Origin: a virus
Direction: 5' to 3' (one strand)
IMG/VR virus record: IMGVR_UViG_3300042549_010402
Span: 1-36,319 of that record
Length of the DNA stretch: 36,319 bases
Part shown: in pieces, positions 1 to 36,319 of the stretch
Layout: each line of letters starts with the position of its first letter
Position numbering within the stretch: the first letter of the stretch is position 1
Position numbers and translations under genes: made by a program
Notes under the pieces: generated by a model
Told to the model about the DNA's origin: nothing
Seen by the model: only the letters and a program-made list of their open reading frames with translations
Databases searched by the model: none

Positions 1-127
1 CGTGTCGGCGTCGCTCACGGGGTGCTTCTCGATGTCGTCGAGCGCGCCCGTGATGAGCGCCGCGCGCTGCTCAGGGGTGCGCGCGATCATCGGGACGGGG
101 AGCGCGGCGTTCGTGGCGTTCGCGATC
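1..127. repeat. Terminal direct repeat, left copy (circular closure)
   Basis: Bases 1-127 are identical to 36193-36319, the last 127 bases of the window. A coding frame continues through the join. A 127-base overlap equals a k-mer size commonly used by de Bruijn assemblers, so it most likely marks a circular assembly path, not a physical terminal repeat. Unique genome length is therefore 36,192 bp. Confidence 0.93.
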
Positions 128-186
128 GTCCACTCCATGGCGACGAGCGCGGCGGCGATCTGCTCTGCGATGTCTTGGGGGGTCAT
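1..186 (-). CDS. Hypothetical 84-aa protein, 5' part (continues at the right end of the window)
   Basis: The ATG at 186 is preceded by an AGGAG ribosome site at about 193-197, just after the tail-fibre stop. The frame runs off base 1 and, on the circle, resumes at 36192 to stop at 36124. The complete product is 84 residues, beginning MTPQDIAEQIAAAL and ending RRIARAVMP. It is predicted mostly helical, with no membrane segment and no motif I recognise. It sits between the receptor-binding tail protein and the receiver-membrane fusion gene, and its stop overlaps the GTG of that gene in a GTGA, so it is probably co-translated with the lysis genes. Function unknown. Confidence 0.8.
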   Translation of the reverse strand, partial: MTPQDIAEQIAAALVAMEWTIANATNAALPVPMIARTPEQRAALITGALDDIEKHPVSDADT

Positions 187-197
187 GTGTGTGTCTC

Positions 198-1193
198 CTA
201 GGCCTTCGGCCGGATGGCTACGCCACCCGCGGAAATCCATGTCGGGGCGGGCGACGCGACGACGGTGCGAACGCCGCCCGCGAAAGCCGCTGCGCTGAAG
301 TCGTGCGTGACGGTCCCGGTGGCGACCGTGGGGATCGTGCCGAGGGCGCGGTCCGCGCACGCCGCGACGAGGTCGGCGTCGCTGATCTCGGTGGAGTAGC
401 AGCGGAGCGCGCCGATCAGCGCCGAGGTCGTCGGATAGAACGCCGGCGAAAACTCACTCGGGCCGCCGATGCGCAGCGTGTCCGCGCTCGACGGCGCCGT
501 GTACGTGCCCGCGAGCGCTGCCACGGTCTGCACCGCAGCGCCGTTGACGCTGTAGCGGATGCTTTTGTCGGCCTTGATGCAGATCGCGATGGCGTAGGGC
601 GCGCCCGCCGCTGCCTCCGACCCCGCGAGGCTCGTCTCGCTGCCAGCCGCGAGGCCCGCGAGGAAGACACCGACGCGCGTGCGCGCGCCCGCGTTCGAGC
701 CGAGCGAGAGGTACCACCCGCGCGCCGCGGCCGCGGTCGTGTGCGCGGCGAATATCTCCGACCCCGTCGGCGTCGCGCCGGGGTAGAGCACGACGACGAT
801 GGACTGCCCAGGCCCGAACGCGGGCGACGCCGACGCGGCGCTCGCGGAGAGGCGATCAGCCTGCGCGAAGCCGAAGGCCGAGTCGCCGCCCAGGTAGAGC
901 GCCGACGCGTCGTAAAGAGCGAGCCACGTCGGCGTCCCGCCGCCCGGCGTCACCCACACGGGGTCAGTGCCGTCGCTCGTGAGCACCTTCCCGCTGGTGC
1001 CGAGCGCGAGCCGCTGCCACGCCGCCGTGCCGCGCCGCAGGAGGTCGCCGCGCGCCTCGCTCGCGATCGTGAGGTCGCCGACGGTCGGGTTGGGGTACGT
1101 GCCGCCGAGGTCGCCGCCCGCTGCGCCCGAGGGCGCGCCGCCGCCTCCTGCACCCGCCAGCACCTCGCCGCCGTTGTCAGGGAGGCCGCTCAT
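198..1193 (-). CDS. Tail fibre / receptor-binding protein with LamG-like lectin domain
   Basis: This 331-aa protein is probably the distal tail protein that contacts the host surface. Residues 26-40 hold the GGDLGGTYPNPTVG motif that recurs in phage tail fibres. Residues 50-82 (RGDLLRRG..AWQRLALGTSGKVLTSDG) form the short repeat-like shaft segment often found beside it. From about residue 105 to 290 the sequence is beta-rich, with alternating hydrophobic strands (FGPGQSIVVVLYPG, RGWYLSLGSN, YAIAICIKADKSIRYSVNG), consistent with a concanavalin-like laminin-G fold, a carbohydrate-binding module. It is the last clear tail gene of the leftward operon. Its ATG overlaps the upstream stop as ATGA. 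Fibre identity is well supported; the glycan target is unknown. Confidence 0.78.
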   Translation of the reverse strand: MSGLPDNGGEVLAGAGGGGAPSGAAGGDLGGTYPNPTVGDLTIASEARGDLLRRGTAAWQRLALGTSGKVLTSDGTDPVWVTPGGGTPTWLALYDASALYLGGDSAFGFAQADRLSASAASASPAFGPGQSIVVVLYPGATPTGSEIFAAHTTAAAARGWYLSLGSNAGARTRVGVFLAGLAAGSETSLAGSEAAAGAPYAIAICIKADKSIRYSVNGAAVQTVAALAGTYTAPSSADTLRIGGPSEFSPAFYPTTSALIGALRCYSTEISDADLVAACADRALGTIPTVATGTVTHDFSAAAFAGGVRTVVASPAPTWISAGGVAIRPKA

Positions 1194-1618
1194 GACTCCT
1201 GCACCCCTGCGGCGCGGACCGCGAGCGTGCCGTCAGGCGTGCCGCCCGCCGTCGCGAGCGCGCGCACGCGCAGCCGGTGGAACGCGCCCACGCTGATGTG
1301 CGCGGGGTAGGTGCCCGACGTGTCCAGCGTGCGCTTGCGGTAGCCCATCGGCGTGGTGAGCACGCCGCCCGAGAGCGAGCCCGACACGTCGGCCGCGGGC
1401 TCCGCGGGGAGCCACACGGGCGAGGTCGCGGTGGGATCGAGGCACCCCTCGACGACGAGCGTGCACGAGGTGTCGGTGCCCTTCGCGTAGGTGAGCTCGA
1501 GCGTCGCCGACTCGTTGTTGCGCACGTCGAACGTGCCAGGGTTGCCGATCACCGCCAGCGCCGCGGTGAGGGTCTGCGCGGTGCCGAGTGCGACCGCCTT
1601 TGATTTTGAGATGCCCAC
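1190..1618 (-). CDS. Hypothetical virion protein (tail tip region)
   Basis: This beta-rich protein of about 142 residues lies between the hub-region genes and the tail fibre. It has low charge, repeated Thr/Ser/Gly strands (NNESATLELTYAKGTDTSCTLVVEG) and no membrane segment, typical of a virion component. The GTG at 1618 with a GGGGG ribosome site is preferred. An in-frame TTG at 1639 would add seven residues. A leftward extended -10 at 1688-1696 could start its transcript separately. The stop overlaps the ATG of the fibre gene. It may be a fibre-attachment or tail-tip protein, but I do not recognise a family. Confidence 0.68.
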   Translation of the reverse strand: MGISKSKAVALGTAQTLTAALAVIGNPGTFDVRNNESATLELTYAKGTDTSCTLVVEGCLDPTATSPVWLPAEPAADVSGSLSGGVLTTPMGYRKRTLDTSGTYPAHISVGAFHRLRVRALATAGGTPDGTLAVRAAGVQES

Positions 1619-1687
1619 AAGGCCCCCGACAGGGAGCAACGGCCCTTCGCGACGCGCCCCGTGGGCGGTGGAGGGCGATACAGCGCG

Positions 1688-1696
1688 ACGCTACCA
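1688..1696 (-). promoter_or_regulatory. Candidate leftward extended -10 promoter
   Basis: On the - strand this reads TGGTAGCGT, matching the TGnTAnnnT pattern of an extended -10 site. It is followed by TCGCGC and lies 64-70 bases before the start of the next leftward gene. A nearly identical element (TGGTAGGCT then CGCGC) occupies the other cargo-gene gap at 6429-6437. No good -35 is visible. Confidence 0.4.
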
Positions 1697-1715
1697 CACC
1701 GGCGCGCGCGCGGGC

Positions 1716-1721
1716 TACGAT
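1716..1721 (+). promoter_or_regulatory. Candidate -10 (TACGAT) for a leaderless + strand transcript
   Basis: TACGAT ends five bases before the GTG at 1727, so transcription would begin at or next to the start codon. No convincing -35 hexamer is seen. The same layout occurs at the lipoprotein gene (TACCGT before ATG 6666). Confidence 0.4.
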
Positions 1722-1726
1722 GGGGC

Positions 1727-2113
1727 GTGTCTGTCAACCCCGACGTGGTCGACGCGTGGCGATACGGCCTCGAAGACGCCATCGTCGCCGTGGGCCCGCT
1801 GGGCTTCTCCGATCGGTTGGCGCAAGAGGTCGTCGCTATGACCGGGCGCGCCGAGGTGCGCGTCGCATGGTGCCGACGCGAGCGCGAGGCGTGGGAGGCG
1901 CGCCTCTGCGCGGGCATCGACGCGGCGCGGCGGGCGACGCCCGTCACGGTGGCCGAGATCCGCACGCGCAATGGCTGGCGCGTCGAATGGACGGTGCCCG
2001 CTAAAGCTCAGCCTCGACGAGCGCCAAGCACCCCAGCGACAGAAGCTGCCCCGAGCCCGGTCCCTTCGCCTCGCTCGTCACGCGCACCAGCGGCCCGTCG
2101 ACGGGGATCGTGA
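1727..2113 (+). CDS. Cargo (moron-like) hypothetical protein on the strand opposite the late operon
   Basis: This is one of only two + strand genes inside the leftward structural operon. Translation from GTG 1727 gives 128 residues. Residues 1-90 look like a real folded protein (VVDAWRYGLEDAIVAVGPLG, VRVAWCRREREAWEARL, RTRNGWRVEWTVPA) with G/C-rich third codon positions. The last 37 residues are a P/A/S/R-rich tail that overlaps, antisense, the end of the leftward gene ending at 2001, where third-position GC drops. There is no signal peptide or membrane segment. The position, opposite strand and private leaderless promoter fit a lysogenic-conversion gene. Function unknown. The gene is plausible, but the true 3' end is uncertain. 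Confidence 0.55.
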   Translation: MSVNPDVVDAWRYGLEDAIVAVGPLGFSDRLAQEVVAMTGRAEVRVAWCRREREAWEARLCAGIDAARRATPVTVAEIRTRNGWRVEWTVPAKAQPRRAPSTPATEAAPSPVPSPRSSRAPAARRRGS

Positions 2114-3113
2114 CGGCCTGGTCGAGCCACGCCCACGAGCCCGAGGTGCCCGGGAGCGTGACCGTGTGCGTGACCACGCCAGAGCCCGCGCCCACCCACG
2201 CAGCCGCCGTGATGTCGCCCGCCTCGACGTAGATGCGCAGCTCGCACGCGGTGCTGTTCGAAGTGCGGTAGCGCACGCGCGCCTGCCACGAGCCAGAGGT
2301 CGCGGTGCCGTAGAGCGCGCGCGGCGCGAAGTACCACGCCGGGTCTGTCGCCCCCAACCAGTCGATCGCGCCCAGCGTCGAGGCCTCGCGCGACCAGTGC
2401 GGCGTCGAGCCTGCCCCGGTGACGTCGTCGCTCTCGAGCCCGCTCACGCACCAGTGCTGGCGGTACCCTGCGCGGCCTGCCTTCATCACGGTGAACACGT
2501 CCTGCGTCCACGACTCGGCGACGAGGCGCCCGGTGCGCACCGCAGCGCCGTCAACCACAGGCTCGCTGCCGCCGACCGCGAAGGCCGCGAGGGGAGACTC
2601 CGTCACCGTCGCGCGGCGCACGCCCGCGCCCTTCGCCGAGGGCGTGACGGTGAGCTGCACCACGTCGGTGAGCGTGCCCGCTGTGACGCCCGAGACGTCG
2701 ATCCACGCCACGAGTTCGCGCGGCGTGGTGCGCCCGCCCGCCGGGTTGAACAACTGCGTCGTGCCGTCGAGGTCGCCGTCGTCGATCATCGAGGCGCCCG
2801 ACGGGAGCGAGACGGCCACGGTCTGGTAGCCGCCAAGCTCATCGCTCGGGTGAAGCTCGACCGCGAGCCGCACCACCTGGGCGCCCTCGCTGCGCACGTA
2901 GGGGATCTGCACGCGATGCGTGAGGCCTTCGAGCACCGTGCGCCCCGCGGGCCGCAGCGGAATCTGCGCTTCGCCGGTCTTGTGGAGGTTGTGGCCGACG
3001 ACAAAGGCGCCCTCATCGACGAGGCGCGTGAGGCCGCCGGTGCGCACGGAGCGCCCGGTGCGGACGGTGGCGAGGGCGAAGGCCGACGCAGCCTGCGGGA
3101 CGGGTGTGCTCAC
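2001..3113 (-). CDS. Minor tail / baseplate-region protein, unknown family
   Basis: This 370-aa protein starts at GTG 3113, which overlaps the upstream stop as GTGA. It is beta-rich with few charged stretches. Segments such as YVRSEGAQVVRLAVELHPSD, TLTDVVQLTVTPS and SGSWQARVRYRTSNSTACEL resemble jelly-roll or carbohydrate-binding-like strands of virion surface proteins, with a beta-rich C-terminal part after residue 250. It lies between the hub-like 848-aa gene and the fibre genes, so a distal tail role is inferred from position. Its 3' end overlaps the convergent + strand cargo gene by 113 bases. Confidence 0.7.
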   Translation of the reverse strand: MSTPVPQAASAFALATVRTGRSVRTGGLTRLVDEGAFVVGHNLHKTGEAQIPLRPAGRTVLEGLTHRVQIPYVRSEGAQVVRLAVELHPSDELGGYQTVAVSLPSGASMIDDGDLDGTTQLFNPAGGRTTPRELVAWIDVSGVTAGTLTDVVQLTVTPSAKGAGVRRATVTESPLAAFAVGGSEPVVDGAAVRTGRLVAESWTQDVFTVMKAGRAGYRQHWCVSGLESDDVTGAGSTPHWSREASTLGAIDWLGATDPAWYFAPRALYGTATSGSWQARVRYRTSNSTACELRIYVEAGDITAAAWVGAGSGVVTHTVTLPGTSGSWAWLDQAVTIPVDGPLVRVTSEAKGPGSGQLLSLGCLALVEAEL

Positions 3114-3826
3114 TGGTAGACCTCGAAGACGCTGATGGAGTCGATCCTGTCGGGGCTGCTCACGGTGTCGCTGTACCAGCCCACCCACACCCACGCGGGG
3201 CAGAGCGTCGTCGAGGCCGGTGCGCCGGTGCCGGATGCCCGCGAGCGCCACGACTCGGAGGGCCGCACGGGCGCGTCGAGGTCGAGCTCGATCTCGCTCA
3301 CGTAGCTGCCCGCGCTGGGGGCGTCGGCGCGCACGAAGGCGCTCTTGAGCACCTGCGCGTGGAGCGGCGTGTCGCAGGCCGTGGTCATGGCCGCGACGAT
3401 GATCTGCTCCGTGTCGCGCGTGCTCACGACCTCGGAGCTCTTGGTGTGCTGCACCACGACGCGGAGCTTGCGCGGGTAGAAGCCCGCTGGCGCGGTGCCG
3501 AGGCGCGTGTGCGAGAGCGCGAGCGGGCCGAAGTGCACCGACTCGGCGCGCGACCACGGGATCAAACGGAGCCGCGTCGCGTCGCCGCTCTCGTACGTCT
3601 CGAAGGGCGACGCCAGCCACGGCGCGGTGAATGTCGTGGCGAGGGTGATCTCTCCCGGGCCGACGTGGTGCCCCACGAGGCGCACGTTCCGCTCCGCGAG
3701 GTGCGAGAGGTTGCTGTGCACGATCATCGCGCTGCCCGAGTCGAGGGGCGCGCCGTCGGCGAGCCACCCCGAGGCGGCGGCGGGCGTAGGGATCAGCGCG
3801 GCCGAAATGCGCTCACCGATGCTCAC
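3110..3826 (-). CDS. Minor tail / baseplate-region protein, unknown family
   Basis: This 238-aa protein has an ATG at 3826 inside the ATGA overlap with the 848-aa gene, and its stop overlaps the following GTG. The composition is mixed alpha/beta with strands such as LAERNVRLVGHHVGPGEITLATTFTAPW and YVSEIELDLDAPVRPSESW. There is no membrane segment, signal or enzyme motif. Tight coupling on both sides places it in the same complex as the neighbouring tail-tip proteins. Confidence 0.7.
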   Translation of the reverse strand: MSIGERISAALIPTPAAASGWLADGAPLDSGSAMIVHSNLSHLAERNVRLVGHHVGPGEITLATTFTAPWLASPFETYESGDATRLRLIPWSRAESVHFGPLALSHTRLGTAPAGFYPRKLRVVVQHTKSSEVVSTRDTEQIIVAAMTTACDTPLHAQVLKSAFVRADAPSAGSYVSEIELDLDAPVRPSESWRSRASGTGAPASTTLCPAWVWVGWYSDTVSSPDRIDSISVFEVYQ

Positions 3827-6369
3827 GGCGCCACCTCCCGCGCCGCTTCCGCCGTGCTGTCGATCACCCGCGTTGTGTCATCGCCGACGTACATCCAGTC
3901 CTCCTGCGCGGCGATCACCACGCTGTAGGTCGCGAAGCGCAAGTCGACGATGGCGCCCGCCGCGATGCGCGCCTGAATGCCCGCGCTCATCGGCGATGCG
4001 AACTCGACCGAGCGCGCGCCGTTGCTCACCACGGTGATGGTCACGCCAGCGTCGATGACGGGCACGGCCTCGCGCGAGATCAGGTCGCACTTCATGCCCG
4101 CGACGAAGTCTTCGACGTCCTCGCCGCCGCTGTAGCTCGACGAGCCGTTGACGTAGCCCGGCGCGCGCACGCTGACCTTCGACGTAGTGAGCTGCGCGTT
4201 GACGCGAGCGCACGGCGCGTAGGGGTGCGACGTGTGCCCGAACACGATCGCGTCGACGGTGAGCACCGCCGCCCCGAGGTCGACGTCGCGCGCGACCACC
4301 ACGGCCCGGGTCGACGAGAGGCCGCGCCCGCCCGCGCCGTCGGGCAGCATCCACTCGCTCGCGGTGAGCTCGCGCCCGAGCTCGAGCGTGGCTGTGTGCT
4401 CGCCCGAGAGCTTGACGCGCACCACCGCGAGGGGTTCGCCCCACAGCTCAAGGCGCCCCATCACACCGCGCGCGAAATCCTGCGGGTCGCCGATGGGGCT
4501 CGCCTGGTCGTCGAGGCCTGCGAGCTCGACGCGCACCTCGCGGCCGGGCCCGTAGCGCGCTCGGCTTTGCGCCTGGGTGCCGTTGATCTGCAGGTCGGGC
4601 GACTTGAAGCTCACCCGGTTGGCGAGGCCTTCCTGCCACCGCGACCACGTGGGTGCACCGATGATGTCCGCGCGCGTGATCGTGAGCGCCGTCGAGGCCT
4701 GCGCGTCAGGCCAGCCCCACGCATGGAGCGCCAGGCGTCCCGAGCGCAGCACGGGCGAGCACCCGTGCAGGAGCGAGCACTCCGTCACCACGTCGCCGAG
4801 GGTGCGCTTGCCGTCGAACAGCCAGTCGCGCGCGACGCGCAGACCCGCGCTCGCCTCGGCCACGGCGTCGATCGCGCTCCAGTCCCAGTCGTCGGCGAAG
4901 GTGTCTTCGCAGAGCTTCACCACCGAGGCCCGCAGCGCGTACACCCAATGGTCGGTGCGCACGCGGTAGATGGACGCGATCGGCGGCGGGTCGCGCAGCA
5001 CCGGGATCACGTCGTCTGCCGTCATCTCGACGCCCGGCTTGCGGGGCAACAGGTTCACCAGCCCCGCCACGCGCGGCCCGAGCGAGCCCGAGTCCGTGGC
5101 CGTCACGTCGGTGAGCACGAGCTGGTAGCGCTCGCTGTGCTGGCACCGCAGCGCGGGGGTTTCTGTCGTGGTGTACGGCCCGTCGGTGGTCGTGGTGATC
5201 GTCCACGAGGTGTGCAGCGTGTCGAGGCTCGTGACGAGCACGGTGGTCGTGGTGTTCCACAGCGCCAGGTACAGCACCGACGGGACCTCCGTCAGCACCG
5301 TCGAGATGGTCTGCCGGGTACCGCGCGCCTCCGAGAGCACGCTCGGGTAGTTCTTGCCGCCGAGAGTGGGCGCGATCGTGAAGATCGGCACCGTGGCCGT
5401 CAGAACGTCGGCGTCGAGGCGCGCCTCGCTCCCCGCTCGGCCGATCGCGAGGTTGATGCGCGCGCCGGCCGTGGTGGTCTGCGATGCGAAGGCCGTCTCG
5501 TGGTGACGAGAGAGCGCCGACCAGTCACGAAATGGCCCCCTGCTTCGTGCGGCGCCGCGCTGCACCGTGCCGCTGATGGTCATGGTGAACGACGTGGTCA
5601 GCAGCGCGCCCGCGCTCGACGAGGCCGTGGTGCCGTAGCCCACCGCACGGGTCGACCCCAGGGCGCCGCCCACGGGGTTGCCGCGCTGCACCGTCCACAG
5701 GTGGTCGCAGGCGAGGTCATAGCGCGCGCCGTCCTCGGAGAGCGCCGGGGCCCGCGTGGCGTAGCCCACCCACAGCAGCGTGCACACGCCCGCCGAGTCG
5801 ACCGCCCACAGGCAGACCTTGCGGCGCGTCACCCACGGGAACTGCGCGAACACCTCGGGGTAGAGCGCCTGCGCGCCGTCAATCGTGTGTGCCTTCGCGC
5901 GCGTGCCGTAGTACCCGCGGCCGCCCGTCGCGACCGTGATCGTGTTCGTGACGCGGCTGGCGCAGTTGATGGCCTCGCCCTCGATCCACGCGACGCCGGG
6001 GATCGTGAGCACGGCGCCGCTGCCCACAACGAAGGTCGTCGCCGTGGCGCTCATCGAGGCCGCGAGCGGGGTGCTGGTCACGCTCGACGGGGCCCGCGTC
6101 GCGAGCCACGCCAACAGCGGGCGCGTCGCGCCGTCGACCGTGGCGGGCGCGTCGTGGAGCTGAAAGCGCAGCGAGTCGACGTCGAGCTCGCCGTCGAGGG
6201 GCTTCGCGCGCTCGGCCCACCGCACCGCGGGGCGCACCAGGAAGCCCGCGGCGACCTCAGCAGGCGAGGGCCACAGGGGCGACGACGACGTCAGGGACGG
6301 GAGGCCCGGGGTGTCGGTGAAGGCCCAGGGGCACCCGGCGATGGTCAAGGCATAGGCGCGAAAGGCCAC
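3823..6369 (-). CDS. Large tail protein, baseplate hub-like
   Basis: This is the second-longest gene of the window (848 aa). Order and size suggest the tail hub/tip protein that follows the tape measure in siphophages. The N-terminal part (1-70) has the style of distal-tail proteins (YALTIAGCPWAFTDTPGLPS). Residues about 105-160 contain a small beta module (ATTFVVGSGAVLTIPGVAWI). The second half (about 490-740) reads like a hub fold: a long helical segment with VVTECSLLHGCSPVLRSGR, then DDQASPIGDPQDFARGVMGR and LELGRELTASEWMLPDG. The GTG at 6369 follows a 296-bp promoter-bearing gap, so this gene can begin its own transcript. Hub assignment is by synteny and fold impression only. Confidence 0.62.
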   Translation of the reverse strand: MAFRAYALTIAGCPWAFTDTPGLPSLTSSSPLWPSPAEVAAGFLVRPAVRWAERAKPLDGELDVDSLRFQLHDAPATVDGATRPLLAWLATRAPSSVTSTPLAASMSATATTFVVGSGAVLTIPGVAWIEGEAINCASRVTNTITVATGGRGYYGTRAKAHTIDGAQALYPEVFAQFPWVTRRKVCLWAVDSAGVCTLLWVGYATRAPALSEDGARYDLACDHLWTVQRGNPVGGALGSTRAVGYGTTASSSAGALLTTSFTMTISGTVQRGAARSRGPFRDWSALSRHHETAFASQTTTAGARINLAIGRAGSEARLDADVLTATVPIFTIAPTLGGKNYPSVLSEARGTRQTISTVLTEVPSVLYLALWNTTTTVLVTSLDTLHTSWTITTTTDGPYTTTETPALRCQHSERYQLVLTDVTATDSGSLGPRVAGLVNLLPRKPGVEMTADDVIPVLRDPPPIASIYRVRTDHWVYALRASVVKLCEDTFADDWDWSAIDAVAEASAGLRVARDWLFDGKRTLGDVVTECSLLHGCSPVLRSGRLALHAWGWPDAQASTALTITRADIIGAPTWSRWQEGLANRVSFKSPDLQINGTQAQSRARYGPGREVRVELAGLDDQASPIGDPQDFARGVMGRLELWGEPLAVVRVKLSGEHTATLELGRELTASEWMLPDGAGGRGLSSTRAVVVARDVDLGAAVLTVDAIVFGHTSHPYAPCARVNAQLTTSKVSVRAPGYVNGSSSYSGGEDVEDFVAGMKCDLISREAVPVIDAGVTITVVSNGARSVEFASPMSAGIQARIAAGAIVDLRFATYSVVIAAQEDWMYVGDDTTRVIDSTAEAAREVAP

Positions 6370-6428
6370 GATTACCGCGAGAGCAACGCCCGCGCGCGCC
6401 TGCGTTCAGGGGGCGGGATGACGGCGCG

Positions 6429-6437
6429 AGCCTACCA
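6429..6437 (-). promoter_or_regulatory. Candidate leftward extended -10 promoter
   Basis: The - strand reads TGGTAGGCT followed by CGCGC, the same element as at 1688-1696. A start near 6422 would give a leader of about 53 bases before the GTG at 6369. The surrounding gap 6370-6665 holds this site and the two promoters listed next; I see no further gene in it. Confidence 0.4.
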
Positions 6438-6595
6438 CGGGCGCCGACGTGCGCGGCATGAGTCACTCGCGCGGGCACACCGACGCCCTCACCTTTCGCG
6501 TTTCCTTGGCGGGGAGCGCTGCGAAGGGCGGAGACGTTGGGGCGCGCGCTGGTGGCCGAAAGACGACAAAAGAACCACAGCGCGAACGCGGAGCG

Positions 6596-6624
6596 ACTAT
6601 CACCGCGCCTGCGTCGCTGGTCAA
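6596..6624 (-). promoter_or_regulatory. Leftward sigma70-type promoter TTGACC-N17-GATAGT
   Basis: On the - strand TTGACC (6619-6624) is separated by exactly 17 bases from GATAGT (6596-6601). This is one of the better sigma70 matches in this GC-rich genome. Transcription would start near 6589 and run leftward into the 848-aa gene after a leader of about 220 bases. Its -35 lies 4 bp from the -35 of the rightward lipoprotein promoter, forming a divergent pair. Confidence 0.5.
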
Positions 6625-6628
6625 GCCG

Positions 6629-6658
6629 GTGACATTGCCGCGGGGTCTCGCGTACCGT
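6629..6658 (+). promoter_or_regulatory. Promoter of the lipoprotein gene, GTGACA-N18-TACCGT
   Basis: GTGACA (6629-6634) is 18 bases from TACCGT (6653-6658). The predicted start is at 6665-6666, exactly on the ATG, so the mRNA would be leaderless. This lets the cargo gene be expressed independently of the leftward late operon. Confidence 0.55.
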
Positions 6659-6665
6659 CCCGCCC

Positions 6666-6944
6666 ATGCGCACCCTGCTCGCCGCCCTCTGCCTGTGCCT
6701 CGCCGCGTGCGGGGCTGAGTCTCCGACCTCCTCGACGGGCGACGCCTCGACGGCGACCGATGGCACAGCGGACGCGCCAAGCGACGGGCCCGTGCGCAGG
6801 TGCTCGAACGAGCAGGCCTTCGTCGGCGGGCGCTGCGTCGCGGCGACGGCTCGCGACTGCGCCGGTCGTCGGTGCTTGAGCAGCCAGAACTGCTACGTCA
6901 CGTTCGGCGCCGCCGGCGAAGACGACGTGGCCGAGTGCCTCTGA
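6666..6944 (+). CDS. Cargo lipoprotein, probable lysogenic-conversion gene
   Basis: This 92-aa protein has a clear type II signal peptide. The n-region is MRT, followed by the hydrophobic core LLAALCLC and lipobox LAAC with the lipidated cysteine at 15; residue +2 is Gly. Residues 17-44 are a Ser/Thr/Asp/Ala-rich linker, as in many Myxococcota surface lipoproteins. The C-terminal 46-92 holds six cysteines (46, 57, 65, 70, 76, 91) that could form disulfides outside the cytoplasm. The gene lies on the + strand inside the leftward tail operon, has its own promoter and ends 1 bp from the stop of the convergent gene. By analogy with phage lipoproteins such as T5 Llp it may block superinfection; that is inference. 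Confidence 0.8.
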   Translation: MRTLLAALCLCLAACGAESPTSSTGDASTATDGTADAPSDGPVRRCSNEQAFVGGRCVAATARDCAGRRCLSSQNCYVTFGAAGEDDVAECL

Positions 6945-6945
6945 C

Positions 6946-7806
6946 CTACAGCGACGCTTCGCCCGCAAAGAGCACCTCGAAGGCCCACGACCTCCGCGCG
7001 TCGTAGCCCGCCCGCCACAGGCTGATCCGCTGCCCCGCTGCCGCGTGCTCGGGTGCGAGGTACACGAGCTCGTACGTGGTGACGGTGCCAGCGACCAGCG
7101 CCGCGAGGTCGCCCCAGGTCATGGCGCACTGCATCCCGAGGGCGGTCGCGTGCGTGTCGAGGGCGCTCCACGGCGCCGCCTGCGCGGGCTCGCTGGTGGC
7201 CGGTGACAGCCAGCGCGTCGACACCGGGAACGCGGGCGTGCCCGACGCGCCGAGGCTTGTGCGAACCGCCCACGTCTTCGGGAGCGCGGTGAAGGTCGCC
7301 GACCGACGCAGCATCGCGCGCCCGTCGCTCCAGCCGTAGACCGCGCCCGTGGGCAGCGCGGCACCGGCGAAGCGCGCGGGCCCGTCGATCCAGCCGCCGT
7401 CAGGGTCGCAGGCCGACGCGAAGACGCAGTGCGTGGGCAGGTACGTGCCGTCGAGGCTGGCGTTCGCCGAGAGCACCACAGGGCTCGTGTGCCCCAGCAG
7501 CGCCGCGAGAGGCGACGGGAGCGTGAGGGTGCCCGTGCCCGTGCCGAGGTAGGAGATGCGCACAAGGCCAGTGGACTGGAGCCGCGCGCGCCACTTCGAA
7601 GCGCCGAGCGCCGTCTCGATCGCGAGGAGCAGCTCCGCGGGGTCGGTCGCCGTGCCCGTGCCCGTCGAGGGCGCGAGAAACGTGCGGTAGTAGGCCGCCG
7701 CAACGACGCGGTTGGTGGGCCCGCCGCGGTCGTCGGTGGTCGTGCACGTCACCGAGCCGGTGACCTGGAACGTCTGCGCGAACAGGTAGCCCAGCGGTTC
7801 AGCCAT
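6946..7806 (-). CDS. Distal tail-like structural protein, unknown family
   Basis: This 286-aa protein follows the tape measure gene with a 1-bp gap. It opens with MAEPLGYLFAQTFQVTGSVT and is rich in beta strands and aromatic residues (STRWLSPATSEP, WGDLAALVAGTVTTYELVYL). There is no signal, membrane segment or catalytic motif. In siphophages the gene after the tape measure is usually the distal tail protein, which joins tube to hub. The size is right for that role, but the match rests on position. ATG at 7806. Confidence 0.65.
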   Translation of the reverse strand: MAEPLGYLFAQTFQVTGSVTCTTTDDRGGPTNRVVAAAYYRTFLAPSTGTGTATDPAELLLAIETALGASKWRARLQSTGLVRISYLGTGTGTLTLPSPLAALLGHTSPVVLSANASLDGTYLPTHCVFASACDPDGGWIDGPARFAGAALPTGAVYGWSDGRAMLRRSATFTALPKTWAVRTSLGASGTPAFPVSTRWLSPATSEPAQAAPWSALDTHATALGMQCAMTWGDLAALVAGTVTTYELVYLAPEHAAAGQRISLWRAGYDARRSWAFEVLFAGEASL

Positions 7807-7807
7807 G

Positions 7808-10198
7808 TCAGTCGAGCCTCGGGAGGTAGCCGTGCACGCGCGCCTCGGTCATGCCGCGCGCGATGCCTTGGAGCACCTCGTGCCGCGTCTCGAAGATGGC
7901 GCCGCTGACGGCGATGTTGAGCACCAGGGGCCCGCTCTCGCGGCGATCGGGTCGCGCCGCTGCATCGGGACGCGCGCCGACGCCTGAGCCGGTGCTCGAG
8001 GGGGCGGTGCCCGCCGAGGCCGTCGAGGCCGTCGAGGGGCGCGTCGCGACGATGGCCATTCCTGCGACCGCGCCGACCGCTGCCCAGGCGCCAGCCGCCG
8101 CGAAGGCCTGCCCCGCGCCGGGATAGTTGAAGCTCGCGAGGTGCCCGATGCCGAGCGCGGTGTTCTTGAGGACCTCGACGATGGCCATCTGCGCCACGCT
8201 CTTGAGCGTCGAGCGCAGCATCTCGCCGATGGCCTGGTCGAAGCTCTTGGCGCCGTCGAGGGCGGCGACCGCGGCCTCGGCGAAGCCCAACGCCATGCCC
8301 TCGGCGACGGTGGCGAGCTTGTCGCCCATCTCCGAGAGCGCCGAGGTGTTCTGCGCGGTGGCCTGGGTGAGCTCCGTCGTTGAATGCGCGAGCGCGGTCT
8401 GAATCCCGATGCGCTGCCGCATCAGGTCGTTGACCTCGCCCGTCGAGGCGCCTGCCGCGCGCGCGAGTTGCTCTTCGCGCTCAGCCTCGACGAGGAGCGC
8501 GGCGAGGGCCTCCCGCTGCTCGCGCAGCACGGTCACGCGCTCGCGGCGCGCCTGATCCTGCCCAGCGCGCGTCGTCGGGTCGAAGTCGCCCTGACCGCCG
8601 CGCCCGACGCCGAGTTGCGCCTCGCGCGAGCGCGTCTGCAGATCGATGCCCTCGGCGCGCCCGGCGATGGTGCCGCCCTGCGTGGCGGTCACCTGCGCGA
8701 GCTGGCGCTGCAACGACGCCACGAACGACGCCGCCCACTCCTGCGAGACGGGGGCGCCGCGGGCGTTGGCGAACTGCTCGTCGAGCGCGCGGGCGTTGGC
8801 CGCGTCGTCGAAGCCCGCGGCCGTCGTCGAGGTCGACGCGCGGTTGCGGCGCGCGATCTCAGCACGGCGCGCGGCCTCGGCGGCGGCGGCGGCGCGGCGT
8901 GAGGCTTCGGCGGCGGCGGCGGCGCGGGAGGCGACGGCGTTCGCGACCTCGCCCGCCACATCCGCCGCCGAGCTCATGCCCGTGGCGCCTTCGATGCCGA
9001 ACGACGGCAGGCCCGCCGTGCGCGCGTCGAAGCCCCCGCCGAAGAGAGCCTCGGCGCCCGCCGCGGTGCGTGACGTTCCCGCTGCCCTGCGCGCGTTGAT
9101 GTCGCGCGTGAGGGCCGCGATGATGCGGGCCTGCTCCGCGCCGCTGGCCTGCGCGATCTCGCCGGGCATCGGGAGACGCCGCGTGTCGATGCCCGCCGCG
9201 CGCGCCTGCGCGACGAGGGGTCCGTACTGCTCGACGAAGGCACCGCTCGCGCTCTGGTTCTGCTGTCGCCCTGCGTCCACCTCGGAGCGCAGCCCGACAG
9301 CCTCGCGCAGCGTGCCCACCACGGCGTCGAGCGAGGCGTCCCACGCGCTGGTCGCGCTGGCTGCGTCGCGGATCCACGAGGCCAGTTGGCCGAAGAAGTC
9401 GCGCAGCCCGATCTCTTCGGCGACCACTGCCGAGAGGCGGTCGTTGGCCTCGGAGAGCGCGCGGTTCAGGTCTTCGTGCGCCTCGGAGAGAGACTGCGCG
9501 GCGACGCCGCTCGCGCCCGCCTGCACGGTGAGCTGGCGCAGCGCCTCGCGCATCGCGTCGCCCGCGGCCATGCCCGTCTGCAGCCGCACCCCGAAGCGCG
9601 AGAGCTCCTCGCCCGGGTTGATGAGCTGGTCGGTGAGCTGCTCGAGCGCCTGCCCGACCTCCGTGCCGGCCGCGCGTGCGTACTCTCGGGCCCGCTGCGT
9701 CACCGCCGCGAGCTCCTGCGCGCTGAGGCGCAGCCCGGCCTGCGCGGCGCGCTGCGATACCTGCGCGGCCTGCTCGGCGCTGACGCTGCCAGCCGTCGCG
9801 CGCCGCACCTCGTCGTAGGCGCCACCCAGGGCCGCGAGCGCCGCTGCGTGGCGGTCGCTGCGGGCGGCGGCCTCGGGCATCGCCTCGATCCACTGCGTCA
9901 CCGCCGAGACGCCCGCGCTCATGCCGCCGCGCGCCGCCTCGTTGAACACGCTCGCGAGGGTGTTGACGGCGCCGCCGGCGTGGTCGCTCGCGGGCTCAAT
10001 CCCGGCGATCTCGCGCGCCGCCTCCCTGGCGCGGTCGGCGAGGGTCTTCACCTTCGGGGCGGCCCCGTCGGCGCCCTTGCCGGTGTTCTCCATGCCGTCG
10101 CGCGCCTTGCGCGCACCACGCTCGACGTCGCCGAGGGTGCGGTTGAGCTGCGAGAGTTGCGCCTCGAGCGCGGTGATCGCGGGATCTTTCTCAGCCAC
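7808..10198 (-). CDS. Tape measure protein
   Basis: This 796-aa protein is predominantly helical, with heptad-like N-terminal repeats (LEAQLSQLNRTLGDVERGAR). Its centre is long and rich in Ala, Gln, Glu and Arg (ARNNAL-type coiled coils such as RAAAAAEASRRAAAAAEAARR), and a hydrophobic segment near residues 693-720 (AGAWAAVGAVAGMAIVATRP) would insert during DNA ejection. It is the longest helical protein of the tail block and follows the chaperone genes, the standard place. At about 0.15 nm per residue it predicts a tail of roughly 115-120 nm. The GTG at 10198 has a strong AAGGAGG six bases upstream inside the end of the chaperone frame. Confidence 0.88.
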   Translation of the reverse strand: MAEKDPAITALEAQLSQLNRTLGDVERGARKARDGMENTGKGADGAAPKVKTLADRAREAAREIAGIEPASDHAGGAVNTLASVFNEAARGGMSAGVSAVTQWIEAMPEAAARSDRHAAALAALGGAYDEVRRATAGSVSAEQAAQVSQRAAQAGLRLSAQELAAVTQRAREYARAAGTEVGQALEQLTDQLINPGEELSRFGVRLQTGMAAGDAMREALRQLTVQAGASGVAAQSLSEAHEDLNRALSEANDRLSAVVAEEIGLRDFFGQLASWIRDAASATSAWDASLDAVVGTLREAVGLRSEVDAGRQQNQSASGAFVEQYGPLVAQARAAGIDTRRLPMPGEIAQASGAEQARIIAALTRDINARRAAGTSRTAAGAEALFGGGFDARTAGLPSFGIEGATGMSSAADVAGEVANAVASRAAAAAEASRRAAAAAEAARRAEIARRNRASTSTTAAGFDDAANARALDEQFANARGAPVSQEWAASFVASLQRQLAQVTATQGGTIAGRAEGIDLQTRSREAQLGVGRGGQGDFDPTTRAGQDQARRERVTVLREQREALAALLVEAEREEQLARAAGASTGEVNDLMRQRIGIQTALAHSTTELTQATAQNTSALSEMGDKLATVAEGMALGFAEAAVAALDGAKSFDQAIGEMLRSTLKSVAQMAIVEVLKNTALGIGHLASFNYPGAGQAFAAAGAWAAVGAVAGMAIVATRPSTASTASAGTAPSSTGSGVGARPDAAARPDRRESGPLVLNIAVSGAIFETRHEVLQGIARGMTEARVHGYLPRLD

Positions 10199-11167
10199 CG
10201 GAGGCCTCCTTGGGCTTGCGCTTCATCCGCTCGAGGTCGTCGGCCTCGCGGGCCCCGAGGGCGCTCGCGAGCTCGTCGAGGGCGTCGACCACGGCGCCGC
10301 TCGGATGGGGGCAGCGCAGAGGCAGCGCGCCCGCCTTCATCCACCGATGGAGGCGCACGAGCTCGTGGGCCTCGGCGGTGCGCGTGTAGTGCCCGGGGCA
10401 GGTGCGCACGTCGTCGGCATCGCAGCCCGTGAGCGAGCGCACGCGGTCGAGGGCCGTGCGGTGGTCGTCGTCGAGGGTGTCGGGGTTGATCGCGCCGCCC
10501 TTCGTGCGCGGGCACCGCCACGCCTTCTGGCAGGTCACGGCATCACCCGCGAGCACCTTCGCGCCGCGCTCGTCGGCCATCGACGCCGCCTGCTCGGCGA
10601 GGTCGCAGCCGCAGGGCGCGAGCGAGAGGGCCTCGGTCAGGCCGTCAGAGCCGACCCACCCCAGAAGCCGAAAGGGCCTCGGGCACCCCGCGGCAGCCGG
10701 CTGTGCGTGAGGATCGTCTCGCCCATCTCCTGCACCACCTCGGCGCCGAAGCGATCGGCGATCTCCTGCGCCCACGCATCGGGCGCCATCGTCACGCCGA
10801 AGTCGGCCTTCGACGCCACGAACGTGCCCTTCTCCTTGGGGGCCACGACCACCAGCGGGTCGCCGGGGATCTCGACCATGTGGCACCCCGCACGGAACGC
10901 GAGGATGCGCTGCGCCGACCTCGGGTACACCACGTCGACCACGTTGGCCATCCAGGCCATCGGCAGGCGCCGCAGGTGAAACCACACCGGCGTGCCGCCC
11001 TCGACGAAGCGCAGGAGCCCCTCGTCGCGCGTGCGGATGTACTCCGAGCCGAGGCTCTCCGAGCGATCGGGCGTCGGCCCCATCGCGAGGATGTCGAGGG
11101 CAGGGTCGAGGCTCGAAGGGCTCCATCGTACGACCTTGAGCACGGGGGCGAGGGGCGAGGCTGACAT
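10191..11167 (-). CDS. Tail assembly chaperone GT fusion made by -1 frameshift
   Basis: The frame that ends at 10191 has no good start of its own. It stays open back through the upstream gene in exactly the -1 phase. Slippage at 10670-10676 after Phe166 would join 166 residues of the G-like protein to 159 residues of the second frame, giving about 325 aa. In lambda-like phages the GT form binds the tape measure and recruits tail-tube subunits, while G alone is made in excess. The T-like part contains several Cys (CGC, CQKAWRC, LTGC, RTCPGHYTR) before a helical C-terminus ending KPKEASGG. Gene order (tube, G/GT, tape measure) matches lambda. Confidence 0.78.
10637..11167 (-). CDS. Tail assembly chaperone, G-like unshifted product
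   Basis: This 176-aa protein is encoded between the tail tube and tape measure genes, the canonical location of the first tail chaperone. Translation from ATG 11167 (AAGGAG about nine bases upstream) gives MSASPLAPVLKVVRW and a mixed alpha/beta body containing FRAGCHMVEIPGDPLVVVAPKE and PDAWAQEIADRFGAEVVQEM. It terminates ten codons after the slippery heptamer. This is the abundant form; the shifted form extends into the next frame. Family assignment rests on position plus the frameshift signature more than on residue identity. Confidence 0.75.
   Translation of the reverse strand: MSASPLAPVLKVVRWSPSSLDPALDILAMGPTPDRSESLGSEYIRTRDEGLLRFVEGGTPVWFHLRRLPMAWMANVVDVVYPRSAQRILAFRAGCHMVEIPGDPLVVVAPKEKGTFVASKADFGVTMAPDAWAQEIADRFGAEVVQEMGETILTHSRLPRGARGPFGFWGGSALTA
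10670..10676 (-). promoter_or_regulatory. -1 ribosomal frameshift site C CCT TTC
   Basis: In the zero frame of the G-like gene the - strand reads C CCT TTC, a perfect X XXY YYZ heptamer. Both tRNAs re-pair after a -1 slip (CCC TTT). Some 25-40 bases downstream, GGCCT-gaccg-AGGCC can form a short stem that includes the zero-frame stop region. The downstream open frame is in the -1 phase, as required. Confidence 0.75.
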
Positions 11168-11184
11168 CGGGGGGCTCCTTACGG

Positions 11185-11198
11185 GATGGACGGGTGAC
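11185..11198. repeat. Single copy of the GGTGGACGGGTGAC-type element after the tube gene
   Basis: GATGGACGGGTGAC matches 13 of 14 bases of the tandem unit at 14532-14566. It lies in the 40-bp gap starting 10 bases after the tail tube stop and before the chaperone ribosome site. Confidence 0.55.
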
Positions 11199-11207
11199 GG
11201 CGCGCGC

Positions 11208-12464
11208 TCAGCCGAGCGCGAGCAGGAACGGGGCTTCGCTCATCTCTGTGGCGGTGCCGGTGCACTGCTCGGAGATCTTCGCGCGGAGCGAGACCTTGAC
11301 CTTCGTGAGCTGCCCTTCGCCCTTCATGACCTCGGGGTAGGCGTCGATCACGCATTGGGGCGCGGACACGACCACGAAGCGGCGGCCGCCCGCGCTCGGG
11401 TCGACCTTCACGATGAACGTGAAGTTGAGCTCCGTCTGCGCCGCGTACCAGGTGAACACATCGGTGTTGTCGGGCAGCACCAGCTCGATCTTCGCGAAGG
11501 TCTCGATGAGGTTCTCGCCGCGATGCACAGCGCGCTTGCCTTCGAGCGTGCCCGTGAGGCTGGTGAGGTGCACGTTGCCGAAGTTGAGCGCGATCGAGAC
11601 GCTGTCGACGGCGGTGTTGACGCGCGTCGTGGTGCTCGTCGCCTGCAGCCAGCAGATCGAGTTGCGCACCGCGAGAGGCGCGGCGAGCGTGTCTTCGCTG
11701 CGCGTCACTGCGTAGGACAGCGACGACGGGCCGCTGAAGGTCGCGGCGGTGAGGTTCACATCCATGACCGCGAGGGCGTTGCGCTCGAACTTGAGCGCGG
11801 CCGACCCGGTGCAGCCAAGCATGGTGTACTGCCGCGCCGTGTTGAGGCTCGACACGCCCACGCTCATCGAGAGCGAGTTCGCGCTGGTGGGGTAGTACGT
11901 GTTGAGGTTCGAGATCGCCTGCGACGTGGCGGGCGTCGCGGAGAGGTACGGGTACAGCGTGATGTCGTCGGTCGAGCGCGAGCGCACCTGCGCGACCTCG
12001 AAGCCGTACGACCCATCCGTCTCCACCGCGATCATCTGCCCGATGGGCATACGCGAGCCGTGGCCGCTCGCGACCGTGACGGCGCTCGCGCTGGTGCCCA
12101 CTGCGACGGTGGAGCCCGCGGCCACGGACTCGCCGCCGAAGAGGGTCTTCAGCACGATGCGCAAGGGGTTGGCGCTCGTCGCGTCGGGCGTCGCACCCGT
12201 GGCGTTCACGGTGGCGGGCGGCTGGAGGTAGTAGGAGAACTTCGCCGTGCCGCCCTTGTTGCCCTGCAACGGGGTCTCGGCGTCGAACACGCGCGGCGAG
12301 AGGGTCTTCGCGTCGACGCTCTCTTGCGTCGGGACCACCTCGACGGAGTCGGCGACGGGCCACGCGCGATACTCCGTGCCGAGCGTGCCCATGCCCGACT
12401 CTTGCGAGACGTAGAAGGCGCCGATGTGGCCGTGGTGAATGTGGTCGAGCGGCGAGATGGTCAT
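11208..12464 (-). CDS. Major tail tube protein
   Basis: This 418-aa beta-rich protein lies immediately upstream of the chaperones and downstream of the tail terminator, the standard site of the tube subunit. The N-terminus (DHIHHGHIGAFYVSQESG, GTEYRAWPVADSVEVVPTQE) and the repeated strands of small residues (SALKFERNALAVMDVNLTAATFSG, FGNVHLTSLTGTLEGKRAVH) are characteristic of siphophage tube proteins, where a core beta-sandwich hexamer encloses the DNA channel. It is longer than the usual 200-300 aa, so an extra surface domain is likely, perhaps the region around residues 100-190. ATG at 12464. Confidence 0.75.
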   Translation of the reverse strand: MTISPLDHIHHGHIGAFYVSQESGMGTLGTEYRAWPVADSVEVVPTQESVDAKTLSPRVFDAETPLQGNKGGTAKFSYYLQPPATVNATGATPDATSANPLRIVLKTLFGGESVAAGSTVAVGTSASAVTVASGHGSRMPIGQMIAVETDGSYGFEVAQVRSRSTDDITLYPYLSATPATSQAISNLNTYYPTSANSLSMSVGVSSLNTARQYTMLGCTGSAALKFERNALAVMDVNLTAATFSGPSSLSYAVTRSEDTLAAPLAVRNSICWLQATSTTTRVNTAVDSVSIALNFGNVHLTSLTGTLEGKRAVHRGENLIETFAKIELVLPDNTDVFTWYAAQTELNFTFIVKVDPSAGGRRFVVVSAPQCVIDAYPEVMKGEGQLTKVKVSLRAKISEQCTGTATEMSEAPFLLALG

Positions 12465-12471
12465 GGTGTGC

Positions 12472-13011
12472 TCAGAGCGGGGGCGCGTAGCTCGTGTGGA
12501 GCGTCGCGCGGGTCATGAGTGCGAAGGTCTGCTCGTAGATCACGCGGTCGTCGGCGACGATCTGCGACGGCTCGCCGTCGGGCGCGCAGTCGATCACCAC
12601 GGGGTCGAGGCCAGCCCACGAGGGCTGCCAGCCGATGCAGTCGCGCACGGCTTGGAAGTCCATCGCGGCGCGGTCTTCGATGGCGCCGAGAGTTCCTGCC
12701 CCCGAGGCCTCGCCCGTCGCGTCGATGCTCTCGTCGCCCTCTGCGGTGAGGAAGTACGCGATGCGCACCACGAGGGGGTAGGTGCTCAGGTCGCGGCCCG
12801 TAAGCGGGTTGCGGTAGCCCTCCGTCGGCGTGGCGCCGCCGATGACCACCTGCGCCGCGCGCTCGATCACGTTGGCCTCGACCGCCTCGAGCGGGAGACC
12901 TGCGTGCGCGCGATGGAAGCGCCCGGCAGCAAGCGTGTGGTCGGCGTCGGCGCCGTGCTCACCGAAGAGGATCGCGTAGGCCCGCGCGCGGTGTGCCTTC
13001 GTGAGCGCCAC
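12472..13011 (-). CDS. Tail terminator / tail completion protein (by position)
   Basis: This 179-aa protein starts at GTG 13011 and ends seven bases before the tube gene. It contains AYFLTAEGDESIDATGEASG and an alpha-beta pattern (ANVIERAAQVVIGG, LVVRIAYFLTAE, RVIYEQTFALMTRATLHTSY) compatible with the lambda gpU / gp17-type terminator fold that caps the tube. Size, charge and location between connector and tube support this. No diagnostic motif exists, so the call is mainly syntenic. Confidence 0.55.
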   Translation of the reverse strand: MALTKAHRARAYAILFGEHGADADHTLAAGRFHRAHAGLPLEAVEANVIERAAQVVIGGATPTEGYRNPLTGRDLSTYPLVVRIAYFLTAEGDESIDATGEASGAGTLGAIEDRAAMDFQAVRDCIGWQPSWAGLDPVVIDCAPDGEPSQIVADDRVIYEQTFALMTRATLHTSYAPPL

Positions 13012-13012
13012 G

Positions 13013-13873
13013 CTACGACCTCACCAGCGGGAACCCGCGCCACTGCCCCGCGCCCGTCGTCGCGGCGCCGGTCTGCGCGGCGTCGTACGCGAGGCCCGAC
13101 AGCGTGACGTTGAGCTCCTGCTCGTACCGCGCGCGCATGTCGTCGCGGTACGCCACGGCGTCGGCGCCCGCGGTCTCCGCGAGCAGGGCTCGCACGAGGT
13201 AGCCGTGCGCGCGCTTGAGGTTGATGGTCCCGGCGAAGCCACCGGGCACGCGGTCCTTCGTCGCCAGGTCGTCGCAGATCCGGTCCCACGCCTCGTCGAT
13301 GAGGTCGGGCAGCCACAGGTCGGCGGGCATCCGCTTCGCCACGGCCGCGTCGAGGGCGCGCACGTCGGCGAGGGTGAGTTCGCTGCGCGGCGTCCAGCGC
13401 ACCACGTCGAAGTCGATCGCGACCACGTCGAGCGTGTCGGGGTTCGTGAACTCCGCGCGGCACCCCCGCTGCGCCCTCGCGGTCGACGCCGTGGTGAGCG
13501 CGATCGACAGGAGCGTCGACACGAACGTGGCGCCCGAGGCCATCGCGCGGCGCAGCGGGGCCGCGAGCGTGACCACGAGTGAGGCAATGCCCGACACCGT
13601 GACCATCTCGCCGCCCGCCGACTCTGCACCGCCGACGAGGTAACGCTGCCCCACGGCGACGCCCGTCACGCTGGTGAGCGCGAGCGTGCGCGCGCCGGCC
13701 GAGGCCGCCGCCGTCGTCGTGGTGTTCGCCGCGCCGAGCGTCGGCGTCACGTCGGCCTGCAGCACATCACCACCCGGGCCGACGACCTGCACCGACGACG
13801 CGAGCGACGCCGAGGGGCGCGCCGCGAGCGTCGTGGTGAGCGTGGCCGTGCGGTTGAGCGTGGCGAAGCGCAT
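13013..13873 (-). CDS. Head-tail connector / adaptor candidate
   Basis: This 286-aa protein starts at ATG 13873, overlapping the upstream stop as TGATG. The N-terminal half is a beta module, including ARTLALTSVTGVAVGQRYLVGG, a small-barrel type also seen in the 848-aa tail protein. The C-terminal half is helical (LTLADVRALDAAVAKRMPADL, PDLIDEAWDRICDDLA, RAHGYLVRALLAETAGAD) and resembles the helical bundle of HK97 gp6-type adaptors that stack on the portal. Position between capsid and tail genes agrees. The fusion of a beta module to an adaptor is an inference. Confidence 0.55.
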   Translation of the reverse strand: MRFATLNRTATLTTTLAARPSASLASSVQVVGPGGDVLQADVTPTLGAANTTTTAAASAGARTLALTSVTGVAVGQRYLVGGAESAGGEMVTVSGIASLVVTLAAPLRRAMASGATFVSTLLSIALTTASTARAQRGCRAEFTNPDTLDVVAIDFDVVRWTPRSELTLADVRALDAAVAKRMPADLWLPDLIDEAWDRICDDLATKDRVPGGFAGTINLKRAHGYLVRALLAETAGADAVAYRDDMRARYEQELNVTLSGLAYDAAQTGAATTGAGQWRGFPLVRS

Positions 13874-14517
13874 CAGGCCGCCCGCGCCTTGCTGCCGGGC
13901 TTGGCCGTCGAGGGCGTGTCCTCGGCTGCGCGCGCGACGGGGATCTCTTCGACGAGCCACGCGAGCTGGCCATCGCGGCGCACCTCGCGGGGGGCGATGC
14001 CCACGCCCCACTGCTTGAGGATCGTAACGGCGTCCTCGAGGGGGAAGATCTCGCCGAGGCGGGAGACGCGACCGAGGCGGTAGAGGTCGCGCCCGCGCTG
14101 GGCGCGCGCCGCACGCGCTTCGGCGCCCCACTGCGCAACCTCGACCGCGTCGGCCTCGGGGCCGAGGTCGCCGCCAAGCGTGCCCAGCTTCACCACGAGC
14201 TTGCCAGCGTCCTTCGGGTCGAGCTTGCGGCCCTGGGGGTCGAGGGCGGGCGGGGTGCCGTTCTCGACGAGACGGAGCCGCCAGCCGTCTCGGCGCTCGA
14301 ACAGCGCGCCACCCTCCCCGTCGTCGTTGCGCTTAACAAGCGTCAGCGCGATCTGCTGCGTGCGCCCGTCGCTGCACGCGATGATCGCGGTCAGCAAAGG
14401 CGCGCCGTCAGCGACGAGGCGCTTGATCTCGCTCGCGACGTAGGCCTTGCGCTCCAGCTCGGTGCGGCCTTCGAGGCGGTACCATTCGGCGCAAAACTCG
14501 GGGAGGATGGCGGTCAC
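13873..14517 (-). CDS. Hypothetical protein of the head-tail junction region
   Basis: This 214-aa protein starts at GTG 14517 with AGGAG eight bases upstream, after the tandem-repeat gap. It is acidic/basic mixed and mainly helical: ERKAYVASEIKRLVADGAPL, a strand pair LTAIIACSDGRTQQIALTLV and a C-terminal segment with FPLEDAVTILKQWGVGIAPRE. I do not recognise the family. Position after the capsid/decoration pair suggests a head-closure or assembly role, but nothing in the sequence proves it. Confidence 0.65.
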   Translation of the reverse strand: MTAILPEFCAEWYRLEGRTELERKAYVASEIKRLVADGAPLLTAIIACSDGRTQQIALTLVKRNDDGEGGALFERRDGWRLRLVENGTPPALDPQGRKLDPKDAGKLVVKLGTLGGDLGPEADAVEVAQWGAEARAARAQRGRDLYRLGRVSRLGEIFPLEDAVTILKQWGVGIAPREVRRDGQLAWLVEEIPVARAAEDTPSTAKPGSKARAA

Positions 14518-14531
14518 GTGGGCTCTCCTGC

Positions 14532-14566
14532 GGTGGACGGGTGACGGTGGACGGGTGACGGTGGAC
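14532..14566. repeat. Tandem 14-bp repeat (2.5 units) after the capsid/decoration genes
   Basis: The unit GGTGGACGGGTGAC occurs at 14532-14545 and 14546-14559, with a half unit at 14560-14566. It starts 15 bases after the stop of the decoration-like gene and ends just before the ribosome site of the next gene. A third location, after the tail tube gene, carries one copy (11185-11198). The 63-bp gap 14518-14580 contains nothing else. Confidence 0.75.
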
Positions 14567-14580
14567 TGAGGCCGAGGGCG

Positions 14581-14928
14581 TTAGACGCCCGTGACCTCGA
14601 CGACGACGGTGGTCGCCGAGAGGTCGGTGGTGCTGGCCACCTCGGCGTCGCTCGCCGCCGAGAGGTCGCGGATCTTCACGACGGGCGTCGAGGGCGCGTA
14701 GGAGGCCGCGGGCACGAAGCTCAGGTGGTACTTGTCGCTCGCGGCGGGCGACACGCCCAGGCGGGCGACGCCGTAGACCTTCGTGAAGCCGCCGCCGGTG
14801 ACGGCGCTGAGGTCGAGCACAGAGCCGCCCGTGTCGTACGAAGCGGGGAGGGTGAGCAGGAGCGTCGCCTTGCGGGTGTTGGCGTTGAGCTCGTTGCTGA
14901 GAACGGTGGTGACGGTGATGGCGCCCAT
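14581..14928 (-). CDS. Candidate head decoration protein
   Basis: This 115-aa beta-rich protein is encoded directly after the major capsid protein, with its own GAAGGAA ribosome site before ATG 14928. It is made of alternating strands (RKATLLLTLPASYDTGGSVL, KVYGVARLGVSPAASDKYHL, TTDLSATTVVVEVTGV), with no signal or membrane segment. A small beta protein next to the capsid gene is commonly a decoration or cement protein; a head-closure protein is the alternative. The call is positional. Confidence 0.58.
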   Translation of the reverse strand: MGAITVTTVLSNELNANTRKATLLLTLPASYDTGGSVLDLSAVTGGGFTKVYGVARLGVSPAASDKYHLSFVPAASYAPSTPVVKIRDLSAASDAEVASTTDLSATTVVVEVTGV

Positions 14929-14950
14929 GGTCGTGGTTCCTTCGGGCCGA

Positions 14951-15889
14951 TCAGGCCGTGATGCCGGTCAGCTTGTGGTGCTTGTTGCGGCGAGCGACCT
15001 TGAGGGCGCCGCCCATCGAGACTTGCCACTGGGTGTTGTCGTTGACCTTGGCGAGCTGCTCGACGCGCAGGTCGCGGATGGTCTCGAAGCCGACGCCGCC
15101 GTCGGTAAAGTCGAGCCAGTACATCTCGGTGCTGGTGATGCCGTTGATCGACACCAAAGGGATGCCGTTGAAGCTCGGCTGCGCGCGGAGCATTCCGATG
15201 TCGACGCCGCCCTGCTGCGGGAGCACGAGGCGCGTGGGCGTCGAGCTCGCCGACGGGCCCATGATGCGCAGGTAGTTGGTGATCTGGTTGGGCGCGCAGA
15301 GGATGGCGCTCGCCACGCTGTTGTAGGGCGCGGCGCGCAGGACCTCGTGGGCGTCCTCCATGACGGCAGCGGTGAGCGCGCCACCGACGGCGGTCTCGGC
15401 GCTCGCCCACGTGCTGTAGCTCGACGCCGAGAGGCCCGCGTAGGTGCCGGTGCTGTCGACGATGGACGCAAGGCCGCGGTCCTGCGTCGATCCGAGCAGG
15501 GTGCTCTCGAGCAGCACGTACAGGTCTCGCACCGCGTTGGCGAGCTCGGCCTGGGCGATGTCCTCGAAGGCGCCGCCGGCGGCGACTTGATCGAGCAGGT
15601 GGCCGGTCACGGCCACGGGCACGCGGATGTAGAACGGCGACAGCGACGCCTGCGCAAGCGTGCGCGTGCTGTTGCTGCCCATCGCCTGGTTCTCGACGAA
15701 GATCTCGGCGCCCGTCGAGGTCGCGTACTGCACCGCCCACTTGAGGGGGGTGCCGCCCGACGGGGGGCGCATCAGCCCCTGGTTGACGAGGAGGTTGACG
15801 AAGTCCGTCGGCCTGCTGACCAGGTCGACGGGGACGCCCATGATGTTCGGGCGAAGGACCGGAGAAACGCCTGCGAGAATCTGAGTCAT
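14951..15889 (-). CDS. Major capsid protein, HK97 fold
   Basis: This 312-aa protein lies downstream of the scaffold-like gene. Typical features include an N-terminal arm (SPVLRPNIMGVPVDLVSRPT), PLKWAVQYATSTGAEIFVEN corresponding to the E-loop/strand region, the spine-helix region around AFEDIAQAELANAVRDLYVL, the P-domain stretch AVMEDAHEVLRAAPYNSVAS with ILCAPNQITNYLRIMG, and the C-terminal A-domain motif YWLDFTDGGVGFETIRDLRV. The length and gene order (portal, scaffold, capsid) agree with HK97-type capsids. ATG at 15889 has no strong ribosome site and lies directly beside a hairpin (15890-15905). Confidence 0.85.
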   Translation of the reverse strand: MTQILAGVSPVLRPNIMGVPVDLVSRPTDFVNLLVNQGLMRPPSGGTPLKWAVQYATSTGAEIFVENQAMGSNSTRTLAQASLSPFYIRVPVAVTGHLLDQVAAGGAFEDIAQAELANAVRDLYVLLESTLLGSTQDRGLASIVDSTGTYAGLSASSYSTWASAETAVGGALTAAVMEDAHEVLRAAPYNSVASAILCAPNQITNYLRIMGPSASSTPTRLVLPQQGGVDIGMLRAQPSFNGIPLVSINGITSTEMYWLDFTDGGVGFETIRDLRVEQLAKVNDNTQWQVSMGGALKVARRNKHHKLTGITA

Positions 15890-15928
15890 GCTGGTGTCTG
15901 CCAGCGGTGGCCCCCTCGCGCGGCGAGG
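15890..15928 (-). promoter_or_regulatory. Two hairpins in the leader of the capsid gene
   Basis: On the - strand CCTCGC-cgc-GCGAGG (15914-15928) is followed by GCTGG-cagaca-CCAGC (15890-15905), whose last base abuts the capsid ATG. No T-run follows, so these are not classical terminators. They could be mRNA-stability or translation-control structures between scaffold and capsid. Confidence 0.5.
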
Positions 15929-15946
15929 CCGGGGAGGGCGTGGAGC

Positions 15947-16573
15947 TTACTGTGCGAGACGGAAGCCGCGCTTGGCTGCAATGGCGCGCGCGAGCGCCGT
16001 GGCGCTGTCGTTGTTGCTCATGTTGAGCGGCGTGCCCTGCACCGGCGCGGTGATCGTCGAGGGCGCACCGCTGCCGCCGCCGGGCACCGCGGGTTTGAGC
16101 AGGTACGGCTTCGAAGCGAGGAAGCGCGCGATGGTCTGCTCGCCCGTGGTGCGCGGGTCGCCCTTGGCGATCACCTTCCCGTCGTCGGTCACGTCGAGGT
16201 CGCCGCCGACGAGCTGCGCGACCACCGCGGGGTCGATCGCGCCAGCCACGAGGGCCACGCGGTCGATCTCGGCGCGGATCAGCGTCGCGCGGTGCTTGGC
16301 CTCGAGGGCGTCGAAGCGCCTCGCGAGGTCGTCGTCGGCCTTCGTTGCGGGCTTCTCGTCGGCCTTCGTGGCGGGCGCTGCCGGGGCCGCCTGTGCCGCG
16401 GGCTGTGCCACTGCGGGCGCCGCGAGCTGGCCCTGCTGCGGGAGCCCAGCCATGCGCAGGAGGTCGGGCGGCAGGTGCACGTTGACGGTGGTGTTGCCGG
16501 GCGCAGCAGTCGCTGCGGGGGCCGCGGGCTGCGCGGCAACGGGTGCGACGGGGGCAGCGGTGGTTTCGCTCAC
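15947..16573 (-). CDS. Capsid scaffolding protein candidate
   Basis: This 208-aa protein directly precedes the capsid gene. The N-terminal 90 residues are low-complexity Ala/Pro/Gln (VAPVAAQPAAPAATAAPG), then KADEKPATKADDDLARRFDA and a helical segment of about 35 residues (LEAKHRATLIRAEIDRVALV), the usual make-up of a phage scaffold. The C-terminus ends with ALARAIAAKRGFRLAQ, a basic helix that could bind the capsid shell. I chose GTG 16573. An in-frame GTG at 16639 would add 22 residues, including CETCERVPIC, and overlap the upstream gene by 26 bases; neither start has a good ribosome site. Confidence 0.65.
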   Translation of the reverse strand: MSETTAAPVAPVAAQPAAPAATAAPGNTTVNVHLPPDLLRMAGLPQQGQLAAPAVAQPAAQAAPAAPATKADEKPATKADDDLARRFDALEAKHRATLIRAEIDRVALVAGAIDPAVVAQLVGGDLDVTDDGKVIAKGDPRTTGEQTIARFLASKPYLLKPAVPGGGSGAPSTITAPVQGTPLNMSNNDSATALARAIAAKRGFRLAQ

Positions 16574-16577
16574 GTAC

Positions 16578-16615
16578 GCGAGCGTGGCACAAATCGGCAC
16601 ACGCTCGCAAGTCTC
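16578..16615. promoter_or_regulatory. Inverted repeat plus shared 12-bp element upstream of the scaffold gene
   Basis: GCGAGCGTG (16578-16586) and CACGCTCGC (16600-16608) form a perfect 9-bp inverted repeat with a 13-base loop, immediately before the GTG at 16573. Overlapping it, CTCGCAAGTCTC (16604-16615) is identical to 21262-21273. Two GGCACA copies lie 10 bp apart (16586, 16596). Candidate protein-binding or RNA regulatory site. Confidence 0.5.
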
Positions 16616-16937
16616 ACACGCCGGAAAGTCGCGTCGCACCGCAGAGGTAGTAGCGCGCGACGTAGAGGCCTGCGCCGTCGTCGTGAGCCTCTACCCACTC
16701 GACGCACGCGGCCCGCGACGCGGCGGGCTTGATCGGCTCGCGCGTGTCGGCGCGCACCGCGCACCACCCGTGGCGATGCGGCGCGAGAGGCCGCCATGTA
16801 GACCCGTCGCCGTGCAGCGCGATGATCGCGCGCGCTTCGTCGAAGCACCCCCGCGCGCCGTCGTTGTCGAGGTCGGCGAGGCGCGCGATGCCCTCGGCCA
16901 TCTTGAGCCCCATCGCGAGAACTTCGTCGTTGCTCAT
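16614..16937 (-). CDS. Small hypothetical protein
   Basis: This 107-aa protein begins MSNDEVLAMGLKMAEGIARL. The N-terminal half is helical and the C-terminal half compact, with Trp, His and four Cys (C31, WCAVRADTRE, AACVEWVEAHDD, YLCGATRLSG). ATG 16937. It lies between neck-protein and scaffold genes on the late strand. No family recognised. The stretch WCAVRADTREPI..AACVEWVEAHDDGAG resembles small host-derived conserved proteins, but I cannot assign a role. Confidence 0.6.
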   Translation of the reverse strand: MSNDEVLAMGLKMAEGIARLADLDNDGARGCFDEARAIIALHGDGSTWRPLAPHRHGWCAVRADTREPIKPAASRAACVEWVEAHDDGAGLYVARYYLCGATRLSGV

Positions 16938-16947
16938 GCGCCGCAGC

Positions 16948-17220
16948 CTAGCCCGCCATTGCGCGGTCTGCGTCGGCGCGCGCGCCCTGCGCGAGTCGCG
17001 CGGCGTCGCAGGGCAGCGAGTAGACCGACGCCGTCGTGATCGGCTCGCGCCCGACGCGCGGGAGCACGATGTCGTAGCGGCGCGTCGAGGCGGCCGCCCT
17101 CGTCGAGCCCGGCACGGCCACGGGGGCGAGGGTGACGCGCGCGCCGGGGAGGGCGTAGCGCAGGAGCTGCTCGACCTCGTCGTGCGAGCGCACGAGGCCA
17201 TCGTCGGGGGTCGTAATCAT
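16948..17220 (-). CDS. Small hypothetical protein
   Basis: This 90-aa protein is translated from ATG 17220, which overlaps the stop of the neck-type gene (ATGA). The sequence is MITTPDDGLVRSHDEVEQLL then an alpha/beta body with TRRYDIVLPRVGREPITTAS. No membrane segment or motif is visible. Translational coupling suggests a head-morphogenesis context. Function unknown. Confidence 0.65.
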   Translation of the reverse strand: MITTPDDGLVRSHDEVEQLLRYALPGARVTLAPVAVPGSTRAAASTRRYDIVLPRVGREPITTASVYSLPCDAARLAQGARADADRAMAG

Positions 17221-17660
17221 CGCGTGTTCCTCACGGTGGCGCCCTTCACGTCGCGGTAGAGGGCGCCGGTGTCTCGGCCGATCTGCGTCGAGCCCTTGCG
17301 CTCGATGGTGCTCTTCGCGAGCGGCTTCATCTTGATGTCGCCGCCGCTGTTCGCGAGGCGGTAGACGAGGTGCTTGCGCCACGCTTCGCCCGCCGCGAGC
17401 CAGGGCAGCGTGATGGGCGCCTTGCCCTTCATGACCTTGAGCAGCGCGCCCGTGAACGCCTCGTCCATCTTCGAGATGAGCGTGTCGTTGACGGCGCGGA
17501 AGTCGCGGCCGCCCGAGGCCATCCACTTGAGCTTGTTGAGGCTCAACTGCTCGAGCTCGATGCCCACGCCGGGCACCTTGCCAATGCTCTCGCGCGCGAG
17601 CCTCGCGGCCTTCGCCACGTCAGCGATCGACGAGAGCCCGCGGATCGGGACGAAGGCCAT
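17217..17660 (-). CDS. Neck / virion morphogenesis protein (HK97 gp10 / Mu gpG-like)
   Basis: This 147-aa protein shows the pattern of head-completion proteins: an N-terminal helical region, then the C-terminal signature MKPLAKSTIERKGSTQIGRD-TGALYRDV. It resembles the P-L-S-x-x-T-hyd-x-x-K-G...hyd-x-D-T-G-x-L-x-x-S motif of Mu gpG and HK97 gp10 families. These proteins connect the portal/adaptor to the tail. The gene lies between portal and scaffold, earlier than usual, which is a little odd. ATG 17660; three bases separate it from the portal stop. Confidence 0.6.
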   Translation of the reverse strand: MAFVPIRGLSSIADVAKAARLARESIGKVPGVGIELEQLSLNKLKWMASGGRDFRAVNDTLISKMDEAFTGALLKVMKGKAPITLPWLAAGEAWRKHLVYRLANSGGDIKMKPLAKSTIERKGSTQIGRDTGALYRDVKGATVRNTR

Positions 17661-17663
17661 CGG

Positions 17664-19202
17664 TCATGCTCCTTGCGCGGGCGGCGCGATGGGCGCGGCG
17701 CGCAGCTCGGCGGTGATCGCGTCGAGCTGGGCCGGGTCCAGCGTGATCGCGGCGTTGACGCCTTGGCGCAGCACCTCGACGACGCCCTCGGGGCCCATGC
17801 GCTCGACGAGGCCCGACTGAAACAGCAGCAGCACCGAGGCCAGCGCCTCGGCGGGGTCGCGCTGCACGAAGCGTTGCGGGTAGGTCGTCGAGGCCTCTTG
17901 GGGCGACAGGCCAAGGAGGGTGGCGCACAGCGCGAGGGCGCGCTTCTCGAAGCTCTGGAGGTTCTGCGCGAACTTCATCGCCCGCGCCTCGAAGTCGCGC
18001 GACCGCACCCGCAGCGCCTCACCCGACTGCACCTGGGCGCTCGCGTCGGCCTGCACCTCGAGGCCGCTCACTCGGTAGGCCAGCGCCACGAGAAAGGCGA
18101 TGTGCGCGCGGATGTCGGCGAGAGGCTCCGCCGGGAACGTCACCCACGTGGGGGCGCCGCCACTCTCGGGCGCGGGCAGCGCCTGGTCGGGACCGACCTT
18201 CGCCGCGGTCTCCGGTTCGAGCCCGCCCTTCGACGCGGTGGGCACCGACAGAAACGGCGGCGCCCTGCGTTGAACGTCCTCGATCATCGACATGAGCTGG
18301 TAGACCTGCCGCCCGATGGCCGCGGGCGACGCCGCGAGGCTCTGGCCGCGGGGCACGCGCGATCGGCGCACGCGACGGTGGTACACGAACACCACGGGGA
18401 GGCGACCGCCGAGGGCCGAAGGCAGGGGGCCCGTGCGCGCCGGGTTGCGGGCCATGATCTCCGTGCGCGCGCTACCGACCTCCGTGCCAGCCGCGAGCGT
18501 GTGCTCGTAGACCGACCACGTCGCAGTGAGCACGCCCGTCGCGTCGTCGCGCTCGCTGCGCCACACCCACACGCGCACGTGCTGGGCGATGGCGGTCTCG
18601 TCGAGGGTGGCCTGGTCGGCGTAGGCGAACTCGCACACCCTGCCGTCGTCTTCGCGCAGCCACGCCCACGAGGCGAGGGGCACCACCGTGGCGCGCAGGC
18701 CGATGCCGGCGGCCTGCTCCTCGGCGCGGTTCGTGGCGTCGTTCCGCTCGGGCGCGTCGATCACCACCGCGGCGACGCCGTCGAGGGCAGCCGCGAGCGC
18801 GGCATCGCTGACGAGCTCGGGCCACGTCTGCCCGTCGCCGTCGAGGCTCGCGAGGTACGGCTCCAGCCTGCCCAGCGCGCGCGTGACGTTGGGCGTGATC
18901 GCGTCGAGGTACGCGTCGACGATGGGGCACGCGAGGTTGATGTACGTCGCGAGGCTCCTGCGCCGAGTGAAATTGGCCTTCGACTCGCCGGGCCACGGCA
19001 CAAGGTACGTGCGCACGGTGCCGTTGCTGACCTCGACGGCCTGTTGACGCCCCTCGTCGGTGGTCGCGACGGTGTAGCCGTAGAGTGTGGCGGTGCCGAG
19101 GGTGGCCGAGCTCGGGCGCTCCCAGGCCTCGCCGCCCTCGTAGGCGTCGGCGAGAAAGAGGCTGTAGCCGCGGTTGAGATCGAAGACGTGGGCGTGGCTC
19201 AC
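17664..19202 (-). CDS. Portal protein
   Basis: This 512-aa protein forms the dodecameric DNA channel at the capsid vertex. It lies directly after the large terminase. The N-terminal region carries RRSLATYINLACPIVDAYLD and the long C-terminal helical region contains AHIAFLVALAYRVSGLEVQA, SGEALRVRSRDFEARAMKFA and NLQSFEKRALALCATLLGL, typical of the stem/crown helices in portals of the SPP1/DUF4055 style. A large Asp/Glu-rich wing region lies between. Length is right for the family. GTG 19202 overlaps the terminase stop as GTGA. Confidence 0.82.
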   Translation of the reverse strand: MSHAHVFDLNRGYSLFLADAYEGGEAWERPSSATLGTATLYGYTVATTDEGRQQAVEVSNGTVRTYLVPWPGESKANFTRRRSLATYINLACPIVDAYLDAITPNVTRALGRLEPYLASLDGDGQTWPELVSDAALAAALDGVAAVVIDAPERNDATNRAEEQAAGIGLRATVVPLASWAWLREDDGRVCEFAYADQATLDETAIAQHVRVWVWRSERDDATGVLTATWSVYEHTLAAGTEVGSARTEIMARNPARTGPLPSALGGRLPVVFVYHRRVRRSRVPRGQSLAASPAAIGRQVYQLMSMIEDVQRRAPPFLSVPTASKGGLEPETAAKVGPDQALPAPESGGAPTWVTFPAEPLADIRAHIAFLVALAYRVSGLEVQADASAQVQSGEALRVRSRDFEARAMKFAQNLQSFEKRALALCATLLGLSPQEASTTYPQRFVQRDPAEALASVLLLFQSGLVERMGPEGVVEVLRQGVNAAITLDPAQLDAITAELRAAPIAPPAQGA

Positions 19203-20527
19203 TGTGAAAGCTCCATGACTGCGTAGCGAAGCGCATCGAGCGCGTGGTCATTCTTTTTCTGGACCTGCTCGGTGAACGCACCGTCGCGGTCTTTGCGGCG
19301 CACGTAGCCTTCGAACTCACCGATAAGGTGTGGGCACGCATCGGAGATGTAGAGCGCGCCACGAGCTGGCCCTGCGCCGAGGCTGCGCTGCGACGCGCGC
19401 TCGTTGGCCCACTCGATGCGCGCCTGCACACGGCGCAGCCCTTCGGCGACGTCGTTGTTGGCCGCGTACACCAGCACGCCGCTCGCGCGCAGGAGGCGGG
19501 CGACGAGCGCAATCGCGCCGGGGTTTGACGGGTCGCAGAACGCGCGCTGCACGCGGTGGCGCTTCGAGGCGGTGCGCATCACGGGCACCCACCCCGAGGG
19601 CGTGTCGTCGATGCCCTTCTGCCGGTGCACCTCTTCGCCCACGACGTAGAGGTCGCCGCGTCCGTCGAGGGCGACGACAACGAAGGCGCCGTAGTTCGAC
19701 CAGCCCCAATCGACGCCCGCCACGACCATGCGCCAGGCGCGCCCCTCGAGGGATGCCGCGGGCACCACGTGGACGTCGCGCGAGAAGCCCTCGTAGACCT
19801 GCCCGTCGACGGAGCCGAACTCCGCGTCGAGCCACTGCTTGCACCACGCGCGCGTCGCGCCGGGGCGCTCGCGAAGGTCGCGTTCGTAGCCCACGGGCAG
19901 GTGCGGGTTGTCGCGCGTACGGCTGCGCACCACGCGGCGGCGGCCGTCGCTCCACGAGAGTTCGTCGCCCGCGTGCGAGGCGTCGACGCCGGCGCCGAAC
20001 ATCTGCGCGGTCCAGTGCGTGCGGGTCTGCGGTGGCCCGGCGAAGACGTGGCGTCGCTGGCGGCCCGGGTACCCTCGGCGCACGCGCGCGAGGAGCACGT
20101 TGATCGGGTCTTGGCGCGTCTCGCGTGAGGCCTCGTCGTAGACCAGCCACGCCGCGTTGATGCCCTCGACGGACTTCGCGTCGACCGTCGAGCGCAGCCA
20201 GATGCGCGACACGCCTTGGTCGATGTGCAGGTCGATGTGCGGCCCGAAGAGCGGGTGCGAGCTCATGCGGTACCACGTCGACGGGATCCACCGCTGCCAC
20301 TCCGTCACCCACGACTGAAACAGCAGCGGGAACGTCGGCGCGGCCACGATGCCTTCGAAGCCGGGGTGCGTCGTCGCGGCGAGCTGCAACGCCTCGAAGA
20401 CCAGCGCCGTGGTCTTGCCCACAGCGTAGCCTGCGGCGTTCCACACGAACGACTCGGGCGCCTGGTGCACCGCCAGCTGCCGCGGGTGCGGCGCGTACTT
20501 GCGCACGATCGTGACGGGCGCGCTCAC
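19199..20527 (-). CDS. terL: Terminase large subunit (ATPase and nuclease)
   Basis: This 442-aa packaging motor carries both domains. Walker A is AGYAVGKT (32-39) and Walker B is WLVYDE (127-132) with catalytic Glu132. The ATPase coupling region follows near VFAGPPQTRTHW (161-172). The C-terminal RNase H-like nuclease has Asp273 in VVAGVDWGWSNYG, Asp332 in AFCDPSNPG and Asp427/Asp431 in KKNDHALDALRY, so all three metal-binding motifs are present. GTG 20527 overlaps the small-subunit stop as GTGA, and the stop overlaps the portal start. The packaging type (cos or headful) cannot be decided from the sequence. Confidence 0.93.
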   Translation of the reverse strand: MSAPVTIVRKYAPHPRQLAVHQAPESFVWNAAGYAVGKTTALVFEALQLAATTHPGFEGIVAAPTFPLLFQSWVTEWQRWIPSTWYRMSSHPLFGPHIDLHIDQGVSRIWLRSTVDAKSVEGINAAWLVYDEASRETRQDPINVLLARVRRGYPGRQRRHVFAGPPQTRTHWTAQMFGAGVDASHAGDELSWSDGRRRVVRSRTRDNPHLPVGYERDLRERPGATRAWCKQWLDAEFGSVDGQVYEGFSRDVHVVPAASLEGRAWRMVVAGVDWGWSNYGAFVVVALDGRGDLYVVGEEVHRQKGIDDTPSGWVPVMRTASKRHRVQRAFCDPSNPGAIALVARLLRASGVLVYAANNDVAEGLRRVQARIEWANERASQRSLGAGPARGALYISDACPHLIGEFEGYVRRKDRDGAFTEQVQKKNDHALDALRYAVMELSQ

Positions 20528-21033
20528 TCGGGCACCGCGTCGGGGTCGATGCGCGGTGTGCTCATGAAGCTGGGCACCTCGAGCGTGCTGCGCGCCCCGG
20601 TGCCGTCGGCGCGGTCGGCCTCGCGCTCAGTGATGCGGGCCTTCGCCTTCGCCGCGCGTGCCTCGGCGTTTCGCAGCGCCACGGCTGCGCGCCAGCGCAT
20701 GATCTCGAAGGCAAGCTTCGGGTCTTGCTCCGCACCGGCCAGCACCAGCTTCGAGAGCTTGGTGTCGATGGCGGCGCTGGCCTTGTCGATCTCGGCCGCG
20801 AAGGCCGCGTAGGTGCGCGCGCCGATGTCGCTGCGGTCGCCCGCGTTCCACGCGCGGCCACGCTCCAGCCACTCCGCGCAGGTGCGCCACGGCACGCCGG
20901 CCGCTTCGGCGCAGTGGCGCATCTTGGCTCCGCTCTTCCGCGCGTCGATGATCTCGGCGCCGATGGCCTCGGTGAAGGTCGTAACCCCTCGCGCGATAGG
21001 TGCGGCGGGCGCCGTCTTACCGCGCGGCGCCAC
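20524..21033 (-). CDS. terS: Terminase small subunit
   Basis: This 169-aa protein is encoded directly upstream of the large subunit. It has a basic N-terminus and a predicted helix-turn-helix (EIIDARKSGAKMRHCAEAAG, VPWRTCAEWLERGR, residues about 28-60), then a helical oligomerisation region (AAFAAEIDKASAAIDTKLSK, LAFEIMRWRAAVALRNAEAR), as in small terminases that recognise pac or cos. The C-terminal tail STLEVPSFMSTPRIDP would contact TerL. GTG 21033 lies inside the 3' end of the upstream gene (17-bp overlap). Confidence 0.8.
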   Translation of the reverse strand: MAPRGKTAPAAPIARGVTTFTEAIGAEIIDARKSGAKMRHCAEAAGVPWRTCAEWLERGRAWNAGDRSDIGARTYAAFAAEIDKASAAIDTKLSKLVLAGAEQDPKLAFEIMRWRAAVALRNAEARAAKAKARITEREADRADGTGARSTLEVPSFMSTPRIDPDAVPE

Positions 21034-21286
21034 GATCCAGCCTCACCGCGCGCGCCGGGATCTTGCCCCGCTGCGCAGTCTTCACGTCGTCGAGCGTCGT
21101 GCACAGCGCCACGCCGCGGCCCGGCAGCGCCACGCGCACCACCTCGCCCGCGCGCAGTCGCTCTGCGGCGTGGTCGATCTCGGCCGCCCGCACATCGGTC
21201 GGCGCACCGTCTGTGTCAGCTTGTGCCATCGTGCGCCGAATGTGCCATGTGCCAGCGCTTTCTCGCAAGTCTCGCCCGGCCCTCAT
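21017..21286 (-). CDS. Small hypothetical protein between helicase and terminase genes
   Basis: This 89-aa protein starts at ATG 21286, supported by the ATGA overlap with the helicase stop. A second in-frame ATG lies at 21229 (MAQADTDG). The body, RAAEIDHAAERLRAGEVVRV-ALPGRGVALCTTLDDVK, suggests a helix followed by a small barrel. The first 60 bases contain the GGCACA repeats and the 12-bp element shared with 16604-16615, so the coding start overlaps a possible binding site. Function unknown. Confidence 0.6.
   Translation of the reverse strand: MRAGRDLRESAGTWHIRRTMAQADTDGAPTDVRAAEIDHAAERLRAGEVVRVALPGRGVALCTTLDDVKTAQRGKIPARAVRLDRGAAR
21222..21273. repeat. TGTGCCA cluster and shared 12-bp element near the terminase genes
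   Basis: TGTGCCA occurs at 21222, 21241 and 21248, followed by CTCGCAAGTCTC at 21262-21273. The 12-mer recurs exactly at 16604-16615, also next to GGCACA (TGTGCC complement) copies. Location beside terS makes it a candidate packaging-recognition or regulatory site; unproven. Confidence 0.45.
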
Positions 21287-22716
21287 TCGGCATCTCCCGC
21301 CGAGGGGCCCCAGCCGCCCACGTCGTACGCGTCGGAGGTGGCGCCGCGGGCGAGCTCGCGGAAGATGCCGCGCCCGCTGTCGAAGGTCGCCTCGACGATC
21401 CCGCGCCGCGACGAGCGGCTCTTCTCGACCCTCAGCGTCACCTCGGCCACCGTGCCGCCGCCGATCTCCTTGTCGCTGTGCATCAGCAGCACGACATCGC
21501 TGTCATTCACCACCGAGGCGCCACCGAGCATGTCGTGCATCCCGGGCTTGCCGCCGCGGTTGCCCTCCTGCGTAAACTGATTGAGCACCAGCACGGCCAC
21601 GTTGCGGCTCAGCGCCAGGCGCTTAAGGGTCTTCATCGAGGCGGCCACGAGGTCGTGCGCCTTGGCTTCGCGCGAGGCCTCGGGGTGGCGCTGCAGAAGC
21701 CCGATCCAGTCGACCGCGACGATGCGGGCCGCGGGCGAGGCGTAGGTGTAGGCGCGCACGTCGAGGGCCGACACGTCGCCCGAGCCATCGAAGTCGATCG
21801 GGAGCGCCGATCGGGCGTCGAGGGACTGCGCGACGGCCTGCAGCTGGTGAGCGCTCAGGCGCCCGTCGCGGATCTGCGCCTGCGTCAGCGCGCAGTCCCA
21901 CGCTGCGTGCCGCGTGAGCATCTCGGCGCCGGACATCTCCAGCGACCACCAGAGCACCCGCGCAGGCGCCTCCCCGCGGGGCGTCGCGTGGGCCATGAAC
22001 GCGCGGGCGTTGTGCTCGAGCACCTGCGCAAGCAGCGCCGTCTTGCCGCGCCCCTGCGCGCCCGCGATGGTCACCACCTGCCCCGCCGCGAAGCCGCCCG
22101 TGATGTCGTCGAGGCGCGGCAGGCCGAAGGTGAGGGGGCACACGTCGCCCGCACCCGCCGCCTCGATGCGGTTCCACGCTTCGAGCGCGTGCTCGCCGAA
22201 GGGCCGAGGGCCGCCGCGAAGGGTCATCTCCGACGAGGCACGCAGGGTGTCGAGGGCGCGCGCGATGGCATCGTCGGGCGACTCGATCGACCGCAGCTCG
22301 CCCCGGGCGCGCGCCAGCGCTGCGTCGACCCTGCGGGCATCGGCGAGGCGCCGCACGAGGCGCGCATGGGCCTCGAGGGCGTGGCCCGTCAGGATCTCGT
22401 CGGTGATCTCCGCGAGGTACTGCGCGCCGCCCACGGTGTTGAGGCGGTCCCAGCGGCGCAGCTGGTCAGCGAGAGTGCGGACGTCGAGCTCGACGCCGGC
22501 GCCCAGCACCGCCACGATGGCCGCGTAGATCGTGCTGTGGGCCGGGGTGGCGAAGTCGCTCTCGATCTCGACGCGGCCCTCGACGGCTGCCGGCCGAATG
22601 GCGCAGCGGAGGATCTGCGAGGCGCGGGCGAAGGTGCCGCGGGCCTGGGACTCGTCGAGCAGGATGGCGCCGAGGATGGCGCGCTCCGCCGAGGCATCGG
22701 TGAATGCGTCGCTCAC
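21283..22716 (-). CDS. Replicative DNA helicase, DnaB family
   Basis: This 477-aa protein unwinds DNA at the phage fork. The N-terminal DnaB domain covers about 8-120 (ASAERAILGAILLDESQARG, YLAEITDEILTGHALEAHAR). The RecA-like domain begins near LTFGLPRLDDITGGFAAGQV. Walker A is GAQGRGKT (219-226), catalytic Glu260 sits in VLWWSLEMS, Walker B Asp336 in IVAVDWIGLLQR, a sensor Gln380 in VAVLVLNQFTQEGN, and candidate Arg fingers are at 437-438. Length is that of bacterial DnaB, so it can replace or compete with the host helicase. Its start overlaps the stop of the initiator-like gene, the lambda O-P arrangement. Confidence 0.9.
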   Translation of the reverse strand: MSDAFTDASAERAILGAILLDESQARGTFARASQILRCAIRPAAVEGRVEIESDFATPAHSTIYAAIVAVLGAGVELDVRTLADQLRRWDRLNTVGGAQYLAEITDEILTGHALEAHARLVRRLADARRVDAALARARGELRSIESPDDAIARALDTLRASSEMTLRGGPRPFGEHALEAWNRIEAAGAGDVCPLTFGLPRLDDITGGFAAGQVVTIAGAQGRGKTALLAQVLEHNARAFMAHATPRGEAPARVLWWSLEMSGAEMLTRHAAWDCALTQAQIRDGRLSAHQLQAVAQSLDARSALPIDFDGSGDVSALDVRAYTYASPAARIVAVDWIGLLQRHPEASREAKAHDLVAASMKTLKRLALSRNVAVLVLNQFTQEGNRGGKPGMHDMLGGASVVNDSDVVLLMHSDKEIGGGTVAEVTLRVEKSRSSRRGIVEATFDSGRGIFRELARGATSDAYDVGGWGPSAGDAE

Positions 22717-23351
22717 GGGGTCTGGTCCTTTCGGGCGAAGGCGGGGCGGGCGGCGCGGATGGCGTCGATCGAGGCCACGGCCGCTCGCCGCTCCTCAAGC
22801 GCGCCCGCGCGCGTCTCTTCTTTTTGGGTTGGGACGGGCTGGGACGGGGCAGCGTCTACAGACGCTCTCGTAGACCGCTGGCGAGACGGTGCTGTAGACG
22901 CACCTGTAGACGCGTCTACCGTCGCGTCTCGTAGACGGCGTGTAGATGCGTCGGTAGACGGTGCTGTAGACGCGTCTACACGCACGCGTGACTCTCGCCA
23001 CCGGCGCTGACGCTCCGTCTTGGCGGCGCGCTCCTCGTCGAGCTGGGCCCTCGTGGGCTGGTAGTCGGCCCAATCGTGGAAGGCGTAGCCGTCAACGGTG
23101 CGCTCAAGGAGCCCCGCCGCGAAGAGGGCCGCGACGGCGCGCTCCACGAGCTCTGCGGGCAGACGCACCGCACGCTGCGCCCGCGCGATGGTGAAGCGCC
23201 CATCGGTGCGGCGGCGCGCGCAGTCGCACCCCAGGTGCAGCCAGCACATCCACGCGGCCCCCAGGAGCGCCACATCGTCGCCGCAGGCCCGCTCGAGGCC
23301 GTCGGCCTTGGGGTGGTCGGGCAGCAGATCATCCACACGCAGCCAGCTCAT
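22713..23351 (-). CDS. Replication initiator-like winged-helix protein containing iteron-like coding repeats
   Basis: This 212-aa protein begins MSWLRVDDLLPDHPKADGL. Its N-terminal 110 residues are a winged-helix type domain (FTIARAQRAVRLPAELVERA, VAALFAAGLLERTVDGYAFH) similar in style to DnaD/replisome-organizer proteins that load helicase. Residues about 123-167 are a tetrapeptide-periodic linker (VDASTAPSTDAST, TVDASTGASTAPS) encoded by the GTAGACGC repeats at 22852-22980. The C-terminus is basic and could touch the helicase. It is coupled to the DnaB-like gene by an ATGA-type overlap. Origin binding is inferred from context. Confidence 0.7.
   Translation of the reverse strand: MSWLRVDDLLPDHPKADGLERACGDDVALLGAAWMCWLHLGCDCARRRTDGRFTIARAQRAVRLPAELVERAVAALFAAGLLERTVDGYAFHDWADYQPTRAQLDEERAAKTERQRRWRESRVRVDASTAPSTDASTRRLRDATVDASTGASTAPSRQRSTRASVDAAPSQPVPTQKEETRAGALEERRAAVASIDAIRAARPAFARKDQTP
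22852..22980. repeat. Iteron-like GTAGACGC repeats, candidate replication origin
   Basis: Seven GTAGA(C/T) copies on the + strand begin at 22870, 22894, 22906, 22931, 22942, 22954 and 22966, with spacings of 24, 12, 25, 11, 12 and 12 bases. Three inverted copies start at 22852, 22912 and 22972. Two merge into perfect palindromes: GTAGACGCGTCTAC (22906-22919) and TGTAGACGCGTCTACA (22965-22980). A pyrimidine stretch CTCTTCTTTTTG (22815-22826) lies next to the array. Iterons inside the initiator gene beside a DnaB gene match the lambda O-ori layout. Confidence 0.65.
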
Positions 23352-23923
23352 CGTACCCACCTGCTCAGATAGAGACCCTGCCCCACAGCCCACGGCCGCA
23401 ACTGCTCGACGCCCACAGCCTCGGCGGTGCGCGCCTTCACCCACGGCACGTCGCCCCAGGGCACCGCGGCCACGAGCTGGTGCTCGCGGAGCTCGACGAC
23501 GAGGAGCGCCACGCCGCCGAGGAGCGCCACGCGCTCGAGGTCGTCTTGCTGGTGCTGCGGGATCTCGGCGCGCGCGAGCCTCGACGGGCGGCTCTTCGCT
23601 TCGAGCGCCAGCGCGCGCCCGCCGCGCAGCACGCCCTGAAAGTCTGCGGGCCCGTGCCCGACGATGCGCAGCTCGCGCCCGCCCGCGCCGGTGAACGCCA
23701 CCGGTGGGCCGACGTGGCGCACGTGGGCGAGGCCTGCGAGGTGCGCCGCCGCGTGCTGCGACGTCAGCCACGTCTCGAAGGCTGCGCCCGCGTCGCGAGC
23801 AGCGTGCCCGCCCGCGACGCGCGCGCCGCTCTTGCGCTGGCGCGGGGGCAGGGGGGCGACGTCGAGGCCGTCTACGGCAGCGGCGCGCGCGCGGTCGATT
23901 GCGTTGGGCCGGGCGGCGATCAT
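23348..23923 (-). CDS. RecU-like Holliday junction resolvase
   Basis: This 191-aa nuclease has the RecU pattern. Residues 45-50 (AGAAFE) give Glu50. GPADFQGVL holds Asp94, and GGRALALEAKS holds Glu108 and Lys110 as the D...ExK metal site. IPQHQQDDLERVALLGGVAL (121-140) carries the conserved His-Gln (124-125) and the following hydrophobic strand. RecU cuts four-way junctions; in phages it resolves recombination or replication intermediates before packaging. It is coupled to its neighbours on both sides (ATGA overlaps) and lies next to the initiator gene. A RecT-like protein in the other operon could be a functional partner. Confidence 0.8.
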   Translation of the reverse strand: MIAARPNAIDRARAAAVDGLDVAPLPPRQRKSGARVAGGHAARDAGAAFETWLTSQHAAAHLAGLAHVRHVGPPVAFTGAGGRELRIVGHGPADFQGVLRGGRALALEAKSRPSRLARAEIPQHQQDDLERVALLGGVALLVVELREHQLVAAVPWGDVPWVKARTAEAVGVEQLRPWAVGQGLYLSRWVR

Positions 23924-24333
23924 CGCTCACCCCGCGCCGCACGCATCCACGGCAGCCCATCGCGGGCCGCGGTTTCGAGGTCTTCGAGGGAGTCGTTCAG
24001 CGCATCGAGGTCACCGCCGTCGACGGCCACGCGGCGGGCCTGCGCGGCCACGGACTGCGCCAGCGACGCGATGCGCAGCCCCAAGCGCGCCCGGTGGATC
24101 GCGACGACGCGCGGGTCGCAGCGCCACGGCGGCGGGAGCTGGTCTTCGTCGCGCGTGTCGCCTTCGGCCGCGAGCGCCGCACCCGCGGCGTCGAGCACCA
24201 CGGCGGCCGGGAGCACCGTCGCCCGCACGGGCGCGCGCCGCGGGTTCGCGTGATGGCCGCACAGCATACCCACGGTCGCAGCCGTCGGGCAGCCGGGGTG
24301 CAGACAGCGGGCGTGGCGAGGGAGCGCGCTCAC
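23920..24333 (-). CDS. Small zinc-finger-like protein
   Basis: This 137-aa protein starts at GTG 24333, which overlaps the previous stop as GTGA. The N-terminus has CLHPGCPTAATVGMLCGHH, a C-x4-C-x9-C-x2-H arrangement that can bind zinc. The remainder is helical, with RRVAVDGGDLDALNDSLEDL and a C-terminal DGLPWMRAARGER. A similar Cys/His spacing appears in the gene two positions upstream in the operon (24608-25462) and in the + strand gene 27469-27798. A DNA- or RNA-binding role is plausible but not shown. Confidence 0.6.
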   Translation of the reverse strand: MSALPRHARCLHPGCPTAATVGMLCGHHANPRRAPVRATVLPAAVVLDAAGAALAAEGDTRDEDQLPPPWRCDPRVVAIHRARLGLRIASLAQSVAAQARRVAVDGGDLDALNDSLEDLETAARDGLPWMRAARGER

Positions 24334-24608
24334 GCGGCCCTCGTCGCGGTGCGTGCCCAGCCGCAGCCCGCGCAAGTGACGCGCACAGCGCCCTCGACGG
24401 CCGTGAGCTCGTCGGGCGCGTACGTTAGCGCCTGGTGCTCGCACTCCTGCGCGCGGTCGGCGCGGCAGAGGCGCAGCGCGTCGCCCTCGGGGTAGCTCTT
24501 CTGCGAGAGCGGGTCGCGCCACCAGTCGTCACGCGAAGAGCGGACCCAGCCGCGCGAAAGCAGCTCCTCGGTGGTGGGGTCGTGCGGGAGCTGAGCGGCC
24601 GCGCCCAT
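24330..24608 (-). CDS. Small Cys-rich hypothetical protein
   Basis: This is a 92-aa protein from ATG 24608, in TGATG overlap with the upstream stop; a GTG at 24611 adds one residue. It contains TTEELLSRGWVRSSRDDWWR followed by LCRADRAQEC and VTCAGCGWART. The two cysteine pairs look like a zinc ribbon. No family assigned. It belongs to the early leftward block between the regulator and replication genes. Confidence 0.6.
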   Translation of the reverse strand: MGAAAQLPHDPTTEELLSRGWVRSSRDDWWRDPLSQKSYPEGDALRLCRADRAQECEHQALTYAPDELTAVEGAVRVTCAGCGWARTATRAA

Positions 24609-25462
24609 CACGCGCGCCTCGCGATGCGGAGGAGCACGAGGTAGCCCATGAGGTCGAGCTCGACGTCTTCACCCGCCGAGGCCCCGCGCGCGAGGCGCGA
24701 GAGCTTGTCGTCGATGCGCACCAGCAGTTGCTCGATGGGCGTCGCGCGGGAGAACACCCGCACCGGCGCGAGCGCGCTGTTGCCGTAGGCGGCGTTCTTC
24801 GCGACGAGCATGGTGCCGAGCGCGTCGAGCTCGCTGCGCACCTTCGCCGCGAAGTCGGAGGCGGGGGCCTCGACGACTGCGGCCGAACTCTCCGAAGAAA
24901 CCGGATGGTTCACCACGACGGCCGCGGGCTTCTTCGCAGGCGCCTTCTTCGACGCCGCGGGCTTCGCTGCGGAGACCTTCGCGGGCGGGTTCTCGCTCCC
25001 GTTCGCGACGCACCGCGCCGCGGCCTCTTCGTCGGTGAGCTTGTACTGCACGCGCAGACCCATCGCGGCCGTGCGGTGCTTGCGGCAGAACGGAACCAAC
25101 GCAGGGGAGCACCCGCGCGCGCCGGCGGAAGGCTCGGCGCAGTCAGGGCGCGAGCACTTCACGCTCGCAACGACGTCGTCGACGGTGGGCGCAGCCTCGA
25201 CACCGGACCCGCCGTGCGCGGCCTTCACGGCGGCCTTCAGGCCCGCGACGATGTTGGCGGGCGTGCCGCTCGCGAGCGACGTCACGACTCCGCCGCGGGC
25301 GATGCACGCCGTCCCGGGGGCCTTGCGCATCGCGAGCGTTGCGCGGCCGTGGTCGTCGCCGCACGCGAGGTGCAGCACAGCCACGCCGCTCTTCGGGTCG
25401 TACGTGAACACGTCGTATCCGCCCGTGGGCGGGTCGATGTGCGTAGGCTCGCGCACGCTCAT
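24608..25462 (-). CDS. Zinc-finger protein fused to a DUF1599-like (nucleotide-modification-associated) domain
   Basis: This 284-aa protein is modular. Residues 1-95 are an N-terminal alpha/beta region (GYDVFTYDPKSGVAVLHLACG). Residues 103-130 hold CSRPDC...CRKH, a C-x4-C-x17-C-x2-H zinc finger. Residues 160-185 are a Lys/Ala/Pro linker (KKAPAKKPAAVVV). Residues 205-282 carry the C-terminal domain AKNAAYGNSALAPVRVFSRA...RIDDKLSRLARG...GEDVELDLMGYLVLLRIA. That last module matches my memory of the DUF1599 or nucleotide-modification-associated domain found in phages next to modified-base genes. The biochemical role of that family is not settled. ATG 25462 overlaps the stop of the membrane-protein gene. 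Confidence 0.7.
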   Translation of the reverse strand: MSVREPTHIDPPTGGYDVFTYDPKSGVAVLHLACGDDHGRATLAMRKAPGTACIARGGVVTSLASGTPANIVAGLKAAVKAAHGGSGVEAAPTVDDVVASVKCSRPDCAEPSAGARGCSPALVPFCRKHRTAAMGLRVQYKLTDEEAAARCVANGSENPPAKVSAAKPAASKKAPAKKPAAVVVNHPVSSESSAAVVEAPASDFAAKVRSELDALGTMLVAKNAAYGNSALAPVRVFSRATPIEQLLVRIDDKLSRLARGASAGEDVELDLMGYLVLLRIARRA

Positions 25463-25680
25463 CGCGGCCCCCAGGGCTGCGTCGCGACGCAGGCAGCAGC
25501 CACCGCGAGCACGAGGCCCGCGTAGATCAGCGCGCGCCCGAGCTCGGCGGCCGCGGGCTCGTTCGTCACGACCCACGCCCCGCAGAGCACGATCGCAGCG
25601 CCCCCGCACGAGGCGAGCACCAGCGCGAGCGTGTAGACGCTGGCGGGGATCGACGGGAGACTCTCGCGCGCGGGCCTCAC
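25459..25680 (-). CDS. Small inner-membrane protein, two helices
   Basis: This 73-aa protein starts at GTG 25680 in GTGA overlap with the regulator gene. Two hydrophobic segments are visible, VYTLALVLASCGGAAIVLCG (about 15-34) and LIYAGLVLAVAAACVA (about 51-66), with a short loop between. It is the second gene of the leftward early operon. Early small membrane proteins of temperate phages often exclude superinfecting phage or modulate host membrane processes, but no specific role can be read here. Confidence 0.68.
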   Translation of the reverse strand: MRPARESLPSIPASVYTLALVLASCGGAAIVLCGAWVVTNEPAAAELGRALIYAGLVLAVAAACVATQPWGPR

Positions 25681-25937
25681 GCAGCCCTCGTGGCGTCGGT
25701 GGCCGGCACGGCGTCGGGATCGACGACCGCGTCAGCGTCAACGATGTGCCCGAACAGCTCTTCAACGGTGGAACCCAACGCCCGCGCGAGCCGCAGCGCG
25801 TGCCCGGAGTTGGGCGTTTGCCCGCGCTCGATGCGGGAGATCGTCCCTTGCGGGACTCCCGAGCGTTCGGCGAGCTGCTCTTGATCGAGGCCCGCACGTC
25901 GGCGGGCAACGCGAACCGGCGAGTCGTGGTCGTCCAT
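25677..25937 (-). CDS. XRE-family regulator heading the leftward operon (Cro-like)
   Basis: This 86-aa DNA-binding protein has the helix-turn-helix ARRRAGLDQEQLAERSGVPQ-GTISRIERGQTPNS (about 10-43) and a further helix LRLARALGSTVEELFG, then an acidic Ala/Asp tail. The ATG at 25937 is preferred because a TTGCAT-N17-CATATT promoter would start transcription 3 bases before it. ATGs at 25955 and 26006 are possible but lie in the promoter/operator region. Being small, single-domain and divergent from the longer XRE repressor, it is likely the lytic-side Cro equivalent. Confidence 0.8.
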   Translation of the reverse strand: MDDHDSPVRVARRRAGLDQEQLAERSGVPQGTISRIERGQTPNSGHALRLARALGSTVEELFGHIVDADAVVDPDAVPATDATRAA

Positions 25938-25946
25938 GCGCGACGG

Positions 25947-25975
25947 AATATGCATGATCGTTTCGGGATATGCAA
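25947..25975 (-). promoter_or_regulatory. Leftward early promoter TTGCAT-N17-CATATT
   Basis: On the - strand TTGCAT (25970-25975) and CATATT (25947-25952) are 17 bases apart. Predicted start is about 25940, giving a nearly leaderless message for ATG 25937. The -35 coincides with the operator at 25970-25983. Confidence 0.6.
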
Positions 25976-25983
25976 CATCGCAT
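25970..25983. promoter_or_regulatory. Operator ATGC-N6-GCAT (copy 1)
   Basis: The site reads ATGCAACATCGCAT, with arms identical to the other two copies. It overlaps the -35 of the leftward promoter, so a bound regulator would repress that promoter. Confidence 0.65.
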
Positions 25984-26000
25984 CGCGGTACTATGTTTAG

Positions 26001-26014
26001 ATGCACCTATGCAT
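26001..26014. promoter_or_regulatory. Operator ATGC-N6-GCAT (copy 2)
   Basis: The site reads ATGCACCTATGCAT. It starts 31 bp from copy 1, close to three helical turns, allowing cooperative binding on one DNA face. It overlaps the -10 of the repressor promoter, implying autoregulation. Confidence 0.65.
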
Positions 26015-26017
26015 ACT
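26012..26017 (+). promoter_or_regulatory. Candidate -10 CATACT of the repressor gene (leaderless)
   Basis: CATACT is placed so that transcription would start at the ATG 26024. A clear -35 is absent, as is usual for repressor-maintenance promoters that need activation. Confidence 0.4.
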
Positions 26018-26023
26018 CACTGT

Positions 26024-26521
26024 ATGTTCAAGACGGATCGACTCCGTGAGCTTCGCGGCTCGCGCGGTCTCACTCAGGCCGTGCTCGCGGCCCGCGCTGG
26101 CACCACGCAGGGCACGCTGTCGCGCATCGAGAAGGGTGAGATCAAAGAGCGCCCCGACCGGCAGCTCGCGCGTCGGCTCGCGGCCGCGCTGTCGGTGCCG
26201 CTCTCCGAGATCTTCGACGACGAGGAGCCGGGCGAGGTACCCGCCGAGGCCCCCACTGCAGCGGCAAGCACGATCACCAGCATGGGCGCGTACGAGCGCG
26301 ATCTGCTGAGCGCGGTAGATCCGGCCCGGCACTCCATCAGCGACCTCGTGGCTGCGCGCGCCGCGCTGGTCTCTATGGAGGAGCTCACAGGCTCGCCCGT
26401 CGAGCTCACCAGCAGCACGGCGCGGCGGTGGCTCGACGCGGCATCGGAGGTCCGCGCGATGCGCCTCGCGCAGACGGCGCAGTCGGTGACGGCGCGCTAC
26501 GCCCGCGGCAAAGACTCGTAA
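26024..26521 (+). CDS. XRE-family repressor (CI-like)
   Basis: This 165-aa regulator has an N-terminal helix-turn-helix (RLRELRGSRGLTQAVLAARA-GTTQGTLSRIEKGEI, about 5-39), a following helix (LARRLAAALSVPLSEIFDD), then a Glu/Ala/Pro linker and a helical C-terminal region (HSISDLVAARAALVSMEELT...WLDAASEVRAMRLAQT) likely for oligomerisation. There is no Ser-Lys S24 autopeptidase domain, so induction is not by LexA-like self-cleavage. ATG 26024 is chosen from the leaderless promoter; ATG 26009 would add five residues. It is divergent from the Cro-like gene and flanked by three matching operators. Confidence 0.82.
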   Translation: MFKTDRLRELRGSRGLTQAVLAARAGTTQGTLSRIEKGEIKERPDRQLARRLAAALSVPLSEIFDDEEPGEVPAEAPTAAASTITSMGAYERDLLSAVDPARHSISDLVAARAALVSMEELTGSPVELTSSTARRWLDAASEVRAMRLAQTAQSVTARYARGKDS

Positions 26522-26542
26522 AACAAGGCATTATTCGCGTTT

Positions 26543-26556
26543 ATGCGAATTCGCAT
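26543..26556. promoter_or_regulatory. Operator ATGC-N6-GCAT (copy 3, perfect palindrome)
   Basis: ATGCGAATTCGCAT is a 14-bp perfect palindrome located 9 bases upstream of the -35 of the rightward promoter, in an AT-rich island after the repressor gene. Confidence 0.65.
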
Positions 26557-26565
26557 CAAACAGAA

Positions 26566-26594
26566 TTGACGCCGCATATTCGGCGATGCATAGT
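26566..26594 (+). promoter_or_regulatory. Rightward early promoter TTGACG-N17-CATAGT
   Basis: TTGACG (26566-26571) and CATAGT (26589-26594) are 17 bases apart, a good sigma70 match. Start would be near 26601, 41 bases before GTG 26642. It should transcribe the string of small genes through to the integrase. Confidence 0.65.
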
Positions 26595-26641
26595 GCCTTC
26601 ACCGCAGCGCGCCACCCCACGGCGCCGCGGTGGAGCACCTC

Positions 26642-26851
26642 GTGTCACGTACCCGTAAGATCCCCGCTCGTAGCATCGGCAACACGCACCTCAGCGCAGC
26701 CGCGCTCCGCACCGCCCCGGCCCCCGCGGGCTCGTTCTGCGGCGGCTGCGGCCTCGCGATCGACGCTGGCGCCCCCGCCCTCGTGTGGGAGTCGCTGTCG
26801 ATGGTCGTGCGCTACCACGGCGCCCCCTGCCGCGCGCGGGTGGCCTCGTGA
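26642..26851 (+). CDS. Small zinc-ribbon-like protein
   Basis: This 69-aa protein starts at GTG 26642 with GGAG six bases upstream; GTG 26630 is an alternative. It contains AGSFCGGCGLAIDAGAPALV and RYHGAPCRARVAS: a CxxC pair plus His/Cys near the end, the layout of small zinc ribbons that lie at the head of early operons. It is the first gene after the rightward promoter. Function unknown. Confidence 0.6.
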   Translation: MSRTRKIPARSIGNTHLSAAALRTAPAPAGSFCGGCGLAIDAGAPALVWESLSMVVRYHGAPCRARVAS

Positions 26852-26982
26852 GCCGCCGTTACTGGGAGATGTCGCCCGACGACGTGCGCGACGACGACGC
26901 GCGGTACTTCGCCGCCGAGGCTGCGCGCCGCGAGCGTGAGGAGCAGGCCGACGAGAGCGACGACGCCGAGGTGTCGCTGTGA
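26848..26982 (+). CDS. Very small acidic hypothetical protein
   Basis: This 44-aa product has GTG 26848 overlapping the previous stop as GTGA and its stop overlapping the next GTG. The sequence MSRRYWEMSPDDVRDDDARY continues as an acidic helix rich in Glu, Asp and Arg. The overlaps on both sides are the main evidence that it is real. Confidence 0.6.
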   Translation: MSRRYWEMSPDDVRDDDARYFAAEAARREREEQADESDDAEVSL

Positions 26983-27206
26983 CCGCGCACCACCCCAGCG
27001 CGCTCGAAGCGCCCAGCGCCGCGGACCTCGCGGACTTCGCGGCGTGGCTCACGGAGCGGCAGCCCGAGATCATCGACGAGATCGACCGCGAGGCCACCGA
27101 GAGCACGCGCGACGACGGGTGCCTCTACTACGACCGCCTGCCGTCGGATGACGTTGACCCTTTCAACCCCTGGATCACGGCGATCGCCCGCGAGGTGCTG
27201 TCGTGA
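26979..27206 (+). CDS. Small acidic hypothetical protein
   Basis: This 75-aa protein starts at GTG 26979 in GTGA overlap. The sequence contains ADLADFAAWLTERQPEIIDE and CLYYDRLPSDDVDPFNPWIT: a helical N-terminus followed by an aromatic segment. Strongly acidic small early proteins are often DNA mimics or inhibitors of host factors, but no evidence beyond charge exists here. Confidence 0.65.
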   Translation: MTAHHPSALEAPSAADLADFAAWLTERQPEIIDEIDREATESTRDDGCLYYDRLPSDDVDPFNPWITAIAREVLS

Positions 27207-27472
27207 AGGACGACGCCCTGCCCCAGTGGATGCAGCGCGCGCGCTCCCTTGAGGTCGACCGCGCCCGCGTCGAGACGATCCGCGCCGCGGTCGCCGCCGC
27301 GTGGCCCCACTACGAGGTGTCGCTCGACGTCGTGCGCCTGGTCGACACGACGGCGACGGCGGTGCTGGTGCTGCGCCAGCACGGCGCCGCGGCGCTCACC
27401 ACGACGGTGCACGGGTACGACGCCGAGAGCACCCTCGACACACTCGCGTCGTGGGCCCAGGTGACGCCGTGA
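27203..27472 (+). CDS. Small hypothetical protein
   Basis: This 89-aa protein starts at GTG 27203 in GTGA overlap with the previous stop. It has a helix (QRARSLEVDRARVETIRAAV) followed by beta strands (YEVSLDVVRLVDTTATAVLV), an alpha-beta pattern without recognised motif. Part of the translationally coupled early chain. Confidence 0.62.
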   Translation: MKDDALPQWMQRARSLEVDRARVETIRAAVAAAWPHYEVSLDVVRLVDTTATAVLVLRQHGAAALTTTVHGYDAESTLDTLASWAQVTP

Positions 27473-27798
27473 GCGCGGTCATCGACCGCACGGTGGTCCC
27501 CGTCGCGCGCCTCACGCGCCGCGAGCAGTGCTTCCGCTGCGAGCCGTTCAGCGCGGTGATCACGGCCGCGACGTGCCTTGCACGACAGGGCGCGACCTAC
27601 ACAGGCGGGCGGATGCGCGGCCACCTGCCGACGCAGCACCCGGCCCACCCCGAGTGCTCGCGCTGCGAGCTCGGCGCCGCCGTGATGCGCCGCGTGCCCG
27701 CCACGAAGTCGACGCTCCCGCAGTGCAGCGTGGTCGGGTGCAACGCGCGCGTCCTCGGCGCGGGCCGCCGCAAGCCGCTCTGCGAGCGCCACCGATAG
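27469..27798 (+). CDS. Cys-rich zinc-binding-like protein
   Basis: This 109-aa protein starts at GTG 27469 (GTGA overlap). Cysteines are spaced as QCFRCEPFS, AATCLARQ, ECSRCELG and finally CSVVGCNARVLGAG...LCERHR, a C-x4-C-x13-C-x2-H arrangement. At least two zinc sites are likely. The last motif resembles those of the leftward genes at 23920 and 24608. It ends the first coupled block; a 102-bp gap with a strong hairpin follows. Confidence 0.65.
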   Translation: MSAVIDRTVVPVARLTRREQCFRCEPFSAVITAATCLARQGATYTGGRMRGHLPTQHPAHPECSRCELGAAVMRRVPATKSTLPQCSVVGCNARVLGAGRRKPLCERHR

Positions 27799-27808
27799 CA
27801 GCGTCGCA

Positions 27809-27856
27809 GAGAGCCCGCGCGCCCCGGCTGGACGGAGCTACGGCGCGCGCGGTCTC
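27809..27856 (+). promoter_or_regulatory. Hairpin in the leader of the RecT-like gene
   Basis: GAGAGCCCGCGCGCC (27809-27823) can pair with GGCGCGCGCGGTCTC (27842-27856) in 13 of 15 positions around an 18-base loop. No T-run follows, so it is more likely a processing or translation-control element than a terminator. The ribosome site GGAGG is 8 bases before ATG 27901. Confidence 0.5.
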
Positions 27857-27900
27857 CCTCGGATGCTGCTCTCAACGGACAACATTTCGGAGGTTCTTCG

Positions 27901-29181
27901 ATGACGACTGAGATGACGACTCGCGACGAATCGACCCTTGCCCGCATTGACCTCGACGAGCGCACCGGCGCGAATGCCGTCTCGTCGCTGGTGATGCGCG
28001 GCGACCTCTCAGGCCTCGGCCCCGAAGACCGCGCGCGCTACTACGTCGCGGTGTGCGAAGGCCTCGGCCTCAACCCGCACTCGCAGCCCTTCGCGTTCCT
28101 GCGCCTCAACGGCAAAGAGGTGCTCTACGCGACGCGCGGCTGCACCGACCAGCTCGCGCGCATCCACCGCGTCACGCGCACGATCGTCGACGGGCCGAAG
28201 CTCGTGGACCTCGGCGGGACGAAGCTCGTGCTGTGCGTCGCGCAGGCGTCGCACCCGAACGGGCGCGTCGAGACCTCGACGGCCACGGTGCCTTTTGTCG
28301 ATCCGGTCAACGTGCTCATGAAGGCCGAGACGAAGGCGAAGCGCCGCGTAACGCTCTCGCTCCTCGGTCTCGGGATGCTCGACGAGATGGAGCTCGAAAC
28401 CATCCCCGCGAGCGCGCAGGAGCCGGGCGGCGGCGTTGACCTCTCGCGTGCCGCGCCGCGCGCCTCGGTTCCGTCGCTCGCTTCGATCGGCGTCGAGGTG
28501 CCTGCCGCGCGCCAGGTGGTCGCGGTGGCCCCCGTCGAGCCGCCCGCCGAGGAACCCTCTCAGACGCTCGTGTCGTTCCGCGGCTCGCTCGCCCGCGTCG
28601 ACTCGCCCGCCAGCGCCGTGACGCTCTGGCTCGCGGCCCGCCACGAGCTCGTTGGCGACGAGAAGAACCTCGCGTGGGGCGAGATCGCGCACCGCGTCCG
28701 CGCCGTGTGGCCGTCGGATCATGAGTGCCCCAAGAGCACTGGTGGCTGGCTCAAGAACGAGTGCGCCAAGGCCGACGCTGCGCCCTCGCCGACGCCCCCC
28801 GAGGAGCCCCCGCCGCCCACGGGGAAGCGCACGCGCAAGAGCGCGCCCGCCGCCGATGCCACGAGCTCGCCCGCGTCGTCGGAGGACTCCGGCGACGGTG
28901 CCCGCGCGCTCGCTGCGGTGCCTGTGTGGATGAGCAGCGCCGACGCCATGCGCGATCACCTCGCGTCGAAGACGCACGCCCGCGCCGTCGAGGCCAGCGT
29001 GCGCCAGCACGGGCGCCATTCGCGCGCGTACGTCGAGCTCGCTGCGCAGCGCCTCGAGGCGCTCACGCCCCCCGACGCCGACGGCGCCCGCATCGCCGCC
29101 TCGTCGTGCTCGCTCACCGTCGAGCGCTGGGCACACGAGGGGCCGCGCACCGCCGTCGCGCAGAAGGCGAAGGTGGCGTGA
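27901..29181 (+). CDS. RecT/Bet-like single-strand annealing protein candidate
   Basis: This 426-aa protein has an N-terminal domain of about 170 residues in the style of phage annealing proteins: RARYYVAVCEGLGLNPHSQP-FAFLRLNGKEVLYATRGC (45-81), TDQLARIHRVTRTIVDGPKL, and the closing MKAETKAKRRVTLSLLGLGM-LDEMELETIP (140-169). The rest is a long Pro/Ala-rich, probably disordered region, with small helical islands near 250-300 and a C-terminal helical part (ASKTHARAVEASVRQHGRHS). Such proteins pair complementary strands during recombination. No exonuclease partner is nearby; a RecU-like resolvase is in the other operon. Family call is by residue pattern from memory. Confidence 0.6.
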   Translation: MTTEMTTRDESTLARIDLDERTGANAVSSLVMRGDLSGLGPEDRARYYVAVCEGLGLNPHSQPFAFLRLNGKEVLYATRGCTDQLARIHRVTRTIVDGPKLVDLGGTKLVLCVAQASHPNGRVETSTATVPFVDPVNVLMKAETKAKRRVTLSLLGLGMLDEMELETIPASAQEPGGGVDLSRAAPRASVPSLASIGVEVPAARQVVAVAPVEPPAEEPSQTLVSFRGSLARVDSPASAVTLWLAARHELVGDEKNLAWGEIAHRVRAVWPSDHECPKSTGGWLKNECAKADAAPSPTPPEEPPPPTGKRTRKSAPAADATSSPASSEDSGDGARALAAVPVWMSSADAMRDHLASKTHARAVEASVRQHGRHSRAYVELAAQRLEALTPPDADGARIAASSCSLTVERWAHEGPRTAVAQKAKVA

Positions 29182-29411
29182 TGACCCCGGCTGACTGGTA
29201 CGCTCTCGGCGTCGACGCCGCGCGGGAGGACATCACCGCCGCGCGCTACGAGCGCGACGCCGCCCTTGCCGACGCGCTCCGCTGCACGACGATCGACGAG
29301 GCCCGGCAACGCGTCAACGCGTGGCTGGTGCCCGCAGAGCCCGACGACATCGAGACCGCCGCGCAGGGCTACCTCGCGACGTGGCGTCGCAGCGAAGGGC
29401 GGGCAGACTGA
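29181..29411 (+). CDS. Small hypothetical protein
   Basis: This 76-aa protein has ATG 29181 overlapping the previous stop as TGATG. It is helical: MTPADWYALGVDAAREDITA, then RQRVNAWLVPAEPDDIETAA-QGYLATWRR. No family recognised; the TGATG junctions on both ends support it. Confidence 0.65.
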   Translation: MTPADWYALGVDAAREDITAARYERDAALADALRCTTIDEARQRVNAWLVPAEPDDIETAAQGYLATWRRSEGRAD

Positions 29412-29836
29412 TGGGCCGCTACATCACCGGCGCGCTCGTCGCGCACAGCGCGCCCGCGGCGCGGGTCGATGGACACTCGCGCGCGTATCTGGCCGCGACC
29501 CTCGCGACGGCGTTCTCCGATCACCCGTGCGAGCGTGGCGCGCGGCGCCTGCACGCGGTTGCCCTCACGACGCAGGGCACGCTCGCGCGGCTGCTGCGCC
29601 TCGACGAGCTCGACCGCCTGGTGACGCTCGCCGAGGCCATGCGCGACGCTGCACGCGAGGCTCCCGCCGAAGACCGCGTGCCGCTCATGGCGTGCGTCGT
29701 GCGCGACCTCCTCGACGGCGCCCCGGCGACGTGCGTTGACCTCGACCGCGCCGTGCGCGAGGCCGTGGTGAAGCGCTACAAGCCGTCGCCCGCGCACGTC
29801 GCATCGGCGGCCCGCATCGTCGAGGCGGTGCTCTGA
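29411..29836 (+). CDS. Hypothetical protein
   Basis: This 141-aa, largely helical protein starts in TGATG overlap at 29411. It includes GHSRAYLAATLATAFSDHPC, LLRLDELDRLVTLAEAMRDA and HVASAARIVEAVL. No membrane segment. The function is not recognisable. Confidence 0.65.
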   Translation: MGRYITGALVAHSAPAARVDGHSRAYLAATLATAFSDHPCERGARRLHAVALTTQGTLARLLRLDELDRLVTLAEAMRDAAREAPAEDRVPLMACVVRDLLDGAPATCVDLDRAVREAVVKRYKPSPAHVASAARIVEAVL

Positions 29837-30840
29837 TGGCCGCCAAGAACACACTGTTCGCCGACTGCGCGACGATGCTGCTGCGCCGCGCGCTCAACGA
29901 GGGCTTCGCGCTCACCATCGTGGTCACCCGCGAGGGCGCGCGCGCAGATGGGGTAGACCTCGACGGCTGCGCAATCAAGCTGACCTCGCGCAGCAGCCAG
30001 CTCGCGCTCCCGCTGGAGCCTGAGCCCAACCCCGCGCCGCCGTGCGAGCACCCCGCGTCCGTCGAGGCGACCGCGCCGGCGCCGGTGCTCGATCCGCTCG
30101 CGCCCGGCCACCGGGTGATGCGCGTGGGTGACGCGGTGTTCGAAGCAAGCTCCGATGGCAGCGTGACCTGGGTGATCGAGCGCATCGACGAGGAGCGCGG
30201 CCTCGTGCACATGAGCAACATGCCGCTCTACGCGAAGACGGTGGCGCGCGCAGACATCCGCCTCGACGCCGCGGACCTGTGGCGCCTTGCGTCGCCGTGG
30301 GACCGCCCCGAGGTCGGCGACCGCATCGAGCTCGACGGCCACCCCGTCGAGGTGCTGAGCACCAGCCGCGACGGGTTCGTGTGGCGCGAGGTCGACCCCG
30401 ACGCGGTGGCGCTCGAAGAGGGCGAGGCGAAGTGGGCCGACGTGATGCCGTTCGCCCCCGGCGTGTGGGTCACGCGCGATCCCGAAGCCGACGAGATGCC
30501 CGCCCCCACGCCGCCCCCAAAGGCGAAGCGCGCGCGCAAGCCGCGGGCCCCGAAGGCTGCGCCCTCGACGGAGCCCGCCGCGCCGGTGCCGCATCGGCTG
30601 CAGGCCGTCACCGAGGCCGACGAGCTCGCGCACCACGGCGAGCACTCGCTGATCGGGCTGCGCGGCGGCGAGTGGCTCACGCTTGCGACGCGGGCGAGCG
30701 CCGAGACGCTGCCCGAATGGCATCTGCGCTGCACGACCGCGTCGAAGGCCGTGCGGGTGCGCGTGTACGACCGCGGCGCGCACTGCACCTGGGACAGCGC
30801 AGACGGCAACGGCGAAGGCCACATCCAGGGGAACCCGTGA
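29836..30840 (+). CDS. Hypothetical protein with two small beta modules
   Basis: This 334-aa protein starts in TGATG overlap at 29836. N-terminal 1-60 is alpha/beta (CATMLLRRALNEGFALTIVV), then comes a Pro/Ala linker. Residues about 90-220 are a beta-rich stretch with paired repeats of similar style (GHRVMRVGDAVFEASSDGSV; VGDRIELDGHPVEVLSTSRD). A Lys/Arg/Pro linker (KAKRARKPRAPKAAPS) follows, then a C-terminal beta region with LRGGEWLTLATRASAE and cysteines near the end. The modular build with basic linker suggests nucleic-acid association. Family unknown. Confidence 0.62.
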   Translation: MAAKNTLFADCATMLLRRALNEGFALTIVVTREGARADGVDLDGCAIKLTSRSSQLALPLEPEPNPAPPCEHPASVEATAPAPVLDPLAPGHRVMRVGDAVFEASSDGSVTWVIERIDEERGLVHMSNMPLYAKTVARADIRLDAADLWRLASPWDRPEVGDRIELDGHPVEVLSTSRDGFVWREVDPDAVALEEGEAKWADVMPFAPGVWVTRDPEADEMPAPTPPPKAKRARKPRAPKAAPSTEPAAPVPHRLQAVTEADELAHHGEHSLIGLRGGEWLTLATRASAETLPEWHLRCTTASKAVRVRVYDRGAHCTWDSADGNGEGHIQGNP

Positions 30841-31370
30841 TGAGCGACTGGACGATCTGCATTACGCCCATGCCCACCGAGGAGGCGCTCGACGTCGCAG
30901 CGCGCATCGCCGACGCCGAGGAGCCCGACTGCGACGACCTGCTGCTCACCGAGGGCGCGCGCGTGTGCGACGCGCTCCGCTGCGAGGTGCTGCACCAGGC
31001 CGAAGTGATCGAGCGTCGCACCGCCGAGCTGTCGACCGCGACGGGGGAGATCGCGCGGCTGCGCGCGGCCCTCGCGGTGGCGACGCGCTCGCTCGAGGCG
31101 GCGTCGACGGGCGAGCGGCTCACGACGTGCGACGAGCTGGCGCGGCTGTCGCGCGAGGTCGCCGCCGTCACCCGCGAGCGCGATGCGGCAAACGCCGACG
31201 CTGCGGCGCTGCGGGCGGCGGCGAGGGAGTACCTCGCGCTGCGTGACGCGGTGGCAGCACACGACACGTCGTCGCGCCCGTTCACCGACTACGCCACGTT
31301 CGTTCTGGCCATCGACAATCTCACGGCGGCCCGCGACGCCCTTCGCGCTGCGATCGGCGGTGCGTCGTGA
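30840..31370 (+). CDS. Coiled-coil hypothetical protein
   Basis: This 176-aa protein starts in TGATG overlap at 30840. The N-terminus is acidic (TPMPTEEALDVAARIADAEE). The central region is a long amphipathic coiled coil (VIERRTAELSTATGEIARLR-AALAVATRSLEAAS) and the C-terminus another (ANADAAALRAAAREYLALRD). Such proteins in early operons are often structural partners without enzymatic activity. Unknown role. Confidence 0.65.
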   Translation: MSDWTICITPMPTEEALDVAARIADAEEPDCDDLLLTEGARVCDALRCEVLHQAEVIERRTAELSTATGEIARLRAALAVATRSLEAASTGERLTTCDELARLSREVAAVTRERDAANADAAALRAAAREYLALRDAVAAHDTSSRPFTDYATFVLAIDNLTAARDALRAAIGGAS

Positions 31371-31537
31371 GCGACCGCATCGCCCAGGCCCGCGCCGCGA
31401 TCTGCCGCACCCGCGGCGCCGTCGAGCGTGCGCCGAAGACGCCCGCGGCGAGGGAGGCAGGGCAGCGGAAGCTTCGCGCGAAGAAGCTGGCGCACGCGCG
31501 GGCGCTGCGCGAGCTCGACGAGGTGCGCCGTGGGTGA
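31367..31537 (+). CDS. Very small basic hypothetical protein
   Basis: This 56-aa product starts at GTG 31367, in GTGA overlap with the coiled-coil gene, and stops at 31537. It is Arg/Lys/Ala-rich and helical (SDRIAQARAAICRTRGAVER then REAGQRKLRAKKLAHARALR), so nucleic-acid binding is possible. After it, bases 31538-31599 hold only a 19-codon frame (GTG 31551) that I do not count as a gene. Confidence 0.55.
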   Translation: MSDRIAQARAAICRTRGAVERAPKTPAAREAGQRKLRAKKLAHARALRELDEVRRG

Positions 31538-31599
31538 CCGGGCCCCCGTGGTGAGCGCCGCCATGCACCGCGAGCTCGACGACAACGAGGTGGTGGGCC

Positions 31600-32004
31600 G
31601 TGGGTGAGCCCGCTGCACAGCTGCTCACGGTCGCGGAGGTCGCGGGGCAACTCGCGGTCTCTCGCGATACCGTCGAGCGGCTGTGCAGGCAGGGGGCGCT
31701 CGTGGTGTACCGTGTCGGGCGCGCAGTGCGGGTCGCCCCTGCCAGCGTGGAGGCCTACCTCTCCCGATGCCGTCTGCACGTCCCGCAGTCCGTGCCTACC
31801 AGCGCGGCCCCCATCTCAAGCGCCGTGGTCGTGTCTGGTACGCGTACGGCGGACCCTTCGGGCGAGGGGGCCAATCGCTCCACACCGAAGACCACGCCGA
31901 GGCTGAGACGCGGTTCCGCGCCGAGCTCGCCCGCTCCGGCGAACGACGTGACACTCACGCGGGCGGAGCGCCTGCTCGCGAAGAAACTCTTGCAACCTGT
32001 CTGA
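31600..32004 (+). CDS. Excisionase-like helix-turn-helix protein
   Basis: This 134-aa protein has an N-terminal 60-residue domain that is a typical excisionase/MerR-type winged helix: LLTVAEVAGQLAVSRDTVER (8-27), LCRQGALVVYRVGRAVRV with the wing, then ASVEAYLSRCRLH. Such proteins bind the attachment site and steer the integrase toward excision. Residues 61-134 are Ser/Thr/Pro-rich with a basic end (RAERLLAKKLLQPV). That half overlaps the first 238 bases of the integrase gene in the -1 phase. GTG 31600 has no clean ribosome site. Confidence 0.7.
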   Translation: MGEPAAQLLTVAEVAGQLAVSRDTVERLCRQGALVVYRVGRAVRVAPASVEAYLSRCRLHVPQSVPTSAAPISSAVVVSGTRTADPSGEGANRSTPKTTPRLRRGSAPSSPAPANDVTLTRAERLLAKKLLQPV

Positions 32005-32930
32005 AGGCCTGGACGGGTGCCCCGCACGGGTACACCCGCCGCACGAAGGAGTCGCACGAGGAGCGCGTCACCTCCGTTGTGGCGTGGTTCACCCGCGCCG
32101 GCGCGACGCTCCCCTCCGAGGTCACCAACGAGCTCGTCGACCGCTGGGTGACGGCGCGCTCGGCGAAGGTCGCGAGGCGCACGATCAACCGCGACCTTCG
32201 CAGCCTACGCGTCTGCCTCCGGTGGTGCGCCGGTCGAGGCATGTGCGCCATGCCGCGCGCGCTCGAGCGCAAGGGGTTACGCGAGCCGACGCCAGAGGGT
32301 CACGCGCAACTGCCCGACCCCGACGAGGTGCGGCGCGTCATCGAGGCCATCCCCTCGCAGGGGTACCGCGACGCGCTGGTGATCTACTACGCGACGGGCT
32401 TGCGGTACGAGGAGCTCTACCGCCTGGCGGTCGGTGACGCGCACGACGGCCGCCTGTGGGTGCAGCCGCAGTCGGGCCCCGCTGACACCGCCGAGCCTTC
32501 GAAGGGCTACCGGGCGCGGTCGGTCCCGCTCGCTCCCGAAGTGATGCGCGTCGTGGTGCGCTTCCTCGCGTGGCGCGATCCCTCGAAGCGAGCGCTGGGC
32601 GCCCACAAGAACGCGCTGCACCGCGCGATCCGAGCTGCCTGCGAGGCGACGAAGGTGCCGCGCTTCGGGCTGCACGACCTTCGAAGGTGTTTCGCGACCG
32701 AGGCCGTGCGCCGCGGGGTGAAGCTCACGGTGGTGCGCGATTGGCTGGGGCACCGGCTCACCGGAACCACCGAGCGCTACGTGGGCAGGTATCGCAGCGA
32801 CGCCGACGTTGTAGCTCCTGTGCCCGCGATGCTCGCCGGGGGTGCTGATTCGCTGCTGAATCCTGGGGCGGAAATCAGCACCAAGGGGCGGCAACTCAGC
32901 ATGAAAGGCCACCGCAAGGGGCGGGGTTAA
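31767..32930 (+). CDS. int: Tyrosine integrase
   Basis: This 387-aa recombinase starts at ATG 31767. Residues 10-55 form an arm-binding-type N-terminal domain (RGPHLKRRGRVWYAYGGPFG, HTEDHAEAETRFRAEL). Residues 75-175 form a core-binding SAM-like domain. The catalytic domain has Arg213 (TGLRYEEL), Lys246, His303-Arg306 (GLHDLRR), His329 (WLGH) and the nucleophile Tyr338 (TERYVGRY). All active-site residues are present. The C-terminal coding region (32843-32901) contains arm-type repeats, and attP follows two bases after the stop, the usual layout for a phage that inserts into a tRNA gene. Confidence 0.93.
   Translation: MPSARPAVRAYQRGPHLKRRGRVWYAYGGPFGRGGQSLHTEDHAEAETRFRAELARSGERRDTHAGGAPAREETLATCLKAWTGAPHGYTRRTKESHEERVTSVVAWFTRAGATLPSEVTNELVDRWVTARSAKVARRTINRDLRSLRVCLRWCAGRGMCAMPRALERKGLREPTPEGHAQLPDPDEVRRVIEAIPSQGYRDALVIYYATGLRYEELYRLAVGDAHDGRLWVQPQSGPADTAEPSKGYRARSVPLAPEVMRVVVRFLAWRDPSKRALGAHKNALHRAIRAACEATKVPRFGLHDLRRCFATEAVRRGVKLTVVRDWLGHRLTGTTERYVGRYRSDADVVAPVPAMLAGGADSLLNPGAEISTKGRQLSMKGHRKGRG
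32843..32901. promoter_or_regulatory. Integrase arm-type sites, left arm of attP
   Basis: TGCTGA or its complement TCAGCA occurs at 32843, 32854, 32875 and 32896, inside the end of int. Matching copies lie on the other side of the core (33046-33080). Confidence 0.6.
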
Positions 32931-32932
32931 GT

Positions 32933-33004
32933 TGGCGGAAGCACAGAGGAATCGAACCTCCCGCGCGACGCATAGGCGCCGACACCACCGGTTTTGAAGA
33001 CCGG
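32933..33004 (-). other. attP core: 3' portion of a selenocysteine tRNA gene (selC)
   Basis: Reading the - strand, the sequence carries the anticodon arm CCGGT-CTTCAAA-ACCGG (32988-33004) with anticodon TCA at 32995-32997. A long variable arm follows (CGGCGC-CTAT-GCGTCG, 32966-32981, one G-U), then the T arm GGAGG-TTCGATT-CCTCT (32945-32961), an 8-base acceptor strand GTGCTTCC (32937-32944), discriminator G, and CCA at 32933-32935. The TCA anticodon, 8-base acceptor and long variable arm identify tRNA-Sec. The 5' acceptor strand (GGAAGCAC) and D arm are absent, so this is the attachment fragment that rebuilds selC after integration, not a functional tRNA gene. Confidence 0.88.
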
Positions 33005-33014
33005 GGGCAGGAAT

Positions 33015-33045
33015 CACGAAACGCCCCGTGCATAGCGGTTTCGTG
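33015..33045. repeat. Inverted repeat CACGAAAC / GTTTCGTG in the attP region
   Basis: Perfect 8-bp arms at 33015-33022 and 33038-33045 with a 15-base spacer, between the tRNA fragment and the right arm sites. It may bind integrase or a host factor, or form a hairpin between the convergent operons. Confidence 0.5.
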
Positions 33046-33080
33046 TGCTGAGTCGCGGCGAGATTCAGCACCGTGCTGAA
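33046..33080. promoter_or_regulatory. Integrase arm-type sites, right arm of attP
   Basis: TGCTGA at 33046 and 33074 and TCAGCA at 33065. The last two form a 17-bp near-palindrome TTCAGCAC-C-GTGCTGAA (33064-33080). Together with four copies in the left arm they flank the tRNA-Sec core. Confidence 0.6.
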
Positions 33081-33130
33081 AGAGGCCGCTGTTCAGTGCC
33101 CGCCTTCTATCACGCCTTCGAACGACGAAC

Positions 33131-33160
33131 GCCCCCGCCAGCCGTGAGGCCAGCGGGGGC
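33131..33160. terminator. Strong hairpin between convergent operons, probable terminator
   Basis: GCCCCCGC (33131-33138) pairs perfectly with GCGGGGGC (33153-33160), with a small inner stem. It sits between the end of the rightward operon (int, attP) and the end of the leftward lysis operon (33235). No long T-run is present on either side, as expected in very GC-rich hosts. The rest of 33081-33234 shows no gene. Confidence 0.55.
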
Positions 33161-33234
33161 GCGCGAGGTTGAGGGTTACATGGCCGACTCCTGCGTGAGG
33201 TCGAGGCGAGAGGCCCGACTCTACCGCAGAAGCG

Positions 33235-33399
33235 TCACCAGAGCATCGTGCGGGCTGCCCGCGGCGACACCGCGAGCGCCGCGAGCGCGCCCACGACGCA
33301 CACGCCGAGGGCGACGGTGCCGACGACGGCAACGCCACCGACGATGGCGAGGCCGACGCCGTAGCGGGCCCCCTCGACGATGCGTGCGACGCGGGTCAC
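33235..33399 (-). CDS. Small membrane protein at the end of the lysis cassette
   Basis: This 54-aa protein starts at GTG 33399, in GTGA overlap with the peptidoglycan-binding protein gene. Apart from a charged N-terminus (VTRVARIVEGARYG) it is almost entirely hydrophobic from residue 14 to 44 (VGLAIVGGVAVVGTVALGVC-VVGALAALAV) and ends with Arg-rich residues, giving one long or two short membrane helices. Its position directly after the endolysin candidate suggests a holin, antiholin or releasin-type role; this is inference. It is the last gene of the leftward operon. Confidence 0.65.
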   Translation of the reverse strand: MTRVARIVEGARYGVGLAIVGGVAVVGTVALGVCVVGALAALAVSPRAARTMLW

Positions 33400-34313
33400 G
33401 CCGCCCTCGTCAGCGCTGCCAGCGTCTGCGGGCCAACCGAGCCGTCGGCGTCGAGGCCGTGCGCCGCCTGCCACCGCTCGACGGCGTCGGGGCCACAGCC
33501 GCCCGTCGCCCGCAGCGTGCGCGCGAGCCGCAGCGCCTCGACGGCCTCGGGCGACCACGAGCCGGGGCACGCCCACAGCCGCGCCGTGGGTGCCTCGCAC
33601 AGCCCCCACACGAGGGCGCCGACGCTGTGGCCGTGGCCTTGGAGGTATGGCGACCACGCGGCCCCGTACGGCGCCGCCTTGGCGGGCGCGCGCCCCTCGG
33701 CGGCGAGCGCCTCCCACTGGCCCCGCGACCAGGCGACGCGCGCGGCGAGCTCGCGCTGGGAGACGGTGCGCCCGGCCTGCGCCGGGTAGTGCTGCGGCGC
33801 GTGGAGGTCGACGAGGGCGAGGTGCGCGCGCGGGATGCGGAAGCTCCTCACGCCGTCGTGCGAGGTCCAGCCGATCGCGAGCGACGGGGCGGTCGCGCGG
33901 ATCGCGTTGCAGAGCTCGACGGCGAGCGTGTCGAGGCGGCGGGCCTCGGCGGTGTCGGCGGGCGCCGAGGTCCAGTCGCCGACGACGGCCCCATCGCTCG
34001 CGCCCTCGCCGTTGAGCTCGAGCAGTTCCGCGCCCATGTCGCGTGCCACGAGGGCGACGCGCCGGATCTCGTTGAGGGCCGCCACGCGCCCGCGCGAGAG
34101 GTCGAGGCGGCTCAGGTAGTTGGCGGGCACCCCGAGCCACACGCGCGAGCATCCGAGGCGCCGCACGAGGGCCGCGCTGGTGACGTCGGTGGCGTCGGCC
34201 GCGGTGTGCAGCGTGACGTGGTCACAGGCGCGGATCACCTCGCGGCCCTGCGGCGTGTCGAGGTCGCGCGGGAGCGAGCCGTAGAAGGTCGCGCCGATGC
34301 CGGGGGCGATCAT
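33396..34313 (-). CDS. Endolysin candidate: TIM-barrel-like domain plus peptidoglycan-binding domain
   Basis: This 305-aa protein has about 240 N-terminal residues with eight alternating beta/alpha units like a glycosidase barrel: GIGATFYGS, HVTLHTAADA, RVWLGVPANY, AELLELNGEG, LAIGWTSHDG, LALVDLHAPQHY, PYGAAWSPYL and TARLWACPGSW. The acidic residues in ELLELNGEG and LVDLHAP are candidate catalytic groups. The C-terminal region about 272-305 (CGPDAVERWQAAHGLDADGS-VGPQTLAALTRA) is a short PG_binding_1-type module. No signal peptide, so release would depend on a holin. The activity (muramidase-like or other) is not decidable. Confidence 0.65.
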   Translation of the reverse strand: MIAPGIGATFYGSLPRDLDTPQGREVIRACDHVTLHTAADATDVTSAALVRRLGCSRVWLGVPANYLSRLDLSRGRVAALNEIRRVALVARDMGAELLELNGEGASDGAVVGDWTSAPADTAEARRLDTLAVELCNAIRATAPSLAIGWTSHDGVRSFRIPRAHLALVDLHAPQHYPAQAGRTVSQRELAARVAWSRGQWEALAAEGRAPAKAAPYGAAWSPYLQGHGHSVGALVWGLCEAPTARLWACPGSWSPEAVEALRLARTLRATGGCGPDAVERWQAAHGLDADGSVGPQTLAALTRAA

Positions 34314-34408
34314 CGAGGCGCCTCAGTGCCCCAGCCCACAGCGGTTGTCGTGGGCGACTCGGTGCCCCAGCCCATCGCGAGCAGGATCGAGAGAAACAAC
34401 GTGGTCAT
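34310..34408 (-). CDS. 32-residue peptide with duplicated GWGTE motif
   Basis: This tiny gene begins with MTTLFLSILLAMGWGTESPT, a short hydrophobic N-terminus, and repeats the motif as VGWGTEAPR. Both ends use ATGA overlaps with the adjacent peptidase and endolysin genes, which is strong evidence for translation despite the size. It could be a membrane-associated lysis regulator, a small-spanin-like peptide or a translational coupling leader. Function unknown. Confidence 0.5.
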   Translation of the reverse strand: MTTLFLSILLAMGWGTESPTTTAVGWGTEAPR

Positions 34409-35076
34409 GGCGTCTCCGGGAGGGTGTGAGGGATGCGCCCGCGGATCGCGGCGGGCATCTCGTAGGGGGTGGCGCGCAGCCACCGCGCGAGGCGCACGCA
34501 CACGTCGAGCGGGGGCACGAGGCCCGCGCGGATCGTGGCGAGGTGCGAGCGCATGACGCCGCGCGCGAGCTCGTGGTCGCCCGCGTCGAGGTGGTAGAGG
34601 TCGCCCAGCGTCGGCGCCTCGACGGGCAGCTCGCCCGTGAGCACGAAACGCAACCACAGCGCGCACGCGGTCGCGTCGGCCTCGGCGCGCGCACGGAGCT
34701 CGCCCGAGGTGTAGTCCACCACGGAGGCGACGCGCCCATCGGCCACCTGCCGCACGTGGCACCACTCGTGGGCGAGCGTGCAGGCCTCCGTGATCGGGTC
34801 GGCCACCGCGGCAGGCGAGAGCACGATCACGGGATCGAAAGGGGTCGCGAGCGTGACGCTGGTGCGCTCCGCGCGCTCGTCGAGGGCGTCGAGCACAGGG
34901 GCAGCAACGGCGCGCGCGGCAGCCGGGAGCAGGCCCGTGAGGGCGCGGTAGAGCCCCGCGACGGCAGCGAGCGCGGGGTCACCGGGGCGCAGCACCGTCG
35001 CGCGGCGCCACGCGAGCAGGTGCACGCGCAGCGCGTTGGTGAGCGCGGGCGTCCACGTGGTGGCCTGGTCGCTCAT
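34405..35076 (-). CDS. Putative zinc metallopeptidase (HExxH) in the lysis cassette
   Basis: This 223-aa protein starts at ATG 35076 in ATGA overlap. The motif ACTLAHEWCHVRQ gives HEWCH (103-107), the zinc-binding HExxH. Possible third ligands are Glu126 or Glu132 in YTSGELRARAEADATACALW. A helical N-terminus (about 10-70) and a C-terminal helical tail flank it. No signal peptide is visible. The motif plus a nearby Arg/Glu-rich helix recalls M4/M78-like peptidases of unknown substrate. In a lysis cassette it might cut peptidoglycan cross-links or process a protein. Confidence 0.65.
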   Translation of the reverse strand: MSDQATTWTPALTNALRVHLLAWRRATVLRPGDPALAAVAGLYRALTGLLPAAARAVAAPVLDALDERAERTSVTLATPFDPVIVLSPAAVADPITEACTLAHEWCHVRQVADGRVASVVDYTSGELRARAEADATACALWLRFVLTGELPVEAPTLGDLYHLDAGDHELARGVMRSHLATIRAGLVPPLDVCVRLARWLRATPYEMPAAIRGRIPHTLPETP

Positions 35077-35378
35077 GGCGCACCCCCATCGACGGGCGCG
35101 CAGTGCGCGACGCCGCCGGTCACGACGCACACGCCGCCGACGCTCGCGCAGGTGCGGTCGCCCGCGGGCTCCCAGCGCTGCGACGCGCTGCACACGTAGG
35201 GGCGATCGTCGCGGCATGACTGCGCCGCGGGCGTGCAGCCGCTCACGGGCGGCAGGCGCGGGTGACAGCCGTCGAGCGCGAGCCCGACGAGGCCGATCGC
35301 GAGGAGCACGGCGCCGACGCGCACGAGCGCGGTGCTGAGGCGGTCGAAGCCGTCGGGGTTGTGGTGGGGCTCGGTCAT
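35073..35378 (-). CDS. Membrane-anchored Cys-rich protein
   Basis: This 101-aa protein has a 20-residue N-terminus, one membrane helix (about 20-37, VRVGAVLLAIGLVGLALDGC) and an outside domain of 60 residues with seven Cys (38, 48, 55, 63, 77, 84, 93). LDGC at the end of the helix is lipobox-like, but Asp at -2 and the long N-terminus are atypical. A spanin-like or cell-envelope role is possible because it lies between the receiver-membrane fusion and the peptidase. ATG 35378; stop overlaps the peptidase ATG. Confidence 0.62.
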   Translation of the reverse strand: MTEPHHNPDGFDRLSTALVRVGAVLLAIGLVGLALDGCHPRLPPVSGCTPAAQSCRDDRPYVCSASQRWEPAGDRTCASVGGVCVVTGGVAHCAPVDGGAP

Positions 35379-36127
35379 GTGGTCACCGCGGCGATGAGCG
35401 CGCCGACGAGCGCGATGGCGATCGTCAGCAGCGCGAGGGGGGCGGCGGGCGGCGAGGGCGGGCGGTCGGAGGCGTCGGCGGGTGTCGTCGAGAGCAGCGT
35501 CGCGAGGGCGACGGCCGCGGTGGCAGCGCCGACGCTGCGCCCTCCGATCGACCGCAGGCCCGTCGAGACGCCGAGGATGGCGCCGATGCCCACGAGCGCG
35601 AGCTCGCCGCTGAGCTTGCCCGCCGCGCAGAGATACGCGAGGGCGATCACGCCCACGATGTCGCCGAGCCTGTCGATCACCTGCACCGCGACGGGCGGTG
35701 TCCCCGGGGCGCTCCGGGTGACGGGCGCCGGTGTCGAGGCCTGCGCGCGCACGCCGCGCTGCGTGGGCTCAGGCACCTCGACGCCGAGCATGTCGCCCAC
35801 GAGGTCGCGGAGCACCTGCGCGGCGACGGGTTTCGCCGCGAAGCTCCATCCGCGCGGCGACGCCACGCGCTCGAGCGACGCGGGGTCGCGCCCCGACACG
35901 AGGAGCACGGGCACCTCGCGCGAGGCCAGCGCGTCGTGCAGGGACGTCGCGTCGTCGCCGAGCACGAGGTCGAGCACGCAGCCCTGGTAGGTGTGCGCGG
36001 CGAGGGCCGCGAGCGCGTCGGCGACGCTGTGCGCGGTGTCAACGTCGGCGAGGTCTCGCAGGAGCGGCGCGAGCGTCGAGGTGATGGCGCGATCGTCGTC
36101 GACGATGAGCAGGCGCGGGCGCGTCAC
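35375..36127 (-). CDS. Response-regulator receiver domain fused to a multi-helix membrane domain
   Basis: This 250-aa protein has an N-terminal REC domain (4-115) with every signature residue: acidic Asp10/11/12 in LLIVDDDRAI, phospho-acceptor Asp53 in CVLDLVLG, Ser78 in VLLVSGRD and Lys99 in FAAKPV. A Pro/Ala linker (118-148) follows, then hydrophobic segments at about 155-172, 175-191, 198-214 and 229-249, three to four membrane helices with short polar loops. Such a size and topology resembles a holin. No DNA-binding output domain is present. GTG 36127 overlaps the stop of the 84-aa gene as GTGA. It heads the block with peptidase and endolysin candidates. I know of no described phage protein with this architecture, but I cannot search for one. 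Confidence 0.85.
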   Translation of the reverse strand: MTRPRLLIVDDDRAITSTLAPLLRDLADVDTAHSVADALAALAAHTYQGCVLDLVLGDDATSLHDALASREVPVLLVSGRDPASLERVASPRGWSFAAKPVAAQVLRDLVGDMLGVEVPEPTQRGVRAQASTPAPVTRSAPGTPPVAVQVIDRLGDIVGVIALAYLCAAGKLSGELALVGIGAILGVSTGLRSIGGRSVGAATAAVALATLLSTTPADASDRPPSPPAAPLALLTIAIALVGALIAAVTT

Positions 36128-36319
36128 GGCATCACGGCCCGCGCGATGCGCCGCGCGAGGGCCACGCGGAGATCGGCGTCGAGCGCTTCGAACGTGTCGG
36201 CGTCGCTCACGGGGTGCTTCTCGATGTCGTCGAGCGCGCCCGTGATGAGCGCCGCGCGCTGCTCAGGGGTGCGCGCGATCATCGGGACGGGGAGCGCGGC
36301 GTTCGTGGCGTTCGCGATC
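36124..36319 (-). CDS. Hypothetical 84-aa protein, 3' part (start lies at 186 on the circle)
   Basis: This is the continuation of the gene that starts at ATG 186. Bases 36193-36319 duplicate 1-127, and the last 22 codons before the stop (FEALDADLRVALARRIARAV then MP) are unique to this side. The stop overlaps the GTG of the receiver-membrane gene (GTGA). See the entry at 1-186 for description; function unknown. Confidence 0.78.
   Translation of the reverse strand, partial: IANATNAALPVPMIARTPEQRAALITGALDDIEKHPVSDADTFEALDADLRVALARRIARAVMP
36193..36319. repeat. Terminal direct repeat, right copy
   Basis: Exact copy of bases 1-127. Removing one copy gives a circle of 36,192 bp. Confidence 0.93.

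Follow-up and report, generated by a model that had tools for sequence, protein, structure and literature searches.

A receiver domain fused to membrane helices in the candidate lysis operon of a temperate phage, and receivers beside lysis genes of other phages

Genome and candidate lysis operon

The DNA analysed here (36,319 nucleotides, referred to as the window) is a complete phage genome with 72.7% G+C. Bases 1-127 are identical to bases 36193-36319, and by this 127-bp direct terminal repeat the window is closed circularly. Terminase, portal, capsid, DnaB helicase, repressor and integrase are all encoded. The phage is a tailed phage and, as shown by its integrase, which is encoded next to the lysis operon, a temperate one. 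On the circular map, the lysis operon comes after the long late genes and comprises seven minus-strand genes arranged head to tail (Table 1), with each overlap being exactly 4 bp (ATGA or GTGA). Its second gene encodes a receiver domain followed by predicted membrane helices (REC-TM), and lies at no real genome end because the terminal repeat closes the window.

Table 1. Positions of the genes and features described in the text. Positions without a contig handle refer to the window.
Feature	Position	Strand	Characteristics
Small upstream gene, at least 52 aa	36124..36282	-	4-bp GTGA overlap with REC-TM start
REC-TM protein, 250 aa	35375..36127	-	Pfam Response_reg, AlphaFold2, Foldseek, homologues
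101-aa protein	35073..35378	-	one N-terminal helix, Cys-rich rest; imperfect lipobox
Putative zinc metallopeptidase, 223 aa	34405..35076	-	HEWCH (HExxH); DUF6782 E 0.011; phrog_13834 E 1e-4
32-aa peptide	34310..34408	-	short hydrophobic N-terminus; putative coding gene
Endolysin candidate, 305 aa	33396..34313	-	C-terminal peptidoglycan-binding domain
54-aa one-helix membrane protein	33235..33399	-	52% identical to L002 counterpart
Integrase	31683..32930	+	phrog_1 E 1e-34; adjoins lysis operon
Rz/Rz1-like spanin pair, unannotated (V22 ORF31)	L049:11168-11800		one-helix coiled-coil protein with lipobox in other frame
Rz/Rz1-like spanin pair, unannotated (A5 gp12)	L050:4910-5540		one-helix coiled-coil protein with lipobox in other frame
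Coiled-coil genes upstream of stand-alone RECs	L046:3690-3995, L049:10370-10747, L050:4131-4499, L051:3627-3992, L053:3208-3504		

The small upstream gene gave no family match in Pfam or PHROGs, and may in fact begin on the far side of the terminal repeat. The 101-aa Cys-rich protein sits where relatives have lipoprotein (spanin-like) genes. A putative HEWCH metallopeptidase between a one-helix protein and an endolysin candidate is unusual for a lysis operon. The endolysin candidate was matched by PG_binding_1 (E 3e-6, above the cut-off) and, over the same stretch, by endolysin PHROGs (E 2.6e-5). The neighbourhood described in the earlier note (a peptidase-like gene, an endolysin candidate and small membrane proteins) was thereby recovered, and its genes are joined by the 4-bp overlaps. 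The lysis annotation of the operon stands on this one peptidoglycan-binding domain.

HATPase_c was absent from the complete window genome and from five related, possibly partial contigs; the window genome is without a cognate histidine kinase, and thus without a phage-encoded two-component system. For host assignment, the membrane profile was run against 195 genomes of one phylum, as were the portal and the L018 endolysin, and none of the genomes was identified as a host. The single match (L012) adjoins an ABC-transporter gene with internal stops and was rejected as chance.

The REC-TM protein and its relatives

The REC-TM reading frame has a GTG start and a third-position GC of 0.95. Residues 1-114 form the receiver (REC) and are followed by a Pro-rich linker (approximately 115-145) and four predicted helices. 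Pfam Response_reg (PF00072) was matched on residues 7-109 with E 5.8e-7 and 30.1 bits in the whole-protein search (cut-off 30.2), and with E 2.9e-9 and 32.3 bits, above the cut-off, in the genome-level search. Significant PDB sequence matches were all receivers or receiver-containing proteins (best 3lte, E 3.7e-6). In an AlphaFold2 model built on a six-row alignment, residues 1-114 adopted the five-fold beta/alpha REC with pLDDT of about 90 in most blocks and near 73 in one, and the linker was disordered (pLDDT<50 over residues 123-150). Foldseek searches of the PDB with this model returned receiver domains (E ~1e-6). The acidic pair D10 and D11, the phosphoacceptor D53, S78 and K99 are all present, so that profile match, fold and active-site residues of PF00072 were all found. 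The gene and the intact receiver claimed in the earlier note were thereby confirmed, and since homologues of the same architecture exist, REC-TM is not a chance reading frame. Residue 96 (K-3) is aromatic (F, W or Y) in the three REC-TM versions described below, as is the switch position of CheY-type RECs. The NAD-linked cREC domain of jumbo phages (PMC7824862) was rejected as the identity of the receiver, its match to REC-TM being only E 0.31.

In the membrane half, AlphaFold2 placed helices at residues 146-168, 174-188, 198-213 and 229-249 with low to moderate confidence. Hydropathy gave three weak stretches (KD 1.4-1.7) and a strong one at 231-249 (2.63), and the previously noted three to four membrane helices are therefore a fair description. 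The REC must be cytosolic, which this arrangement allows: the loop joining helices 2 and 3, which contains Arg, would then be cytosolic too, in keeping with the positive-inside rule. The holin reading of the earlier note stood in part. Membrane helices were found in a gene beside an endolysin candidate, with helices 1-3 being weak and the endolysin identified mainly by PG_binding_1, but no holin family in Pfam or PHROGs was matched. Weak matches to FUSC_2 and TgpA_N look like membrane composition and were not accepted as identity. With no known holin family matched by the membrane domains, the label "holin" is not established for REC-TM; the membrane part could be a holin, an antiholin or an anchored regulator, and the holin could instead be one of the other small membrane proteins that the operon encodes. 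The 54-aa one-helix protein, a second holin candidate, is no known holin either.

A REC-TM homologue with 52% identity (81% in the membrane core) was found on one IMG/VR contig (L002/L007). Searches that started from the 54-aa protein and its counterpart in L002 yielded four further contigs. Three of these encode a third REC-TM version (224 aa, Pfam E 2.3e-7) at that same place, flanked by a tail-fibre-like gene and a gene for a lipoprotein, and the fourth begins within the REC-TM gene. The conserved order in the relatives is tail, REC-TM, lipoprotein, endolysin and small TM protein. In every related contig covering that position REC-TM occupies the same place in the lysis block, and the order of receiver and membrane helices beside an endolysin gene, for which the earlier note had suggested looking, is kept. 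At the place of the window endolysin candidate the relatives have a different, 269-aa protein, which has no Pfam match and is named endolysin by position only. Exactly one REC was present in each contig holding the REC-TM region, and at least one additional small membrane protein in every fused cassette. The window and L002 proteins were unmatched among 50,697 phage records. Two further REC matches from genome contigs (L003, L005) were discarded as relatives, being ordinary bacterial REC proteins.

Pairwise REC identity among the three versions is 48-58% (z 28-37 relative to shuffled sequences), with D10, D11, D53, S78 and K99 invariant and K-3 always aromatic. At identical REC residues, 34-44% of codons differ, compared with 47-48% expected at saturation; since synonymous sites are thus near saturation, the receiver has long been kept by selection. 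In sequence, the third version's membrane domain shows no relationship to those of the other two (z -0.8, -0.5), though it again reads as about three helices, so that the membrane domains fall into two unrelated types. The window REC is closer to the third version (58% identity) than to L002 (48%) and its membrane part is shared with L002, which indicates that REC and membrane part have recombined. Between L007 and the L015 contig, a 5.6-kb stretch that begins just upstream of the endolysin is 98.9% identical, and the match stops short of REC-TM upstream. The block was therefore read as being swapped as a module, and its replacement is again a REC-membrane fusion. The fused versions suggest that REC and membrane parts belong together. 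A separate stretch of 434 bp (window 29392-29825, L007 ~12789-13220) is 93.5% identical between phages that are diverged elsewhere; it lies in a patchily conserved region of unknown function and was read as a recent exchange.

The conservation of the receiver bears on the possibility that the REC is a constitutive protein-interaction module, a scaffold or dimeriser for which phosphorylation is irrelevant. Many RECs act through protein contacts, and in the alignment the beta3-alpha3 region is shortened in the REC-TM family. The full conservation of acidic pair, phosphoacceptor Asp, Ser/Thr and Lys among the lysis-associated RECs compared, none of which a mere module would need, makes this unlikely.

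Receivers in lysis cassettes of other phages

For a wider search, a profile of the three RECs was used, which holds no lysis information. It retrieved an unrelated 53-kb IMG/VR contig with 64% G+C (L041), which encodes a 153-aa protein consisting of a REC (Pfam 1.2e-20) and one C-terminal helix with a basic tail. A lipoprotein gene overlaps this REC gene by four bases and is followed by a CHAP enzyme (3.7e-7). With the L041 protein as query, annotated phages yielded stand-alone RECs of cultured Alteromonas phages. The lead to phage V22 came from a literature search, not from the REC search.

In PB15, an XhlA-like coiled-coil membrane protein and an M15 peptidase flank the REC (8.4e-19) with four-base overlaps on each side, and a GTA_holin_3TM gene (3.1e-16) comes after the peptidase. 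XX1924 keeps this layout with another gene in place of the enzyme (holin E 2.3e-39). Both the myovirus V22 and the schitovirus A5 have their CheY-like gene in overlap with an Rz-like gene that contains an Rz1-like lipoprotein in another frame (lipobox sequences LLILTGC and LSLVSC); a two-helix protein follows the Rz-like gene and, in A5, the endolysin comes next. These neighbouring genes of V22 and A5 are probable spanins and holins. R9Y1 has a one-helix coiled-coil protein, REC, lysozyme and a 75-aa gene linked by four-base overlaps. In R8W and H4/4, the REC is located two genes past a class II holin, immediately after a one-helix protein. Every lysis-associated REC in the comparison has kept acidic pair, phosphoacceptor Asp, Ser/Thr and Lys. 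The Alteromonas RECs may have a common ancestor and need not each count as a separate origin.

Immediately before the stand-alone REC, each of five contigs (Table 1) encodes a coiled-coil protein of 98-125 aa, with one clear membrane helix in several cases; its ending is alike in R8W and R9Y1 (MLHLMNQR and MHLLNQR). This protein is a likely partner of the REC. In print, the REC genes of V22/A5 and R8W have been assigned to auxiliary metabolism or to host recognition (PMC7289586, PMC10579305, PMC8228385), and no papers linking them to lysis were found in the literature searched.

These cassettes were also considered with regard to an antiholin or lysis-inhibition sensor. By analogy, the REC or the helices of REC-TM would bind a separate holin, perhaps the 54-aa protein, and release it on a signal; the cytosolic antiholin RIII of T4 is known. 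This has some appeal, as every fused cassette holds a further small membrane protein and a separate recognised holin stands beside the REC in PB15, XX1924 and R8W. As the putative 54-aa partner is not itself a known holin, such a role is possible, though rather doubtful.

Alternatively, the membrane-anchored REC could be a decoy: late in infection it would draw phosphate away from a histidine kinase of the host, with no action on lysis proteins. In favour of such a sink, the REC has no DNA-binding output and the phage no kinase. Given that a decoy would be expected early, whereas the gene is coupled by 4 bp within the late lysis operon and the association recurs in unrelated phages, this was regarded as very unlikely. 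Likewise very unlikely, and slightly more so, is a REC-triggered membrane effector of prophage defence or superinfection exclusion that is merely parked beside lysis genes. Membrane effectors are common in defence, and a PADLOC search over the whole protein gave weak matches (best E 0.001). These span the REC region alone and identify no known anti-phage defence, the gene is embedded in the lysis operon and not with repressor or integrase, and the REC setting is like that in R8W, which is described with a rapid lytic cycle.

No lysis cassette is evident around the RECs of Bhz63, MW202604 and L039, which were not counted as lysis-associated. Because phage RECs of this kind exist, the association with lysis genes is frequent and not universal. 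In Stenotrophomonas phage vB_SmaS_Bhz63 (L043:4989-6535), a PhoP-like response regulator gene is coupled to a kinase-like gene of the PRK11100 superfamily, an apparent phage-carried two-component pair. Many REC matches came from "phage" records that lack annotation (Listeria LM, Acinetobacter MD-2021a, faecal contigs); the DNA looks bacterial there, and these matches were left uncounted.

Proposed role and comparison with known systems

That a phosphorylatable-looking REC is tied to the lysis module is strongly supported, because active site and position are conserved in the relatives and REC or REC-TM genes occur in unrelated lysis cassettes; several lineages support the REC as a recurrent component of such cassettes. 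Of the REC-membrane lysis protein put forward in the earlier note, this tie held, and the role of the membrane part as pore-former did not gain the same standing. We give about even chances to REC-TM being a membrane component of the lysis system with the cytosolic REC as its input.

Receivers can be phosphorylated by a histidine kinase or by acetyl phosphate, upon which their alpha4-beta5-alpha5 face changes, often with dimerisation. In REC-TM, D53 would receive its phosphate from a histidine kinase of the host or from a small phosphodonor, for instance acetyl phosphate; a donor from the host is pointed to because the searched contigs of the REC-TM family are without a kinase. As is usual for RECs, phosphorylation would alter the face used for dimerisation or partner binding, and the clustering tendency in the membrane of the attached helices, or of a neighbouring holin, would be raised or lowered. 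Host physiology would thereby shift the moment of lysis, with the REC acting as trigger or as brake. In the Alteromonas phages, the stand-alone REC would act likewise through the adjacent one-helix coiled-coil protein or a holin. Supporting this explanation, the phosphorylation residues are kept though synonymous sites are near saturation and the membrane domain has been exchanged. Counting against it are the lacking holin family match, the weak hydrophobicity of helices 1-3, the RECs outside lysis cassettes and the single peptidoglycan-binding domain behind the lysis annotation of the window operon. On this proposal, lysis would be gated by the host phosphorelay.

More generally, RECs might be an overlooked sensory module of lysis cassettes, in some lineages fused to a membrane domain that forms or regulates the pore ("REC-holin") and in others acting in trans via a neighbouring holin or one-helix coiled-coil protein, by which lysis timing is signal-gated across several lineages; judged from gene order and sequence, this is a tentative proposal, if a serious one. 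Equally tentative is its corollary that a lysis protein would read the phosphorelay or acetyl-phosphate state of the host directly and post-translationally. Such a module would exceed a novel variant of phage lysis control, and it is directly testable.

The components are known. REC fold and phosphorylation residues are common to REC-TM and the response regulators of two-component systems. Those regulators have DNA binding or an enzyme as output, whereas REC-TM has a membrane domain in a lysis operon and its cognate kinase is absent from the searched contigs. Lambda S, T4 T, RI and RIII and GTA_holin_3TM (PF11351) are, like REC-TM, small membrane proteins of few helices encoded beside endolysin and spanins, but no holin or antiholin family matches the membrane domain of REC-TM. 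To our knowledge, known holins carry no REC domain. The pinholin gp63 of phage N4 has a "Receiver domain", a holin regulatory segment that is like REC-TM in word only: it is a named stretch beside a membrane helix, not a REC fold (PMC12642591), and was rejected as a precedent since it shares the name and not the fold. A REC or CheY tied to holin, spanin or endolysin was not described in the searchable literature, nor did searchable papers report a receiver that belongs to a lysis cassette and is joined to a membrane domain.

Lysis timing is known to be set by holin accumulation, antiholins and superinfection signals. If the proposed role is true, a phosphorylatable receiver would connect host physiology with the lysis machinery directly and after translation. 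Receivers at this place in unrelated phages suggest that, for some phages, the time at which the cell bursts is open to host signalling. Vibriophage VP882 reportedly controls lysis by quorum sensing via a receptor-transcription factor (PMC10274711). A host signal is thereby used in the lysis decision of the phage, as in the role proposed for REC-TM, which differs in being a receiver domain within a lysis-operon protein. Alteromonas phages V22 (gp30), A5 (gp11), PB15, XX1924, R8W, H4/4 and R9Y1 have, like the window, a REC with intact active site in a lysis-gene operon past the tail fibres. Their RECs stand alone, whereas that of the window is fused to membrane helices, and in these cultured phages, whose REC genes were filed under auxiliary metabolism or host recognition, a lysis role of the REC is open to experimental test.
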